A stretch of 64,000 nt of DNA, taken from NCBI RefSeq assembly GCF_026157085.1, contig NZ_JANPVN010000001.1, positions 2,267,001 to 2,331,000 of the forward strand, in the 5' to 3' direction. Below are positions 1-64,000 of this stretch, piece after piece. The notes under the pieces are model-generated. The model was not told where the DNA came from. It saw only the letters and a list, made by a program, of their open reading frames with translations, and searched no databases. The position numbers and the translations under genes are program-made. The DNA comes from Sphingomicrobium arenosum (GTDB lineage: Bacteria > Pseudomonadota > Alphaproteobacteria > Sphingomonadales > Sphingomonadaceae). Each line of letters begins with the position of its first letter. The stretch's first letter is position 1.

Positions 1-650
1 TAGATCGTCCCGCACCTCACCGACCCTTCGGGATGGCTGTCGCAGATGTTAGGACCGAAATTCGTTGTGCCATAAAGATAGCCGTCGCTATGTTCGACCA
101 GCGAACCGATGGGTTGCCCCTCGTCGCCGCCGCCCTTGAATTCATGCAATACGGTGTAGCTACCCGCCGATGTAATGCGGAAGACGACCCCGCGATCATC
201 TGCCCCACCGAATAACGTGGTGCCATAAAGCGCGCCATCGCTGCCTTCGATCAGATGCCCGTGATCGCGCCCATAAAAACCGTCCGCGCCAGAAAAGCGG
301 TGCAGTCGCTCGACATTGCCTTCACGATCCATCCGAAAGATCATACCGCAGTCGCTGTTCATATAGCAGCCACCCGCGCCGCCGCGAGTCGCCATGCCGT
401 AGACGTATCCGTCGTCGAGACCGAGCAAAGGTGTGTATAGACCCAACTGCCGGTTTTCCGAATCCAACCTCGGATCATAGAATTCGATCGCCATCTGCTC
501 CGGTTGAGGATCGGGAGCGGGAGCAGGGGAGGGAGCCGGGGCGGGCCCTTGCGTTGGGGGTGGCACCGGCTTGGAAGTACCGCCACCACCACAACCCGAA
601 AGGCCGAAAAGGATCGCCAAACACGAAACCAGCTTCAAATCGACACCCAT
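1..650 (-). CDS. GloVer-repeat lipoprotein, 3' end beyond window
   Basis: An open frame of 216 codons starts at the ATG at 650 and runs off the left edge without a stop, so the C-terminus is missing. The N-terminus is a lipoprotein signal: a hydrophobic run ends in the lipobox LSGC at residues 17-20, followed by a Gly-rich and then a Pro/Ala-rich linker to about residue 50. After that come repeated units of roughly 50-60 residues with the pattern DG-LYGTT-FGG, for example DGALYGTTLFGG and DGYLYGTTNFGP, each followed by VFRI or IFRM. This pattern is that of the choice-of-anchor tandem repeat GloVer family, predicted beta-propeller-like secreted or surface proteins without a known enzymatic role. 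Likely anchored to a membrane through lipidated Cys20. The ligand is unknown. Confidence 0.72.
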   Translation of the reverse strand, partial: MGVDLKLVSCLAILFGLSGCGGGGTSKPVPPPTQGPAPAPSPAPAPDPQPEQMAIEFYDPRLDSENRQLGLYTPLLGLDDGYVYGMATRGGAGGCYMNSDCGMIFRMDREGNVERLHRFSGADGFYGRDHGHLIEGSDGALYGTTLFGGADDRGVVFRITSAGSYTVLHEFKGGGDEGQPIGSLVEHSDGYLYGTTNFGPNICDSHPEGSVRCGTI

Positions 651-803
651 GGACGCAACCCTACGCACTCTAATGACTGATAGCAGCCTAGGGTGCACAG
701 CACACGCATGCAAAAGATCATTCGATGAACGCGTAACGTCCCCGAGGTCCGCGTCGAGGCGGTCCTCGACCTCGCGGGGCGCAGCGACTGAGCTTGGGGG
801 AAG

Positions 804-894
804 TGGCGGAGCGGGTGGGATTCGAACCCACGATACGGGGTTACCGTATACACACTTTCCAGGCGTGCGCCTTCGACCACTCGGCCACCGCTCC
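804..894 (-). tRNA. tRNA-Ser(GGA)
   Basis: Read on the minus strand, the acceptor arms GGAGCGG (888-894) and CCGCTCC (808-814) pair, followed by discriminator G and an encoded CCA (804-806). The D region GGCCGAGTGGTCGAAGGC is typical of class II serine tRNAs. The anticodon loop reads CTGGAAA with anticodon GGA. There is a long variable arm (GTGTATACGG...CCCCGTAT) and the T loop GGTTCGAATCC. The 91-nt length with CCA fits tRNA-Ser. It decodes UCC/UCU. Confidence 0.97.
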
Positions 895-976
895 GCACGA
901 CTTGGGGCAGGTAGCGGGCAAGTGAGTTGGGCGCAAGGCTTGCGGGCGGCGGGGCGGGCTGCTTAGGCATTTTCCC

Positions 977-1378
977 ATGACCCGGAGCTTCGGCATCGCG
1001 CCCACGGGGGCGGACATGGAAGAGATGGCCCGCGCCGCCTTCGCGCGGCTGCCCGAGGCGTTCACGCAGCATCTCGGCGATGTCGTCATTCTGGTCGAGG
1101 ATTTCGCCGACGAGGCGACCTTGCGCGCGATGGGGATCGAGGAGCCCTATGAGCTGACCGGCCTCTACGAAGGCCTGCCGATGACCGAGCGGTCGATCGA
1201 GCATTCGGGAACGCTGCCCGACAAGGTGCGGCTGTTCCGCCTGCCGATCCTGCTCGAATGGATGGAGCGCGGCGACGAGACACTGGAGCATCTCGTCGCC
1301 CATGTGCTGATCCACGAGATCGGGCACCATTTCGGCTTTTCCGACGAGGAAATGCACGCGCTGGAGGACATGGTTTGA
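977..1378 (+). CDS. Small zincin-type metallopeptidase family protein
   Basis: 133 residues with the metal-binding motif HEIGHHFGFSDEEM near residues 113-126, where HExxH is the zinc site and the later acidic residues fit the 'metallopeptidase family' (Zincin_1 / DUF1025) pattern. There is no signal peptide, so it should be cytoplasmic. Its substrate is not known in this family. It overlaps the next gene: its TGA stop shares bases with the TTG start of ccmA, so the two are probably translationally coupled and cotranscribed with ccmAB. The family assignment is firm; a role linked to haem or cytochrome c is only inferred from position. Confidence 0.85.
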   Translation: MTRSFGIAPTGADMEEMARAAFARLPEAFTQHLGDVVILVEDFADEATLRAMGIEEPYELTGLYEGLPMTERSIEHSGTLPDKVRLFRLPILLEWMERGDETLEHLVAHVLIHEIGHHFGFSDEEMHALEDMV

Positions 1379-1944
1379 TCCCGCACCTGCGCTTCGAAGG
1401 CGTGACCTGTCGGCGCGGCGGGCGGGTGCTGTTCGAGGCGTTGAGCTTCGAACTGGCGCCCGGGGAGGCGATGCTGCTTACAGGCCCCAATGGGGTGGGC
1501 AAATCCTCGCTCCTCCGGGTGGCGGCGGGGCTGCTCGCGCCTGCCGAGGGCCGCGTGGTGAGCCGCTTATTGGCGCTGGCCGACGACCGACTGGCGCTGG
1601 AGCGCGACAAGCCGCTGGGCGAGGCGCTGGGGTTCTGGGCGCGGCTCAATGGCGCGGAGGCGCGGCTTGGCGAGGCGATGGACGCAATGGCGCTTGGCGA
1701 TCTGGCCGATGTGCCGGTGGCTTATCTGTCGACCGGGCAGAAGCGGCGCGCTGGCCTTGCGCGGGTGGCGGCGTCGGGGGCGAGCCTGTGGCTCCTCGAC
1801 GAGCCCGCCGATGGGTTGGACACCGCCTCGAAAGAGCGGCTGGCCGCGCTGATCGCGCACCATCGCGCAATGGGCGGGGCGGTGCTGGCGGCGAGCCACC
1901 AGCCGCTGGGCGATGACTGGCGCGGCCACGAGATTCGGCCATGA
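1375..1944 (+). CDS. ccmA: Haem exporter ABC ATP-binding protein CcmA
   Basis: ATPase of the CcmABCD haem-handling complex for cytochrome c maturation. The longer open frame begins upstream, but the TTG at 1375 is chosen because it overlaps the TGA of the preceding gene and gives the normal N-terminus (IPHLRFEGVTC). That makes 189 residues, slightly short for CcmA (about 200). Walker A is GPNGVGKSS, the signature is YLSTGQKRRAGLA and Walker B is LWLLDEPADGLD. The stop overlaps the ATG of ccmB (ATGA), as usual for this pair. The cytochrome oxidase genes just downstream on the other strand fit a respiratory neighbourhood. Confidence 0.93.
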   Translation: MIPHLRFEGVTCRRGGRVLFEALSFELAPGEAMLLTGPNGVGKSSLLRVAAGLLAPAEGRVVSRLLALADDRLALERDKPLGEALGFWARLNGAEARLGEAMDAMALGDLADVPVAYLSTGQKRRAGLARVAASGASLWLLDEPADGLDTASKERLAALIAHHRAMGGAVLAASHQPLGDDWRGHEIRP

Positions 1945-2576
1945 TGGGGGCGCTGATCGGGCGCGAATTGCGCCGCGCGTGGAGCGGCGGCGCGGGGCTG
2001 GCGCTGGTGTTCTTCCTGCTGGTCGCGACGCTCGTGCCCTTTGCGACGGGGCCTGACGGGGCGCTCCTCAATGCTATCGGCGCGGGGATGGTGTGGCTTG
2101 CCGCGCTGCTCGCCGCGCTCTTGCCGATCGACCGGTTGGTGGCCCCTGACCTGGCTGACGGGACCGTGGACCAGCTGCGGCTACGCGGCGCGTCGACCGA
2201 ATGGATCGCGCTCTCAAAGCTGATCGCGCATTGGCTCAGTTTCGGGCCGCCGCTGATGCTCGCGCTGCTGCCCGCAAGCGCGCTGCTGGGGCTCGAGGAA
2301 TCGAGCCTGCCGCGCATCGCGCTGACGCTGCTGATCGGCACGCCCGCGCTGGCGGGGCTGGGGCTGATGGCGGCAGCATTGATCGCGGGGCTGCCGAGGG
2401 CGGGCTCGCTGGCCGGGCTGCTGGTGCTGCCGCTGGGCGTGCCGGTGCTGATCTTCGGCACGGGCGCGGCCGAGGGTCAGCCGGGGGCGCTGGCGCTTCT
2501 GGGCGCGGTGTCGCTGCTGCTGACGGGGGCGAGCCCCTTCGTCGCCGGGTTCGCGATCCGCGAAGCTAGTCGTTGA
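1941..2576 (+). CDS. ccmB: Haem exporter permease CcmB
   Basis: 211-residue polytopic membrane protein with about six hydrophobic segments, directly following and overlapping ccmA, so it is identified both by sequence and by position as the membrane subunit of the CcmAB module. CcmB works with CcmA and CcmC to release holo-CcmE for cytochrome c maturation. ccmC, D and E do not follow here: the next gene is convergent and overlaps the last 11 bases of ccmB, so the other ccm genes must lie elsewhere. Confidence 0.92.
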   Translation: MMGALIGRELRRAWSGGAGLALVFFLLVATLVPFATGPDGALLNAIGAGMVWLAALLAALLPIDRLVAPDLADGTVDQLRLRGASTEWIALSKLIAHWLSFGPPLMLALLPASALLGLEESSLPRIALTLLIGTPALAGLGLMAAALIAGLPRAGSLAGLLVLPLGVPVLIFGTGAAEGQPGALALLGAVSLLLTGASPFVAGFAIREASR

Positions 2577-3432
2577 CGTAGCGGGCGAAGATGGCGGTGG
2601 GCAGGACGAGCCCGCGCCGTTCCTCGCGCACCCCCATCTCGCCGACCTCGACCCGGCCCGGCAGGTGCGCGGCCTGTTGGCGCATCAGTTCGCCGATGGC
2701 GAGCGCGCTCATGCGCACGGCATAGACGGTGAGGATACAGAAGCGGCTTTGGTCGTCGAGCAGGCCGATGCAGTCCTTGAGGAGCGGGGCGAGCCCGGTG
2801 TCGATGTCCCAGCGCTCGCCCTTGGGGCCGCGCCCGAACTTGGGCGGGTCGAGCATGATGCCGTCGTAGCGCCGTTCCCGCCGCACCTCGCGCGCGGCGA
2901 ACTTGCCCGCATCCTCGATCAGCCAGCGGATCGGGCGGTCGGCCATGCCCGACAGCGCCGCATTCTCGCGCGCGCCCTCGACCGATTTCTTGCTGGCATC
3001 GACATGGACGAGCTCGGCGCCCGTGTCGCTCATCTGCAAGGTGCCGACGCCGGTATAGCCGAACAGGTTCAAGGCGCTGCTGCCCTCGCCCAGTCGCTCG
3101 CGGGCGAAGTCCCATTGCGGCGCCATGTCGGGGAAGAAGGCCAAGTGGCGGAAGGGGGTCAGCTGCGCATTGAAGGCGACCGCGCCGCGCTTCAGCGGCC
3201 AGCTTTCGGGGACGTCCCGGTAATGCTGCCACCGGCCCTTGCCCTCGGCGTCGCTGGCGGGGACGAATTCGGCATGGGCGTCCCAGTCGTGATGCGCGGG
3301 CTCCCACATCGCCTGCGGTTCGGGGCGGATGGTGCGGATGGGGCCGAAGCGTTCGAGCTTTCGCCCGTTGCCGCTGTCGATGAGGGCGTAATCGTCCCAC
3401 GGCTCGGTGACGAGGGTGAGGAGGTCGCTCAT
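2566..3432 (-). CDS. Class I SAM-dependent rRNA methyltransferase (RlmI/RlmK-like)
   Basis: 288 residues from the ATG at 3432, which overlaps the TGA of the SURF1 gene (ATGA). The Rossmann motif I is LNLFGYTGVGTLQMS, followed by an acidic residue in VHVDASKKSVEGARENAA, and motif IV is MLDPPKFGRGPKGE. This arrangement matches the RlmI/RlmK group that methylates 23S rRNA or related substrates. The exact target base cannot be decided from sequence. It is the last gene of the ctaB-to-SURF1 run and is probably cotranscribed with it. Its 3' end overlaps the convergent ccmB. Confidence 0.82.
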   Translation of the reverse strand: MSDLLTLVTEPWDDYALIDSGNGRKLERFGPIRTIRPEPQAMWEPAHHDWDAHAEFVPASDAEGKGRWQHYRDVPESWPLKRGAVAFNAQLTPFRHLAFFPDMAPQWDFARERLGEGSSALNLFGYTGVGTLQMSDTGAELVHVDASKKSVEGARENAALSGMADRPIRWLIEDAGKFAAREVRRERRYDGIMLDPPKFGRGPKGERWDIDTGLAPLLKDCIGLLDDQSRFCILTVYAVRMSALAIGELMRQQAAHLPGRVEVGEMGVREERRGLVLPTAIFARYVND

Positions 3433-4028
3433 TCGGACGGCTCCCTTGCGGCGTCCTTTCGGCGTTTGGCCGAGGCCAGCAAGAAGATGACGACCGCGAT
3501 GGCGGCAAAGGCGAACCATTGCATCGCATAGGCGAAATGGTTGTTGCTGATCGCGTCGAGCGAGGGCGGGGCGCTGGGCTGGAGCCCTGCGAGACCTTCG
3601 TCGGCGACGAGGCGATAGCGATATTTCTCGTCGGGCCCGATGGTGCCGGTGACGGGGCCACCGGTCCAGTCGGTGCCCGCGACGGGCTCGGTGCTCCAGC
3701 CGATCTCGACCGCCGCGCCGGGGCCCTCGGCGCCGAGGCGGCAGTCGGCGACATGGACATAGCCCGAGCGCCCGTCGCGATTGGCGCCGGCCTGATGGCG
3801 CCAACCGGTCACCTCGAGACAGGTTAGCGCGGACTTGCGGTAGAGCGGGGGATCGTCGGTGGGGACGGGGGGAAAAGCGATGGCGGGCCGGTCGGCGGCG
3901 GCCTCATAGCCCGCGATCAGCGCTTCCTTCTGTTCCAGCCGATCCAATTGCCAGAAGCCGAGGCCGATCATGACCGCGACGGCGATGGCGGTGAGGATCG
4001 CGCCGATGACGAAGGCGGTGCGGGTCAT
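3429..4028 (-). CDS. SURF1 family cytochrome oxidase assembly protein
   Basis: 199 residues, with an N-terminal membrane segment (residues about 5-25) followed by FWQLDRLEQKEALI, a SURF1 hallmark, a periplasmic domain, and a second membrane segment near the C-terminus (YAMQWFAFAAIAVVIFLL). SURF1/Shy1 proteins assist insertion of haem a into cytochrome c oxidase subunit I. Its start overlaps the stop of the DUF983 gene, and it lies in the standard place downstream of coxC. Confidence 0.9.
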   Translation of the reverse strand: MTRTAFVIGAILTAIAVAVMIGLGFWQLDRLEQKEALIAGYEAAADRPAIAFPPVPTDDPPLYRKSALTCLEVTGWRHQAGANRDGRSGYVHVADCRLGAEGPGAAVEIGWSTEPVAGTDWTGGPVTGTIGPDEKYRYRLVADEGLAGLQPSAPPSLDAISNNHFAYAMQWFAFAAIAVVIFLLASAKRRKDAAREPSE

Positions 4029-4417
4029 TGGGTGCGGCGTCCTTCGCGCGCGTCATTGGTCACCTCCTGGTAGAGGAGGGCGGCCTTGCCGATGCGCAGG
4101 CCGAGGATGGTGAGGGCGATGAGGATCGGCACCCAGACAAGGTGCACGTACCACGCCGGTTCGAGCGCTAGCTCGAGCCAGATGGCGGCAACGCCGATCA
4201 CCGTGCCGAGGATGAGGATAAGGAAGGCGGCGGGACCATCACCGACATTGTAGCGGCCGATATCGAGCCCGCAGGAGGGGCAGTTGTCGGCGAAGGTCAG
4301 CAGGCCCTCGAACAGGGTCTTGGCGCCGCAGCGCGGGCAGCGGCCGCCGAGGCTGGCCTGAACCAGCCCCGGCGCCTGTTGCCTAGTGATAGGTCGCGCC
4401 CCAGCCACCCCAGACAT
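4025..4417 (-). CDS. DUF983 family membrane protein
   Basis: 130 residues with two CxxC pairs, GRCPRCGAK and NCPSCGLD, forming a zinc-ribbon-like N-terminal part, followed by two hydrophobic segments. This is the DUF983 family, whose genes very often sit between coxC and SURF1 in alphaproteobacteria. The molecular role is not established; it is presumed to help oxidase biogenesis. The ATG at 4417 overlaps the end of coxC by 35 bases; the GTG nine bases further in is an alternative start. Confidence 0.87.
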   Translation of the reverse strand: MSGVAGARPITRQQAPGLVQASLGGRCPRCGAKTLFEGLLTFADNCPSCGLDIGRYNVGDGPAAFLILILGTVIGVAAIWLELALEPAWYVHLVWVPILIALTILGLRIGKAALLYQEVTNDAREGRRTQ

Positions 4418-5210
4418 AGATGGTGGCGAAGAGGAACAGCCAGACGACGTCGACGAAGTGCCAGTACCAGGCGGCGGCTTCGAAGCCGAAATGCTGCTTG
4501 GGCGTGAAATCGCCCTTCTTGGCGCGCAGGTAGCAGACGATCAGGAAGATCGTGCCGATGATGACGTGCATGCCGTGGAAACCGGTCGCCATGTAGAAGG
4601 TCGAGCCGTAGATGTTGCCGCCATTTTCGGTCGAGAAGGCGAAGGGGGCATGGAGATATTCGAACGCCTGCACGCCCGAGAAGATGAGGCCGAGCGCGAT
4701 GGTCGCGAGCAGGCCCTTCTTCAAACCTTCGCGGTCGCCGTGGATGAGCGCGTGGTGCGCCCAGGTCACGGTGGTGCCCGAGCAGAGCAGGATCAGCGTG
4801 TTGAGGAGCGGATAGCCGAACGGATCGATCACCGCCTGGTTGACGGGCGGCCATACGCCTCCGACGGCGTCGACGGCGGGCGGGAAGAGCGAGGCGTTGA
4901 AATAGGCCCAGAACCAGGCGACGAAGAACATCACTTCCGAGGCGATGAAAAGGATCATGCCATAGCGGTGGTGAAGCTGGACCACCGGGGTGTGATCGCC
5001 GCCATTGGCTTCCTTCACCACATCGGCCCACCAGCTGTAGAAGGTGAAGAGCACGCCGATGAGGCCGGCGCCGAAGACGAGACCGCCATAGGCATAGTCG
5101 TGCATCCATCCGACCGCACCAGCGAGCATGGTCATCGCCGAGACGGCGCCGATCAGCGGCCAGGCGCTGGGGGGAAGAATGTGATAGTCGTGGTTGACGG
5201 TGCCAGCCAT
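4383..5210 (-). CDS. coxC: Cytochrome c oxidase subunit III
   Basis: 275 residues with seven predicted membrane segments. The start MAGTVNHDYHILPPSAWP and internal WWADVVKEANGGDHTPVVQ and FHGMHVIIGTIFLIVC are typical of subunit III of aa3-type oxidase (CtaE). It stabilises subunit I and the oxygen and proton paths in the inner membrane. It lies between ctaG and DUF983 in the conserved order. The subunit I and II genes are about 6.6 kb away instead of adjacent. Confidence 0.96.
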   Translation of the reverse strand: MAGTVNHDYHILPPSAWPLIGAVSAMTMLAGAVGWMHDYAYGGLVFGAGLIGVLFTFYSWWADVVKEANGGDHTPVVQLHHRYGMILFIASEVMFFVAWFWAYFNASLFPPAVDAVGGVWPPVNQAVIDPFGYPLLNTLILLCSGTTVTWAHHALIHGDREGLKKGLLATIALGLIFSGVQAFEYLHAPFAFSTENGGNIYGSTFYMATGFHGMHVIIGTIFLIVCYLRAKKGDFTPKQHFGFEAAAWYWHFVDVVWLFLFATIYVWGGWGATYH

Positions 5211-5258
5211 GAAAAGGTCCTCTAGTTCAGCTTTGCGGGCGTCCTAGCCCGGCTCTCC

Positions 5259-5792
5259 TCATTTTTCCACCGGGAAAAACGTATAGGAGAGGGTGATCTC
5301 GTCGATGAAGTCGGTGTTGGGGTCCTCGGCGATCGCGGGATCGACGAAGAAGATGATGGGCATTTGCGCCGTCTCGCCCGGTTTGAGCGTCTGCTCGGTA
5401 AAGCAGAAACATTCGATCTTGGAGAAATATTGCCCCGCCTGCACGGGCGAGACGTTGAAGGTCGCGGTGCCCGTCGTCGTGCGCGCGGTGAGGTTTTGCG
5501 CGGTATAATTGACGATGGTGCGCGCGCCGGGATGGATGCGCACGGTCTCCGCGGCCTCGACCTTCCAGGGAAGCGCGCCGTTCATGTTCACATCGAAGCG
5601 AACGCCGATCTCGGCCGCCACCGCGCCGGGGGCCTCGGCCGCCTGCTGGGTGGTGCCGCCAAAGCCGGTGACCTGGCAGAAGATGCGGTAGAGCGGGACC
5701 GAGGCGAAAGCGACGCCAAGCATCGCCAGCGCGAAGAGCGCGGCGCGAATCGCGATGCGATTGTTGTTTTTCGAGGCGAGCGCCTCGCTCAT
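5259..5792 (-). CDS. ctaG: Cytochrome c oxidase assembly protein CtaG/Cox11
   Basis: 177 residues: one N-terminal membrane anchor, then a periplasmic immunoglobulin-like copper-binding domain. The copper motif is visible as KIECFCFTEQTLKPGE (CFC), and YRIFCQVTGFGG follows the anchor. Cox11/CtaG delivers copper to the CuB site of subunit I. The start overlaps the stop of the 47-aa gene upstream (ATGA). Confidence 0.95.
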   Translation of the reverse strand: MSEALASKNNNRIAIRAALFALAMLGVAFASVPLYRIFCQVTGFGGTTQQAAEAPGAVAAEIGVRFDVNMNGALPWKVEAAETVRIHPGARTIVNYTAQNLTARTTTGTATFNVSPVQAGQYFSKIECFCFTEQTLKPGETAQMPIIFFVDPAIAEDPNTDFIDEITLSYTFFPVEK

Positions 5793-5932
5793 GAATAGAG
5801 CCCCATCTTGGCGATGGTGATGCCGAAGACGAGCACGACGAACGCGATCAGGAGGATCGCCATGACGCGCGCACGCTCGCGCTGGCGGCGGCGATACTCG
5901 TTTTCGTCGAAATCGGGAGGCGTGTCGGTCAT
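5789..5932 (-). CDS. Small CoxF-like membrane protein of the oxidase locus
   Basis: A 47-residue gene read directly from the DNA: ATG at 5932, TGA at 5789-5791. The product starts MTDTPPDFDENEYRRRQRER and continues into a single hydrophobic helix (VMAILLIAFVVLVFGITIA). It begins on the base after the ctaB stop and its own stop overlaps the ctaG start, so it is plainly part of the operon. A small one-helix protein at this position (often called CoxF) is common between ctaB and ctaG in alphaproteobacteria; its job is not firmly known. Confidence 0.85.
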   Translation of the reverse strand: MTDTPPDFDENEYRRRQRERARVMAILLIAFVVLVFGITIAKMGLYS

Positions 5933-6874
5933 TTAAAAGAACATCCGGTCGATGGTGAGGATCGCGAAGAGCGCGAAGAGATAGAGGATCGAATAGCCGA
6001 ACAGGCGCTTCTCGGGCACCATCAGCTTTACCTTGTCGGTGCGGTTGCGCGCGACCTTGATGGCGAGGACGAGGAAGACGGCGTTGAGGGCCAGCGAGGC
6101 GAGGCCGTAGACCGGGCTGGCGAGGCCGAGCGGCCAGGGCGCCAGCGCGGCGGCGATCATCGGAAAGGTGTAGATGAGGATCTGGCGCCGCGTCATCGCA
6201 TTGCCCGACACATTGGGCAGCATGGGGATGCCGGCGGCGTCATAGTCGGTCTTCACGAACAGCGACAGCGCCCAGAAATGCGGCGGCGTCCACAGGAAGA
6301 TGATCGCGAACATGAGGATGGGCAGGATGGTGACATCGCCCGTCACCGCCGCCCAGCCGATGAGCGGGGGAAAGGCGCCCGCCGCGCCGCCGATGACGAT
6401 ATTCTGCGGCGTGCGGGGCTTGAGCCACATGGTGTAGACCACAGCATAGAAGAAGATCGAGAAAGCGAGGATGGCGGCGGCGAGGACATTGGTCGCCAGC
6501 CCCATCAGCACGACCGAGAAGAAGGACAGGCCGATCCCGAAATGCAGCGCCGAGCGCTTTTCCATCCGGCCCGCGGGCAAGGGGCGCCCGGCGGTGCGCT
6601 TCATCTTGGCGTCGAGTTCGGCCTCATACCATTGGTTGAGCGCCCCCGAGGCACCTGCCGCCACCGCGATGCACAGGATGGCGGTGAAGGCGAGGACGAA
6701 GGGGATCGTCTCGGGCGCCGCGAGCAGGCCGCATAGCGCGGTAAAGACGACGAGGCTCATGACCCGCGGCTTGGTCAGCGCGAACAGGTCGGCGACGCTG
6801 GCGGGATAGCGCGGCAGCTCGGTGGCCGGGGAGGCAGCGGGCTTGGCGCCGGGGCTGGAGGAAGCGTTTTCCAT
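5933..6874 (-). CDS. ctaB: Protohaem IX farnesyltransferase (haem O synthase)
   Basis: 313 residues, UbiA-type prenyltransferase with about eight or nine membrane segments. It attaches a farnesyl group to haem b to make haem O, precursor of haem A for the oxidase. The two Asp-rich regions are visible: [20 protein letters not shown], and near residue 215 [14 protein letters not shown]. It is the first gene of this part of the oxidase locus. The 78 bases between it and the divergent cyclophilin gene must hold both promoters. Confidence 0.96.
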
Positions 6875-6952
6875 GGTCGGGGCTGGCCTATAAAGGCTTG
6901 AAGGGACGAGTCAAAGAGGGGCTTGGGGGCAGGGCGCGACTGGGCTAGGCTC

Positions 6953-7585
6953 ATGCCCATGATCCAGCCTGTTGCAGCCCTGCTCGCCGCCCTTGTCGCC
7001 ACGCATGCGCAGGAGGCCGCGCCGCCTCCCGCCGAGCCGATGGCGATCGCCGCGCCCGAGGCCGTGGAGTCGCCCGCGCAGCTCGTGCGGGTCCGGGTCG
7101 AGACGGCGATGGGGCCCTTCGTGCTCGAACTGGACGAGGGCGCGGCGCCGCTGACGGCGGGCTTGTTCCTCGATTATGTCGCCAATGGCGCGCTCGAACA
7201 TGCGACCTTCTATCGCGCCATGCCCTATGGCGATGCGGGGATCGCGCAATTCGGGATCCGGCGCGGCGACAAGCTGCTGCCCGCGATCGCGCATGAATCG
7301 ACCGCCGACACGGGGATCCTGCACGAGCGCGGCGTGATCTCGCTGATCGCGCCGCAGCCGGGGCAGGGGCAGGGCGACTGGTTCATCGCGCTGACCGATA
7401 TTCCGGGCTTCGACGCGAGCGCGGACTTTCACGGCTTCACCCCCTTCGGCCGGGTGGTCGAGGGGATGGAGATCATCGAAGCGATCTTTGCCGCGCCGAC
7501 CGACCCGCAAGCGGGCGAGGGGGTGATGAAGGGGCAGATGCTGGCCGCCCCGGTCGCGGTGACCGGGGCGAGCCGCGAGGACTAG
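6953..7585 (+). CDS. Periplasmic cyclophilin-type peptidyl-prolyl isomerase
   Basis: 210 residues from the ATG at 6953 (a second ATG at 6959 would serve equally; the longer frame from 6923 adds a non-signal tail). The N-terminus MIQPVAALLAALVATHAQ is a signal peptide. The rest is a cyclophilin fold with VRVETAMGPFVLELDEGAAP, ATFYRAMP and FTPFGRVVEGMEII. Some usual active-site residues are replaced (FYRAMP rather than FHRVI), so catalytic activity should not be assumed. It overlaps a convergent gene by four bases. Confidence 0.86.
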   Translation: MPMIQPVAALLAALVATHAQEAAPPPAEPMAIAAPEAVESPAQLVRVRVETAMGPFVLELDEGAAPLTAGLFLDYVANGALEHATFYRAMPYGDAGIAQFGIRRGDKLLPAIAHESTADTGILHERGVISLIAPQPGQGQGDWFIALTDIPGFDASADFHGFTPFGRVVEGMEIIEAIFAAPTDPQAGEGVMKGQMLAAPVAVTGASRED

Positions 7586-8136
7586 CGCCCGGTGGCGCGC
7601 TGGAACAGCTGGCCGGCGCCCATGAAGATGGTCACGAACAGCGCGTGGATGCCGATGATGAAGGGCGCAGGCTCGCCCTGACCCGCGGCGAAGGCGGCGA
7701 TCCCCATGCCGATGTAGAGCGTTGCGGCGGTGCGGCACGTCGCGGCCATGCCGGCGGGCTTCAGCCTCGCGAGCGTGGCGCCGAGCGCGAGCAGCGGGAC
7801 GATCAGATAATAGCCGATGTTGATCGCATTATCCTCGTTGCCGACGATGCCGACGGCGAGGTTGGCCCAGAGGGTGAAGAGTGCGCCGAAGGTCGCGAGC
7901 ACGGCGGCGATGCGGTAATTCCAGTCGCGGCTGACGCGAACCAGAAGCTCGACGACGAGGCCCGATCCACCGAGGAGGAGGGTGGCGGCGATGAAATCCT
8001 CGGGGCCCCATTGCACCTCGGCACCCCCGGCCATGGCGATGGCGGGCAGCGCGAGGAGGACGGCGACGAGGCTCCATGCGATGATGCGCAGGATCTTGAG
8101 CAGGCGATCGTCGCCGGAGAGGGAAAGGTCGGTCAT
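7582..8136 (-). CDS. Multi-pass membrane protein of unknown function
   Basis: 184 residues from the ATG at 8136 (MTDLSLSGDDRLLKILRIIA). It has about six hydrophobic segments with short polar loops and no motif that I recognise. It resembles small integral membrane proteins annotated only as hypothetical in sphingomonads. The longer open frame up to 8199 adds a Cys/Ser-rich stretch that is not membrane-like and was left out. It stands alone between convergent neighbours. Confidence 0.65.
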   Translation of the reverse strand: MTDLSLSGDDRLLKILRIIAWSLVAVLLALPAIAMAGGAEVQWGPEDFIAATLLLGGSGLVVELLVRVSRDWNYRIAAVLATFGALFTLWANLAVGIVGNEDNAINIGYYLIVPLLALGATLARLKPAGMAATCRTAATLYIGMGIAAFAAGQGEPAPFIIGIHALFVTIFMGAGQLFQRATGR

Positions 8137-8211
8137 GTTGTTGCACCTTGAGATCGTTGAACGAGCCGCAATCATGGCAAGGTGCGCGCATAAGGGCATG
8201 AGCGCCCGATA

Positions 8212-8244
8212 AGGATCAGGTGAGGATCAGCTGAGGATCGGCTG
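8212..8244. repeat. Three 11-bp tandem repeats
   Basis: Three adjacent units, AGGATCAGGTG, AGGATCAGCTG and AGGATCGGCTG, lie across the stop codon of the winged-helix gene. Each differs from its neighbour by one base. Gain or loss of one unit would shift the frame at the C-terminus of that protein. Confidence 0.8.
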
Positions 8245-9279
8245 ATGTCTGCGCTGGGCGATGAGGATGCCCGCCGTGACAAGGCTACCGAGGAGGAGGC
8301 CCTCGACCCCCGCGCTCAGCGCCTGGGCCAGCGTGCCGAACCCCTCGGCGAGTCCCGACAGCCCGCCGCCGTCGATGGCATCGCCGTGGAACTTGCGCGC
8401 GAGGCCGAGCAGGCTGGCGGCCATGAGCTTGCCGCCGCCAAGGCTGATCAGTACGCCCGCCAGCCCGCCGCCGATCCCGGCGCCGAGGACGGGACGGGGC
8501 CAGCGGCCCTCGACTCCCCCACCGAGCTGCGCGCCCATCGCGATGCCGGCGCCGAGCACCGCGCCCTCGAGGCCGCCCGTGAAGTCGGCATGGGGGGTCG
8601 CGAGGAGCAGCGAGAAGCTGCCGCTGGCGAGGAGGTGGAAAAGGTCGCCGACAAGGAAGCCGCCGAGCGCGGCGCCGAGCGCGAGAAAGCCGAAGGGACG
8701 GGCAAGGATGCGGCTGGCGGCGGTCATGCCGAGGAGGAGGCCGAGTGCGCCCAGTCCGGCGACGCCCATGGTGATGACGGTCATCACCGTGACGATGACG
8801 AGCGCGGCATCGTTCCCGGTCGCCGCGATCATGCCATAGACGAGCCCGCCGACGAGCCCCGCGACGACACCGCCCAGCGTGCCGCCGAGAATGGCGCGTG
8901 CGCTGGAGATGGGGCGCGCTGTCGGCGATGACGAAGGCGTTGCCGCGCCGCCTTCCACCGGGGCGATGAAGCGATAGCCGCGGCCGCGCACGGTTTCGAT
9001 ATAGGTCGGCGCGGCGGCATCGTCGCCGAGCGCCTTGCGCACTTCCTTGATGGCCTGGGTGAGCGCTTCGTCCCCGACGGTGACGCCGGGCCAAACCTGC
9101 GCGAGCAACTCGTCCTTCGACAGGAGCTGGCCGGGATGGCGCGCTAGCACATCGAGCAGGTCGAAGGCGCGGGGCTGGAGCGCGATGGGGGTGTCGCCGC
9201 GCAGAAGGCGCGCTTCCCCCGGCTCGAGGGTGAAAGGGCCGAAGCGAATGGCGCGGGGCTCGGACATGGGCTCATTCAT
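8227..9279 (-). CDS. Membrane-bound winged-helix (OmpR/CadC-type) transcription regulator
   Basis: 350 residues from the ATG at 9279 (ATG at 9267 is equally possible). Residues about 5-105 form an OmpR-type winged-helix DNA-binding domain without a receiver domain: FGPFTLEPGEARLLRGDTP, QPRAFDLLDVLARHPGQLLS, then IKEVRKALGDD and YIETVRGRGYRFIAPV. The C-terminal two thirds is Gly/Ala/Leu-rich with several probable membrane helices. This is the CadC/ToxR layout, in which a membrane protein binds DNA directly. The sensing part is unusual: there is no periplasmic domain, just multiple Gly-rich helices. Target genes are unknown. Confidence 0.8.
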   Translation of the reverse strand: MNEPMSEPRAIRFGPFTLEPGEARLLRGDTPIALQPRAFDLLDVLARHPGQLLSKDELLAQVWPGVTVGDEALTQAIKEVRKALGDDAAAPTYIETVRGRGYRFIAPVEGGAATPSSSPTARPISSARAILGGTLGGVVAGLVGGLVYGMIAATGNDAALVIVTVMTVITMGVAGLGALGLLLGMTAASRILARPFGFLALGAALGGFLVGDLFHLLASGSFSLLLATPHADFTGGLEGAVLGAGIAMGAQLGGGVEGRWPRPVLGAGIGGGLAGVLISLGGGKLMAASLLGLARKFHGDAIDGGGLSGLAEGFGTLAQALSAGVEGLLLGSLVTAGILIAQRRHQPILS

Positions 9280-9372
9280 AGCAAAGGGCGGGAGGATGCC
9301 TAGCGGAGAGATTGTTCGCTGGCCGGAACGAGTGGCGACAAAGTGGGTTGATTTCGAGAAACCATCTCGCAT

Positions 9373-9401
9373 CTGCAAACAAACTGTGATACAGATGTCA
9401 T
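9373..9401 (+). promoter_or_regulatory. PhoB-box-like direct repeats before phoU
   Basis: Three 7-base units spaced 11 bases apart: CTGCAAA (9373-9379), CTGTGAT (9384-9390) and ATGTCAT (9395-9401). The last two match the PhoB consensus CTGTCAT at six of seven positions each with the correct 4-base spacer. The box ends three bases before the phoU ATG, closer than usual for an activating site. Confidence 0.5.
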
Positions 9402-9404
9402 ATT

Positions 9405-10103
9405 ATGGCAACGCAAATGAAACATTCCGTCCGCGCTTTCGATGAAGATCTGACCACGCTCCGCGACCTGATCGTGGAGATGGGGGGCATGGCCCGCACC
9501 GCGCTCGACGGCGCGATCCACGCGCTCGTCAAGAACGACCGCGCGCTCGCCGAAAAGGTGATCGCGGGCGATGCGGCGATCGACGCGCTCGAGGCGCGGA
9601 TCGACCAGTTCGCCATCCGCACCATCGCGCTGCGCGCGCCGATGGCCGACGACCTTCGCGACATCATCAGCGCGCTGAAGATCGCCAACGTGCTCGAGCG
9701 CGTGGCCGATTATGCCAAGAATATCGCGCGCCGCTCGCGCAAGGTGACCGATGAGGACGCCGATCCGCTGAAGGAACGGCTGGTGGTGCTGGCGAGCCTG
9801 TCGGGCGATCTCATCGACAAGGCGGTCAAGGCCTATGCGACCCGCGATGCCGACATGGCGACGCAGGTGTGCAAGGACGACGATGCGGTCGACACGCTCT
9901 ATGCCGCGATCTTCAAGGAGACGGTCGGCTATATGCGCGGCCATGCCGAGGAGGTCGACTGGGCCGCGCACGGCCTGTTCATCGCCAAGCATCTCGAGCG
10001 GATGGGCGACCAGGCGACCAATGTCGCCGAGATCGTCTATTATATGGAAACGGGCGAGCTATTGCCCGACCGCCCCAAACAGGACGAGGCGGCGGCGGAG
10101 TAG
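9405..10103 (+). CDS. phoU: Phosphate signalling protein PhoU
   Basis: 232 residues, two PhoU three-helix domains with MKHSVRAFDEDLTTLRDLI and, in the repeated metal-binding pattern, ERVADYAKNIARR and ERMGDQATNVAEIVYY (ExxxD). PhoU links the PstSCAB phosphate transporter to the PhoR kinase and prevents Pho regulon activity when phosphate is plentiful. An ATG at 9417 (MKHSVRAF) is the more conserved N-terminus and a fair alternative start. No pst or phoBR genes are beside it; a phosphate-type porin is convergent to it. Confidence 0.95.
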   Translation: MATQMKHSVRAFDEDLTTLRDLIVEMGGMARTALDGAIHALVKNDRALAEKVIAGDAAIDALEARIDQFAIRTIALRAPMADDLRDIISALKIANVLERVADYAKNIARRSRKVTDEDADPLKERLVVLASLSGDLIDKAVKAYATRDADMATQVCKDDDAVDTLYAAIFKETVGYMRGHAEEVDWAAHGLFIAKHLERMGDQATNVAEIVYYMETGELLPDRPKQDEAAAE

Positions 10104-10146
10104 ATCCGCGCGCCGCCCCGGCTCCCACTATTGCTGAACGCGTCGC

Positions 10147-11523
10147 CTAGAAGGCGAACTGCGCACGCGCGCCGATGACATCGGCCGCATAGTCGGTGTC
10201 GCCGTCGGCGGCCGGCGCCGCATCCTCATAGGTGATGTGCGCATAGTTCACGAGGAAGCGCAGATAGGCGTTGGGGTGCCACGAAAGCGCCGCCGCAATG
10301 GCATCCTGCGTGCCGCCGATCACGGCTTCGTCGCTGAGGTCGAGCCGGTCGTAACGCAGCACCGCCTGAACGGCGCCAAGGCCGTTCCAGCCGGCGTCGG
10401 TCGTGGGCTTCACGCTCTTGAAGGCGCCCGGCGAATAGCTGCGCGCATAGCCCGGCGTCAGCATGTAGCCGACCTCGGCATAGCCGCCGAAGAAGGTCGG
10501 ATTGTCGCCTGCGATCAGGTCGGGTCGCATCCAGTGGACCTCGCCCGCGGTGTGGAACCGGCCCATGAGCGCGGCGGCCTCGAGCCCGTAGCTCATCTCG
10601 CTGGTCGCGCCGAGGCTGCCGGTGTTGATGAGGCGCGTGTCGGGGATGTGGATGAAGGGGCGCTGGCGATAGCGCACGCTTTCGCTGTCATCGTCGAGAT
10701 CGCGCCAGTGAACCGAGCCGCCAAGATGCAGCTGGGTATCGCCGATCATCGGCGCGTAGACGGCGCGCGCATCGAGGCTGTAGGCCTGCGCCCCATCCTC
10801 GCCCAGATCGCCGATGTTCGACCCGAACAGCCCGCCCCAGACGTAAAGGTCGCCCGCATTGCCGTTCGCCGAGATGCCGAGGCGGCGCTCGAAACCGAAG
10901 GCGTCGGTGAAGGCGGCGCGCTCCATGAAGCTGATGTCGTTCGACGAGGTGATTTCCTCGAGGCTCTGGAAATTGTTGTGCTGGCCGAGCACCACGCCGA
11001 CGTCGCCGCCGTCATAATCGATGAAGGCGTCGGTGAAGGCGACTTCATTGTCGGCGAAGTCGAGTTCGAACTTGTAGCCGAAGTCGCCCGGGATATCGCC
11101 CGAGACGCCAAGGCGCGCGCGGCGCACTTCGGTCGCATTGCCGAAATCGCCCGAAAGGCCGTCGGGCGCGCCGACGCTGCCCATGTCGAACTGGAGACGG
11201 CCGCGCGGCTTCAAGCTCCAGCCGTCCGACTTCTTGAAGCTGGAGATCGCCGGGGTCTTGGCGGCGGCCTCGCTCGCGGCGGTAGCGGTCGTGGCTGCCA
11301 CGGCGGCCTCGCTGGTGGCGGCGTCGGCGGCGGCGGTGGCCTGTGCGGCCTGCGCCTCGGCGGCGGTCAGGCGGGCACGCAGCGCGGCGGTCTCGGCCTC
11401 GAGCGCTTCGAGACGCTCGAGCATGGCGCGGCTTTCCTCGGGGGTGAGGTCCTGCGCGGCGGCGGGCGTGGCGGTGAGCGCAAGGACAAAGCCCATTGCG
11501 GTGGTGGTGAACAGCTTGGCCAT
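10147..11523 (-). CDS. Phosphate-selective-type porin (OprO/OprP family)
   Basis: 458 residues from the ATG at 11523, giving a signal peptide MAKLFTTTAMGFVLALTATP ending in AAAQ. Residues about 30-95 form an Ala-rich coiled coil (MLERLEALEAETAALRARL), probably a trimer-forming periplasmic stalk. The remainder is an outer-membrane beta barrel starting at LKPRGRLQFDMG and ending with Phe (GARAQFAF), the C-terminal signature of porins. OprO/OprP-type channels pass phosphate or polyphosphate, although many sphingomonad members have no tested substrate. The nearby phoU and a PhoB-like box upstream support phosphate control. Confidence 0.9.
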   Translation of the reverse strand: MAKLFTTTAMGFVLALTATPAAAQDLTPEESRAMLERLEALEAETAALRARLTAAEAQAAQATAAADAATSEAAVAATTATAASEAAAKTPAISSFKKSDGWSLKPRGRLQFDMGSVGAPDGLSGDFGNATEVRRARLGVSGDIPGDFGYKFELDFADNEVAFTDAFIDYDGGDVGVVLGQHNNFQSLEEITSSNDISFMERAAFTDAFGFERRLGISANGNAGDLYVWGGLFGSNIGDLGEDGAQAYSLDARAVYAPMIGDTQLHLGGSVHWRDLDDDSESVRYRQRPFIHIPDTRLINTGSLGATSEMSYGLEAAALMGRFHTAGEVHWMRPDLIAGDNPTFFGGYAEVGYMLTPGYARSYSPGAFKSVKPTTDAGWNGLGAVQAVLRYDRLDLSDEAVIGGTQDAIAAALSWHPNAYLRFLVNYAHITYEDAAPAADGDTDYAADVIGARAQFAF

Positions 11524-11614
11524 GACGGCTCCCTCCCTTGGTGTCCCCCGGCGGGACCTATGTGACGTTGCGGTGTCCGTTCGACGACAAAGGCGAAAGC
11601 TTGATGGCGGGGAC

Positions 11615-11632
11615 GTGACGGTTCGATGACGC
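11615..11632 (-). promoter_or_regulatory. PhoB-box-like site upstream of the porin
   Basis: On the minus strand the sequence is GCGTCAT-CGAA-CCGTCAC: two 7-base half-sites with a 4-base spacer. They match the consensus CTGTCAT/CTGTCAC at five and six of seven positions. The site lies 92-109 bases upstream of the porin start, a normal distance for PhoB activation. Confidence 0.55.
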
Positions 11633-11708
11633 GCGGTAAGTTTGACGCAACAGGCGCGCAATGTGCCTGTCATCGGCGCGAGGCGGAGGTCGTGAGGATG
11701 GCGGCGGC

Positions 11709-11754
11709 GGGGCCAAGGCGGCTTGGCCCCGTCAGTCCTGTCGCTTCGCGCAGG
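11709..11754 (+). repeat. Two-hairpin repeat element, copy 1
   Basis: Hairpin 1 has arms GGGGCCAAG (11709-11717) and CTTGGCCCC (11722-11730) around loop GCGG. A linker GTCAGT follows, then hairpin 2 with arms CCTG-T-CGC and GCG-CAGG, with one bulged T. A second copy with the same loop, linker and bulge but different, still paired stem bases is at 51646-51696. The 313-base gap from 11524 to 11836 holds this element, the porin promoter region and the coxA terminator. Confidence 0.75.
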
Positions 11755-11780
11755 CTGGCTGCGGCTCGGGCTCTTTCGAC

Positions 11781-11812
11781 AAAAGAAAAAGCCGCCCGGT
11801 GTCCCGGACGGC
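11781..11812 (-). terminator. Rho-independent terminator of coxBA
   Basis: On the minus strand a 9-bp stem (GCCGTCCGG with CCGGGCGGC, one G-U pair, short loop) is followed by TTTTTCTTTT. It begins 24 bases after the coxA stop. Confidence 0.9.
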
Positions 11813-11836
11813 TTTGTCTTTTGCGCTGGCCCTCGC

Positions 11837-14556
<2,720 letters not shown>

Positions 14557-14729
14557 CCTAGGTCTGTCAGTTGTGGGCGCGCGGAGATGCGCGACCCCTA
14601 TCGCGAATTGCGGCCTCTATAGTCGGCACATCTCTATTGCTCAAGGCCGCAAAAAGGGCGGGGCGGCGCGACTTTACGATGACGCGCGCGCGACCTATGT
14701 GCGGGAGCAGGAAGACAAAGGGAAAAGCG

Positions 14730-15308
14730 ATGACCCAAGAGGAAGTTTTGGCCGAATTCCGTAGCGCCGATGCGCTGCTGGAAGGACATTTCATCCTCTC
14801 CTCGGGAAAGCGCAGCGCCGCCTACCTCCAATGCGCACGCGTACTGATGGAGCCGGCGCGCGCCGCCCGCCTCGCCGAGGCGCTGGCTGCAAAAATCCCC
14901 GCCGAGCTGCGCGACTCCATCGACGCCGTCGTCTCGCCAGCGATGGGCGGGGTGATCATCGGGCACGAAATGGGCCGCGCGCTGGGCAAGCCCGCCATGT
15001 TCCTCGAACGCCCCGAGGGTAGCTTCCACCTGCGCCGCGGATTCGCGCTCGACAAGGGCGCCAAGGTGCTGATGGTCGAGGACGTCGTCACCACCGGCCT
15101 GTCGAGCCGCGAGGCGATCGACGCGGTGGGGCGCGAGGGCGGCGAGGTCGTGGGCGAGGTCAGCCTCGTCGATCGCGGCGGGGGGACGAGCCTCGGCGTG
15201 CCCTATTGGTGCCTGATGGAACTCGACATCCCAGCCTACGATCCCGACGCGCTGCCCCCCGAACTGGCGGCGATCCCCGCAGTGAAGCCGGGAAGCCGCG
15301 CGTCGTGA
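14730..15308 (+). CDS. pyrE: Orotate phosphoribosyltransferase
   Basis: 192 residues from the ATG at 14730; the longer upstream frame is not conserved-looking. It converts orotate and PRPP to OMP in pyrimidine synthesis. The PRPP loop is VLMVEDVVTTGLSS, and the start MTQEEVLAEFRSADALLEGH and FILSSGKRSAAYLQC are typical. The TGA overlaps the GTG start of the next gene. It shares the 173-base gap with divergent coxB. Confidence 0.96.
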   Translation: MTQEEVLAEFRSADALLEGHFILSSGKRSAAYLQCARVLMEPARAARLAEALAAKIPAELRDSIDAVVSPAMGGVIIGHEMGRALGKPAMFLERPEGSFHLRRGFALDKGAKVLMVEDVVTTGLSSREAIDAVGREGGEVVGEVSLVDRGGGTSLGVPYWCLMELDIPAYDPDALPPELAAIPAVKPGSRAS

Positions 15309-16342
15309 AGGCGCTCCTCCCGCTTCTGTCGATCGCGCTCGCGGGCTGTGTCGTGGCGACCCCCGAGCCGCAACCCGAGCTGGCCGAGGTCGCGGCCACC
15401 GATGCCGTCGCCGCGGTGCTCGAGCGGTACCAGTTCGATGGCGAGGTGGCGGTCTCCTACGGCGGCGCGCGGCCCGATTATCGCTATGCCGCGAGCGGCG
15501 CCGAGCAGCGCTGGCCCTGGGCGTCGGTGACCAAGCAGGTGGTGGCGACCATCGTCATGCAGGAAGTGGCCAAAGGGCGCCTCGACCTCGATGCGCCGGT
15601 GTCGACCTATCTTGCCGACTGGCCCGAGAGCCCCCTGGTCGCGCCGAGCCTGCGGCAATTGCTCCAGCACCAGTCGGGCCTCTACGACCCCGAGGACGAT
15701 CCCGCCTTCGACTGGAAAGAGGCGCTGCCGCTCGATCCGATGATGTGCGTGGCACGACGCAGCGTGGCGCCGGGCGGCGCCTTCGATTATACCAATTGCG
15801 ATACGCTGCTCGTCGCCCGGGTGCTCGAGCGCACTACCGACGATGATATCGAGGCGCTGTGGCAGTCGCGGATCGCGCAGCCGGTCGGTCTTGAACAGTC
15901 GGGCTTCGCGACCCCGCGCACCCGGCTGGGGCCGAGCGTCAACGGTACGCTCGCGGCGCAGATCGCTCATTATGGCGCGGCCGGCGGGCTGGCCGGAACG
16001 GCGAGCGACCTCCTCGCCTTCGACCATGCGCTGATGGACGGGCGCCTGCTGCCCGAGGCGGCGCGCGCCGAGATGTGGACCGGCAATCCGGCGATCGGCT
16101 ATGCCGCGCTCGGCCAATGGGCATTCGAGGCCCCGCTCGCAGGCTGCGACGGGCCGGTGCGGATCATCGAGCGGCGCGGCGCCATCGGCGGCTACCAGGC
16201 GCGCAACTTCATCCTGCCCGATCGCGATGTTGCGATGGTCGCCTTCATCGGCCGGGGCGAGGGCGACTATGCGTTCGGCGAGATCTGGATGGGCGAGGGG
16301 CTGTCGTTCGAGATGCTGTCGGCGGCGGCCTGCGCCTCATGA
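15305..16342 (+). CDS. Serine hydrolase lipoprotein, beta-lactamase/AmpC-type fold
   Basis: 345 residues from the GTG at 15305, which overlaps the pyrE stop (GTGA). A signal sequence ends in the lipobox LAGC (about residues 11-14), so the product is probably lipid-anchored. The serine beta-lactamase-like motifs are ASVTKQVV (SxxK) and FDYTNCDTLLVARVLE (YxN). The family includes class C beta-lactamases, D-alanyl carboxypeptidases and esterases, and sequence alone does not say which. It sits between pyrE and pdxJ with overlaps at both ends, so it is cotranscribed with core metabolic genes. Confidence 0.83.
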   Translation: MKALLPLLSIALAGCVVATPEPQPELAEVAATDAVAAVLERYQFDGEVAVSYGGARPDYRYAASGAEQRWPWASVTKQVVATIVMQEVAKGRLDLDAPVSTYLADWPESPLVAPSLRQLLQHQSGLYDPEDDPAFDWKEALPLDPMMCVARRSVAPGGAFDYTNCDTLLVARVLERTTDDDIEALWQSRIAQPVGLEQSGFATPRTRLGPSVNGTLAAQIAHYGAAGGLAGTASDLLAFDHALMDGRLLPEAARAEMWTGNPAIGYAALGQWAFEAPLAGCDGPVRIIERRGAIGGYQARNFILPDRDVAMVAFIGRGEGDYAFGEIWMGEGLSFEMLSAAACAS

Positions 16343-17094
16343 CCATGGCGCCGCGCCCCACCACCCTGCGCCTCGGGGTCAATATCGACCATGTCGCGAC
16401 GGTCAGGAACGCGCGCGGGGGCGATCATCCCGATCCCGTCCGCGCCGCCGAGATCGTGGCGCGCGTCGGCGGCGACGGCATCACCGCGCACCTGCGTGAG
16501 GATCGGCGGCATATCCGCGACGACGACTTGCAGCGTATCCAGCAGGCGACCGACCTGCCGCTCAATCTGGAAATGGCGGCGACCGAGGAAATGCTCGAGA
16601 TCGCGCTCCGCCACCGCCCCCACGCCGCCTGCATCGTGCCCGAGAAGCGCGAGGAGCGGACCACCGAGGGCGGGCTCGATGCCGACGGCCTTCACAACCA
16701 GCTCGCCCCCATCGTCACGCGCCTCACCGAAGCGGGCATTCGCGTCTCGCTGTTCATCGAGGCGCAGGAACGCCAGCTCGACGCCGCGCTCCGCCTCGGC
16801 GCGCCGGTGGTCGAATTTCACACGGGCGAATATGCTCATGCCTTTCTCGACGGCGATGCGCCGCGACTGGAGCGCGAATTGAAGCGCATCGCCGACATGG
16901 CGGCGCTGGCAGCCAAGAACGGCATCGAGCCGCATGCGGGACATGGGCTGACCTACGAGAATGTGCAGCCGATCGCGGCAATCCCCCAGATCGCCGAGCT
17001 CAACATCGGCCATTATCTCGTAGGCGAGGCGATTTTCGTCGGGCTGGAGGCGGCGGTGCGGCGGATGCGCGAATTGATGGACGCGGCGCGGTGA
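16339..17094 (+). CDS. pdxJ: Pyridoxine 5'-phosphate synthase
   Basis: 251 residues from the ATG at 16339 overlapping the preceding stop (the ATG at 16345 is an alternative). PdxJ condenses 1-deoxyxylulose 5-phosphate and 3-amino-1-hydroxyacetone phosphate to pyridoxine 5'-phosphate. The signature GVNIDHVATVRNARGG is near the N-terminus, with EFHTGEYAHAF and GIEPHAGHGLTYENV later, all typical. The pdxJ-acpS order is common in proteobacteria. Confidence 0.97.
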   Translation: MTMAPRPTTLRLGVNIDHVATVRNARGGDHPDPVRAAEIVARVGGDGITAHLREDRRHIRDDDLQRIQQATDLPLNLEMAATEEMLEIALRHRPHAACIVPEKREERTTEGGLDADGLHNQLAPIVTRLTEAGIRVSLFIEAQERQLDAALRLGAPVVEFHTGEYAHAFLDGDAPRLERELKRIADMAALAAKNGIEPHAGHGLTYENVQPIAAIPQIAELNIGHYLVGEAIFVGLEAAVRRMRELMDAAR

Positions 17095-17108
17095 ACTTGC
17101 TGCATTTC

Positions 17109-17193
17109 CGTCGCCCCAGCGAAGGCTGGGGCCCATGCCAGAGACCTTCCGCGATGCCTCGGGGCATGGATCCCAGCCTTCGCTGGGATGACG
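17109..17193. repeat. Extragenic palindromic element, inverted pair
   Basis: Two 31-base arms (17109-17139 and 17163-17193) are inverted copies of each other, separated by 23 bases. Each arm contains its own small hairpin CCCAGC-GAAG-GCTGGG. Flanking bases differ between arms in a paired way (GC...GC in one, AT...AT in the other). This is the REP-type palindrome widespread between genes in sphingomonads and related alphaproteobacteria. It fills the gap between pdxJ and acpS. Confidence 0.9.
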
Positions 17194-17209
17194 CGAAAAG
17201 AGGCGCGTC

Positions 17210-17623
17210 ATGATCATCGGGCTGGGCAGCGACCTGTGCAACATCGAGCGCATCGCCAATTCGCTCGAACGGTTCGGCGAGCGCTTCGAGGAGCGCGTCT
17301 TCACCGAGGTCGAGCGCGCCAAGGCCCGCCGCCGCCCGTTCACCATCGCCGGCACCTATGCCAAGCGCTTTGCCGCCAAGGAGGCCTTTTCCAAGGCGGT
17401 CGGCACCGGCTTCAAGCGCGGCGTCTATATGAAGGACATCGGCGTCGTGAACGCGCCGTCGGGGGCGCCGACGCTGGCGCTGACCGGCGGGGCGGCGGCG
17501 CGGCTTGACGAATTGACCCCCGTTGGCCACCGCGTCACCGTCCATGTGACGCTGACCGACGATCACCCCTGGGCGCAGGCCTTCGTGATCCTCGAGGCGC
17601 ATCCGATCAGAGAAGAAACGTGA
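17210..17623 (+). CDS. acpS: Holo-[acyl-carrier-protein] synthase
   Basis: 137 residues. It transfers 4'-phosphopantetheine from CoA to acyl carrier protein. The Mg-binding start [20 protein letters not shown] and the motif [15 protein letters not shown] are intact. Its TGA overlaps the GTG start of lepB. Confidence 0.97.
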
Positions 17624-18585
17624 CAGACCCCGCCCCGACTGCCGAAACACCCAATGCCGACACGCCCGCGCCGTCGCCCGACACCCGCAAGCCGCGTTCG
17701 GCGGGCGAGTTGGGGCGCTTCGTCTGGCGTGAGTTGAAGGGGCTGTTCTGGGTCATGCTGGCGGTGCTGGGCTTCCACAGCTTCATCGCCAAGCCCTTCT
17801 ATATCCCGAGCGAATCGATGATGCCGATCCTGCTCGAGGGCGACCGGCTGGTCGTGTCCAAATTTCCTTACGGCTATTCCAACGTCAGCCCGACCATCCC
17901 CAATCCGGCGGCGTTGTCGCGCATGCTCATCATGCGCGGGCCCGCCGAGCCGTGGAGCGTGACCTTGCCGCCGATCGAAGGGCGCCTGTTCGGTCGCTAT
18001 CCGACGCGCGGCGATATCGTCATCGTCACCCCGCCGGGGCGAAGCGACGATTATATCAAGCGCGTCATCGGCCTGCCCGGGGACACGGTGGCGATCACCG
18101 GCGGGCGGCTCGTATTGAACGGCAAGCAGGTGAGCGCCGAGCGCCGCCCCGCCGCGCTCATCCCGGTCGATCCCAATGCGCCCTGCCACCTAATGGACGG
18201 CACGCGGGTCAAGGGCGGCGACGGCGCGCTCTACTGCCGCCTGCCGATCGTGCGCGAAACGCTGCCGAACGGCGTGAGCTACGACACGGTCGACCTCGGC
18301 TATCGCCGGTCGAGCGACGAGTTCGGGCCGATCACGGTACCCGAAGGCCATGTCTTCCTCCTCGGCGACAATCGCGACAGTTCGGCCGACAGCCGCGTCG
18401 CGCTCGAACAGGGCGGGCTCGGTGGGCCGGTGCGGGTCGAACAGATCGGCGGGCGCGCCGAATTCATCACCTTCAGCCTCGACGGCACGACCAGCCTCAA
18501 TCCGGCGAGCTGGTGGGCAAGCTTGCGCGACGGGCGCAGCTGGTCCAGCCTGCGAACCTCTCCCAGCCAAGGGACCAGCGACTAA
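17620..18585 (+). CDS. lepB: Signal peptidase I
   Basis: 321 residues from the GTG at 17620. It has one N-terminal membrane helix after a Pro/Thr-rich cytoplasmic tail of about 45 residues, and the catalytic domain faces the periplasm. Catalytic Ser is in [19 protein letters not shown] and catalytic Lys in [15 protein letters not shown]; the family box [11 protein letters not shown] is present. It cleaves signal peptides of exported proteins. The acpS-lepB pairing is usual; rnc, often next, is replaced here by an AI-2E transporter family gene. Confidence 0.97.
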
Positions 18586-19695
18586 ATGAGCCAGCCCCCC
18601 GAAGCGCAGACCGCCGGACCCACCGAGATCGAGGATCCGCGGCTGCGCTTCGAGGTGAAGCGGGCATTGGTGTGGATCGGGCTGGTGCTGCTGGCGGTCG
18701 GCGTCATCATGCTCGCCGCGCCGCTTCTCCTCATCGTCGGCGGACTGGTGTTCGCGGTGCTGCTCGATGGCGGCACGCGGCTCTTGGGCAAGGTGCTGCC
18801 GATCGCGCGGGGCCTGCGGCTGCTCCTTGTCGTCCTCGCCTTCTTCGGCTTTCTCGGCTGGACCGTCTGGTATGCGGGGACCAGCTTCGTCGACCAGTTC
18901 GCGGCGCTGCGCGACACGGTGGTGACGCAGTTCGAGCGCTTGCTCCAATGGGGCGACCGGGCGGGGTTGATCACCGACCTCACGCTCGACCGGGTCGAGG
19001 GGCAATTGTTCGAATCGGTCGGGCGGGTGACCAGCATCCTCGGCACCGCGCTGGGCGCGCTGACGGGGGCGCTGCTGATGGTGGTCATCGGCATCTTCAT
19101 CGCCGCCGAGCCGCGGCTCTACGACCGCGGGGTGGCATGGATGCTGCCGACGCGGTTGCGGCCCAAATTCTACGAGATTTCGGACCATGTCGGCTATGCG
19201 CTCCGCCGCCTGCTCGCGGGGCGCCTCCTCGGCATGTTCATCGAGGGAGTGTTCACCTATGTCATGCTGACACTGGGCGCGCGGCTGATCGGGCTGGAGC
19301 CCTTCGCGCTGGCGGCGCTGCTGGCGCTGCTGACGGGCCTGCTCGCCTTCATCCCCAATGTCGGCGCCTTCGTGTCGGGCGTTCTGATGGTGGCGGTGGG
19401 CTTTTCGCAATCGAACGAGGCGGGCTTCTACGCCATCTTCGTCTATCTCTTCGTCCAGAATTTCGACGGCTATGTCGTCATCCCCATGATCGCCAAGAAG
19501 ACCGTCGACCTCGCGCCCGCGCTGGTGCTGGCGATGCAGATCGTGATGGGGACGCTGTTCGGCATCCTCGGCCTCTTGCTGGCCGACCCGCTGATCGCGG
19601 CGATCAAGGCCGCGCTCGAGCAATATTCGAAGGTCACCCCGGGCAAGAGCGACGCCCTACCGCCCAAGACAAAACGCCCGGCCAGCGAGGGCTGA
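18586..19695 (+). CDS. AI-2E family transporter (PerM/YdiK-like)
   Basis: 369 residues with about seven or eight membrane segments: a cluster at 25-95, a periplasmic helical region, and a second cluster from about 155 with LIGLEPFALAALLALLTG and FIPNVGAFVSG, a family signature. Family members have been linked to AI-2 or ion export, but most have no tested substrate, so the family name should not be read as a function. The ATG directly follows the lepB stop. The last bases include one arm of a terminator serving the convergent FKBP gene. Confidence 0.87.
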   Translation: MSQPPEAQTAGPTEIEDPRLRFEVKRALVWIGLVLLAVGVIMLAAPLLLIVGGLVFAVLLDGGTRLLGKVLPIARGLRLLLVVLAFFGFLGWTVWYAGTSFVDQFAALRDTVVTQFERLLQWGDRAGLITDLTLDRVEGQLFESVGRVTSILGTALGALTGALLMVVIGIFIAAEPRLYDRGVAWMLPTRLRPKFYEISDHVGYALRRLLAGRLLGMFIEGVFTYVMLTLGARLIGLEPFALAALLALLTGLLAFIPNVGAFVSGVLMVAVGFSQSNEAGFYAIFVYLFVQNFDGYVVIPMIAKKTVDLAPALVLAMQIVMGTLFGILGLLLADPLIAAIKAALEQYSKVTPGKSDALPPKTKRPASEG

Positions 19696-19703
19696 CCGGG
19701 CGT
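19671..19703 (-). terminator. Terminator of the FKBP gene
   Basis: On the minus strand ACGCCCGG and CCGGGCGT form an 8-bp stem followed by TTTTGTCTT. It lies partly inside the 3' end of the convergent transporter gene. Confidence 0.8.
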
Positions 19704-19731
19704 CCGTGTTGCTTGTCGCGTCTCGCCAGGC

Positions 19732-20286
19732 TCAGCCGGCGAGGGGCGCCTCGGCCTCGGGCGCGGCGGCGTCCGCTTCGGGCGGGAGCTGCTGCGGGGC
19801 CTGCTGCTGCTGCATCATGAGCGCGGCACCGCGCACCACGTCGGCGATCTCGATATCGAAATAGAGATCGGCGCCGGCGGGAATGATGCTGCCGGGCGGC
19901 GGGGTGTCGCCATAAGCGAGCTCGGCGGGGATGCGCACCTTGTAGGAGCCACCGGGGCGCATCGCCTGCAACGCTTCGGAGAAACCCGCGACCGTCTGGG
20001 CGGGCAGCATGGGGATGGGGCGACCTTCGGACGAATCGAAGACGCGGCCATCGGCCAGGCTGCCGGTATAGATCACGAAGGCCCCGTCGACGACGTCGAT
20101 GGTCTCGCCCTCACCCTCGACGAGGGTGCGGATCGACACGCCATTTTCGGTCGTCTCGGCCTGGAGCGGGCGCGTGGCCACCCAGGCGATGGCGACGCCG
20201 AGAACGACGAGCGCGAGCATCGCGAGCCAGAATTTGGCGACCGAGCCCTTGGCGATCGGACGCAACGGGACTTGGGTGACCGACAT
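19732..20286 (-). CDS. FKBP-type peptidyl-prolyl isomerase, membrane-anchored
   Basis: 184 residues. An N-terminal helix at about 20-40 (FWLAMLALVVLGVAIAWVA) anchors it, and the FKBP domain at 55-155 shows GAFVIYTGSLADGRVFDSS, GFSEALQAMRPGG and IPAELAYGDTPPPGSIIPAG, with the usual substrate-pocket pattern. A short Gln/Pro/Ala-rich tail follows (MMQQQQAPQQ). It probably acts as a periplasmic folding helper. It stands next to rpsU on the same strand, 26 bases downstream. Confidence 0.9.
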   Translation of the reverse strand: MSVTQVPLRPIAKGSVAKFWLAMLALVVLGVAIAWVATRPLQAETTENGVSIRTLVEGEGETIDVVDGAFVIYTGSLADGRVFDSSEGRPIPMLPAQTVAGFSEALQAMRPGGSYKVRIPAELAYGDTPPPGSIIPAGADLYFDIEIADVVRGAALMMQQQQAPQQLPPEADAAAPEAEAPLAG

Positions 20287-20312
20287 GACCTACCCCTTGT
20301 TAAAGGAAGGTC

Positions 20313-20519
20313 CTAGCGACCGCCTTCGCGTTCCATGCGCTTGCGCTCGAGCTTGCGCGCACGACGGACAGCGGCGGCCTTTTCACGGGCGCGCTTTTCC
20401 GACGGCTTTTCATAATGGCGGCGCAGCTTCATTTCGCGATAGACGCCTTCGCGCTGCAGCTTCTTCTTGAGCGCGCGCAGCGCCTGGTCGACATTGTTGT
20501 CGCGAACGATGATCTGCAT
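20313..20519 (-). CDS. rpsU: 30S ribosomal protein S21
   Basis: 68 residues, starting [20 protein letters not shown] and ending in a strongly basic tail ([16 protein letters not shown]), which matches S21 along its length. S21 sits near the mRNA exit on the small subunit. The ATG at 20519 is supported by AAGGAG at 20532-20537 on the minus strand. Probably cotranscribed with the FKBP gene. Confidence 0.97.
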
Positions 20520-20851
20520 AAAAAACACCAGCTCCTTTGCCCCGCCGGAAAATGTGGACAGGCGGGTTAATGTCCATAGAGAATCGGGCCGCGAGACCCA
20601 GATGGGTCGCAGCGAGGCCGCGCCCTTAGCAAGGTCGGGGGCCATGTTCAAGCGCATAGCTGGCTTTTAGGCGCCTCGTCGCGCCCCTGCCCCGGCCTGT
20701 CGGCGATCCGACACAAGTTCCGTCCATCTTCGACGAACCGTTGTTTACCCATGGTAGGACGAAATTCGCCTCATCGCGCATTAACCTTTTGATAGCTATA
20801 AGAAATCACCTTGAGTGGATGGAGCGAACAACGAGAGCGGGGACAGGCGTA
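20520..20851. other. Intergenic region between rpsU and a divergent L,D-transpeptidase
   Basis: 332 bases without a supportable gene. The left part carries the rpsU ribosome binding site. The middle is GC-rich with no clear hairpin. The right part (about 20740-20815) is AT-richer and is likely to hold the promoter of the rightward gene. I see no riboswitch or RNA gene. Confidence 0.6.
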
Positions 20852-21514
20852 GTGACGGATTTGGGGCGGCGGAGTCTTTTGAAAGCGGCGGCAGCGGGGA
20901 GCGCGGGGATCATCCTTCCCGGCGCGGCGCTCGCGCAGCCGATGAAGGTCGTCACCCCGCGCGCTCGCTCGTCGGCCTGGAATTTCTCGGGCGCGCCCGC
21001 GGGCGTCGAACCGCGCATCTTCCAAAAGGCGCTGGCCGCGCTCGAACAGCATCGCGGGCGCCTGCGTCACACCGATCGCATCGGCATCGTCGACTATTCC
21101 AGGCATAGCGCGCAGGAGCGTTTCCACATCGTCGACCTCGCCTCTGGCCAGGCGCAGCATTTCCGCGTCACCCACGGCAGCGGCTCGGACCGCAGCCACA
21201 ATGGCTATCTCGACCAATTCTCGAACGCACATGGCAGCCATGCGAGCTCGCAGGGCGCCTATGCGACGGCCAACCAATATCACGGCAAATACGGCCTCTC
21301 GATGAAGCTCGCCGGGTTGGACTTCACCAATTCCAATGCCATGTCGCGCTATATCGTGATGCACTCGGCCAATTACGCCGAACCCGCCATGATCGCCCGC
21401 CACGGCAAGCTCGGCAGGTCGCAAGGCTGCTTCGCCTGCGCGAAGCGCGATCACTGGCAGGCGATGAACCTGCTCGGCGACGGGCGCCTGCTTTACGCCG
21501 ACAAGCTGGCGTAA
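20852..21514 (+). CDS. Secreted murein L,D-transpeptidase catalytic domain family protein (YkuD_2-like)
   Basis: 220 residues from the GTG at 20852, chosen because it has a GGA/AGG site at 8 bases and gives a compact signal; the ATG at 20819 is the alternative. The N-terminus has a twin-arginine motif, GRRSLLKAAAAGSAG, ending near ALAQ, so export by the Tat route is likely. The catalytic region has GLSMKLAGLDFTNSNAMSR, YIVMHSANY and LGRSQGCFACAKRD with the active Cys in SQGCF. Members resemble YkuD enzymes, but the family is of uncertain in vivo role. It stands alone. Confidence 0.82.
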   Translation: MTDLGRRSLLKAAAAGSAGIILPGAALAQPMKVVTPRARSSAWNFSGAPAGVEPRIFQKALAALEQHRGRLRHTDRIGIVDYSRHSAQERFHIVDLASGQAQHFRVTHGSGSDRSHNGYLDQFSNAHGSHASSQGAYATANQYHGKYGLSMKLAGLDFTNSNAMSRYIVMHSANYAEPAMIARHGKLGRSQGCFACAKRDHWQAMNLLGDGRLLYADKLA

Positions 21515-21580
21515 AACTGCACCGGATCTGGGCTGTCCCGGAAGGTCTGCTTACGACCCCATTGCGGACACTGAGTCGTC

Positions 21581-22051
21581 ATGCAAACTAGTGACATGGA
21601 TTGCCTTCTAGTCATTGCCACTCTGTGCTTTGCAGACGTGCAAAGTGTTGAAGTCAGCAGCTCAAGCACGACGTCGCGCTGGGCTACTGCTCGTGTTCTA
21701 GGCTCGGAAGTCGTCGTCCAGCTTTGGAGCGACAACTTTCGCGGTGAATTTGATGCGCAGCGCATGAGCCGCGCGTGCGTCGAAAACGCTTGCGTCTCCT
21801 ATCATCGTTGGTGTGAAAGCCGGGATGACGGCTGGACTTGCTATTACTCCACGGAAGACAATGCGGATTACTCACGCTGGCTTCGCATATCTTCGCAGGA
21901 TGCAGTTTCTTATGCTGAGGTGGAGAGATCGCTGGGACTAATAAGTTCTACGGGACACGTCGTTCCGCTTGCTAACCTTGAGACTGTCTCTCTGAACCCG
22001 ACTCCCCCGTTTTGCCGACGTGAAGGGCGGGGTCCTCAATGCCCAGACTGA
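21581..22051 (+). CDS. Orphan protein of unknown function, atypical composition
   Basis: 156 residues, or 151 from the internal ATG at 21596. It has several Cys (for example ACVENACVSYHRWCESRDDGWTC split over about 25 residues), suggesting disulfides, and a weak hydrophobic start MDCLLVIATLCFADV that may be a signal sequence. I recognise no family. Base use is clearly less GC-rich than its neighbours, so recent acquisition is plausible. It may not be expressed; coding potential is moderate only. Confidence 0.45.
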   Translation: MQTSDMDCLLVIATLCFADVQSVEVSSSSTTSRWATARVLGSEVVVQLWSDNFRGEFDAQRMSRACVENACVSYHRWCESRDDGWTCYYSTEDNADYSRWLRISSQDAVSYAEVERSLGLISSTGHVVPLANLETVSLNPTPPFCRREGRGPQCPD

Positions 22052-22141
22052 TTGCCCGCTTCCCACCCCGATCCTGACCTTGGCCAACGCTCGCTATTCC
22101 AAGCCTTGCATGATCATCGCGTTTTATCGAACGTCGCGTCC

Positions 22142-22603
22142 GTGAAACGCCTCAAATCGCGCATCCCTGTCGAACTCACGATCATCTTCGGGGTGATCAC
22201 GCTGGTCGGTTGCCTCGGCCTTGGCGTCGGAACCGCCCGGCCCGAAACGGGGGCTTGGTTGCCGGGGCTCATATTCCTTCTTGCCGGGCTCGCCTGCCTT
22301 GTGGGCGCGCGGTCGTTGCAGACCGTGTGGGTCGACGCGGGCGCCGTGACGGTGCGCACGATCTCGCTCGCACGATGGCCGATGCACCGCGTCGAACGGA
22401 TGGCGTTCGATCAGATCGAGCAGTTCGGCGAGCGCGACGAGGCCATGACCGGCGTCGGACAGCGGTTTCTTCACGAGCGCATCTTCAAGGTGGAAAACGC
22501 AGACCAGGTCGTCGAAATTCAGACAGCCTACCTCCGCAGCGACGACGTGAATCGCCTTCGGAACCTCTTGCGCTCACGCTCTTCCGCGCCCGTGGCGCGC
22601 TAA
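22142..22603 (+). CDS. Small membrane protein of unknown function with PH-like C-terminal part
   Basis: 153 residues from the GTG at 22142; the TTG at 22052 would add a non-membrane tail. Two hydrophobic helices (about residues 9-30 and 40-58) are followed by a soluble domain with WVDAGAVTVRTISLARWPMH and a run of alternating strands, which looks like the bacterial PH-like fold of small two-helix membrane proteins. No motif gives a function. It ends at a hairpin shared with the convergent L,D-transpeptidase gene. Confidence 0.55.
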   Translation: MKRLKSRIPVELTIIFGVITLVGCLGLGVGTARPETGAWLPGLIFLLAGLACLVGARSLQTVWVDAGAVTVRTISLARWPMHRVERMAFDQIEQFGERDEAMTGVGQRFLHERIFKVENADQVVEIQTAYLRSDDVNRLRNLLRSRSSAPVAR

Positions 22604-22606
22604 CGA

Positions 22607-22636
22607 AAAGGCCCCGCCGTCGCCGGCGAGGCCTTT
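22607..22636. terminator. Hairpin between convergent genes
   Basis: AAAGGCC (22607-22613) pairs with GGCCTTT (22630-22636), with further CCGCCG/CGCCGG pairing inside. Short T runs lie on both strands, so it may act as a two-way terminator. Confidence 0.7.
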
Positions 22637-22662
22637 CCCAATTTCATTGACGACGCGACGCC

Positions 22663-24054
22663 TCAGTCGGCGCTCGCCACCTGCTCGCCCAGCGGGGCCA
22701 GTGGGTCGACACCCTTCGGCGCATCGTTGAGCGCCTGGAGTACCGGGGCGTCGCGGTCGTAAATATCCTCATAGGCGAGGATCGAGCCGTCGCCCTTGGC
22801 CGCGACCGACATATAGACGATGTAGACGGGCAGCGGGTTGACGAAATTGGCGCCCGTATTCTCGCCCGAATTGACCACCTCGACGGTCTTTTCCGCCGAC
22901 CAGTCGCCGCCATCTTCCTCGAGCAACATGGTCGCGAGCCCGAGGATATTCTCGGTGCGGATGCAGCCGTGCGAATAGGCGCGCGCCTCATTGTCGAACA
23001 ATCCGCGCGCATTGGTGTCGTGCAGGTAGATGAGATGCGGATTGTACATCACGAACTTGACCCGCCCGAGCGCGTTCGACGGCCCCGGCGGCTGGCGATA
23101 GCGCACGATATTGCCGTCGCCGTCCTTGACCGCCTCATAGCCCGCCTTGCCGCGCACTTCGGGCTCGATCGACTTGGGCACGTTCCAATAGGGGTTAAAG
23201 ATCACCCCGGTCGCCTCGGCCATCAGTTGGGGCGTCGGCGTGCGCTTGGCCCCCGCGACGGCACGATGGCGCGACTTGGTCTTGCCATTCTCGACCAGCG
23301 CGGCGGTATAGGCCGGCACGTTGACGATGATGTAGCGATCCCCAAGATCGCGCGGCAGCCAGCGCCAGCGATCGAGGTTGAGACGAATGTCGGCGATGGC
23401 CTCGGCATCGGCGGCCTCGCCTTTGGCGCGCTCGGTCGCGAGCGCGTTGATCAGCGCGGCATATTGCGGGTGCGTCGGCGCGAGCTGGTCGAGCGAGGCG
23501 GTGACCGAGGCCGAGGCGATGGCCTGCGCCACATAGGTGCGCAAGGAGCCTTCCTCGGCAAAGTCGGTATCGACGATATGCCAGTCGACGCGGGCGTCAT
23601 CGCTGGCATGGCCATGGGCGAGATCGCGCGCGAGCGTTTCGAACAGTTCGGTCGCGGCGACCGAAACGCCATTCTGGTTGTTCGCGGCCATGGCAAGGTC
23701 GAGCTGGCTGCGGTCGTAATCGGCCGGGTCGAGTCCGAGGGCGCCGACATTGGCGACATAGCTCAGCAATTCCTCGACATCGCCGGCCTGCCAGAAGGGC
23801 AGGCGCTCGGCAGGCTCGAGCGGGGCGATGGTGGGCTGGCCGACATCGCGCGCCGGGTCGGCAGGCAGTACGTGCTGATGCGGCGCGCTGGCCTGCGCAT
23901 CTTGGGCCGAGGGCGTTTCGCCGGGCACTTCGGCACTCGCCGGTTCGGATGCGGGCAGCTCGACCGGCTGGACCGATGCCTGCTGCATCGCCAGCGCCGA
24001 GGCGGGCACGAACATGCTCGCTGCGGCGAGCTTGGAGAGGAGGGAGCGCTTCAT
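22663..24054 (-). CDS. Periplasmic L,D-transpeptidase (YkuD/YcbB-type)
   Basis: 463 residues from the ATG at 24054 with a signal peptide (MKRSLLSKLAAASMFVPASALA). A low-complexity Pro/Glu/Ala stretch follows, then a helical region with WRWLPRDLGDRYIIVNVPAY, the start of the YcbB-type catalytic region. The YkuD active site is intact: ARAYSHGCIRTENILGLA, with Cys as nucleophile. The enzyme should make 3-3 cross-links or attach proteins to peptidoglycan. It is shorter than E. coli LdtD (YcbB, about 600 residues) and I do not see a clear peptidoglycan-binding domain. Confidence 0.88.
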   Translation of the reverse strand: MKRSLLSKLAAASMFVPASALAMQQASVQPVELPASEPASAEVPGETPSAQDAQASAPHQHVLPADPARDVGQPTIAPLEPAERLPFWQAGDVEELLSYVANVGALGLDPADYDRSQLDLAMAANNQNGVSVAATELFETLARDLAHGHASDDARVDWHIVDTDFAEEGSLRTYVAQAIASASVTASLDQLAPTHPQYAALINALATERAKGEAADAEAIADIRLNLDRWRWLPRDLGDRYIIVNVPAYTAALVENGKTKSRHRAVAGAKRTPTPQLMAEATGVIFNPYWNVPKSIEPEVRGKAGYEAVKDGDGNIVRYRQPPGPSNALGRVKFVMYNPHLIYLHDTNARGLFDNEARAYSHGCIRTENILGLATMLLEEDGGDWSAEKTVEVVNSGENTGANFVNPLPVYIVYMSVAAKGDGSILAYEDIYDRDAPVLQALNDAPKGVDPLAPLGEQVASAD

Positions 24055-24327
24055 CGAATATCCTGTGGTCGCAAGGGGTTGGCGACACCCCACATGCCGC
24101 CTTGTCGCCCCCCGATAGCTGATGTCGACCATATAGAAGCTGAACGAGGCTTGCCAGCGATTCGCACGGCCATTCGTCGCATCGCGGCGGCGGCTCGCTT
24201 GGTCGCCCCTTGGGTCGCGCCCGGGGTCGCGCCAAGCATGGTGAACAGAAATTTCCCCATTTTGCGAATTTGTGACTATAAAGCGCGCACCCCGTCGGTG
24301 ACGGGCAATGAAGGACGGAAATTTCAC

Positions 24328-24642
24328 ATGGTCGAAGCGCGAATCGCCGAGGTCGATCCGGCAGTCGAACGGCGCCGTTCGAAACGGCAGGACGTCGATC
24401 TCGACGCGCAGGTGCGCGAAATGGGGGCCGAGGGCACCGAGGCGCGGCTGGTGAACCTGTCGGCGCATGGCTTTTCGGCCGAAGTGCCGGGGCACGAGTT
24501 CGAGCCCGGCATGCGCATCTGGCTGATCATCCCGACGCGCGATCGTGCCAGCGCGATGGTCAAATGGATCGCGGGCGACCGGCTCGGCGCGGAATTCTTC
24601 GAGGAAGTCGACGTCACCGGACTGGTCGGCGAGGAAGACTAA
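24328..24642 (+). CDS. PilZ domain protein (c-di-GMP binding)
   Basis: 104 residues, a single PilZ domain. Both c-di-GMP contact motifs are present: RRRSKRQD (RxxxR) near residue 15 and NLSAHGFSAEVP (NxSxxG) near residue 44. It probably acts as a stand-alone c-di-GMP receiver; the partner is unknown. A GGDEF-EAL protein that could make or break the messenger is encoded at 59.7-62.0 kb. It overlaps the convergent esterase gene by four bases. Confidence 0.9.
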   Translation: MVEARIAEVDPAVERRRSKRQDVDLDAQVREMGAEGTEARLVNLSAHGFSAEVPGHEFEPGMRIWLIIPTRDRASAMVKWIAGDRLGAEFFEEVDVTGLVGEED

Positions 24643-25310
24643 TCCGCGCCTTGCGTCTCCGCCTCGATGAGGGGCAGGAGGCGCGCGGTCATGGCGGTCA
24701 CGATCGCCTTTATCCCTTCGAAATTGGGATGCACCCCGTCGGGGAGCAGCAATCCCTCGCGGCTCGCGCCTTCGGGGACGAATGGCAGGACGGGCACGTC
24801 ATAGCGTTCCCCCAGCGCCGGATAAACGGCATCGAAGGCGGCGACATAAGCGGGGTCGTAATTGCGCGCCGCCGGGATGGAGGCGAGGACGACGGCGATG
24901 CCGCGCGCTTCGAAGGCCTCGATCATCGCGGCGAGATTTTCCTCCGTCACGCTCGGGTCGAGCGCGCGCAGCATGTCGTTGCCGCCCAGTTCGAGGATCG
25001 CCATGTCGGGCACGGCATCGAGACTGTCGAGCGTCCAGCCGAGCCGCTCGCGCCCCTGCGCGCTCGTATCGCCCGACACGCCGGCATCGATGACGGTGGC
25101 GGCAATGCCCTCGCGGCGCAGCGCATCCTCGAGCTGGGGCGCGAAGCCGAGACCCGCATCGAGGCCGTAGCCCGCGGTCAGGCTGTCGCCGAAGGCGATG
25201 ATGGTGATCGTCGGCCTATCACCAACACCCATGTCGTTCGCAGGCTGCTGGGCGCTGCTCGTCGAAAGCACGGCCGTCAGGAGGCTGAAGAAGAGCGCGA
25301 GGCGTACCAT
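24639..25310 (-). CDS. Arylesterase/GDSL lipase (TesA-like)
   Basis: 223 residues with a signal peptide (MVRLALFFSLLTAVLSTSSA). SGNH/GDSL blocks are in order: FGDSLTAGYGLD (nucleophile Ser), block III LELGGNDML, and block V DGVHPNFEG with the catalytic Asp and His. It is a periplasmic hydrolase of acyl or aryl esters, close to TesA. It is divergent from the ABC transporter genes, as tesA is from ybbA-ybbP in E. coli. Confidence 0.93.
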   Translation of the reverse strand: MVRLALFFSLLTAVLSTSSAQQPANDMGVGDRPTITIIAFGDSLTAGYGLDAGLGFAPQLEDALRREGIAATVIDAGVSGDTSAQGRERLGWTLDSLDAVPDMAILELGGNDMLRALDPSVTEENLAAMIEAFEARGIAVVLASIPAARNYDPAYVAAFDAVYPALGERYDVPVLPFVPEGASREGLLLPDGVHPNFEGIKAIVTAMTARLLPLIEAETQGAD

Positions 25311-25387
25311 GGTCCTATGTGCGGCTAGCGCAAGCGGGGCCGCTCGGCAATTGCCAAGCCACTTCCTGCCCCTTAGCCACGGACGCC

Positions 25388-26059
25388 ATGACAGAACTCC
25401 TCATCGACCTTTCCGACATCCATCTCTCGCTTGGCAAGGGCGCCGCGCGCGTCGACATTCTGAAAGGCGTCGACCTTCAGCTTGCGGCGGGCGAGACGCT
25501 GGCGATCCTCGGGCCCTCGGGCTCGGGCAAGTCATCGCTCCTCAGTGTCATGGCGGGGCTCGAACGGCCCGATGCAGGGACCGCGAGGATCGCGGGCGAG
25601 GATCTGGCGGCGCTCGACGAGGACGGGCTGGCGCGGCTGCGCGGGCGGCGCATCGGCATCATCCTGCAGGATTTCCAGCTGCTCCCCACCATGACCGCGC
25701 GCGAGAATGTCGCGGTGCCGCTCGAGCTGGCGGGGGAGAAAGACGCCTTCGCCCATGCCGAGGCCGAGCTGGCGGCCGTCGGGCTGGCCGGACGCATGAC
25801 CCATTATCCGAGCGAATTGTCGGGCGGCGAACAGCAGCGCGTCGCGATCGCGCGCGCGACCGCGCCGGGGCCCGACCTGCTGCTCGCCGACGAGCCGACG
25901 GGCAATCTCGACAGCCGCACCGGCGCCGATGTCGCCGACCTCCTGTTCGAACGCGCCAAAGAGCGCGGCGCGGGGCTGGTCATCATCACCCATGATCCCG
26001 CGCTGGCAGGGCGATGCGACCGCACGCTGCACATGCGCGACGGGAAGCTCGCCGAATGA
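25388..26059 (+). CDS. ABC transporter ATP-binding protein (YbbA/LolD type)
   Basis: 223 residues from the ATG at 25388. Walker A is GPSGSGKSSLL, the signature SELSGGEQQRVAIARA and Walker B LLLADEPTGNLD. The sequence is of the LolD/MacB group that pairs with FtsX-type permeases. Its stop overlaps the start of the permease. The tesA-like gene next door strongly suggests the YbbA role, whose substrate is not settled. Confidence 0.92.
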   Translation: MTELLIDLSDIHLSLGKGAARVDILKGVDLQLAAGETLAILGPSGSGKSSLLSVMAGLERPDAGTARIAGEDLAALDEDGLARLRGRRIGIILQDFQLLPTMTARENVAVPLELAGEKDAFAHAEAELAAVGLAGRMTHYPSELSGGEQQRVAIARATAPGPDLLLADEPTGNLDSRTGADVADLLFERAKERGAGLVIITHDPALAGRCDRTLHMRDGKLAE

Positions 26060-28527
26060 TCGGCTGGCGGCTGGCACGGCGCGATCTGAAGGGCGGGCGC
26101 GCGGGGCTCGGACTCCTGTTCGCCTGCCTTCTGCTCTCGGTGGCGGGGCTGGCAGCGGTGCTGAGCCTCGTCGCCTCGATGAACAGCGCCATCGCCGACA
26201 ATGGCCGTGCGCTGCTTGGCGGCGACCTGCTCGTCAGCCAGGCGCAGCGGGTCGCGACCAGCGAGGAGCGCGCGGCGATGGAAGGCCTAGGCACGGTCAG
26301 CGAAGGCGTGGCGACGCGCGCGATGCTGCGCCAGGGCGAGGAGATCGCGCTCATCGACCTGCGCGGTGTGGACGGCGCCTTCCCGCTCGCCGGGACGCTC
26401 GAACTCGAAGGCGCGCGGCCCGCCAGCGATGACGAGATCGCGCTCGGGCGCGCCGTGGCGGCGCAGTTGGGGCTGGGGCTGGGCGACCGGGTGGCGCTGG
26501 GACAAGGCGACTATCGCGTCAGCGGGCTCATCGACCGGATGCCCGGCGGCACCTTCCTGTGGGCCCCGCCCGCGCTGGTGACCCCCGGAGGACTGGGACG
26601 CAGCGGACTGGTCGTGCCGGGCAGCCTCGTCGACTATCAATATCGCATTGCGCTTCGCAATCCGGCGGCGCTGGAGGGGGCGGAAGAAGAGTTGATCGCC
26701 GCGCTGGAGCCGATCGGCTGGGAAGCCCGCACCCGCGAGGGCGCGGGGCAGGGGACCCAGCGCTTCGTCGCGTTGGCGGGCGACATGCTGCTCGTCATCG
26801 CCATCGCTGCGCTGGGGATCGGCGCGCTCGGCATCGGCGCGGCCATGCGCGCCTTCGCCGCCTCGCGGCAGGCGGCGGTAGCGCGGCTGAAGCTGGTCGG
26901 CGCGCAGCGGCGCGACCTCGGCGCGATGCTGGGATTGGAAATCACGCTCGCGGTGGGGCTCGCCCTGATCCCCGCGCTGGCGATCGGCGCGGCGGTGCCG
27001 CCGCTGCTCGAGGATATGCTCGCCGAGCGCTTCCCCGTGGCGCCCGACACGGGGCCGCATTGGACGGCGCTGGGGCTGGCGGCCGCGGTGGCGATCGCGG
27101 TGACGGTGGCGGTGGCGTGGCGCCCGCTGGTCGCGGCATTGCGCACCCCGCCCAAGGCGCTGCTGCGCGCCGATGCGGGCAGCGGGCTTTTGAACGGCCG
27201 CAAGATCGACTGGCTGGTGCCGGTGCTGGCGGCGCTGGTGGCGATCGCGCTGCTGTTGCTGGGGTCGGACAATGCACGGCTCGCGGGGATCGCGATTGCA
27301 GGCCTGTCGGTGCTGGCACTCCTCTTCTGGCTGCTCGGCTGGGCCATCCAGCGCGCGGCCAAGGCGGCCGCCGGGCGCGGCGGGCCGGTAGCGCGATTGG
27401 GCGTGGCGGCGCTGCATCGCCCGGGCAATGCGACCCGCGCGCTGACCGTGGCGCTGGGGCTCGGCCTGTCGATCCTCGTCACGCTGGCGGCGACGAGCCA
27501 GAGCCTCTTGGGCGAACTCGACGGCGCCATCCCCGAGCGCGCGCCCTCGCATTTCATCACCGACCTGCCGCGCGGCAGCGAGAGCGACTTGCGCGCGCTG
27601 GTCACCGAGGCGATGCCGCAGGCCAAGCTGCGCGTCGTACCCAGCCTGCGCGGTTCGATCAGCGCGGTCGACGGGATCGCGGTCGCCGACCTGCCCGAGG
27701 ACCGTCGCAGCTGGCTGACCAGCGGGGACCGGGGGCTGACCTATTCGGCCGCCGTGCCCGAGGGCAATGAGGTCGTCGCGGGCGACTGGTGGGGCGAGGA
27801 TTATGCCGGCGCGCCGCTCGTCAGCCTCGAGGAAGAGGCCGCGCGCGATCTCCAGCTTGAGGTCGGCGACACGCTGACGCTCGCCATCGCCGGGCGCGAG
27901 GTCACCGCGACCATCGCCTCGCTGCGCAAGGTCGACTGGCAGAGCTTCGGCTTCAACTTCGGCATCGTTTTCGCGCCGGGCACGCTCGAACAAGCGCCGC
28001 ATGTGCTGATGGCCACCATCGAGCCGCAGGGTGCCAGCGTGCCGCGCGGCTTCGAGGCGGGGCTGGCCGAGACCTTTCCGACCGCGACGACCATCTCGGT
28101 GGCAGGCGTGCTCGAGGACGTGCGCTCGATCCTGACCTCGCTCGACGCGGCGGTGCGCATTGCGACCCTCTTGGCGATCCTCATCGGGGTGGTGGTGCTG
28201 ACGGGCTCGGTGCTGGCGACGCGCGCGGCGCGGGCCCGCGATCTCGTCTTGCTCCGGCTGGTCGGTGCACGGGGGCCGCAGCTGGTCGGCACCCAGCTGG
28301 TCGAATTTGCGATCCTCGTCGCCGCGGCGGTGTTGCTCGCCATCGGCGCAGGGCTGGCCTCGAGCTGGTTCGTCATCACTCGTCAGTTCGATATCGGCTT
28401 CGCCCCCGACGCCGCTGGAATCGCGGCGCTCGCCGGGGCGACCATCGTCGTGGCGATCGGCAGCGCGATGGCAGCGGTGCGCCCCGCGCTCACTCGCTCG
28501 CCACGCGCGGCCCTCAGGGCACATTGA
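26056..28527 (+). CDS. FtsX-like ABC transporter permease (YbbP type)
   Basis: 823 residues from the ATG at 26056. The layout is: an N-terminal membrane helix, a large periplasmic domain (about 40-245), three helices near 255-375, a middle pair of helices (390-450), a second periplasmic domain, and three C-terminal helices. This double FtsX arrangement is that of YbbP. The protein is thought to move lipid-like or hydrophobic substrates across the envelope with YbbA energy; direct proof is lacking here. Confidence 0.9.
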   Translation: MIGWRLARRDLKGGRAGLGLLFACLLLSVAGLAAVLSLVASMNSAIADNGRALLGGDLLVSQAQRVATSEERAAMEGLGTVSEGVATRAMLRQGEEIALIDLRGVDGAFPLAGTLELEGARPASDDEIALGRAVAAQLGLGLGDRVALGQGDYRVSGLIDRMPGGTFLWAPPALVTPGGLGRSGLVVPGSLVDYQYRIALRNPAALEGAEEELIAALEPIGWEARTREGAGQGTQRFVALAGDMLLVIAIAALGIGALGIGAAMRAFAASRQAAVARLKLVGAQRRDLGAMLGLEITLAVGLALIPALAIGAAVPPLLEDMLAERFPVAPDTGPHWTALGLAAAVAIAVTVAVAWRPLVAALRTPPKALLRADAGSGLLNGRKIDWLVPVLAALVAIALLLLGSDNARLAGIAIAGLSVLALLFWLLGWAIQRAAKAAAGRGGPVARLGVAALHRPGNATRALTVALGLGLSILVTLAATSQSLLGELDGAIPERAPSHFITDLPRGSESDLRALVTEAMPQAKLRVVPSLRGSISAVDGIAVADLPEDRRSWLTSGDRGLTYSAAVPEGNEVVAGDWWGEDYAGAPLVSLEEEAARDLQLEVGDTLTLAIAGREVTATIASLRKVDWQSFGFNFGIVFAPGTLEQAPHVLMATIEPQGASVPRGFEAGLAETFPTATTISVAGVLEDVRSILTSLDAAVRIATLLAILIGVVVLTGSVLATRAARARDLVLLRLVGARGPQLVGTQLVEFAILVAAAVLLAIGAGLASSWFVITRQFDIGFAPDAAGIAALAGATIVVAIGSAMAAVRPALTRSPRAALRAH

Positions 28528-28618
28528 GTGGCCCGATTGCACCACTTGCGTCCCAAATTAAGACTTTGGAAACCCTTTCGCGACCGCGGGCGTTGATGCG
28601 GGTTGAAAGGAAGTGCCG

Positions 28619-28888
28619 ATGAGCCAGCCCGCGATGCATTATCACCCGGTCCATGACAGCGCCCTCGAGGGAAGTCGCGGCTATCATGCCGTCTATCGCG
28701 AAGCCGAGGTGAACCATTGCCCGGGCTGCGGTCGTACCCACTGGCTGGTGGGACGCACGTCGGCCGAGTGCGCCTTCTGCGCCACCGCGCTCCCGCTCGA
28801 AGGCTCGGTGTTCGACCAGGGCCGCGCCGAATTCGTCATCGCGCACCGCCCCAAGGCGCGCACGCACAGCGACGTCTGGGCGGCCTGA
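28619..28888 (+). CDS. Small zinc-ribbon-like protein of unknown function
   Basis: 89 residues from the ATG at 28619, supported by AAAGGAAG just upstream. Two CxxC pairs, NHCPGCGRTHW and ECAFCATALPL, imply a metal-binding ribbon in the middle. There is no signal peptide. I do not recognise a named family; such short Cys-ribbon proteins often bind nucleic acid or protein, but that is not shown here. Confidence 0.7.
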   Translation: MSQPAMHYHPVHDSALEGSRGYHAVYREAEVNHCPGCGRTHWLVGRTSAECAFCATALPLEGSVFDQGRAEFVIAHRPKARTHSDVWAA

Positions 28889-28909
28889 ACCTACGCCTTT
28901 CCTAAACCG

Positions 28910-29791
28910 CTAGCGCGCGATGCGGCGCACCGGCACCTGCACATTGCAAATATCCACACCGCCCGCGGGGACGTCATAAAAGGCGTCGTCGCGGTTGGCG
29001 CGCACGCTGACATAGCGGGCGAAGGCGGTGCTGTCCTCGCGCAGCACCCCATAGGCGGGGCGGGTCTCGGGCGGCATCTGGCTGGCCAGTGCGACGCGCA
29101 CGATACCGGCCGCAATCTCGCCCTCGGGATACATGCCGAGCGTCTCGGTGCCGCGGGTCAGCGAAGTGAAATGCTCCATCCCGTCGATCACGCGCCCGAC
29201 GATGGCGATGTTGCGATCAAGGTGGCGCGGGGCGTGGCCGATGACGGCATAAAGCTCCTCGCCCGTGCCGGTATCGGGGCTGAGGTCGCGGCCGACGCCG
29301 ACGGTGCCATAACAATGGGTGAGGCTCGCGGTGCCGTCGGCGTAGAGCGCGACGGGCCAACCATTGGCGAAGCCGACGGCGGCGGCATAGCTGTCGCGCA
29401 TGCCGAAGGAGCGCACCGACAGCCCCTCGACGGGGCGGACATATTCGGCGGGCGGATTTTCCTCGACCGTAGCGGGTAGCTCGGGCGCATCGTCGCGGTG
29501 GCCCCATTGCACGACATAATTGTCCTGCACCCGATAGACGCTGGCGCCGGGGATCCAGAAACCCTCGCGCGCCATGGCCTGGATATTGGCGACATGGACG
29601 GGGGCGAAATCGCTGTTGAGTTCGATCGTCACCTCATCGCCATCGGCGAGGCCGATGACGAGCAGGTGATCAGGATCGATCGCGCGCCAGTCGCCCGCGG
29701 GCGCGGCGTCGGCGATCTCGTTGGGGGTGAGGCCGGCGACATCGGGGTCGGCTTGCTGGAACAGGAAGCTGGCGAGGGCGAGGCTGAGCAT
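28910..29791 (-). CDS. Periplasmic cyclophilin-type peptidyl-prolyl isomerase
   Basis: 293 residues from the ATG at 29791 with a short hydrophobic signal (MLSLALASFLF). The cyclophilin domain covers most of the protein: VTIELNSDFAPVHVANIQAMAREGFW, YRVQDNYVVQWG and IVGRVIDGMEHF. Insertions make it longer than a simple cyclophilin, and the usual catalytic Arg/Phe pattern is only partly kept. It probably assists folding in the periplasm. Confidence 0.85.
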   Translation of the reverse strand: MLSLALASFLFQQADPDVAGLTPNEIADAAPAGDWRAIDPDHLLVIGLADGDEVTIELNSDFAPVHVANIQAMAREGFWIPGASVYRVQDNYVVQWGHRDDAPELPATVEENPPAEYVRPVEGLSVRSFGMRDSYAAAVGFANGWPVALYADGTASLTHCYGTVGVGRDLSPDTGTGEELYAVIGHAPRHLDRNIAIVGRVIDGMEHFTSLTRGTETLGMYPEGEIAAGIVRVALASQMPPETRPAYGVLREDSTAFARYVSVRANRDDAFYDVPAGGVDICNVQVPVRRIAR

Positions 29792-29967
29792 GGGACACTC
29801 CGGCAATCAGGGGCGACAGACGAGCGCGCAGCATGGCAGCGGCGGGGCAAAGCGCAAGAGGCTGTCGATGACGGGAGGGACAGCGGGTGGTCGTGACTTG
29901 TGCGTCACGGCGGCGTCAAAAGGCGGCAAAGCGGAAACTTTTGCTGATTTGGAGCATTGCTCGCCTT

Positions 29968-30123
29968 ATGGAGATGGACGACACCCCCCGCCTTTCGCCG
30001 TCCGAATTGAGGACGATGGCGCAGACCAGCGCCGATCCGATCATCCAGCGCGCGCTCAAAACGCTTGCCGATGATTATGAGGAAGAGGCAGAACGCCCGG
30101 TGGACGCGGAGGATTGGTTTTGA
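29968..30123 (+). CDS. Short acidic protein of unknown function
   Basis: 51 residues from the ATG at 29968: MEMDDTPRLSPSELRTMAQ, then a helix-rich acidic part ending EEEAERPVDAEDWF. No recognised family. Its TGA overlaps the TTG start of the following lipoprotein gene, which supports it being real and cotranscribed. Confidence 0.55.
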   Translation: MEMDDTPRLSPSELRTMAQTSADPIIQRALKTLADDYEEEAERPVDAEDWF

Positions 30124-30548
30124 TCGATAAAAGTTGGTTGCCGCTGGTGATCGCGGCGGGCGTCTTGGCAGGATGCGGCGAGACCGCGCCGACCGAAGAC
30201 AAGGACGTGACGGTGCGCAGCGAAGCGCAGAACCGGCTGTTCGACCTCAGCCCGGTCAATCGCGATATCGCCCTGAAGCGCGCGATCCGCGCCTCGGGGC
30301 TGCGCTGCGAGCGGGTGACGCGCTCGGGCTATGTCGCCGACTATGAAAATCTCATGATGTGGACCGCGAGCTGCGACGACGGGCGCGACTGGGCGGTCTT
30401 CATCGGCGCCGATGATTCGGCGCAGGTGCGCAATTGCGTCGATGTCGAGGCGCAGGGGTTGCCCGCCTGCACCATCACCCGCGCCGACAGCGAGGGGCAG
30501 AATGCGCCCGAACTGGGCGAGGTCGAACCGGGGTCGAACGAACCCTAG
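30120..30548 (+). CDS. Small lipoprotein of unknown function
   Basis: 142 residues from the TTG at 30120, which overlaps the previous stop and has GGAGG seven bases upstream. The signal ends in the lipobox VLAGC. The mature part contains SGLRCERVTRSGYVADYENL and WTASCDDGRDWAVFIGADDSAQVRNC, a small Cys-containing domain. I know no function. It is convergent with the lasso protease gene and overlaps it by four bases. Confidence 0.65.
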   Translation: MIDKSWLPLVIAAGVLAGCGETAPTEDKDVTVRSEAQNRLFDLSPVNRDIALKRAIRASGLRCERVTRSGYVADYENLMMWTASCDDGRDWAVFIGADDSAQVRNCVDVEAQGLPACTITRADSEGQNAPELGEVEPGSNEP

Positions 30549-30964
30549 GCGTCGCCGGCCGGCGGGAAGCGCGCGATTTCGGTGAACTCGTGCGCGTTGC
30601 GGTGGCCGATCACGGGCACATCGCCCGAACGCACCCAGACATGCGCCTCGAGCCCGTCGTCGCTCCGGCGGGTGCCATAATGAACGACGACGTCGCAGCC
30701 GCGCCGCTCGAGCATGCGCTTGGCCGCGATCGCCTGGACGAAACATTCGGTCTTCCACGGCAGCCGACGGGCCCAGCCGCGAACCGCGCGCTCGATCATG
30801 TCGCGATCGCCGGGCGACACGCCGGGGCGGTGCGAGATGTGCGCCGGCACCAGCGCCACGAAGGGGCGGAAGCGCAGCGCGGCGACAGCAGCGAGATGAT
30901 CGCCCAGCGCCTCCAGCTTGACCCGCAGCGGCAGCGGTGGCGGCGTGGATCCGCCGTGCGTCAC
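30545..30964 (-). CDS. Lasso peptide B2 protein (transglutaminase-like leader protease)
   Basis: 139 residues from the GTG at 30964, which overlaps the cyclase stop (GTGA). The family's catalytic Cys is in WKTECFVQAIAAKRMLERRG and the His in LEAHVWVRSGDVPVIG, with an Asp expected shortly after; this Cys-His-Asp layout is that of lasso B2 proteins. It removes the leader peptide in the cytoplasm, delivering the free N-terminal amine for ring closure. It works with B1, which brings the leader. Confidence 0.88.
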   Translation of the reverse strand: MTHGGSTPPPLPLRVKLEALGDHLAAVAALRFRPFVALVPAHISHRPGVSPGDRDMIERAVRGWARRLPWKTECFVQAIAAKRMLERRGCDVVVHYGTRRSDDGLEAHVWVRSGDVPVIGHRNAHEFTEIARFPPAGDA

Positions 30965-32688
30965 GGCGCGCCGTCCGCGACCCATTGGGCAAAGGCGGCG
31001 GCGCTCATCGCGCGGCCGAGATGGATGCGATAACGCACGACCTGATCCTCATCGTCCCAGCCCGAGGCGGGCCAGTTGTCGAGTGCGCGCCGCATCGCGC
31101 GCACGTCGAAAAGCTCGGCACCGCGATGGCCATCCTCGAGCCGGTCGAGGATGCGCTTCATCAGCCCGGCATCGCGCAGCGCGGCGGCGCGCCAGTCGCC
31201 GCCCTGGATCGCGGTCATGCGCGGGTCGCGGATGTCGGGGGGCAGGCGCGGATCGAGCAGTGCGCGCTGGAGCCCGCGCGGCACGCCGTCGTGGCGGAAG
31301 ATCGCCTCGGGCAGGCGCAGGCTGAATTCGACCAGCTCGCGCTCGGCATAGGGATCGACCAGTTCGATGCCGTTGCGCCGCTCGGCGGCGCGGTAGCGAC
31401 CGGCGGGATCGACCTGCGCGATATAGTCGCGCAGCCGCCGCTCGGGAAAGGCGAGCCCATCGCCGGGATAATCCTGCCGCACCCCGAGCGCGATCTCGGG
31501 CGCCATGGCGGCCTTGATCCGCGCCGAGCGGGGATTGGCGAACAGGTCGCGCACATGGCGCCGTGCCGAAGGGCGGGCGAGCAGCCGGGCGAGCCAGTCG
31601 GGCGGTGCGGCGAGGAGCGAGGCGCGGATGTCGCGCCCGCCATTGGCGGCGATGGCGCGCGCCCAATCGCCCCAGCGCCGCGCCGCCGCCAGCGCGATGG
31701 TCGGTCGCATGCCATTGTGGCCGAGCGTGTAATTGCCCTGCAGCCCGTCGAAGATGCGCGTCATGCCGAGACTGCTGGCGAGTGCCTGGCAACCATCGAC
31801 CCAACCGAGGTTGGAGGGGTTGTACATCGGGCGCTGATAGGCGGCATAACCCCAATTGAGCGCATCGCGCAGCCCGCTCGGCGCGGCGCGCAGGCGATGG
31901 TGCTCGCTCCCGCCCACGCTGCGCAGCCCGGCATGGGCGAGCGGATATTCATCGACCAGCTGGACCGCCGAGGGGTCGGCATGGGCGCTGGGCGAGCCGG
32001 TGATGGCGCGCGGCGTGCGCCCGAGATGCGCGAGCCGCGAGAGGATGACATTGCTGTCGATCCCAGAGGAGAGGAGCAGCGCGTCGCAATCACTGCCCCC
32101 GATGGCCTCGTCGAGCAGCGTAGCGGCGGTGTCGCGCGCCTCCTCGAAACCGATGTCGAGCGGCTCGAAGCTCGGCGTCCACCATGTTTCGTGGCGGGCG
32201 CGGCCATGCTCGATGACGACAACATGGCCGGGTTCGACGCGCGTGACGCCATCGAAGGGCGACCGTGGGCCTTCTTCCGGCAGGGTCAGGAAATAGCGCG
32301 CGAGCCACTGTTCATCGAGCCGCGGCGTGCCGCCGATCCGTGCCAACGGCAGGGCATCGCGGTCGAGATCCACTGCCTCGCCGTCAAGACGATAATGTAG
32401 CGCCTTGCGCCCGAGCGCGTCGCGGAACAGGAGGGTGCGGGTCGGGGTCTGGAGGATGCCGACGAAACCGCCGCGCAAGCCATCGAACGCCGTCCAGTCG
32501 AGCCGCGCGAGCCGCCGCGCGATGTCGCTGGCCTGCTCGGCGCTCGGCGGTCGAAGCGCGTCGAGCCACAGGCGAACATCATCGCCGGTGGCGAAGGGTG
32601 GGGGCGAGACGGTGTCGCGCCCGCGCTCGGTCCACGGCTCTAGACGGCGCGGAAAAAGAGGGGAGCTGCTGGTGCCGCTCAGCTGCAA
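30961..32688 (-). CDS. Lasso cyclase (asparagine-synthetase-like, protein C)
   Basis: 575 residues from the TTG at 32688, overlapping the last ten bases of precursor gene A1. The N-terminal ~190 residues resemble the glutaminase-like domain of asparagine synthetase B but lack the catalytic Cys2 (it starts MQLSG), as in lasso cyclases. The ATP pyrophosphatase loop is LLLSSGIDSNVILSRL near residues 205-220. The enzyme adenylates the Asp or Glu side chain of the core peptide and joins it to the N-terminal amine. No clearly better start codon exists upstream or downstream. Confidence 0.9.
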   Translation of the reverse strand: MQLSGTSSSPLFPRRLEPWTERGRDTVSPPPFATGDDVRLWLDALRPPSAEQASDIARRLARLDWTAFDGLRGGFVGILQTPTRTLLFRDALGRKALHYRLDGEAVDLDRDALPLARIGGTPRLDEQWLARYFLTLPEEGPRSPFDGVTRVEPGHVVVIEHGRARHETWWTPSFEPLDIGFEEARDTAATLLDEAIGGSDCDALLLSSGIDSNVILSRLAHLGRTPRAITGSPSAHADPSAVQLVDEYPLAHAGLRSVGGSEHHRLRAAPSGLRDALNWGYAAYQRPMYNPSNLGWVDGCQALASSLGMTRIFDGLQGNYTLGHNGMRPTIALAAARRWGDWARAIAANGGRDIRASLLAAPPDWLARLLARPSARRHVRDLFANPRSARIKAAMAPEIALGVRQDYPGDGLAFPERRLRDYIAQVDPAGRYRAAERRNGIELVDPYAERELVEFSLRLPEAIFRHDGVPRGLQRALLDPRLPPDIRDPRMTAIQGGDWRAAALRDAGLMKRILDRLEDGHRGAELFDVRAMRRALDNWPASGWDDEDQVVRYRIHLGRAMSAAAFAQWVADGAP

Positions 32689-32813
32689 TTCATCGAACTG
32701 CCGCGCCGGGTATCCTGCCCTTCGCAGATGCTCGTGCCGGACATGCGCGCATGCTTGGCGGGCAGGCGATCGAGGCGCGGGGCCTTCCAGGGGGCTTTGA
32801 CGGTGGTCTTCAT
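32679..32813 (-). CDS. Lasso peptide precursor A1
   Basis: A 44-residue gene read from the DNA: ATG at 32813 with GAGGA upstream, TGA at 32679-32681. The leader has the pattern KAxWxAPxxxRLxAKxARM shared with A2, which lines up with the known leader motif Y-xx-P-x-L for B1 binding (Trp in place of Tyr). Alignment puts the core at residue 26: GTSICEGQDTRRGSSMNCS. Gly1 and Asp9 predict a 9-residue ring; Cys5 (ring) and Cys18 (tail) could form a disulfide as in BI-32169-type (class III) lassos. Position -2 is Met, not the usual Thr. The last residue is Ser, a likely kinase target. An AT-rich stretch (TTATATATAG) upstream may be its own promoter. Confidence 0.85.
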   Translation of the reverse strand: MKTTVKAPWKAPRLDRLPAKHARMSGTSICEGQDTRRGSSMNCS

Positions 32814-32924
32814 GGGTCCTCTATACGCATCTTCGCCGTCAAAGCGGCAACAAATTCCGGCCGGTTACCTAGAGCGACGATAACGCCTCGTCTATGTCTA
32901 TATATAACACCGCTTTCACCGACC

Positions 32925-33071
32925 TCAGCTCGCGCAGAGCTTGGCCTTGCCCTCCTTGCCCGAACAACCTTCGGCCGCCGGACCATTGCCCGGCATGCGC
33001 GCGGCCTTGGCCGCGAGCCGGGTCATGGTGGGCGCCGTCCAGGACGCTTTGGGGGTGGGTGGGTGTCGCAT
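32925..33071 (-). CDS. Lasso peptide precursor A2
   Basis: A 48-residue gene, ATG at 33071, TGA at 32925-32927, 111 bases upstream of A1. Its leader aligns without gaps to that of A1 through Trp, Pro, Arg-Leu, Lys and Arg-Met. The core is expected at residue 28: it begins GNGPAAEGCSGKE and ends GKAKLCAS, 21 residues. Only Glu7 sits where a lasso ring can close, which predicts a 7-residue ring, unusually small. Cys9 and Cys19 both lie in the tail, so a tail-tail disulfide (class IV-like) is possible. Met is again at -2 and Ser is the last residue. The ribosome site before 33071 is weak; an internal ATG at 33026 would remove the conserved Trp. Confidence 0.8.
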   Translation of the reverse strand: MRHPPTPKASWTAPTMTRLAAKAARMPGNGPAAEGCSGKEGKAKLCAS

Positions 33072-33117
33072 ATCGATTCGGCAATATCGCTTCTAAACAG
33101 GTGTGCTTTATGAAGGG

Positions 33118-34806
33118 TTAAAGAGCGCGCGCGACCCTAGCGTGGCGATCGAGCTGCGCAAGGCTCTGCGGGCGATGCGAGACCATGAGGATGGCCATGT
33201 CGGGCGCGGCGGCGCGGATTTGCGCGAAAATCGCAGCCTCCGCCTCGAGGTCGAGCGCGGCAGTCGCCTCGTCGAGGAGGAGCAGGCGGGGCTGTCGCAG
33301 CAACGCGCGCACGAGCGCGAGGCGCTGGCGCTCGCCCCCCGACAGGGTCGCGCCATGTTCTCCCAAGGGGCGGTCGAGGTCGGGGCCGAAGCGCTCGCGC
33401 AGCGGGTCGAGGCCCAGCGCGCTAATCCAGCGGTTCGCATCGGCGGCGGCCGCCTCGGGCAGGTCGTCGAGCTCGAGCATGGCGCGCGGGGTGGTGCCGA
33501 GCAGGGGATCGTGCTGGCCGACATAAGCGAGCCCACGCGCCCAGTCGGGTCGGGCGGCGAGATCGATCGGCGCACCGTCGACCAGCAGGCGCCCGCCCAG
33601 CGGGGCGATGAGCCCGGCGATGGTGTCGAGCACAAGCGTCTTGCCCGAGCCCGAGGGGCCGGTGAGCGCGATCGCCTCCCCCGGCGCGATGGCGAGGTCG
33701 AGCGGGGCGGTGGCGATTTTGCTCGCGACGCCGGCGACGAGGCCCTCGACCTTCAATTCGCGCCAGTCGAGCGCCTCGCCCATATCGGCGGCGACCTCCG
33801 CCTGCGGTGTCGCCCGCGCGTCGGCTGCCGCGAACAATTCGGCAAGATCGGTAAAGCCCGGCGCATTGACCGCGACCGCCTGCCACGCATCGACCAGCGT
33901 GCGCAGCGGGCCGTAGAGCCGCCCGAACAGGAGCAGCGTGAGAATGAGGATGGCGGGGGCCACGTCGATCCAGAAGAGCCCGGCGGCCACCAGCCCGACA
34001 AGCGCGACAGCGGCGACCAGCTGGCCGACGAACCCCGCCAGCACCTGTCCCTCGTCGATGGCGATGAAAGCGTCGCGCTCCTCCGCCAGCCGGGCGCGGT
34101 AACGGTCGAGAAAGCGCGGCGCGCGGCCCTCGGCCAGGGCGGCCTTGAGGCCCGCGCGCAGCCGATAGGCCTCGCCGATGCTCTTGTCATAATGGTCGGC
34201 GAGCTTGCCGGCGCGGCGCTGGCTGGCGCGCAGGAAGGGCCAGCCGATGGCGATGCTGATGGCGGCGAGCGCCATGGCGAGGAGGGTCAGCGCCGGCGCC
34301 AGCGCGAGCGCGATGAGGCCCTGCACGGCAACGATGAACAAGGCGACCAGCCCGATCTCGACATAGGAGGCCGCCGCGCCCGCGCGCATGATGTCGACCT
34401 GCAGCATGCGTTGGAGGCGGGGCGGGCCCAGCGCCTCGGCCTCGCGCCAGCCGATGGCGAGCAGCGACACGGCGACCGCCTCGCGCAGCCTTGCGGGGTA
34501 GGATTGGCCGATGCGCGCGCGCTGGCGGGCACGCGCGGCGATCAGCATCGCGCGCAGGATCATCACGCCGAGGAACAGCGCCAGTAGCAGCTCGATCGGG
34601 GGGAGCGGTGGAAACCAGTCGGGCAGGCCCGCCGCCGTCATCCCCTCCGCTCCGCCCGTGGCAAGCGCGATGATGGGGACGAGGAGCGTGATCCCCACCC
34701 CCTCGACCAGCGCGGCGAGGAAGGCGACGAGGAAAAGGCGGCGAAGGCCGGGGCCCTCGCGGCGGGCGAGGTCGGCGACCAACGCGCGGCGGACCGCCAT
34801 GCTCAT
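33118..34806 (-). CDS. Lasso peptide ABC exporter (protein D)
   Basis: 562 residues from the ATG at 34806, overlapping the B1 stop (ATGA). It is a half-transporter with six membrane helices in about 1-320 and an ATPase domain in 350-562: Walker A LTGPSGSGKTLVLD, signature GATLSGGERQRLALVRALL, Walker B LLLLDEATAALD. It has no N-terminal peptidase domain, consistent with a separate leader protease. It should export the finished lasso and give self-protection. The gene lies 46 bases upstream of A2. Confidence 0.88.
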   Translation of the reverse strand: MSMAVRRALVADLARREGPGLRRLFLVAFLAALVEGVGITLLVPIIALATGGAEGMTAAGLPDWFPPLPPIELLLALFLGVMILRAMLIAARARQRARIGQSYPARLREAVAVSLLAIGWREAEALGPPRLQRMLQVDIMRAGAAASYVEIGLVALFIVAVQGLIALALAPALTLLAMALAAISIAIGWPFLRASQRRAGKLADHYDKSIGEAYRLRAGLKAALAEGRAPRFLDRYRARLAEERDAFIAIDEGQVLAGFVGQLVAAVALVGLVAAGLFWIDVAPAILILTLLLFGRLYGPLRTLVDAWQAVAVNAPGFTDLAELFAAADARATPQAEVAADMGEALDWRELKVEGLVAGVASKIATAPLDLAIAPGEAIALTGPSGSGKTLVLDTIAGLIAPLGGRLLVDGAPIDLAARPDWARGLAYVGQHDPLLGTTPRAMLELDDLPEAAAADANRWISALGLDPLRERFGPDLDRPLGEHGATLSGGERQRLALVRALLRQPRLLLLDEATAALDLEAEAAIFAQIRAAAPDMAILMVSHRPQSLAQLDRHARVARAL

Positions 34807-35099
34807 GGTTCGACGACGACCAGTCCGGCCGCCACGGCCTGCTCGAGGAAGGGCAGGATATCGGCGAGGCACTGATCGGGCGCGACATCATGGCTCTGCG
34901 TGATGGCCTCGACCAGCGCGGCGATGGTGGTGCCGCTGCCGATGCGATCCCAGACGATCGTGGCGATGGGGTCGAGCCCGAACACTTCCCCCGCCTTGGG
35001 ATCGAGCGCCATCAATTCGCCATCGACCCGCCCGGTCGGCACGGCCTGGTTCTGGCGGATGCGCGTGTCGGGGGTGAGGTTGAGGGGTGCCTTTGCCAT
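34803..35099 (-). CDS. Lasso peptide B1 protein (PqqD-like RRE)
   Basis: 98 residues from the ATG at 35099. The winged-helix PqqD-like fold is indicated by LTPDTRIRQNQ, ALDPKAGEVFGLDPIATIVWDRI and ILPFLEQAVAAGLVVVEP. B1 binds the leader (Trp/Tyr, Pro and Leu positions) and hands it to B2 and C. It is the first gene of the minus-strand run. Only 24 bases separate its ATG from the ATG of the divergent kinase gene. Confidence 0.9.
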   Translation of the reverse strand: MAKAPLNLTPDTRIRQNQAVPTGRVDGELMALDPKAGEVFGLDPIATIVWDRIGSGTTIAALVEAITQSHDVAPDQCLADILPFLEQAVAAGLVVVEP

Positions 35100-35123
35100 G
35101 GCGCTGGGGTAAGCCCGCTCGTC

Positions 35124-36053
35124 ATGCAGGGCAAGAGCGGCACAAGCGGCGGGCATCACCGCCATGGCGCCTTCGGGTTGCGCTTCGAGAGCAGCATGCT
35201 GCTGCCCGAACTCTATGCCGATACGTCGGGGGAGGCGCCCGACGTGCATATCACGATGCGCCGCGATGCCGCGCTGCGCATCGATGAGGAAACCGACTGG
35301 CGGCTCGAACCCGACGGAACGGTCGCGTTCGAACTGCATGGCATCCGCTATCGCGTGCGCGGCGGGCGCGAGATCGAGGTGGTCGCGCCGCGGGAAACGC
35401 CCGAGGCGATGATCCGCGTGTGGCTGCTTGGCTCGGTCATGGGGGCGCTGCTGCTCAAGCGCGGGATGCTCACCGTCCATGCCAATGCCGTCGCCTTTGG
35501 CGATGGCGAGGCGGCGGCCTTCCTCGGCGACAGCGGGGCGGGCAAGTCGACGCTGGCGGCGAGCCTGCGCGAGGCGGGGTTGAGGCCGCTCTGCGACGAC
35601 CTGCTCGCGGTCGAGTTCGATGACGACGGCACCGCATGGGTCCGGCCCGGCATCCCGCGCATCAAGCTCGGCCCGACGGGCGCGGCAGCGCTCGGGATCA
35701 GCCTCGAGGGCTTGCCACGTGTCGCCCCGCAGATCGACAAATATCAGCTCCCGCTCGACCGCTCGGCGCCGTGGACCGAGCGGTTTCGCCTGACGCGGCT
35801 CTATCGTATCGACCAGGGCGAGTTAGCAATTGTGCCCATTAAGGGGCGCGAGGCGGCGATGAGCCTGCTCGACAACCTCTTTCGCCCGGCGATCGGCGAA
35901 GCGCTGGCCGACGATGATCGGCGTTTCCTGCAGGCGATGGCGCTGGCGGACGGCTGCGCCTGCTTTTCCTTCTCGCGGCCCTTCGCGCTCGACGAGGCGC
36001 TGCGGCATGCCCGTGCGCTGCAACAGCATCTGCAGAGACCGCTCGGCGCCTAG
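35124..36053 (+). CDS. HPr-kinase-like protein, predicted lasso precursor kinase (K)
   Basis: 309 residues from the ATG at 35124; the ATG at 35196 would remove part of the typical start (GAFGLRFESSMLLPEL). The P-loop is FLGDSGAGKSTLAASL near residues 133-148, followed by LRPLCDDLLAVEF, the HPrK-type metal-binding acidic pair. Proteins of this type in lasso clusters (paeninodin type) phosphorylate the side chain of a C-terminal Ser of the precursor. Both A1 and A2 end in Ser, which fits. A general role as HPr kinase is unlikely given the cluster position. Confidence 0.87.
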   Translation: MQGKSGTSGGHHRHGAFGLRFESSMLLPELYADTSGEAPDVHITMRRDAALRIDEETDWRLEPDGTVAFELHGIRYRVRGGREIEVVAPRETPEAMIRVWLLGSVMGALLLKRGMLTVHANAVAFGDGEAAAFLGDSGAGKSTLAASLREAGLRPLCDDLLAVEFDDDGTAWVRPGIPRIKLGPTGAAALGISLEGLPRVAPQIDKYQLPLDRSAPWTERFRLTRLYRIDQGELAIVPIKGREAAMSLLDNLFRPAIGEALADDDRRFLQAMALADGCACFSFSRPFALDEALRHARALQQHLQRPLGA

Positions 36054-36076
36054 GCGCGCGCGTTGACGGCAGACAG

Positions 36077-36106
36077 CAAAAAACGCCCCCGAAAGCTCGG
36101 AGGCGT
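36077..36106 (-). terminator. Rho-independent terminator of rpmJ
   Basis: On the minus strand ACGCCTCCGA and TCGGGGGCGT form a 10-bp stem around loop GCTT, followed by six T residues. It starts about 45 bases after the rpmJ stop and also lies 23 bases beyond the convergent kinase gene. Confidence 0.92.
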
Positions 36107-36152
36107 CTGATGCTGTCTCAAAAAGACCTGCGCGTCAGGCAGGCGCCGTGGC

Positions 36153-36278
36153 TTAGCCCTGGCGCGCCTTGAAGCGACGGTTGGTCTTGTTGATCACGTA
36201 GGTGCGACCGCGACGACGGATGACGCGGCAATCGCGGTGACGCGACTTGAGCGATTTCAACGAGTTACGGATCTTCAT
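36153..36278 (-). CDS. rpmJ: 50S ribosomal protein L36
   Basis: 41 residues read from the DNA, ATG at 36278 and TAA at 36153-36155: [20 protein letters not shown], then [20 protein letters not shown]. This is the longer, Cys-poor (zinc-free) form of L36. It is monocistronic, with its own terminator. Confidence 0.96.
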
Positions 36279-36340
36279 GATGCAAAACCTTGCAAAAAAG
36301 TGATTCTGTTTTTTCGGGAGCCGAAAAGTCTGAGCGCCAC

Positions 36341-38011
36341 CTAGTGGCTGCTAAGCCCTGAGTCAAGCGTGGGCGGCGTCGGCGCGCGCTCGCCGCCGGG
36401 ATCGAAGGCGTCGCCGAAATAGGTGCCCTCGTACCAGCGCGGCGGGGTCGCATCCTCGGCGATGGTCAGCGCGATGCGATGGTTCAATTCCGCATATTTG
36501 GCGAGCGCGTCCCAATCGAGCGCCTGGCTCAGATCATCGCCCGCCTTGTGATAGCGCGTGGCGAAGAAGTCGGCCCATTGCTCCTCGCCGCCATTGCCAT
36601 AGCCGGTGAAGAGCAGGATCGCGGGCACGCCCATCTTGGCGAACTCATAATGGTCCGAGCGCACGAAGATATTCTGCTCGGGCATGGGATCGGGCGAGAC
36701 GGTGATGCCGAGCGCGGCGCCCGCGTCGGCGACCTTTTCGGCGACGCTGTTATAGGGCGCCCCGAAGGCGACCACGTCGGTGAAGTCGTAGAGCGGGACG
36801 GGCATGTCGAGGTTCACCACCGCGGCGATGTCGTCGATCGGCACGATGGGATTTTGCGCATAATAGGCCGCGCCTAACAGACCCATTTCCTCCGCCGCGA
36901 GCGCGATGAAGCTGATCGAGCGGGCGGGTGCGACCTCGCGTGTGGTGAAGAGGCGCGCCGCCTCGAGCATGGTGGCGATGCCCGCGGCATTGTCGAGCGC
37001 GCCATTGTTGACCTTGTCCTCGCCCTCTTCGTTCACGCCGATATGGTCGAGATGCGCGGTCATCATGACATGTTCGCCCGCCAGCACCGGATCGGCGCCG
37101 CGCAGGTTGCCAATGACATTCGTGCCGGTGAAGCTGTCATGGGACGAGCGATGGTCGATCATCATCCGCGCCTCGGGCGCGCGCGGCAGCGTGATCGCCT
37201 CGCCCATCGCCGCGGCCATGGCGGTCTCGCGCAGGTCCATGCCGAACAGCGCGCTGGCCGCCTCGATGGTCATATAACCTTCCACGTCGAGCGCGCCGGG
37301 CTGGTCGGACGGGCGCCCGTCGGGGCCGATGACATCGACCACCTCATGGTTGCGCATATAGTTTATGAAGCCAGCGCCCTGCCCTTCGGGGGCGGCAAGC
37401 AGGTAGATGATGCCGCGCGCGCCCTTGGCGGCGGCGACCTGCGCCTTCGATCCGCCGAGATGCGCGTTGACGTCGCCATTGCCGCCGGGAACCGCGCCCG
37501 GCATCACGACCACGATCTTGCCCGCGACATCGAGGCCCGCATAATCGTCGATCCCGAGCAGCGGTTCGCTGATGCCGCGCCCGGCGAGGACGACGGGCGC
37601 GTCGATCATGACCTGTTCGCCTGCCACGCTGGGGCGCAGCGCGATGTCGCTATCGGCGAGCGCGACGGCCGCGCCGTCGCGGCTGGCGGCGATGCTGGTC
37701 TCGCCGACCTTCGCGCGCACGAAAGGCACCTCCTGGTACCAGCTGCCGTCATCGCCGCCGGGCTCGAGGCCCATGGCGCGAAAGCGGCTGACGACATAGA
37801 GCGCCGCGAGATCGTAGCCTCGGGTGCCGGTCTGGCGCCCTTCGAGCAGATCGTCGGCGAGGAATTCGACATGCGCGCGGACCATGTCGCTGTCGGCGCG
37901 GATGGTGGCGGCCTCGGCCGTCATGGGGGCGGGGGTCTCGGCGGCAGCGGCCAGCGGGGCGGCGGCGGCCAGCGCGGTGCCGGCGGCGAGGAGGAGGCGA
38001 AGGGTCGTCAC
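36341..38011 (-). CDS. Secreted M28 family metallopeptidase with PA-like insert
   Basis: 556 residues from the GTG at 38011, which gives a signal peptide ([20 protein letters not shown]) and has AGGA upstream. The aminopeptidase zinc ligands are in order: [46 protein letters not shown] and [13 protein letters not shown]. Residues about 130-260 between the strands form the protease-associated insert. It should release amino acids from peptides in the periplasm or outside. Confidence 0.9.
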
Positions 38012-38190
38012 GGGGCGTTCTTCCTGAGCAATCGTCAATGGCTGGCCCGCTCCATAGGCGCTCGCAGGTGGATGCGGAATGAATTTCGACAAGCGGACGC
38101 GAGGCGCGGGTGAACGCACGGGGTTTCCCTTGGCTGTCGCCTTGCCTAGGAAGGGGCGAAATTTCGATCATTACAGGTGTAGACACAGCC

Positions 38191-39330
38191 ATGACCCTTT
38201 CCGTCACCAGCGCTTTCGACAGCGGCAACATCCGGCTCGTGAGCCAGCAGGACGACCGGCTCGAGCTCGAGATCGTCAAGGACCATCAGAGCGATTTCTA
38301 CCAGTGGTTCCACTTCAAGCTGGTCGGCGGCGCGGGGCGCGAGGTCGAGCTCGCCATCACCAATGCGGGCGGCGCGGCCTATGTCGACGGCTGGCCCGGC
38401 TATGAAGCGCTGATGAGCATCGACCGCGAGGAATGGACCCGCGTCAAGTCGACGAGCTACGAGGACGGCACGCTGACCATCCGCCTCGTGCCCGACACCG
38501 ACTGCGTCTATCTCGCCTATTTCGTGCCTTATTCGATGGAGCGCCACCTTGACCTCGTCGCCACCGTCGCGGCGCTGCCCGATGTCGACTATCGCAGCCT
38601 CGGCAAGACGATCGACGGGCAGGACCTCGACTATTTCCAGATGGGCGAGGGCGATCTTGTCGTGTGGATGTATGCGCGCCAGCATCCGGGCGAGAGCCAG
38701 GCCGAATGGTGGATGGAAGGCATGCTCGAGAAGCTGACCGATCCCGACGATCCCGTCAGTCGCAAGCTGCTTTCCGAATGCACCTTCCACATCGTCCCCA
38801 ACATGAACCCCGACGGGTCCAAGCGCGGGCATTTGCGCACCAATGCGGTCGGCACCAACTTGAACCGCGAATGGGACAATCCGACCGAAGAAAAGAGCCC
38901 CGAAGTGCTCTATGTGCGCAATCGCATGGACGAGACGGGCGTCGACTTCGCGATGGACGTGCATGGCGACGAAGCGATCCCCGCCAACTTCCTCGCAGGC
39001 TTCGAGGGCATCCCGAGCTTCGATGAGAAGCAATATGACCTGTTCAAGCAGTTCAGCAGCCTGCTGGTGGCCAATTGCCCCGACTTCCAGGAGGAAAAGG
39101 GCTATGAGGTGTCCAAGCCGGGCGAAGCAAACCTGTCCATGTCGACCACCCAGCTGGCCGAGCGTTTCGGCGCGGTGTCGATGACGTTGGAAATGCCCTT
39201 CAAGGACAATGACGACCTGCCCGACCCCATCTACGGCTGGTCGACCGAGCGCTGCAAATATCTGGCGCACGGCTGCCTCAATGCCCTCGCCCAGCTCGTC
39301 CCCGACCTGAAAGCCCGCAAGAAAGGCTGA
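38191..39330 (+). CDS. M14 family zinc carboxypeptidase (cytosolic type)
   Basis: 379 residues from the ATG at 38191, no signal peptide. The first ~115 residues are a beta-sandwich domain found in cytosolic carboxypeptidases, followed by the catalytic domain. Zinc ligands are in MYARQHPGESQAEWWMEGML (HxxE) and FAMDVHGDEAIPANF (His); the catalytic Glu should be in VSMTLEMPFKDN. Substrate unknown; relatives trim C-terminal residues from peptides or proteins. Confidence 0.9.
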   Translation: MTLSVTSAFDSGNIRLVSQQDDRLELEIVKDHQSDFYQWFHFKLVGGAGREVELAITNAGGAAYVDGWPGYEALMSIDREEWTRVKSTSYEDGTLTIRLVPDTDCVYLAYFVPYSMERHLDLVATVAALPDVDYRSLGKTIDGQDLDYFQMGEGDLVVWMYARQHPGESQAEWWMEGMLEKLTDPDDPVSRKLLSECTFHIVPNMNPDGSKRGHLRTNAVGTNLNREWDNPTEEKSPEVLYVRNRMDETGVDFAMDVHGDEAIPANFLAGFEGIPSFDEKQYDLFKQFSSLLVANCPDFQEEKGYEVSKPGEANLSMSTTQLAERFGAVSMTLEMPFKDNDDLPDPIYGWSTERCKYLAHGCLNALAQLVPDLKARKKG

Positions 39331-39336
39331 TCGCCC

Positions 39337-40026
39337 ATGACCGCCAAGCTGATCCTCGTCCGCCACGGCCAGTCGCAGTGGAATCTCGAAAACCGCTTCA
39401 CCGGCTGGTGGGATGTCGACCTCACCGACAAGGGCGTCGAGGAAGCGAGGAGCGCGGGCGAGGTGATGAAGGCCAAGGGCATCGCGCCGACCCGCGCCTT
39501 CACCTCGGTCCAGACGCGGGCGATCCGCACGCTGCACCTCGCGCTCCATTCATTGGGGCGGCTGTGGATCCCCGTGACCAAGGACTGGCATTTGAACGAG
39601 CGCCACTATGGCGGGCTCACCGGCATGAACAAGCAGGAGATGCGCGACAAGGTTGGCGACGAGCAGGTCCACATCTGGCGCCGCAGCTTCGACGTGCCGC
39701 CGCCCGCGCAGGAAGCGGACGACAAGTACCGGATGGACGATGATCCGCGCTATGCCGGGATCGACGTGCCCGCGACCGAGAGCCTCAAGGACACGATCGC
39801 TCGCGTCCTGCCTTATTATCAGGCGAACATCCGACCCCACCTGGAGGCGGGCGAAACGGTGATCGTGTCGGCGCATGGCAACAGCCTTCGCGCGCTGGTA
39901 AAGCACCTATCGAACATCTCGGATGACGACATCACCGGACTCGAAATCCCGACCGGCCGTCCCATCATCTACGAATTCGACGAAGCGATGCAGCCCTCCG
40001 ACCGGCGCTACCTCGACGAGGCCTGA
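39337..40026 (+). CDS. gpmA: 2,3-bisphosphoglycerate-dependent phosphoglycerate mutase
   Basis: 229 residues. Catalytic His is in [20 protein letters not shown], the second His in [15 protein letters not shown], and [16 protein letters not shown] is a family marker. It interconverts 3- and 2-phosphoglycerate in glycolysis. It follows the M14 peptidase gene by six bases and is followed by purE. Confidence 0.97.
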
Positions 40027-40106
40027 GGCGTGGACGGGCGAGCGTTCCTCGCCTAAACGGGAGCGATCCGGCCCCGCCACGGGGCGCGAACACGGGGGCT
40101 ATATAC

Positions 40107-40580
40107 GTGGACGTCGGTATCATCATGGGCAGCCAGTCCGACTGGGAGACGATGGCGCGCGCCGCCGCGATCCTCGAGGAGCTGGGCGTTGCACACGAAG
40201 TAAAGATCGTCTCGGCGCATCGCACTCCCGACCGGCTCTACGATTATGCCAAGGCAGCGCGCGGGCGCGGTTTGAAGGCGATCATCGCGGGCGCGGGCGG
40301 GGCGGCGCATCTGCCCGGCATGGTCGCCGCGCTGACCCCGGTGCCGGTGCTCGGCGTGCCGGTGCGCTCCAAGGCCCTGTCGGGTCAGGACAGTCTCTAT
40401 TCGATCGTTCAGATGCCCGCGGGCGTCCCCGTCGCCACCTTCGCCATCGGCGAGGCGGGCGCGGCCAATGCGGCACTGTTCGCGGCGGCGCAACTGGCGG
40501 TGAACGACGAAGCGCTGGCCAAGCGACTGGACGATTGGCGCCAGGCCCAGACCGACAAGGTCGAGGAGACGCCCCGATGA
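40107..40580 (+). CDS. purE: 5-(carboxyamino)imidazole ribonucleotide mutase
   Basis: 157 residues from the GTG at 40107. Start motif [14 protein letters not shown], then SAHRTPDRL and [12 protein letters not shown], as in class I PurE. It converts N5-CAIR to CAIR in purine synthesis. Its stop overlaps the purK start (ATGA). Confidence 0.97.
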
Positions 40581-41647
40581 GCGAACTCAAGCCACTGCCC
40601 CCCGGCTCGACCATCGGCATCGTCGGCGGCGGACAATTGGGGCGGATGCTGTGCCTTGCCGCGCATCGCATGGGCTATCGCACCCATGTCTATGCCCCCG
40701 ATCCCGCGCCGCCCGCGAGCGCCACAGCCTCGCTCTACGTCTGCGCCGATTATCAGAATTCGGACGCGCTCGCAGCCTTCGCCGCCGAATGCGACGTCGT
40801 CACCTACGAGTTCGAAAACCTTCCCGTCGCGCCCTTGGACGCGATGGAAGGCAAGCTTCGCCCCGGCACGCGCAGCCTCGCCATCGCGCAGGACCGCGCG
40901 GCGGAAAAGCGTTTCATCGAAGAGCATGGCGGCACCGTCGCCAGATGGCGTCCCATCAGCGAACCCGGCGATTTCGACGGCATCGGCGAGGACATCGGCT
41001 TCCCGCTCGTGCTGAAATCACGGCGCCTCGGCTATGACGGCAAGGGGCAGGCGTGGGTGCGCGAGGAAAGCCAGCTGCTCGACGCCTGGGACGCCATCGG
41101 GCGCGAGCCCGCGGTCGCCGAGGCGGCGGTCGATTTCGGCGCCGAATTCTCGATCCTCGTGGCGCGCCGTGCCGATGACGAACTCGCCATCTGGAACGCG
41201 CCGCGCAACATCCACGACGGCGGCATCCTGCGCCGCTCCGAGGTCCCGGCGGGCGATCCGGTCGACGAGCATGTCGAGGCGGCCGTCGCCATCGCTGCCA
41301 AGCTGGCGATGGAGCTGGGGCATATCGGGGTGATGGCGGTCGAATTCTTCGCCACGCCCGAGGGGCCGATCGTCAACGAGATCGCTCCGCGCGTCCACAA
41401 TAGCGGGCATTGGACGATCGAGGGATCGCAAACCAGCCAGTTCGAACAGCATCTTCGCTGTATCTGCGACCTGCCGCTCGGCGATCCCGCGCTGGTCAGC
41501 CCACGCGTCACGATGGACAATCTCATCGGCAACGACGTGGACCTGTGGGCCGACCTGCTCGCCGAACCGGGCGCGCATCTTCACGTCTATGGCAAGCGCG
41601 AGGCCCGCCCCGGGCGTAAGATGGGGCATGTGACCCGGCTGGGCTAG
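40577..41647 (+). CDS. purK: 5-(carboxyamino)imidazole ribonucleotide synthase
   Basis: 356 residues, ATP-grasp enzyme making N5-CAIR from AIR, ATP and bicarbonate. [20 protein letters not shown] starts the first domain; [19 protein letters not shown] is the ATP-binding part; [20 protein letters not shown] is a conserved C-terminal motif. It works directly with PurE. Confidence 0.97.
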
Positions 41648-41657
41648 ACGCTCTATC

Positions 41658-44549
41658 CTAGGGTGCGTCGACTTCGGGGGCGCTGCGCGTCTCGAAGGCG
41701 ATGCCCGCCGCCTCCAGCTGCGGCGCGACCGTCTCGGCATCGCCGACGACGATCCAGCGAAAGGCCGCGGGGTCCAATGCCGCGCGGATCGCGCGGTCGA
41801 GCCCCTCGCTTGTCTGCGCGCCAAGCCGCTCGGCGAGCGTTTCGTAATAGTCCATCGGCCGCCCGACCTCGACATTGTTGCTCATCCCCTGAATGAGCGC
41901 CGCGCTCATCTCGAAGCGGCCGGGGAGTTCGGCGATTTGCGCGGCCTGAGTCCGCGCCAACTCTTCCTCGCTCACCCCCGCATCGGTGAGGAAGGCGTGG
42001 GTCTCGGCGATGATCGCGCGCAGGCTGTCGGCGGTGCGGTCGGCCTGTACCGGGGCGCGGAGCCGGTAGAAGACATCGGCGCTCGATCGGATGACATAGC
42101 CGCGCGCGCCATAGGACCAGCCCTTCTCTTCGCGCAAATCCATGTTGATGCGCCCGAGGAAGCTGCCCCCGAACACTTCATTGGCACTGAAAAGATCGGT
42201 CAGCTCGTCGCCCGGCGCGACCGGCAGGATTTGCGCGGCGAGGATCAGCGACTGCGAGGAGCCGGGGCGATCGACGAGAGTCACGTCGGGGCCCTCGGGC
42301 CGCGCGGGCCGCGCCGCAAAGCGCTTGATGCCGGCGGGAACCTCATCGACCGTCCATCGGCCCAGCCGTTGTTCGAACATCGCTTCGACCTGCGCCGTGT
42401 CGAGGTCCGAGACCACGAAGATATTCGCCCGTTCGGGTCGCAGCCAACGCGCGTGGAAATCGCGCAGGTCGTCGGCATCGATCGCGGCGATGGCGTCGGG
42501 GTCGCCGTAAGGGCTGCCGCCATAGGGATCGGCCGGGTGATAGAGGATGGCGGGCAAGAGATCGTTGGCGACGCCGTCGATGGTAGCGAGCGTGCGTTGC
42601 CGCGAGGCGAGTAGCTGGCCACGCACGCGCTCGATCGCCTCAAGGTCGAAATCGGGGGCCCGCAACATGGTCGCCAATAGATCGAGGCTGGCATCGAGAT
42701 TGACCGTCAGCGCGCTCATGCTCGCGACCGTCTCGTCGAGCGCCGTGCCGAAGTCGATCTCGGTGCCGAGCGCTTCGCTGCGCTCCGCGATCTCCTGCGC
42801 GCTCAAGCCGCCGGCGCCTTCGTCCAGCAGCGCCTCGACCATGGCCGCGATACCGCGCTCGTCGGGGGCTTCGGCGGCGCGTCCGGCGTCAAATTCGATG
42901 AGGACCGAAGTTACGGGAAGGCTGGAGCGGCGGGCATGGTATAGCGTGGCGCCATTAGACAGCCGCACCGAGGCGACCTCGGGAAAGTCGAGCGCCGAGG
43001 TCGGCCCGATGGGCGGGATCTCGCGGATGGTGCGGGTCGGCGGGCTGGGCGATGCGGCTGTATCGCTCGACGCCTGCGACGGGGCCTTTTCGAGGGCATC
43101 GACCGTCTCCGGCTCGCCCGGCAACAGCGTGAGCGTCAAGGTCGGCTGCTCGAGCCAGCGCGCGGCGGCGGCGCGGACCGCCTCGGGCGTCAGTGCAGCA
43201 TAAGCGGCGAGATCGGCGGCAAAGTGCCCCGCGTCACCATGATCCAAATAGCTTTCGGCCAGCCGTGCGGCCTTGCCCTCGCTGCCCCCGACTTGCTCTA
43301 GCCCGCGTACCTCGGCGGCGATCAGGTCCGTCACCGCCCGCTCGACTTCCTCGGCGCTCGGTCCCTGCGTGACAAGCCGGGCGACCTCTTTCTGCAACGC
43401 CAACTCGAGGGTGTCGAGCGAGGTGCCCTCACGCGGCTCGCCGCCCACGCTGAACAGCCCGACATGCTGATATCCGATATAGCCCGCGAAGGCGAAGTCG
43501 GCGATCTCGCGGCGGCGGACGAGCTCGGCATCGAGGCGGCTGGAGGCGAGCCCGCCGAGAACCGAGCCCGCGATGTCGAGCGCGGGGCGATCGGGATCGG
43601 TGCGCGGGGGCATGGGCCAGTAGATCGTAACGCGTGGGCGCGCGACGCCGTCGGTCACCTCGACCCGCCGCGATTGCTCGAAACTGGGGACCTCGGCCAC
43701 GATCGGGGGTTGGGCGGGACCTGTTGGGATTGCCCCGAAATAGCGTTCGACCAGCGGGCGAGCGGTGGCGGCATCGACATCGCCCGCCAGCACCAGCACG
43801 GCATTATCGGGCCCATAATGGTCGATGAACCACTGGCGCACGTCGCCCAGCGTCGCGCTGTCGAGATCCGCCATCGAGCCGATCGTCTCGTGACCGTAGG
43901 GATGGTCCTTGCCGAACATCTCCTTCAGCAGCACGCCCCAGGCGCGCGCGCCGGGGCGATTGTCGCGCTGCCGTTTCTCGTTCTGGACGACGGCGCGCTG
44001 GGTATCGAGCTTGTCCTGCGTGACCGCGCCCAGCAGATAGCCCATGCGATCGCTTTCCATGAACAGGATGCGCTCGAGCGCGCCGGTCGGCACGTTCTGG
44101 AAATAATGGGTGCGATCGAATTGGGTGGTGCCGTTGAGCGACGTCGCGCCGATGGCGTCGGTCCATTCGAAATAGTCGCCCGGCAAATTCTCCGAACCGT
44201 TGAACATGAGATGTTCGAACAGATGGGCGAAACCGGTCTTGCCGGCGGGCTCGTCCGTCGAGCCGACATCGTACCAGACGCTGACCGCGACGATGGGGGC
44301 CTTGCGATCCTCGTGCACGATGACCGTGAGGCCGTTGTCGAGCGTGAACGTCACGTGCGGGATGGCGACCTGGTCGGCGAGGGCGACGAGCGGTCCCGGC
44401 GCGGCTGGTGCCTGTGCCTCAATGGGCGCGGGCGCAGGGGCAGCGTTCGGCGGCGGCGTGACCGCGCAGCCGAGCAGGAGCGCGCCCGAGGCGACGATCC
44501 ACGCCTGCCGCAAGAGTCGAGGCACGATAATGTTCGGGACTTTCAGCAC
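41658..44549 (-). CDS. Periplasmic M16 family peptidase, double-domain lipoprotein
   Basis: 963 residues from the GTG at 44549, which places the lipobox LLLGC after a 27-residue signal; the open frame further upstream is not used. The first M16 domain has the inverted zinc motif FAHLFEHLMFNG (HxxEH) and the distal Glu region. The second M16 domain (about residues 500-950) lacks it, having AMVEALLDEGAG instead, so it is probably structural, as in other two-domain M16 proteases such as insulinase-type enzymes. Likely degrades peptides in the periplasm. Confidence 0.88.
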   Translation of the reverse strand: MLKVPNIIVPRLLRQAWIVASGALLLGCAVTPPPNAAPAPAPIEAQAPAAPGPLVALADQVAIPHVTFTLDNGLTVIVHEDRKAPIVAVSVWYDVGSTDEPAGKTGFAHLFEHLMFNGSENLPGDYFEWTDAIGATSLNGTTQFDRTHYFQNVPTGALERILFMESDRMGYLLGAVTQDKLDTQRAVVQNEKRQRDNRPGARAWGVLLKEMFGKDHPYGHETIGSMADLDSATLGDVRQWFIDHYGPDNAVLVLAGDVDAATARPLVERYFGAIPTGPAQPPIVAEVPSFEQSRRVEVTDGVARPRVTIYWPMPPRTDPDRPALDIAGSVLGGLASSRLDAELVRRREIADFAFAGYIGYQHVGLFSVGGEPREGTSLDTLELALQKEVARLVTQGPSAEEVERAVTDLIAAEVRGLEQVGGSEGKAARLAESYLDHGDAGHFAADLAAYAALTPEAVRAAAARWLEQPTLTLTLLPGEPETVDALEKAPSQASSDTAASPSPPTRTIREIPPIGPTSALDFPEVASVRLSNGATLYHARRSSLPVTSVLIEFDAGRAAEAPDERGIAAMVEALLDEGAGGLSAQEIAERSEALGTEIDFGTALDETVASMSALTVNLDASLDLLATMLRAPDFDLEAIERVRGQLLASRQRTLATIDGVANDLLPAILYHPADPYGGSPYGDPDAIAAIDADDLRDFHARWLRPERANIFVVSDLDTAQVEAMFEQRLGRWTVDEVPAGIKRFAARPARPEGPDVTLVDRPGSSQSLILAAQILPVAPGDELTDLFSANEVFGGSFLGRINMDLREEKGWSYGARGYVIRSSADVFYRLRAPVQADRTADSLRAIIAETHAFLTDAGVSEEELARTQAAQIAELPGRFEMSAALIQGMSNNVEVGRPMDYYETLAERLGAQTSEGLDRAIRAALDPAAFRWIVVGDAETVAPQLEAAGIAFETRSAPEVDAP

Positions 44550-44635
44550 GTTGCCGTGCTCATGCCCCGAACATTCCTTCACCGCAATATCCCTCTTCGA
44601 CGAGGGTGCGCGTCGGTTCGACCGACGCCCGGGGG

Positions 44636-45406
44636 TCAACGGTTCGGGCGCAGATCCTCGTTGGGAATGATGCGATAGCGCGCCTCGACGAGGCTGAAGA
44701 TGCCGAACAGGATGAGCCCGATGCACAGGAGCGTGAAGAGCGTGCCCGTGTCCTTGAGGCTGGTCAGCGCGGCGGCGAGGCCCTTGGCCTCCTCGCTGTT
44801 GCCGACCGCCTGGATGACGAACCATCCCGAGGTGATGAAGACGATGCCGCGCGCCACATGGCCGAGCAGTCCGAACCAACCGACGAAGGGCGGCGTGCCG
44901 GCGCCCAGCCCGCGCAGGAACTCGCGCGTGATGCCCTTCTTGATCTGGTAGAGGCCGGCGATGAGGATGCCCGCGCCGGTCGCATAGAGCAGCCAATCGG
45001 GCGCGATGGCGGCGGCTTTTTGCGTGCCGTCACCCGAACCGCCCGACCCGAACAGCGTCTTGCCTGCCAGATAAGCGAGAACGAAATAGCCGAACCCGCC
45101 GACGACATAGAAGAAGCGCTTGGCCTTGCCGGTGGCGTCGTCGTCGAAACCCTCGAGATTCTTCACCGCGTCGAAGATCTTCCACAGGCCATAGCCGAAG
45201 GCGCCGAGCATGATGATGCCGAGCAGCACGCTGCCCGCTGGAAGGTCCTCGACCGACTTGAACAGGTCCGACGTGCTGTCGGGCGCTTCGGCGGACAGCG
45301 CGACATAGCCGAGGAGGATGTAGATAAGCCCGCGCGCGACATAGCCGACGCGGGTCCAGTTCTCGAGGCTGGAGGCGGTGGATTCCAGTTCCGACGTAGT
45401 GACCAT
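44636..45406 (-). CDS. DUF1206 family membrane protein
   Basis: 256 residues from the ATG at 45406 with six membrane segments in three pairs; each pair begins with an Arg-Gly motif such as YVARGLIYILLGYVAL and HVARGIVFITSGWFV, the repeat that defines DUF1206. Function unknown. It shares a 148-base gap with divergent lepA. Confidence 0.88.
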   Translation of the reverse strand: MVTTSELESTASSLENWTRVGYVARGLIYILLGYVALSAEAPDSTSDLFKSVEDLPAGSVLLGIIMLGAFGYGLWKIFDAVKNLEGFDDDATGKAKRFFYVVGGFGYFVLAYLAGKTLFGSGGSGDGTQKAAAIAPDWLLYATGAGILIAGLYQIKKGITREFLRGLGAGTPPFVGWFGLLGHVARGIVFITSGWFVIQAVGNSEEAKGLAAALTSLKDTGTLFTLLCIGLILFGIFSLVEARYRIIPNEDLRPNR

Positions 45407-45554
45407 GCGTGAAAACTCCCTGTTGTCTTCTGGCAGACGAGCGGGAAGCCGTGACGGTTCCGAAAATGCTGACAGGCGCGCCAACTGCTGCTAGCTGGCG
45501 TGGCAGATTGGCGCGGGACCCGTCCGCCGCCTCCCAGCTTGACTGAAGATTCGC

Positions 45555-47375
45555 ATGGCAGACCTCGAAAAAATCCGTAATTTCAGCATTATCGCGCATA
45601 TCGATCATGGCAAGTCGACGCTTGCCGATCGGCTCATCCAGGTCACTGGCGGGCTGACCGAGCGCGAGATGAAGGCGCAGGTGCTCGACAATATGGAGAT
45701 CGAGCAGGAGCGCGGGATCACCATCAAGTCGCAGACCGTGCGGCTCGACTGGGTCGCGGCGGATGGCGAGACCTATGAATTGAACCTCATGGACACGCCC
45801 GGCCACGTCGACTTCGCCTATGAGGTGTCGCGCAGCCTCGCCGCGTGCGAGGGCGCGCTGCTGGTGGTCGATGCCGCGCAGGGCGTGGAAGCGCAGACGC
45901 TCGCCAACGTCTATCAGTCGATCGAGCACGACCATGAGATCGTGCCCGTCATCAACAAGATCGACCTGCCCGCCGCCGAGCCCGAAAAGGTCAAGCTGGA
46001 GATCGAGGAAGTGATCGGCCTCGACAGTTCGGACGCGGTCGAGGCATCGGCCAAGTCGGGCATCGGCATCGAGGCGATCCTGCAGGCCATCGTCGACAAG
46101 ATCCCGCACCCCAAGGGCGACCGCGACGCGCCCTTGAAAGCCATGCTGGTCGACAGCTGGTACGATCCGTATCTGGGCGTCGTCATCCTCGTGCGCGTCA
46201 TGGAAGGCAGCCTGAAGCGCGGGCAGCGCGTCAAGTTCATGCAGGCGGGCACCGAGCATCTCATCGACCGCGTCGGCTGCTTCACCCCCAAGCGCATCGA
46301 ACTGGACGAGCTGGCGGCGGGCGAGATCGGCTTCATCACCGCGCAGATCAAGGAAGTCAGCCAGACCGCGGTCGGCGACACGATCACGACGGTCAAGAAC
46401 CCCACCGCCACGCCGCTGCCGGGCTTCAAGGAAGTGCAGCCGGTGGTGTTCTGCGGGCTGTTCCCGGTCGATGCGGCGGAGTTCGAGAAGCTGCGCGAGA
46501 GCCTGCACAAGCTGCGCCTCAACGATGCGAGCTTTTCGTTCGAGATGGAAACCTCGGCGGCGCTGGGCTTCGGCTTTCGCTGCGGCTTCCTCGGGCTGTT
46601 GCACCTCGAGATCATCCAGGAGCGGCTGACCCGCGAATATGACCTCGACCTCATCACCACCGCGCCGAGCGTCGTCTATACGATGCATTTGTCGCACACC
46701 AAGACCGAGGATGCGAAGGTCATCGAGCTGCACAATCCGGCGGACTATCCCGACGTCAACCGGATCGAGCGGATCGAGGAGCCGTGGATCAAGGCGACCA
46801 TCTATACCCCCGACGAATATCTCGGCGGGATCCTCAAGCTGTGCCAGGACCGGCGCGGGATCCAGAAGGACCTGACCTACGTGGGCGGGCGCGCGCAGGT
46901 GGTCTACGAACTGCCCCTCAACGAAGTGGTGTTCGATTTCTACGACCGGCTGAAGTCGATTTCACAGGGCTATGCGAGCTTCGATTATGAACAGATCGGC
47001 ACGCGCGAGGGCGACCTCGTCAAGATGAGCATCCTCGTCAACGAAGAGGCGGTCGACGCCTTGAGCATGATCGTCCACCGCTCCACCGCCGAACAGCGCG
47101 GGCGCGGCATGTGCGAGCGGTTGAAGGACCTCATCCCCCGCCACCTGTTCAAGATTCCCGTCCAGGCCGCGATCGGCGGCAAGGTCATCGCGCGCGAGAC
47201 GATCAGCGCGATGCGCAAGGACGTGACGGCCAAATGCTATGGCGGCGACGCGACGCGCAAGCGCAAGCTCCTCGAGAAGCAGAAGAAGGGCAAGGCGAAG
47301 ATGCGCGAGTACGGCAACGTCTCCATCCCGCAGGAAGCGTTTATTGCGGCGCTGAAGATGGGGGATGAAAATTAG
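45555..47375 (+). CDS. lepA: Elongation factor 4 (LepA)
   Basis: 606 residues, translational GTPase. G1 is [15 protein letters not shown]3 DTPGHVDF and G4 [11 protein letters not shown]; the C-terminal CTD is intact with [19 protein letters not shown]. LepA acts on stalled or misplaced ribosomes and affects initiation. Its stop codon lies inside the first arm of a large palindrome. Confidence 0.97.
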
Positions 47376-47439
47376 GATCGCCGAGCAGAAGGCGGCGATT
47401 GCGCGAGCAATCGTGCCTTCTGTCGAGAGACGATCCTAA
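47372..47439. repeat. Large imperfect palindrome at the lepA stop
   Basis: Three nested stems: TTAGGATCG with CGATCCTAA (47372-47380/47431-47439), CAGAAGGC with GCCTTCTG (47386-47393/47415-47422), and CGATTGC with GCAATCG (47396-47402/47407-47413) around loop GCGA. The outer arm contains the lepA TAG. There is no T run after it, so it is not a standard terminator. Confidence 0.85.
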
Positions 47440-47474
47440 GCGGCCGGCGGGTCGGCGCAGCCGGACCCGTTCGA

Positions 47475-47498
47475 CGACGGCAGGCCGCCCTGCCGTCG
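47475..47498. repeat. Perfect 10-bp hairpin upstream of the methyltransferase
   Basis: CGACGGCAGG (47475-47484) and CCTGCCGTCG (47489-47498) around loop CCGC. It lies between the lepA palindrome and the start of the lower-GC island. No T run follows on either strand. Confidence 0.8.
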
Positions 47499-47584
47499 CT
47501 TGCAGCAACCTAATACCAGAGGGCTTTTTTCATTGCTTTCGCACCGTCGGAATATACCTTTGACTGAAAGGGGGAGGGGCGCAA

Positions 47585-48613
47585 ATGGCTTATCCATCTT
47601 ACACTGCAGTTGACCTCTTCGCAGGTTGTGGAGGCCTTTCGGTAGGGTTGTCCGATGCCAACATTCGCATCTTGGGCGCAGTCGAATGCGATAATCTGGC
47701 AGCCGAGACATATCGGCTGAACCATCCTAAGACTAAGGTTTTTGAGAGCGATATTCGTGGTCTAGATCCATCGAAAGTGCGAAAGTCGCTCGGCCTTGAG
47801 AAGGGTGAACTGACGCTTTTGGCTGGTTGCCCACCGTGCCAAGGATTTTCATCACTTCGCACAAGGAACGGTGGATACAGCGTCTCCGAGCCGATGAACG
47901 ATCTGGTGTTCGAGTTCGAGCGGTTCTGCAAAGAGTTTAGGCCACGGCTCATCATGCTAGAAAACGTACCAGGGTTGAGCAAAGATGTTCGGCTTAAGGC
48001 TCTAAAAACAAAGCTGAGCGCACTTGGTTACAAATGTAAGTCCGAAGTTTTCAATGCGATTAACTTCGGTGCAGCGCAGAAGCGGCGCCGGATGATATTG
48101 ATTGGTTCTTTGGATTCGGAGCCTGATTTTGCGCCACCTTTGAGTGCTAGCCTTAGTGTAAGAGATTTGATAGCGCACTTGCCTGAGCCGTCGAAGAGCA
48201 AAGACGCGATGCATAATTATCCGGTTAAACGTTCGGACAAGGTAAACGAGATCATATCGAAAATTCCGAAGGATGGCGGGAGTAGATCAAGCCTGCCTTT
48301 TCATTTAGTGCTTGAGTGCCATAAAAAAACAGACGGCTATAAAGACGTGTACGGTAGAATGGCTTGGGATAAGCCAGCGCCTACGATAACTGGGGGGTGT
48401 ATCAATCCTTCTCGCGGCAGATTCCTTCATCCTGAACAGGATAGGGCGATCACCTTGCGTGAGGCTGCAATCCTTCAGGGTTTTCCGGCATCATATGCGT
48501 TTTCTGCAAAGCGCGGCCGCTACCCTATTGCGCAAATGATTGGTAACGCCTTTCCGCCCTCATTTGCGAAATTGCATGCTGCTCGGCTTCTCCAATCATT
48601 GGGGTCTTCATGA
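47585..48613 (+). CDS. DNA (cytosine-5-)-methyltransferase
   Basis: 342 residues with the ordered motifs of a type II 5mC enzyme: I DLFAGCGGLSVGLS, IV AGCPPCQGFSSLR with catalytic Cys, VI MLENVPGLS, VIII NFGAAQKRRRMILIGS, and X YPIAQMIGNAFPP. GGGGGAGGGG precedes the ATG. The GC content is clearly below that of the surroundings. Its stop overlaps the start of the ATPase gene (ATGA), so the two form one unit. The recognition site cannot be told from sequence. Confidence 0.93.
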   Translation: MAYPSYTAVDLFAGCGGLSVGLSDANIRILGAVECDNLAAETYRLNHPKTKVFESDIRGLDPSKVRKSLGLEKGELTLLAGCPPCQGFSSLRTRNGGYSVSEPMNDLVFEFERFCKEFRPRLIMLENVPGLSKDVRLKALKTKLSALGYKCKSEVFNAINFGAAQKRRRMILIGSLDSEPDFAPPLSASLSVRDLIAHLPEPSKSKDAMHNYPVKRSDKVNEIISKIPKDGGSRSSLPFHLVLECHKKTDGYKDVYGRMAWDKPAPTITGGCINPSRGRFLHPEQDRAITLREAAILQGFPASYAFSAKRGRYPIAQMIGNAFPPSFAKLHAARLLQSLGSS

Positions 48614-50565
48614 TTGATAGTAAAAACGAGAAACTTTACTTGCGCTTTCATGGGCGGATAATAGACTCGCTCGGCATTCAGATGTACCAAAGCCCTGTAG
48701 CGGCAATCGCTGAACTAGTAGCAAATGCATGGGATGCCGATGCGGAAAACGTCAGGATTTCCTTGCCAGATGATGTCAGCGACCCTCAGGCGACCTTCAC
48801 AATCAAAGACGACGGTCACGGCATGTCGTTCGCAGAGTGTCAGGACTTTTACCTTAAGATAGGTCGAAACCGTAGAGAGAGCGATGGTGGCGATACTTCA
48901 GAGAAGGGGCGTCCGGTCCTTGGAAGGAAAGGGATTGGAAAATTTGCGGGATTTGGGATCGCTGAGGTTCTCGAAGTAGAAACAACTAGTAAAAAGACCG
49001 GCGAGCACACTAAATTTGTCCTAGATTTGGCCAATTTGCGAAGCTCCGAATACATTTCGGAGATCGCACAAGAGCTCCCGGTGCCGATCAAAGAAGGTCC
49101 CGATCCATCCAAAATTGAAAACCACGGTACAACGGTCACTCTCAAAAGGCTAAAGCTTTCCCGCCGTCCTAATAGCGAAGCATTCGCGAAATCAATGTCG
49201 CGGCGCTTCTTGGTCAACCAATCAGCTGATGATTTTCGGGTATTTGTTGAGGGGTCGCCGATTCCAGAAGATCGACTCCTCGCAGGAGTAGAGTTCGATT
49301 TTCCAAAGGATTTTCGGGATGATGAAGTCCCCGATGGCGTAAAAGTCGATGGAAACTGGGCTCAAGAAAAAGTTGGTGGAGGAAGAGTTCGCTGGAGGGT
49401 CTCGTTTACAAAAGATCCCATAGAGACAGAGGAGTTTAGAGGGGTTTCCGTATTTTGTGGAATAAAGATCGCGCAGACACCTTTTTTCTTCCATCTTTCG
49501 GGGGGTCTATCAGGCCAGCACGGGCAACAATACATGTTTGGCGAAGTTCAAGCGGACTTTCTTGATAGTCTTCATGACGACATAATTACGACTGAACGTC
49601 AGCGCATAAACTGGGAAATCGACGAGGCGAAGCCCGTATTGGAGTGGGGTCAAGAAAGACTAAAAAAACTTCTCCGGCTATGGAAAGAAAGACGAGCCGA
49701 GGAAAATATTGCTAAGATAGATAACAAGATTGCTGCGTTTTCCGGTAGACTAGAACGGCTGAACGCTCGTGAGCGCAGGATCGTAAAGGGCGCGATTAAA
49801 AAAATCGCGACGATCGAGACTCTCAAGCAAGAGCAGTTTGAAAGTCTAGCATCGGCTATTCTCACTGCTTGGGAGGGAGGCCGGCTGAAGGAACTCATCT
49901 CGGACGTGTCCGACGTGGAGGACATGAGCGAGGGGATCCTCCTGTCACTTCTTGCAGAGACCCAAGTACTCAATGCGCTACACGTTGCAGAAGCCGTTAA
50001 AGCCAAACTGGAAATCATTCGTGGCCTCGAACGACGCATCCGAGCGAAGGAACTCGAAAACGCTGTAAGGGATTACATCGCGAAGAATCCTTGGCTGCTC
50101 TCTCCAGAGTGGGAGACATTTAGAATCGAAAAAACGGTCAAAAATCTCGTTGAGGCCGCGGCAAAAGAGGCCAAGCTCGACAGTGACCCTGATTGGAAGA
50201 AACGAGTGGATTTGGTCCTGTCATCTGGCCGTCAGTTACTCATAGTAGAATTTATGCGGCCAGGACTTAAAGTTGATCGTGACCATCTGAATAGATTTCA
50301 GGAATATGTCGATATTCTTAGCATTAAGATTCATGCGAACACGAAGCTTGGCTTTTTAAATGTGTCAGGCCTACTCGTTGCGGAAAAACTCGCAGATAAT
50401 CCGGGGTTGCAACCGCTTTTCGATAGACTTCAACGCGCAGGCATGGAGTGCTTGGAGTGGGACGGGCTGCTCAAGCGCGCAGAATCGCAGTGGGACGAGT
50501 TCCTAGAAATTTTGGTTCAGCGTGCCCCGGATGATGATCGGTTGTCTGACCTACGAGCGAGTTGA
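48610..50565 (+). CDS. GHKL ATPase (MORC/MutL-like) with nuclease-like C-terminus, partner of the methyltransferase
   Basis: 651 residues. The Bergerat fold is in about 1-220: N-box AIAELVANAWDADA, G1 IKDDGHGMSF, G2 LGRKGIGKFAGFG. The middle (about 340-480) is rich in charged helices, with a coiled-coil stretch. The last 120 residues hold KKRVDLVLSSGRQLLIVEFM, which resembles the D...E-x-K core of PD-(D/E)xK nucleases (Asp534, Glu547) except that the Lys position is Met; activity is therefore uncertain. GHKL ATPases of the MORC/MutL type linked to methyltransferases are known from prokaryotic restriction-modification contexts. The expected role is restriction of unmodified DNA; this is inference. 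Confidence 0.8.
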   Translation: MIDSKNEKLYLRFHGRIIDSLGIQMYQSPVAAIAELVANAWDADAENVRISLPDDVSDPQATFTIKDDGHGMSFAECQDFYLKIGRNRRESDGGDTSEKGRPVLGRKGIGKFAGFGIAEVLEVETTSKKTGEHTKFVLDLANLRSSEYISEIAQELPVPIKEGPDPSKIENHGTTVTLKRLKLSRRPNSEAFAKSMSRRFLVNQSADDFRVFVEGSPIPEDRLLAGVEFDFPKDFRDDEVPDGVKVDGNWAQEKVGGGRVRWRVSFTKDPIETEEFRGVSVFCGIKIAQTPFFFHLSGGLSGQHGQQYMFGEVQADFLDSLHDDIITTERQRINWEIDEAKPVLEWGQERLKKLLRLWKERRAEENIAKIDNKIAAFSGRLERLNARERRIVKGAIKKIATIETLKQEQFESLASAILTAWEGGRLKELISDVSDVEDMSEGILLSLLAETQVLNALHVAEAVKAKLEIIRGLERRIRAKELENAVRDYIAKNPWLLSPEWETFRIEKTVKNLVEAAAKEAKLDSDPDWKKRVDLVLSSGRQLLIVEFMRPGLKVDRDHLNRFQEYVDILSIKIHANTKLGFLNVSGLLVAEKLADNPGLQPLFDRLQRAGMECLEWDGLLKRAESQWDEFLEILVQRAPDDDRLSDLRAS

Positions 50566-50581
50566 AATACATCAGCCTTGA

Positions 50582-50596
50582 ATTGCGTAGCAATCG
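50582..50596. repeat. Short repeat at the right edge of the island
   Basis: ATTGCGTAGCAATCG here resembles ATTGCGCGAGCAATCG at 47398-47413, inside the lepA palindrome. The two enclose the methyltransferase-ATPase unit. It is partly palindromic, so chance similarity is possible. Confidence 0.4.
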
Positions 50597-50637
50597 ATCG
50601 AAAGGCGCGGATTGGACGCCGCGTTTACTTCGTCTTC

Positions 50638-51558
50638 TCACAACCGCCTGATCATCATCCCCTCGGGCCCCGGCTCGAACCCGCGCGAGAACAGCTCTTC
50701 CCGCGTCACGTCGCGAACGTCGGGCGGGTGGCGCTGGCCCAGCGCAGCCCTCGCCTGTTCGCGTTCGATGGTGGCGCTGGAGGGGGGCTGCGTGGCGGGC
50801 TGGGGGGGTGGTTCGGGCGCTGCCGGTAGCGCTGGGGGCGGCGCGTCGATGGAAGCGGCGCCGGGCGCTGACGTGTCGCGCGCGGCGCGGGCGCGCCAGG
50901 CGGCGTCTTCGGCCTCGCGCTCTCGCACGGCGTCCCAGTCGACGGGGCCGTAGAGGGTTTCCCAGGCGGCGCATTTGTCGGGGTCGTGCATGATCTCGGC
51001 GAGTTGTTCCTGCTGCCCTTCCTCGGCGAGGCGCTCGAGGCGTTCGAGGACGGCGGCGCGGGCGGCTTCGATCTCCTCGCGGTCGGGGCCGCCGTCGCCG
51101 ACGTCGACGGCGGGCGGGCGGCCGGGGCCGCGCCTGCGGCCATCGCGGCGCTCCTCGCGCGAGAGGAGGACGCTGCGGCGCTGGTCGCGTTCCTCGTCAT
51201 GCTCGGCCTTGAGGTCGGCGAGGCCGTCGTGGAGGAGCGCGAGTTCGCGTTCGCGGTAGAGGTCGAGCGCATTGTCCCAGGCTTCGGCGAAGCTGCGACC
51301 CTTCGGGTGTTTCCTGAGGCGCTCGGCACCGTTGGCCCAGCGGCCGATGGCGCGGGCGGCGGGGCGAACGTTGCCGGTGGTCGCGAGCGCGGCGATGAAG
51401 GCGCGCTGATGCTCGGGCGTCCAGTTGTTGGCGTGGCTCTTTACCGGCACGGGGGTGAAGGCGAGCAGCTCGGCGAGTTCGGCGAAGGCCTCGTCGCCGG
51501 CATGGCCGCGGGCGCGGCACAGGTCGCACAGGACGGGAATAAGGGGCTGGTCTGGCAT
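50638..51558 (-). CDS. Protein of unknown function with predicted DNA-binding N-terminus
   Basis: 306 residues. Residues about 45-95 read WTPEHQRAFIAALATTGNVR, then PAARAIGRWANGAERLRKHP and SFAEAWDNALDLY. This looks like the helix-turn-helix part of small terminase-like or resolvase-like proteins. The rest is highly charged and low-complexity (Arg/Glu/Pro-rich), probably helical and disordered. High GC, so it belongs to the host background rather than the adjacent island. No function known. Confidence 0.6.
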   Translation of the reverse strand: MPDQPLIPVLCDLCRARGHAGDEAFAELAELLAFTPVPVKSHANNWTPEHQRAFIAALATTGNVRPAARAIGRWANGAERLRKHPKGRSFAEAWDNALDLYRERELALLHDGLADLKAEHDEERDQRRSVLLSREERRDGRRRGPGRPPAVDVGDGGPDREEIEAARAAVLERLERLAEEGQQEQLAEIMHDPDKCAAWETLYGPVDWDAVREREAEDAAWRARAARDTSAPGAASIDAPPPALPAAPEPPPQPATQPPSSATIEREQARAALGQRHPPDVRDVTREELFSRGFEPGPEGMMIRRL

Positions 51559-51645
51559 GGGGTGGCTCCGGCGCGGTGGAAAGCCTCTCCATGTATCGCA
51601 GGGCGGGGGTTGTAGGACAGGGTGGCGGCGCGGGAGGTGGTGCGG

Positions 51646-51696
51646 GGGCCCGAGGCGGCTCGGGCCCGTCGGTCCTGTCGCGCAAGGGCGCGCAGG
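51646..51696 (+). repeat. Two-hairpin repeat element, copy 2
   Basis: Hairpin 1: GGGCCCGAG and CTCGGGCCC around loop GCGG (51646-51667). Linker GTCGGT. Hairpin 2: CCTG-T-CGCGC and GCGCG-CAGG around AAGG (51674-51696). Loop, linker and bulged T match copy 1 at 11709-11754, while stem bases differ but still pair. It lies 88 bases upstream of the minus-strand gene ending at 50638. Confidence 0.75.
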
Positions 51697-51722
51697 CCGT
51701 CCGATGGGTCACGCATCTCTTC

Positions 51723-51760
51723 GGATAGCGACGCTCGCTTGCGCTCCGCTTACGCTATCC
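51723..51760. repeat. Inverted repeat in the 51.56-51.98 kb gap
   Basis: GGATAGCG and CGCTATCC are perfect inverted arms with 22 bases between them. The 422-base gap between 51559 and 51980 also holds the two-hairpin repeat and the long leader of the helicase gene. I see no gene in it. Confidence 0.6.
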
Positions 51761-51980
51761 TCGGTGCTTGTGGGCGGTTTCGGTTGCGTTCAGGAACGTA
51801 ACCCTATAGAGGCGCGCAACAGACATTCGGTGCAGCGTGAGGCCTGATCACAGGATCCGCACCGTCCAGAAACACTGACAGCTTCCTTTTTCACGCAGGG
51901 TCGCATTCGACGACAACCTGCTGCGCGGTGCGCCCCTCATCGTGGGTCGCTGCGCCGCTTTTCATATTGAAAGAACATCC

Positions 51981-53558
51981 ATGAGCTTTTTTGCCAAGCT
52001 TGGCCTCGCCAAGCCGATCCTGCACGCGTTGCAGGAACAGAATTACACCACCCCGACCCCGATCCAGGAGCAGTCGATCCCGGCGCTGCTGGAAGGGCGC
52101 GACCTGATGGGGATCGCGCAGACGGGGACGGGCAAGACGGCGGCTTTCTCGCTGCCGTCGATCCACCGCCTTTTGGAGCGCGGGTTCGTGATGCGCCAGC
52201 CGGCGACGTGCCGGATGCTGGTGCTGAGCCCGACGCGCGAGCTGGCGGCGCAGATCGCGACCTCGATCAAGGGCTATTCGAAGGGGACGGGGCTGAAGAC
52301 CCATGTCGTCTTCGGCGGCAAGCCGATCACCGCGCAGGCGCGCGGGCTCAGCGGCGGGACCGACATTCTCGTCGCGACGCCGGGGCGTTTGCTCGACCTG
52401 ATCGACCGGCGCGCGCTCACCCTGCGCAATGTCGAGATCTTTGTCTTGGACGAGGCCGACCAGATGATGGATCTGGGCTTCATCAAGCCGCTGCAGCAGA
52501 TCGCGCGGATGCTCCCCAAGGAGCGTCAGTCGCTGTTCTTCTCGGCGACCATGCCCAAGACGATCGCCGATCTCGGCAAGCAGTTCATCTCGAACCCCGT
52601 GCGGGTGGAAGTGACGCCGCAGAGCTCGACCGCCGAGCGGATCGACCAGTCGGTGACCTTCATCGACCAGCGCGAGAAGCAGGCGCTATTGACGCTGCGC
52701 CTTCGTGACGGCTTGCGCGACGGGTCGATCGACCGCGCGCTCGTGTTCACGCGCACGAAGCATGGGGCGGACCGCGTCGTGCGCTTCCTCGTCGGTGCGG
52801 GCATCGAGGCCGCCGCGATCCATGGCAACAAGAGCCAGGGCCAGCGGACCGCGGCGCTCAACGGTTTTCGCGAGGGCAAGCTGCGCATTCTCGTCGCGAC
52901 CGACATCGCCGCGCGCGGGATCGACGTGCCGGGGGTGAGCCATGTGTTCAACTTCGAGCTGCCCAACGTGCCCGAACAATATGTCCACCGCATCGGGCGC
53001 ACCGCGCGTGCCGGGCGCGAGGGCGTGGCGATGAGCTTCTGTGCGCCCGACGAGAAGAGCTATCTGCGCGACATCGAGCGGCTGACGGGGGTGAAGATCA
53101 CGCCCGCGCGCCTGCCCGACAATTTCAACCAACAGGCGAGCGAACTGCCCAAGGCGGCGCCGCGCGGCGCGACGCAGGGGCGCTGGACGCCGATGGGCGA
53201 GGATGAGGGCGAGGGTGTCAACAGCCGTCCGCCGCATTATCGCCGCCCGAGCAAGGGCGAGCATCGCGTCAAGCCGCGTCACGGACAGGGCAAGCCGCGC
53301 CGCGACGATCAGGGCGAGGGTGGCGAGCGCCGCCAGCGCAAGCCCTTCGCCAAGAAGCCGCATCGCGGGCAGGGCGGACATGGGGGCGGACATCAGGGCG
53401 GCGGCCAGCAGGGTGAGCGCAGCTGTGGCGAGGGGCAACGTGCCCAGCGCGGTGGCGGCAATCCCGGCGGCCCGCGCGGGCCTCGTCCCGGCGGTCGCCC
53501 CGGTGGCGGGCAGCGCGAAGGCGGCGCAGGCCGTGGCCCTCGCCGCCAGTCGCGCTAG
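51981..53558 (+). CDS. DEAD-box RNA helicase (RhlE-like)
   Basis: 525 residues from the ATG at 51981. Motifs are Q (PTPIQEQSIPALL), I (AQTGTGKTAAF), Ia and Ib (PTRELAAQ, TPGRLLDL), II (LDEADQMMD), III (FSATMP), V (VATDIAARGIDV) and VI (HRIGRTARAG). The last ~130 residues are a Gly/Arg/Gln-rich tail, typical for RNA-binding extensions of RhlE proteins. It unwinds RNA in ribosome assembly and decay, often induced by cold. The long upstream leader fits such control but is not proven. Confidence 0.93.
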   Translation: MSFFAKLGLAKPILHALQEQNYTTPTPIQEQSIPALLEGRDLMGIAQTGTGKTAAFSLPSIHRLLERGFVMRQPATCRMLVLSPTRELAAQIATSIKGYSKGTGLKTHVVFGGKPITAQARGLSGGTDILVATPGRLLDLIDRRALTLRNVEIFVLDEADQMMDLGFIKPLQQIARMLPKERQSLFFSATMPKTIADLGKQFISNPVRVEVTPQSSTAERIDQSVTFIDQREKQALLTLRLRDGLRDGSIDRALVFTRTKHGADRVVRFLVGAGIEAAAIHGNKSQGQRTAALNGFREGKLRILVATDIAARGIDVPGVSHVFNFELPNVPEQYVHRIGRTARAGREGVAMSFCAPDEKSYLRDIERLTGVKITPARLPDNFNQQASELPKAAPRGATQGRWTPMGEDEGEGVNSRPPHYRRPSKGEHRVKPRHGQGKPRRDDQGEGGERRQRKPFAKKPHRGQGGHGGGHQGGGQQGERSCGEGQRAQRGGGNPGGPRGPRPGGRPGGGQREGGAGRGPRRQSR

Positions 53559-53574
53559 GGTCCTTTCCTAGCCC

Positions 53575-55707
53575 TCAATCGTCATCCTTTTCTGCGGCCT
53601 GTTCGACTGTTCGAGCAGGCCGCGTCGTTACGGTCGCCCGCGCCCGGTTGGGCGTGTCGGCGTCCTGCGTGTCGCTGGCGCGCGGCGGGCGGGTCGGGGC
53701 GCGGGCCGGCGTGCTGCTCGAGCGAGCGGCGGGGCGCGCATCGCTGCCGCGGGTCGTGACGCTGTCGCGCGCCTGCGGGCTCCAATGGGCGGCGCGGACC
53801 TGGTGCTGGTTGGAGCAGGTCGTGCCCGCGTGGCAGGTGAAGTCCAATCCGCCCGGCGGCAGGTCGACCGACAGTTGCGGGAACCAGACCGGCCATTTCC
53901 ACGTGTGGCCCCAGACCGCGATGTCGACGAACACGCGGCCCTCGATCCCCGGCGTCATCTCGAAGCCGAGATTGTAGACCGGATCGCTGATCGAGAAGCG
54001 GCTGCGGTGGTTGTCGTCGAGCGCGACCGCATAGGGCTCGCCCGAGGTCGTCATCCACGTATTCTTGCCCGCGACATGATCGCGCAGCTTGAACTTGAGG
54101 CCGTCCGAATTGAAATTGAACTTTACCGCCGGGTGGATCCTCGCGCCCGCGATGCCGAAATTGGCCTTGTTGGCGATAAGGTCGATCTCGGTCACCGTGC
54201 GCACCAGATCGGGGCTGCTGTAGCCCGGCGCGGGCGGGGTGAACTGGCCGCCATGATAAGGCGCGGGCAGGCGATCGGTGAGGTCGGCGCCGACACTGGC
54301 GCTGATATTGCCATCGACCCCGGCGGGCAACTTGAACAGGAAGCCCGCATAGGCCTGTAGCTCGGCGACCATCTCCTGTCCGTCGAACGACTGATTTTGG
54401 GAGAGGCCGGCATCGCGATATTGCTGGTCGTTGCCGTTGAAGGGGGTGAATTGCGGCACCACCCAGGCGCGCTCCTGCCCGTTCTGGTGGCGATAGCGAT
54501 AGGTGCCCTCGACCCGCACGGGCAGGCGGAGGCCGAGCCCGTAGCCGAAGCCCGCATAGGGTTCGAGATAATAGGTCCGCGTGCAACCGATGAGGCACCA
54601 GTTGACGCTGATCGACACGCGGCGCGACCATTCATGTTCTAGCCCGAGGGTGAAGCCGGTGAGATAGGGCTTGGCCTCGATCGCAATGTCTTCCGAGACA
54701 TTGAGCATCTCGGGCGCCTGGAAACCGTGGATCCCGCCGGGGCGCGTCGGGGTCATGCGGATGTCGGCGACGGCGCGGCCCGAAGGCACGCGCGCGGCCA
54801 GATCCTCGCGGTCGAGCGCGACGATCTGCGCATCGAGCGCCTCGCGCGAGCCGATGCGCCCGAAATCGGCGCGATCCTTGAGCCGCACCGCACGGGTGGC
54901 GGGGGCGGGGACGAACATCACTTCCTCGACCTCGATCTCGGCATTGTTGACGATCTCGGCCTGGAGCTGGTCATCGGGCAGAGCGGCGAGGCGGGCGGCC
55001 TCGGCGACGCCCACCTCGGCCTCGATCGCGGCGCGTTGGGCGGGGTCGGCGAACATGGCGCGCAGCTGGGCGATGTCGCCGTCGATCTCGGCCTGCGCCT
55101 GCACGATCCGCGCCTCGGTCTGGGCGGCGATGCGCGCGCGCTGGGCGCGGTCCTCGACGAAGCGTGCGCTGGCGGGATCGGCGAGTTCGGCGCGGCGCGC
55201 CTGGGCGCTGGCGCGGTCGAAACAGGTGCCGCCCTGCGCTTCCAGCGCGCGGCGCTTGGAAGGGTCGGTGCAGGTGCCGAGCCCCACCTTGTAGGCGAGG
55301 AACTGGCGCACCACGAGGCCCTGCGGGATTTCGGCGACCTCGATCGTATCGGCGCGCACGGTGGCGAGCTGGGGCCGCGCCTTGAGGCGGTCGGCGATGT
55401 TGATCGGCGACACGGGATTGGCGAGCACGGGGGTGAGGTCCGCCTCGCCCTGCTCGAGCGCGATCACCGGCTGGGCGCGCACGGCGGACAGATCGAGACG
55501 GCGCTCGACCGGCAGGCGACGCAGCAATTCGGCCTGGTTGTCGGCGCGCAGCACCACCGCGCGCTGCGGGATGGCGGCGCGACTGATCGCGGGGGCGGAC
55601 AGTTCGGGCTGGACCGGCGCCGCCTGGCGCGCCGCCTGCTGCGCGTATGCGCTGCTGGCAAGGCCGATCAGCGCAAGGCTTCCGGCGATCATCTTCACCT
55701 GTCTCAT
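53575..55707 (-). CDS. Large secreted protein of unknown function
   Basis: 710 residues with a signal peptide (MIAGSLALIGLASSAYAQQ); the ATG at 55692 is an alternative start. An N-terminal helical, Ala/Arg/Glu-rich region (to about 300) is followed by a strand-rich region with WCLIGCTRTYYLEPYAGFGY and KLPAGVDGNISASVGADLTD, then a C-terminal Arg/Thr/Ser-rich tail. Paired Cys (CLIGC; CHAGTTC) suggest disulfides. Not a barrel by its ending. I recognise no family. Confidence 0.65.
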   Translation of the reverse strand: MRQVKMIAGSLALIGLASSAYAQQAARQAAPVQPELSAPAISRAAIPQRAVVLRADNQAELLRRLPVERRLDLSAVRAQPVIALEQGEADLTPVLANPVSPINIADRLKARPQLATVRADTIEVAEIPQGLVVRQFLAYKVGLGTCTDPSKRRALEAQGGTCFDRASAQARRAELADPASARFVEDRAQRARIAAQTEARIVQAQAEIDGDIAQLRAMFADPAQRAAIEAEVGVAEAARLAALPDDQLQAEIVNNAEIEVEEVMFVPAPATRAVRLKDRADFGRIGSREALDAQIVALDREDLAARVPSGRAVADIRMTPTRPGGIHGFQAPEMLNVSEDIAIEAKPYLTGFTLGLEHEWSRRVSISVNWCLIGCTRTYYLEPYAGFGYGLGLRLPVRVEGTYRYRHQNGQERAWVVPQFTPFNGNDQQYRDAGLSQNQSFDGQEMVAELQAYAGFLFKLPAGVDGNISASVGADLTDRLPAPYHGGQFTPPAPGYSSPDLVRTVTEIDLIANKANFGIAGARIHPAVKFNFNSDGLKFKLRDHVAGKNTWMTTSGEPYAVALDDNHRSRFSISDPVYNLGFEMTPGIEGRVFVDIAVWGHTWKWPVWFPQLSVDLPPGGLDFTCHAGTTCSNQHQVRAAHWSPQARDSVTTRGSDARPAARSSSTPARAPTRPPRASDTQDADTPNRARATVTTRPARTVEQAAEKDDD

Positions 55708-55926
55708 GTCGTCTCTCCCTCTTGGACCCCGCGGGGCGGGGCCATTGGCATGGGTGAGGTATGACCGGCGTTTGCGAGGATCATATCACATCGCCCGAGT
55801 CGTTGTGTTTCAAATGTGTCGCTGGGGATGAATGCGCATCGTCAAAGCGCGGATTGCCGAGCCTCGTTTCGCATCCGTCATATAAAAGGCTATCGATTCG
55901 CTACTGATTCTGGTTAAGCTCGTTCC

Positions 55927-58341
55927 ATGGAGCGAATGGGGGATCGCGAGTCGCCCGTCTCGCCCGCGGGGGAGACGGAAGCTACGGACCGCTCGAGGCG
56001 GGACGGGGGGATTCAACCCGGTGCGATCGGGCGCGAACTCAAGCTCCTGCTCGCCAACCTTCCCGACAATGTCGATTTCGACAGCGTGGTCGCGCTCGCC
56101 GATGCGCTGCCGGTCATGATCGCTTATTGCGACACGGGGCTGCGCTATCGCTTCGTCAACGCGCCGCTCGCCCACTGGCTGGGCCGCAAGCGCGAGGCGA
56201 TCATCGGGCGCCGTGTCGAGGAGATGATGGGCCCCAAGAGCTATGCCGCGCGCGCGCCCATGCTCGAACGCGCGCTGGCGGGCGAAGCGCAATATTATGC
56301 CGCCGATTACGAGCATCCGCGCCGCGGGATGCTGACGACGCAGGCCGAATATCTCCCCCATGTGGGCAGCGACGGCGAGGTGCGCGGGCTCATCCTGATC
56401 ATCACCGACATCACCGAGCAGCGCGGCGCCGAACATGCGCTGCGCGAGAGCGAGGACCGCTTCCGCCGCATCGCCGACAGCGCGCCGGTGCCCATTTGGG
56501 TGACCGATGCGGGCGGGCGCCGCGACTTCATCAACCGGGCCTATGCCGAGTTCATGGGGATGGTGCGCGAGGATGCCGCCGCGGTCGACTGGACCGACCG
56601 GGTCCATCCCGACGACGAGGCGATGATGCGCGCGGCGCTGGTCGAGGGGCTGAAGAGCGAGGCGCCCTTCGCCTTTTCGGCGCGGGCGCGGCGACATGAC
56701 GGGGAATATCGCTGGATGGCGGCGCAGGTCCAGCCGCGCCGCGACAGCGAGGGGCGGGTCGACGGCTATATCGGCAGCGCGACCGACATCACCGCCGCCA
56801 AGGAGGCCGAAACACAGCTGCGGCGCGAGGTCGCCGACCAGCAGGGCGAATTGGCCTCGAGCGAAAAGCGCTTTCGCGCCGTGTTCGACACGCTCGACAT
56901 GGTCGCGCTGATCGACCTCGACGGGCGCTATATCGACATGAACCGCGCCGCGCGCGCGGTGCTGGGCGAAGAGGCGGTGGCGAGCGGGCGCCCGGCCTGG
57001 GAATTGCCCCCCGTGGCCGACAGCAAGGACAATGCCGCGATCATGCGCGGGTTGATCGAACGCGCGGTCGGGGGCGAGGAAGGGCGGGCCGAGATCGACC
57101 TCGACTTGGAAACCGCTTACGCCACCCATCTCCTCACCATCCGCCCCGTCCTCAATGCGGCGGGCGAGCCCGAATATCTGGTTGGCGAAGCCCGCGACGT
57201 GAGCGCGCTGAAAGCCGCCGAGAGCCAATTGAGGCAGGCGCAGAAGATGGAGGCGCTGGGCCAGCTGACGGGCGGCATCGCGCACGACTTCAACAACCTC
57301 CTCACCGTGGTGCTGGGCGGGCTCGACCTCATCGCCAAGCGGGTCGAGGACGAGAAATTGAAGCGCTACGCCGACAATGCGCTCGCCGCCGCGCAGCGCG
57401 GAGCGCGGCTCACGGGACAATTGCTGACCTTCAGTCGGGTCCAGAAGCTGGAGGTGCGGCCGATCGAACTGGGCGCGATCCTGAAGGAGGTCGGCCCGCT
57501 GATCGCCAATGCGATGGGCGGGCGCTACGAGGTCGAATGGGACGTGGAGGATGATGCGTTGCGCATCCTCGCCGATCCGACCCAGCTCGAGGTGGCGCTG
57601 CTCAACCTTGCCATCAACGCGCGCGATGCGATGTCGAAAGGGGGCAAGCTTACGCTCGCCGCCCATGCCGTGGACTTTGCCGGCGACGGCGAGGTGGAAG
57701 CGGGGCGCTATCTCGAGCTCAGCGTTGCCGACACCGGCTCGGGGATGGCGCCGCGCACGCTGCAAAAGGCGTTCGAGCCCTTCTTCACGACCAAGGACGT
57801 GGGCAAGGGCACGGGGCTCGGCCTGTCGATGGTCTATGGCATGGTGCGCCAGTCGGGCGGCACCGCGCGGATCGAGAGCAAGCTCGGCGAAGGCACCACC
57901 ATCCGGCTCTATTTCCGGCTCGCGGGCGAGGAGGCCGGGGAGGGGCCGAGCGATACGGTGGCGCGCGGCTGTGCCCAGTCGGTGGCGGGGCGGCGCGTGC
58001 TGGTGATCGACGACGACGGCGACGTGCGCGGCTTCATCGCCCAGACGCTCGACGACATGGGGGCGCTGGTGAGAAGCGCGAGCGACGGCAAAACCGGGCT
58101 CGCGGCCTATCGTGCCGAGCGGCCCGACCTCGTCGTGGTGGATTATGCCATGCCCGGCCTGTCGGGCGCCGATGTCGCCGCGGCGATCCTGAAGGAAGCG
58201 CCCGACCAGCCGATCCTGTTCATCTCGGGCTATTCGGAGACCGAGGCGATCAAGCGCCACGCGCCCGAGGCGCGGCTGCTGGCCAAGCCTTTTTCGCCCG
58301 ACGACCTCGAAGCGTCGCTGTGCGACCTGCTCCCGGCCTGA
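55927..58341 (+). CDS. Soluble hybrid histidine kinase with PAS domains and receiver
   Basis: 804 residues. Three PAS-like domains (about 45-170, 170-300, 315-430) are followed by a HisKA domain with the phospho-acceptor in LTGGIAHDFNNLLTVVLGGL, an HATPase domain with NLAINARDAM, ADTGSGM and GTGLGLSMVYG, and a C-terminal receiver with VLVIDDDGDVRGF, Asp in LVVVDYAMPG and Lys in LLAKPFSPDDL. No membrane segment, so the signal is likely internal or redox-like. The output partner is unknown. Confidence 0.93.
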   Translation: MERMGDRESPVSPAGETEATDRSRRDGGIQPGAIGRELKLLLANLPDNVDFDSVVALADALPVMIAYCDTGLRYRFVNAPLAHWLGRKREAIIGRRVEEMMGPKSYAARAPMLERALAGEAQYYAADYEHPRRGMLTTQAEYLPHVGSDGEVRGLILIITDITEQRGAEHALRESEDRFRRIADSAPVPIWVTDAGGRRDFINRAYAEFMGMVREDAAAVDWTDRVHPDDEAMMRAALVEGLKSEAPFAFSARARRHDGEYRWMAAQVQPRRDSEGRVDGYIGSATDITAAKEAETQLRREVADQQGELASSEKRFRAVFDTLDMVALIDLDGRYIDMNRAARAVLGEEAVASGRPAWELPPVADSKDNAAIMRGLIERAVGGEEGRAEIDLDLETAYATHLLTIRPVLNAAGEPEYLVGEARDVSALKAAESQLRQAQKMEALGQLTGGIAHDFNNLLTVVLGGLDLIAKRVEDEKLKRYADNALAAAQRGARLTGQLLTFSRVQKLEVRPIELGAILKEVGPLIANAMGGRYEVEWDVEDDALRILADPTQLEVALLNLAINARDAMSKGGKLTLAAHAVDFAGDGEVEAGRYLELSVADTGSGMAPRTLQKAFEPFFTTKDVGKGTGLGLSMVYGMVRQSGGTARIESKLGEGTTIRLYFRLAGEEAGEGPSDTVARGCAQSVAGRRVLVIDDDGDVRGFIAQTLDDMGALVRSASDGKTGLAAYRAERPDLVVVDYAMPGLSGADVAAAILKEAPDQPILFISGYSETEAIKRHAPEARLLAKPFSPDDLEASLCDLLPA

Positions 58342-58391
58342 GAGAAAGCTGAGGCTTGATCGGGGCGCGCGGCTCGGCCAATCGGGTGGCG

Positions 58392-59117
58392 ATGCGCGCC
58401 TCTCTCTCCCGCTGGCTGCCGCTCGGCACCTTGCTGCTGCTCACCCTACTCTTCTTCGCGCTGGGCGGAGGCGAGCGGCTGGGGATGGAGCGGATCGACG
58501 ACAATCTGGCGCAGGTGCGTACATTGGTCGAGGCACATTGGGTCATCGCGCTCTTTCTCTATTTCCTGCTCTACCTCGCCGCCATCGCGCTCTTGGTGGT
58601 GCCGCCGAGCCTGTTCCTCAGCCTGACGGGCGGCGTCCTGTTCGGGACGGTGGCGGGCGGGCTGGTGTGCGTCATTGCCAAGACCTTGGGCGGCTATGTC
58701 TCCTTCCGGATGTGCCGCTCCTCCTTTCGCGACGGGGTCGAGCGGCTGGGGCCGCGCGCGCGGGCGTTCGCCGACCGGCTCGCCGACCGGGGGCTGTGGC
58801 TGCTGGCGGCGTTCAGGCTGGCGCCGATCTTCCCCTTCGGCACGGTGACGATCGGCGCGGCGGCGGCGCGCATGTCGCGGCGCGATTTCCTCGTGGGGAC
58901 GGTGATCGGGCAGATCCCCTCCTCCTTCATCTACGCCCACCTCGGGTGGAGCGCCTCGCGCGCGGTGCTTCGCGACGAAGCGGGCGCGGCGCGGGCATTG
59001 GGCGACTGGCTCGCCTCGGCGGATTTCCTGCTGCCGAGCCTGTTCCTCATCGCGCTGTCGGGCGTCGCGCTGCTGGTCGACCATGTCGCGCGGCGACGGG
59101 GCGCGGCGCGAGACTGA
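58392..59117 (+). CDS. TVP38/TMEM64 family membrane protein
   Basis: 241 residues from the ATG at 58392 (TTG at 58356 is possible). About five membrane segments. The family region is SLFLSLTGGVLFGTVAGGL and FRLAPIFPFGTVTIGAAAAR, as in DedA-like VTT proteins. Relatives act in membrane lipid handling or metal tolerance; the substrate is not known here. It follows the kinase gene on the same strand. Confidence 0.88.
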   Translation: MRASLSRWLPLGTLLLLTLLFFALGGGERLGMERIDDNLAQVRTLVEAHWVIALFLYFLLYLAAIALLVVPPSLFLSLTGGVLFGTVAGGLVCVIAKTLGGYVSFRMCRSSFRDGVERLGPRARAFADRLADRGLWLLAAFRLAPIFPFGTVTIGAAAARMSRRDFLVGTVIGQIPSSFIYAHLGWSASRAVLRDEAGAARALGDWLASADFLLPSLFLIALSGVALLVDHVARRRGAARD

Positions 59118-59229
59118 CGGTCGTCGACACAAGCCTTGGCTTCATCGAATATTGCTGTTGGCGAACCCCCTACCGCATAGGGCGTGAGCACGGGTCGCGC
59201 CGGGCGGCGCGAAGGCAGGGGACGACATC

Positions 59230-59634
59230 ATGGACATCAGTTACGAACGGGTCGAGCGGATCGATGTGGAGACGTTCCGGCGCGTGCTGGTGGCCTCGGG
59301 GCTGGGCGAGCGGCGACCGGTCGATGACGCCGAGCGGCTCGGGCGCATGGTCGATCATGCCAATCTGACCGTGGTGGCCAAGGACGGGGACAGGGTTGTC
59401 GGCGTATCGCGCGCGCTGACCGATTTCGCTTTCTGCTGCTACCTGTCCGACCTTGCGGTCGATCCCGTCTACAAGGGGCAGGGGATCGGCCAGCGGCTGA
59501 TCGAGGAAACGCGCAGGCATGCCGGGCCCGAGGCGATGTGCCTGCTGCTGTCGGCGCCCGAGGCGGTCGGCTTCTACGAGCGCATAGGCATGCCGAGGAA
59601 CGACCAGGCCTTCATCTACGCGCGCGAACGCTAG
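59230..59634 (+). CDS. GNAT family N-acetyltransferase
   Basis: 134 residues. The acetyl-CoA loop is VDPVYKGQGIGQRLIEET (Q/RxxGxG/A) preceded by the strand YLSDLAVDPVY; the C-terminal GFYERIGMPRNDQAF is typical. The acceptor substrate is unknown. Confidence 0.9.
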   Translation: MDISYERVERIDVETFRRVLVASGLGERRPVDDAERLGRMVDHANLTVVAKDGDRVVGVSRALTDFAFCCYLSDLAVDPVYKGQGIGQRLIEETRRHAGPEAMCLLLSAPEAVGFYERIGMPRNDQAFIYARER

Positions 59635-59668
59635 CGGTTTCTCTCGGCGCGAGCGCCGGGGTGGCGCC

Positions 59669-62011
59669 TCAGCCCGCCTTCTTGGCGAGGCCCATGACCA
59701 TCTGGCCGGCGCGCTCGAAGGTGAGCGGGCGGCCGAAGAGATAGCCCTGGATGGTGTCGACGCCGAGGTTGCGCATGCGCTCGAAATCCTCGGCGGTCTC
59801 GACGCCTTCCGCCGTGACGTTCATGCGGAACGACTTGGCGAGCTGGACGATCGACTTGATGATCGCGACATTTTCCTCGCGCGTGCCGGCCTCGCGCACG
59901 AAGCTGCCGTCGATCTTCAGCTTATGGAAGACGGCCTTGTTCAAATAGCCGATCGAGGAATAGCCGGTACCGAAATCGTCCAAGGCGATGCCGACGCCCA
60001 GCTGGCGCAGGCGCTGGAGGATCTCGAGCGTCGACGAATTGTTGCCGAGGAAGATACCCTCGGTGACTTCGAGTTCGAGGCGGTTGCCCGGCACCTTGTG
60101 ACGCGCCAGCGCCTGGCTGACGAGCTGGGGCAGCGAGGGCATCTGGATCTGCTTGGGGCTGACGTTGACCGCGACCGTGATCGGCTCGGGCCATTTGGCG
60201 AGCGTGCGGCAGGCTTCCTCGATGACCCATTGGCCGATTTCCATCATCAAGCCGCATTCCTCGGCGATGGGGATGAAGACCGGCGGCGGCACGAGCCCGC
60301 GCTTGGGGTGGTTCCAGCGAATGAGCGCCTCGAAGCCGATGAGCTTCTGGTCCTTGGCCGAGACGAGCGGCTGGTAGAGGAGGTGGAACTGCTGGCTGGC
60401 GACGGCCGCGCGAAGGTCGCTTTCGAGGCGGACGCGGTCTTCCTGCTCGCTCATCAGTTCGGAACTGAAATATTTGGCCACGCCGCGGCCTGCATTCTTG
60501 GCCTCGTAGAGCGCGAGGTCGGCCTTGAGGATGAGATCGTCGACGGTGGCGCCGTCGATGGGGCCGAAGGCACAGCCGATCGACACGCCGATGCGGATCT
60601 CGATCTGGTCGATCATATAGGGTTCGGCGACGGAGGCGATGATGCGCTCGGCCAGCGCCTGCACGCCCTTGCGGCTCTGCGCGTCCTTGATGATGATGGC
60701 GAATTCATCGCCGCCCATGCGCCCGACATGGCCCATGTCGCCGACCTCGTCGACAAGTCGCTTGGCGACCGCCTGGAGGACGGCATCGCCCTTAGGGTGG
60801 CCGAAGGTGTCGTTGACCGGCTTGAAGCCGTCGAGATCGAGGAACATGATCGCGCAAGGCACGTTCGAGCTGGTCGCATGGCGCAGCGCCTCGCCCGCGA
60901 GCTGGCGCACGCGGCCACGGTTGGGCAGCCCCGACAGGACGTCGACATTGGCGAGATGGGTCAGGCGTTCCTGCTGCTGGCGCACCTCGGTAATGTCGCT
61001 GCCCACGCCGCGGAAACCGGCGAAGCGGCCGGCATGGTCGATGATGGGATCGCCCGCAAGGCTGATCCAGCGCGACCCGCGCCCGGTCTCGAGCTCCATC
61101 TCGAGGTTCTGGAAGGGCTTGTGCTCGTAGAGGACGGCGCCGAATTCCTTCTGCCCGCCGAGGAGGGCGGGGAGCGCGTGGCCGATGATGGCGGACGAGG
61201 GCCGCCCGATGAGCGCGACCATACGGCTGGAGAGGTAGGTAACGCGATTTTCCTCGTCGACCTGCCACAGCCAGCCCACGCCGCGCTTTTCATATTCCTG
61301 GAGGAGGAGCGAGGCGCTTTCGGACTGCGAGCCGACATCGGCGTTGGTCTTCAATTGATGGAAGGCCCAGCGCGCGACGGTCATGACGCCCGCCATGGCG
61401 ACGCCGATGACGAAGATGATCGCGACCATATGCTCGATCGGCACGGTGTTGCGGCCGATGAAGAGATTGACGCACAAGGCGGTGACGAAGACCGTCATCC
61501 ACGTCATGGCGGCGGTCGGCACGGCGACGAGGCCCAAGGCGGCGACGCCCAATCCCGCGATGACCGAGGCGGCGATGATCTGGTCCGACGGCGACAGGCC
61601 GGCGAACACCATCATCGGCAGGCTGAGCCAGACGGCGGCGCGCAGCGCGACGTCGGAAATCATCAGCCAGTGCGGCACGCGGCGCCCCGAGCGCCCGATA
61701 TGGGTGATGGCCTGGCGCCGCGCGAGCATGGTCATGGCAATGTTGATGCCGCCGACGGCGAGGATCCAGCCGCCCATCAGCACGATCTGGATCGAGCTGT
61801 GCATCGAGGCGGCGAACAAGAGGGCGGCGAGGATGTTGGCGGCGGCGAAGAAAGGCGCGAGCTGGGCGCGGCTGATCAACTGGACGTCGCGCAGCGGAGT
61901 CGAGGCCTGGTCGTCATGCACGCCCTGCGCGACGCCCAAGGAGGCGCCGTCGGGCAATTTGGCCGAAATCATGCGTTTGTAGCGGTCCGGGGCCTGATAC
62001 ATTCGACTCAC
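59669..62011 (-). CDS. Membrane GGDEF-EAL protein with PAS domain (c-di-GMP turnover)
   Basis: 780 residues. An N-terminal block with about six membrane helices (50-200) is followed by a PAS domain (about 225-345), a GGDEF domain with intact active site GRMGGDEFAIII (diguanylate cyclase), and an EAL domain with LIGFEALIRWNHPKRG and DDFGTGYSSIGYLNKAVF (phosphodiesterase). Both sites look catalytic. The start is GTG 62011 or ATG 62002; the ribosome site AGGAG is close to both. It may supply or remove messenger for the PilZ protein at 24.3 kb. Confidence 0.94.
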   Translation of the reverse strand: MSRMYQAPDRYKRMISAKLPDGASLGVAQGVHDDQASTPLRDVQLISRAQLAPFFAAANILAALLFAASMHSSIQIVLMGGWILAVGGINIAMTMLARRQAITHIGRSGRRVPHWLMISDVALRAAVWLSLPMMVFAGLSPSDQIIAASVIAGLGVAALGLVAVPTAAMTWMTVFVTALCVNLFIGRNTVPIEHMVAIIFVIGVAMAGVMTVARWAFHQLKTNADVGSQSESASLLLQEYEKRGVGWLWQVDEENRVTYLSSRMVALIGRPSSAIIGHALPALLGGQKEFGAVLYEHKPFQNLEMELETGRGSRWISLAGDPIIDHAGRFAGFRGVGSDITEVRQQQERLTHLANVDVLSGLPNRGRVRQLAGEALRHATSSNVPCAIMFLDLDGFKPVNDTFGHPKGDAVLQAVAKRLVDEVGDMGHVGRMGGDEFAIIIKDAQSRKGVQALAERIIASVAEPYMIDQIEIRIGVSIGCAFGPIDGATVDDLILKADLALYEAKNAGRGVAKYFSSELMSEQEDRVRLESDLRAAVASQQFHLLYQPLVSAKDQKLIGFEALIRWNHPKRGLVPPPVFIPIAEECGLMMEIGQWVIEEACRTLAKWPEPITVAVNVSPKQIQMPSLPQLVSQALARHKVPGNRLELEVTEGIFLGNNSSTLEILQRLRQLGVGIALDDFGTGYSSIGYLNKAVFHKLKIDGSFVREAGTREENVAIIKSIVQLAKSFRMNVTAEGVETAEDFERMRNLGVDTIQGYLFGRPLTFERAGQMVMGLAKKAG

Positions 62012-62074
62012 GCGCTCCTGTTGTAGAGCGCATGGCCTAGCCTCCGGGTGGTTACGACCGGGTTAAGACCGTGG

Positions 62075-64000
62075 TTAACTTTGCGTTGAACCTGCTCCGT
62101 CTTCGGTCCGACCCAGACCCATTTCGTCCAATTCCTGGAAGGTGACGGGGTGATAGAGCGGGCGCGCGCGCGGATAGATGTCCCTGGCGATCGGCAGGCC
62201 CCACTGCTCGTCCTCGGCGAGCGCGACGAACAGCGGGCGGACGAACTTGCGGCGGCCTTGGCCGGTCAGGAAGGCATCGAGCGTCTCGACCGCCGGATCG
62301 TAGCGATTGGCGATGGCGAGCTTGAGCCAGAGGAAGAGGATCTCGTTGTTGCCGGTGTCGGACAGGCCGTAGGCATTGTCGAGCGCGGCGAGACGTTCGG
62401 TGTCCATGTCACTGTCGATCTTGCCGAGGAAACGCAGCCGCTCGGCGGTGTTCCATTCGGCCCAGCCGAGCTCGGCGGGATCGCGGCCACCGTCGAAATC
62501 GGTGACGGCGGCATCGACCTCGGCAAAGGCCTGCGCATTGCCGCGCGCAATATTCTCGGGAAGGCCGGGTTCGTAGATCCAGTCGCGAAGCCCGAAGCTC
62601 GCGATCTTTTCCTCATCGCCGTCGAACAATTGCTCGCTCACCGCCTCGAAGAACATCGAGGAGGTCACGGGTTCGAAGGCATGGTCGTCGAACCAGCGGC
62701 GGATGAAGGCGTCGAACTTCTCGCGCCCGACCTCGGCCTCCAGGGTGCGCAGGAAGGCCGCGCCCTTGTCATAGGGGATGGAGGTGAAGCCGTCGTCGGG
62801 ATGACGCCCGGCAAGGTCGACCGCGAGCACCTGGTCGCGTTCCTCCAGTTCGGCGATGGCGCCGTCGGTCTCGTCGAGCGACAGGCTGACCGCCTGGTCA
62901 TAGGCATCCTCGCCATAGACCGCCTCGACGATGCGCTGCTCGGCATAGACGGTCATGCCCTCGTTGAGCCAGAAATCGGCCCAGGTGGCGTTGGTCGCGA
63001 GATTGCCCGACCAGCTGTGCGCCAGTTCGTGCGCGATCAAGGCGGTGAGCGACTTGTCGCCCGCGATGAAGGTCGGGGTGAGGAAGGTGAGAACCGGGTT
63101 TTCCATGCCGCCGAAGGGGAAGCTGGGGGGCAGGACGATCATGTCGTAGCGCTCCCAGCGATAGGGGCCGAAGAGCTTTTCCGACACCGCAATCATGCGT
63201 TCGGTGTCGGCCAGTTCGGCGGCGGCCGCATCGAGCATTTCGGGTTCGGCCCAGACGCCCGAGCGCAGCCCCAGCGGCTTGAACTCGATGTCGCCGACCG
63301 CGACGGCGATGAGATAGGGCGGCACCGACTTGTCCATCTCGAAGGAGAAGATGCGGTGGTCGGGGCCGTCGGGGACGGGGTCGCCAGCGCTCGGCGCGCT
63401 CATGACGGCGGTCAGCGGGTTGGGGACGCGGATTTTCGCTTCCCACGTCTGGCGGATGCCGGGGCTGTCCTGCGTCGGAATCCACGAGCGGTTGAGGATC
63501 GACTGGCCCTGCGAAAAGAGGAAGGGATGTTCCTTGCCCGCGGTCTGTTCGGGGCTGAGGAACTGGAGCGCGTCGCTGTCGGGTGCGGCGACATAATCGA
63601 TGACGATCTGTTCGGCGTCGCCGAGCTGGACGGTGATCGGCTGGCCGAGCTCGTCATTGCCCTCGCCGACCTCATAGGCGAGCGCGCTGCCATCTGGGGC
63701 GGTGATCGAATTGATGGTGAGATTGCGGCTGTCGAGGACGATCTCGGTCGCATCCTCGGCGGCAAGGACGTCGAGCGTGGCGGTGCCCGACACGCGCTTG
63801 GCGTCGAAATCCATGTCGAGGTCGAGCGCGACATGGTGGACGCGCGCTTCCAGCGGCTTGGCATAGCTATGCTGGTCGACCGCATCCTCGCGGTCGAGGA
63901 TCGGGGCGATGGCGGTCGCATCACCGGTGGCGCGAGTATCGTCGCTCTTGGTGGAACAGCTGGCGAGAAGGGCAGCCCCCAGGGCGACCAACGCGAAACG
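62075..64000 (-). CDS. M1 family metallopeptidase, lipoprotein; 5' end beyond window
   Basis: At least 641 residues; the frame stays open to the last base and the start lies outside. The visible N-terminus has a hydrophobic run ending LLASC, a lipobox. The exopeptidase motif FGGMENPVLTF (GxMEN) and the zinc motif HELAHSWSGNLATNATWADF with the later Glu in LNEGMTVYAEQRI are intact. It is a periplasmic aminopeptidase of the leukotriene-A4-hydrolase-like group. A TTG at 63991 lies inside the signal and is not the start. Confidence 0.93.
   Translation of the reverse strand, partial: RFALVALGAALLASCSTKSDDTRATGDATAIAPILDREDAVDQHSYAKPLEARVHHVALDLDMDFDAKRVSGTATLDVLAAEDATEIVLDSRNLTINSITAPDGSALAYEVGEGNDELGQPITVQLGDAEQIVIDYVAAPDSDALQFLSPEQTAGKEHPFLFSQGQSILNRSWIPTQDSPGIRQTWEAKIRVPNPLTAVMSAPSAGDPVPDGPDHRIFSFEMDKSVPPYLIAVAVGDIEFKPLGLRSGVWAEPEMLDAAAAELADTERMIAVSEKLFGPYRWERYDMIVLPPSFPFGGMENPVLTFLTPTFIAGDKSLTALIAHELAHSWSGNLATNATWADFWLNEGMTVYAEQRIVEAVYGEDAYDQAVSLSLDETDGAIAELEERDQVLAVDLAGRHPDDGFTSIPYDKGAAFLRTLEAEVGREKFDAFIRRWFDDHAFEPVTSSMFFEAVSEQLFDGDEEKIASFGLRDWIYEPGLPENIARGNAQAFAEVDAAVTDFDGGRDPAELGWAEWNTAERLRFLGKIDSDMDTERLAALDNAYGLSDTGNNEILFLWLKLAIANRYDPAVETLDAFLTGQGRRKFVRPLFVALAEDEQWGLPIARDIYPRARPLYHPVTFQELDEMGLGRTEDGAGSTQS

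Follow-up and report, generated by a model that had tools for sequence, protein, structure and literature searches.

The 64,000-nucleotide stretch of the Sphingomicrobium arenosum genome analysed here (the window) contains, at 30545-36053 (C1:2297545-2303053), a compact cluster of six genes on the minus strand and a kinase gene on the plus strand. On the minus strand, B1 (34803..35099) encodes a 98-residue PqqD-like RiPP recognition element (RRE) predicted to bind the leaders of the precursors, and its stop codon is overlapped by the ATG of D (33118..34806), a 562-residue ABC exporter in which the ATPase and membrane parts are fused. The same strand carries two precursor genes, A1 (32925..33071, 48 residues) and A2 (32679..32813, 44 residues), followed by C (30961..32688), a 575-residue asparagine-synthetase-like macrolactam cyclase with an SSGIDS motif, and B2 (30545..30985), a transglutaminase-like leader peptidase of 146 residues. 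The TTG start of C at 32688 lies within the end of A2 and agrees with the starts in S. aestuariivivum P0002 and in L058, one of the related loci considered below. The kinase gene, K (35124..36053, plus strand), encodes a 309-residue HPrK-related protein and reads away from B1, their start codons lying 24 nt apart. All seven genes lie where the first-pass annotation had placed them; its description of the minus-strand genes as joined by translational overlaps holds for only three of five junctions, B1/D (4 nt, ATGA), A2/C (10 nt) and C/B2 (25 nt), because gaps of 46 nt and 111 nt separate D from A1 and A1 from A2. The sequence AGAGGA ends 3 nt ahead of the ATG of A2, and inspection by eye found no clear ribosome-binding site upstream of A1. 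C (at E up to 0.001) and B2 are each the single match of their kind in the genome.

The components of a lasso cluster, an asparagine-synthetase-like cyclase, a transglutaminase-like B2, an RRE and a precursor, are all present, with the cyclase and RRE scoring above Pfam and below lasso-specific cut-offs. Pfam matches above cut-off were obtained for B1 (PqqD, E 1.2e-15), D (ABC_tran, 4.5e-28), C (Asn_synthase, 1.2e-11) and B2 (Transglut_core3, 2.3e-20). The sole NCBIfam model passed is the lasso B2 equivalog NF033537 (lasso_biosyn_B2), at 68.1 bits against a cut-off of 33, and B2 retains the Cys and His of what we take to be its active site. Matches under the NCBIfam cut-offs comprise B1 with lasso_PqqD_Bac (37 bits, cut-off 80) and with its best match, ScmD-like (39 bits, cut-off 100), C with the lasso cyclase model (34.9 bits, cut-off 525), K with HprK_rel_A (34.3 bits, cut-off 200), and D with CydD and type I exporter models. 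B1 also weakly matches TbiB1 (5v1u, E 1.6e-4) and the lasso PqqD chaperone 9x90 (E 9.9e-4). The lone PDB sequence match of C, a nanobody (E 0.0094), was dismissed as meaningless, and PEPCK matches of K cover the P-loop region only. A1 and A2 gave no NCBIfam or Pfam family match at E up to 1.

The two precursors are built to a common plan. A1 combines the leader MRHPPTPKASWTAPTMTRLAAKAAR with the probable core MPGNGPAAEGCSGKEGKAKLCAS, in which a ring would join Met1 to Glu9 and which carries Cys11, Cys21 and a C-terminal Ser; A2 combines the leader MKTTVKAPWKAPRLDRLPAKHAR with the probable core MSGTSICEGQDTRRGSSMNCS, with a predicted Met1-Glu8 ring, Cys7, Cys20 and again a C-terminal Ser. The pattern defines a subfamily: a W..P leader, Ala at -2, a probable core Met1, a ring Glu at 8 or 9 and usually a C-terminal Ser. 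Across a set of 25 precursors, Glu8/9 is found in all in the favoured register, C-terminal Ser in 21 (the exceptions being both L059 precursors, P0024 and P0028), and core Cys in numbers of none (16 precursors) or two (9), never one; L059 retains an intact kinase motif even though neither of its precursors ends in Ser. As the filter demanded Ala at -2 for the 14 precursors taken from loci, the invariance of that residue is partly built in and its count is not independent. Eight of 18 database proteins duplicated precursors already in the set, or gave a shortened version of one, and were dropped; P0027, which has a type II core, was left out as well. Open reading frames without the leader pattern were likewise removed before counting (L006, L009, L011:165-260, L023, L047:2856-3032, two in L059, L066:7988-8134, L070:8730-8840 and L072:7365-7487), together with one each from L013 and L057 that could not be typed clearly.

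Comparison across the genus places this cluster in a stable chromosomal setting. The precursor type is clearly present in 10 of 71 genomes; the precursor profile matched 14, with the weak matches in G300, G337, G350 and G360 (E 4e-4 to 5e-3) left uncounted. The genes flanking the cluster are the same in all nine relatives, with a single flank visible in two of them, so that recent acquisition was rejected, and none of eight flank markers occurs at 11 other loci (tblastn, E 1e-8). The gene order K-B1-D-A-C-B2, with K divergent, recurs in L058-L061, L064, L066 and L072, and also in L062, although there an NTP_transf_5 gene sits between D and A. In a tree that left out the 18 of 57 loci with no classified precursor, the relatives' cyclases form one clade (support 97/96), in step with precursor type; a genome-contig scan with the cyclase as query found no relative.

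In all nine related loci one or more precursors of this pattern adjoin the cyclase (two in L058, L059 and L060), which makes it unlikely that A1 and A2 are chance reading frames. Identity to L058 is 67% for A1, 63% for A2 and 77% for B1. As point estimates, the pN/pS of A1 against L058 (0.46, 48 codons) lies within the range of the five surrounding enzymes (0.31-0.54) and that of A2 (0.67, 43 codons) above it; these ratios were taken together with the neighbouring precursors in rejecting chance frames. The first-pass annotation had offered failure of the precursors to be conserved near the same cyclase as the finding that would count against it; the comparison was run, and both proved to be conserved there. 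Its central claim, of a lasso-type pathway with a pair of precursors and a kinase for tailoring, draws support from gene content, conservation, the kinase motif and the cyclase clade. The A1/A2 type is a new offshoot, or subfamily, of a known peptide family.

Where the leader is cut determines which residues form the ring. A core beginning at Met is favoured at somewhat better than even odds. A cut one residue later, which would give A1 a Pro1-Glu8 ring and A2 a Ser1-Glu7 ring, is the most serious competitor, a possibility of clearly lesser weight: it too places Asp or Glu at positions 7-9 in all 25 precursors and yields some classical first residues (Gly in 7, Ser in 4, Ala in 1), but it would put Pro first in 13 and leave a varied residue (R, Q, G, L or T) at -2, a known recognition position. 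The database protein P0028, which has a classical Y..P.L...G leader, also favours Met over the later cut, since the published spacing (Y at -17, PMC10368454) would make its Met core residue 1 and its Ala -2, although P0028 is a weak match (E 0.31) on a 1.4 kb contig and is not Ser-ended. P0027, a type III leader on a type II core, has the same register as P0028. A core starting two residues later was rejected: the invariant Glu would fall at position 6 in the window's A2, L059 A2 and P0024, and the reading fails for type II cores with a sole Asp at position 8 (L045, L049, L067, L070, L071 and L076). With Asp9 accepted for ring closure in the A2-like precursors, that start still gives all 25 an Asp or Glu at 7-9 and makes Gly the first residue of 19.

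Gene content, order, conservation of site, the precursor pattern and the intact catalytic motifs are observed, and the reading that best accommodates them, to which we assign a probability of roughly 75%, is a phospho-lasso (macrolactam) pathway that is functional, has been inherited vertically and yields two related products. The chemistry proposed, from cut site and threading to disulfides, phosphorylation and polysaccharide attachment, is inferred from sequence. B1 would grip either precursor by its W..P leader, K would phosphorylate the precursor's C-terminal Ser, and B2 would cleave after Ala-Arg, most likely ahead of a Met. C would then activate Glu9 (A1) or Glu8 (A2) for ring closure on the new N-terminus, the core Cys pair could form a disulfide, tail to tail in A1 and ring to tail in A2, and D would export the product.

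Threading is not assured, since the tails carry few bulky residues, with a single Leu in that of A1. The peptides might instead be branched-cyclic macrolactams that never thread or easily unthread, their shape held by phosphate or disulfide, a reading that appears doubtful but deserves weight: five of 19 type II tails lack any of F, W, Y, H, R, I, L and M, this group and its sister group are poor in plugs, and the tails of L062 and L063 read GTSGKS and GASGKS. Against it, C and B2 are both lasso-type enzymes, Lys, Arg or phosphorylated Ser may serve as plugs, and PMC9266682 places paeninodin, made by a pathway with a kinase of this type, among the class II lasso peptides.

Returning to the phospho-lasso pathway, K clears no curated cut-off in NCBIfam or Pfam, so that its assignment turns on the catalytic motif. 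All 20 kinases aligned carry H119, G135, G138, G140, K141, S142, D158 and D159, the residue set that PMC10368454 describes for lasso precursor kinases, BsfK among them. L073 (no reading frame), L049, L062 and L107 were left out of the alignment; the motif is also present in all of these except L107. The catalytic residues of K are thus intact, its predicted identity as a kinase coming from such motifs. PadeK is reported to act on the linear precursor, phosphorylating its C-terminal Ser, and ThcoK and SyanK of Sphingobium to phosphorylate that residue too (PMC9266682); the peptides here are probably phosphate-tagged.

With the paeninodin-like clusters (PadeK, ThcoK, SyanK of Sphingobium yanoikuyae, pseudomycoidin PsmK/PsmN), the present one shares split B1 and B2, cyclase, ABC exporter, an HPrK-like kinase with His, P-loop and Asp-Asp, the W..P leader and C-terminal Ser, as these are described in PMC9266682, PMC10368454 and PMC13381572. 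It differs from the clusters in those accounts in having Ala for Thr at -2, two precursors with two core Cys each, the order K-divergent-B1-D-A1-A2-C-B2, and NTP_transf_5 outside the cluster. Thr(-2) is presented as a conserved, general rule of lasso leaders (PMC10368454); here the position holds Ala in the favoured register and Arg in the next. The label of paeninodin type, applied in the first-pass annotation, therefore survives for leader, kinase and C-terminal Ser, but not for the -2 residue, the precursor models, which neither peptide matches, or the nucleotidyltransferase, which lies elsewhere, and paeninodins are described as limited to Bacillota (PMC13381572). The Bsf cluster of Bradymonas sediminis likewise has a kinase, an N gene, discrete B1 and B2 and a non-Thr residue (Ile) at -2, but BsfK targets core Ser3 (PMC10368454), whereas in the favoured register the cores here have no conserved Ser3 and the conserved Ser is C-terminal. 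Class III (BI-32169, 9401-LP1) and class IV (LP2006, pandonodin, felipeptins) peptides, in the classification of PMC9266682, resemble those predicted here in having two core Cys, which with ring closure on Glu8/Glu9 would be placed ring to tail in A2 and tail to tail in A1; the accounts drawn on mention no C-terminal Ser kinase for their clusters. Metanodin, from a soil metagenome, parallels the present case in its odd first ring residue and in a precursor missed by automatic annotation, but keeps Thr(-2) and has Asn1 where Met is predicted here (PMC12670498). The loci for linear polyphosphorylated peptides (LPPs) and paeninodins of Bacilli likewise combine RRE, HprK-like kinase and NTP transferase near polysaccharide genes, whereas LPP pathways are described as having no cyclase and a signal-peptidase-like protease (PMC13381572), and the Bacilli belong to a different phylum.

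An NTP_transf_5 gene, typical but not obligatory for such clusters, is absent from this one; the sole match in the genome (G000:C1:516593-517321) stands at a polysaccharide locus 1.8 Mb along the contig. The earlier description of the cluster as complete therefore fits a minimal lasso pathway but is doubtful where full tailoring is concerned. Across the genus, 22 of 39 NTP_transf_5 genes have a Poly_export gene no more than 6 kb away, against about 1% expected, uncorrected for relatedness; matches over cut-off were obtained at 49 places, of which 10 are on contigs with no Poly_export match, and the table covers neither Bac_transf rows of genomes lacking NTP_transf_5 nor some rows on other contigs. 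A sister species keeps two orphan precursors beside its NTP_transf_5 copy, and G345 has the gene within the lasso cluster, between D and A. The two phospho-lasso-type peptides may be linked to polysaccharide-coat genes. More speculatively, and at low probability, phospho-Ser could be a handle: NTP_transf_5 would move a sugar onto the C-terminal Ser-phosphate, so that the peptide would decorate the polysaccharide coat rather than act as a free antibiotic, with the pathway split between two loci and orphan precursors left beside the transferase in the sister species.

That kinase and transferase serve polysaccharide metabolism, their proximity to lasso genes being chance or frozen gene order, is very unlikely: the NTP_transf_5/Poly_export association may represent one ancestral locus counted many times, but K stands divergent beside B1 throughout L058-L062, L064, L066 and L072, C-terminal Ser and the G345 arrangement point the same way, and in eight type III genomes with Poly_export on the cluster contig neither Poly_export nor Bac_transf occurs within 200 kb of the cluster. 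Least likely of all is a decaying, silent cluster, for which speaks the short N-terminus of C (position 138 of the lasso cyclase profile aligns with residue 88), and against which stand reading frames that are all open and free of inner stops, pN/pS of 0.31-0.67 for seven genes against L058, and the same site and order in relatives down to 31% cyclase identity.

In the openly licensed literature, no lasso paper was found with the term 'Met1', nor anything tying lasso peptides to Sphingomicrobium, a genus that appeared in a validation list of names. Asn1 of metanodin was described in 2025 as the first of its kind (PMC12670498), and Met as first ring residue, if right, would extend the few first residues known. 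According to PMC13381572, the biological function of paeninodins and LPPs is unknown. The fixed locus, coherent clade, two Cys-paired precursors and a transferase at a polysaccharide locus, in parallel with the polysaccharide co-location described in Bacilli in the same source, provide a genetic handle on this question in an alphaproteobacterium.

The lasso-peptide cluster of the window comprises genes for the PqqD-like RRE protein B1, the ABC exporter D, the precursors A1 and A2, the cyclase C, and the leader peptidase B2, in that reading order at 30545-35099 on the minus strand, together with a gene for the HPrK-like kinase K, which runs from 35124 on the opposite strand. Three gene pairs overlap (B1/D, A2/C, and C/B2). 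The start codons of K and B1 face apart and are separated by only 24 nt (35099-35124), so that promoters would lie within coding sequence or the transcripts would be nearly leaderless; as called in the sister species (L058), the two genes even overlap. The identities that the first-pass annotation had given to B1, D, C, and B2 agree with Pfam. B2 is the sole protein over a curated NCBIfam cut-off and K falls below every cut-off in both Pfam and NCBIfam, which marks the cluster proteins as divergent. C and B2 each have a single match in the host genome (2.56 Mb, Sphingomicrobium group), and the nearest named cyclase to C, that of S. aestuariivivum, stands at 65%. The cluster is read as a genuine and probably active phospho-lasso pathway that belongs to a new subfamily.

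Among 7,999 database candidates, the cyclase query found ten matches, five of them at 50% identity or more besides the window's own; in the genus search, matches occurred in 42 of 71 genomes, with identity below 35% for most. Twenty loci were read at up to 16 kb and the remainder in short form. Their precursors fall into three kinds, with leaders that end in ...LG.I.DV (type I), in ...AGSAE (type II), or, in type III, to which the window belongs, mostly in ...AK.AR and then Met. A tree of 39 cyclases, from which the 18 of 57 loci without a classified precursor were omitted, places the type III enzymes in a single clade (support 97/96), and those of type I in another (100/100); those of type II form one group with weak support (48/15). 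The genomic site of the type III cluster is fixed. A small unassigned gene and a cyclophilin gene flank one side in all nine type III relatives, and M28 and M14 peptidase genes flank the other in all seven whose sequence extends to them; the eleven other loci examined, some of them short, hold none of the eight flank markers. This pattern points to vertical inheritance of the cluster. In one genome (G344) it is divided between two contigs (L063 and L107).

Type III is represented by 25 precursors: ten loci supply 14, the database nine, and an orphan pair the remaining two. The first 14 to be aligned all share W, P, the Ala that precedes the cut, and Glu-Gly. When the core is taken to begin 15 residues beyond W (in the database protein P0028, 17 beyond Y), core position 1 is Met in 23 precursors and Asn in 2, and Glu is found at position 9 in 22 and at position 8 in 4, one precursor having both. 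The core may begin one residue later than Met. The best argument for Met1 is the spacing in P0028, whose match is weak (E 0.31): it has a classical Y..P.L...G leader, and the published placement of Y at -17 (PMC10368454) would put its Met at core position 1 and Ala at -2. Another database protein, P0027, pairs a type II core, in unchanged register, with a type III leader that hardly differs from the L062 one, a hybrid that suggests cassette-like exchange of cores. A database gene call of A1 (P0026; 33026-32925) starts at an inner ATG and yields 33 amino acids without the leader motif, and a short call of this kind would conceal A1 in precursor searches. The gap between A1 and A2 (32813-32925) holds an A+T-rich stretch, TTATATATAGACATAG, that might contain an inner promoter; a good ribosome-binding site is seen by eye for A2 and none for A1.

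Cysteines occur in the type III cores either not at all (16 of 25) or as two (9), never singly, and are absent from all 19 type II cores. They are Cys11 and Cys21 in A1 and Cys7 and Cys20 in A2 of the window, and lie at 11/21 and 8/21 in the sister species L058. From these counts and positions, the pair is read as a predicted disulfide, which would lie within the tail in A1 and join ring to tail in A2.

All 20 aligned kinases keep His119, the glycines of the P-loop, Lys141, Ser142, and Asp158-Asp159; these are the residues named for BsfK and paeninodin-type kinases (PMC10368454, PMC9266682). PadeK, ThcoK, and SyanK target a C-terminal Ser (PMC9266682), a residue present in 21 of 25 type III precursors and 19 of 19 type II cores, whereas BsfK targets Ser3 (PMC10368454). 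The example of BsfK calls for caution about the C-terminal Ser as the predicted target of K, but it is the C-terminal Ser that is conserved in the present precursors.

A nucleotidyltransferase is common in pathways of this kind (PsmN, BsfN), and its gene is absent from the window's cluster. The sole match of the genome to the family, NTP_transf_5 (G000:C1:516593-517321; L101 9294-10415), lies in a polysaccharide locus, where it adjoins an NAD-dependent epimerase gene, has a glycosyltransferase, a Bac_transf sugar transferase, and a PglD-like gene within about 8 kb, and is 14.4 kb from the genome's sole Poly_export match. G298, the genome with the cyclase nearest to the window's, carries two orphan type III precursors of the same Cys pattern (L087 7548-7694 and 7880-8026, on G298:C1), with cores MPGTGVGGEGCSGKVGKAYPLCSS and MPGAGSSGEGCSGKIGKANPLCSS. 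They adjoin NTP_transf_5 and genes for the chain length and export of polysaccharide, and that genome's only cyclase match lies about 1.64 Mb away on the same contig; the 16 kb read around the two precursors gave no match to the cyclase, B1, B2, D, or K at E <0.1. In G345, NTP_transf_5 is within the lasso cluster, with D on one side and A on the other. Across the genus, 39 NTP_transf_5 genes share a contig with Poly_export (ten further places stand outside this count); 22 of the 39 are at most 6 kb from it and 27 at most 20 kb, versus about 1% and 3% expected from two Poly_export genes per 2.5 Mb. As the genomes are related, this closeness may reflect a small number of events. Against the association, Poly_export is distant from NTP_transf_5 in G308 and G077, with a Bac_transf gene at 22 and 25 kb, respectively, and a chain-length kinase gene adjoining in G308; a close link is also absent for G197, G318, G320, and the second copy of G309. 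Paeninodin clusters beside capsule loci have been published for Bacilli (PMC13381572), and no alphaproteobacterial counterpart was found among the openly licensed papers listed.

Elsewhere in the window, a C-5 cytosine methylase gene and an overlapping gene for a HATPase protein (47585-50562) match type II restriction models and have a third-position GC of about 0.5 versus about 0.85 in the surroundings; they are probably an acquired restriction-modification pair.

A separate observation, without bearing on the window, concerns type I. A cyclase accompanies the type I precursor in ten loci, all of whose cyclases fall in one clade, and Gln replaces the ring-closing Asp/Glu in seven of these ten precursors (L014, L017, L018, L020, L026, L030, and L055, all from Sphingomonadales, with the leader/core junction DV|AG). 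The 60 database precursors of this type (P0029-P0088), known from precursor sequence irrespective of a cyclase nearby, have Gln at that position in 52 cases, and 47 wholly lack Asp and Glu in the core. No paper naming Gln at the ring-closing position was found among the openly licensed papers listed. Gln as acceptor, by transamidation or after prior deamidation, would, if true, break the lasso rule.
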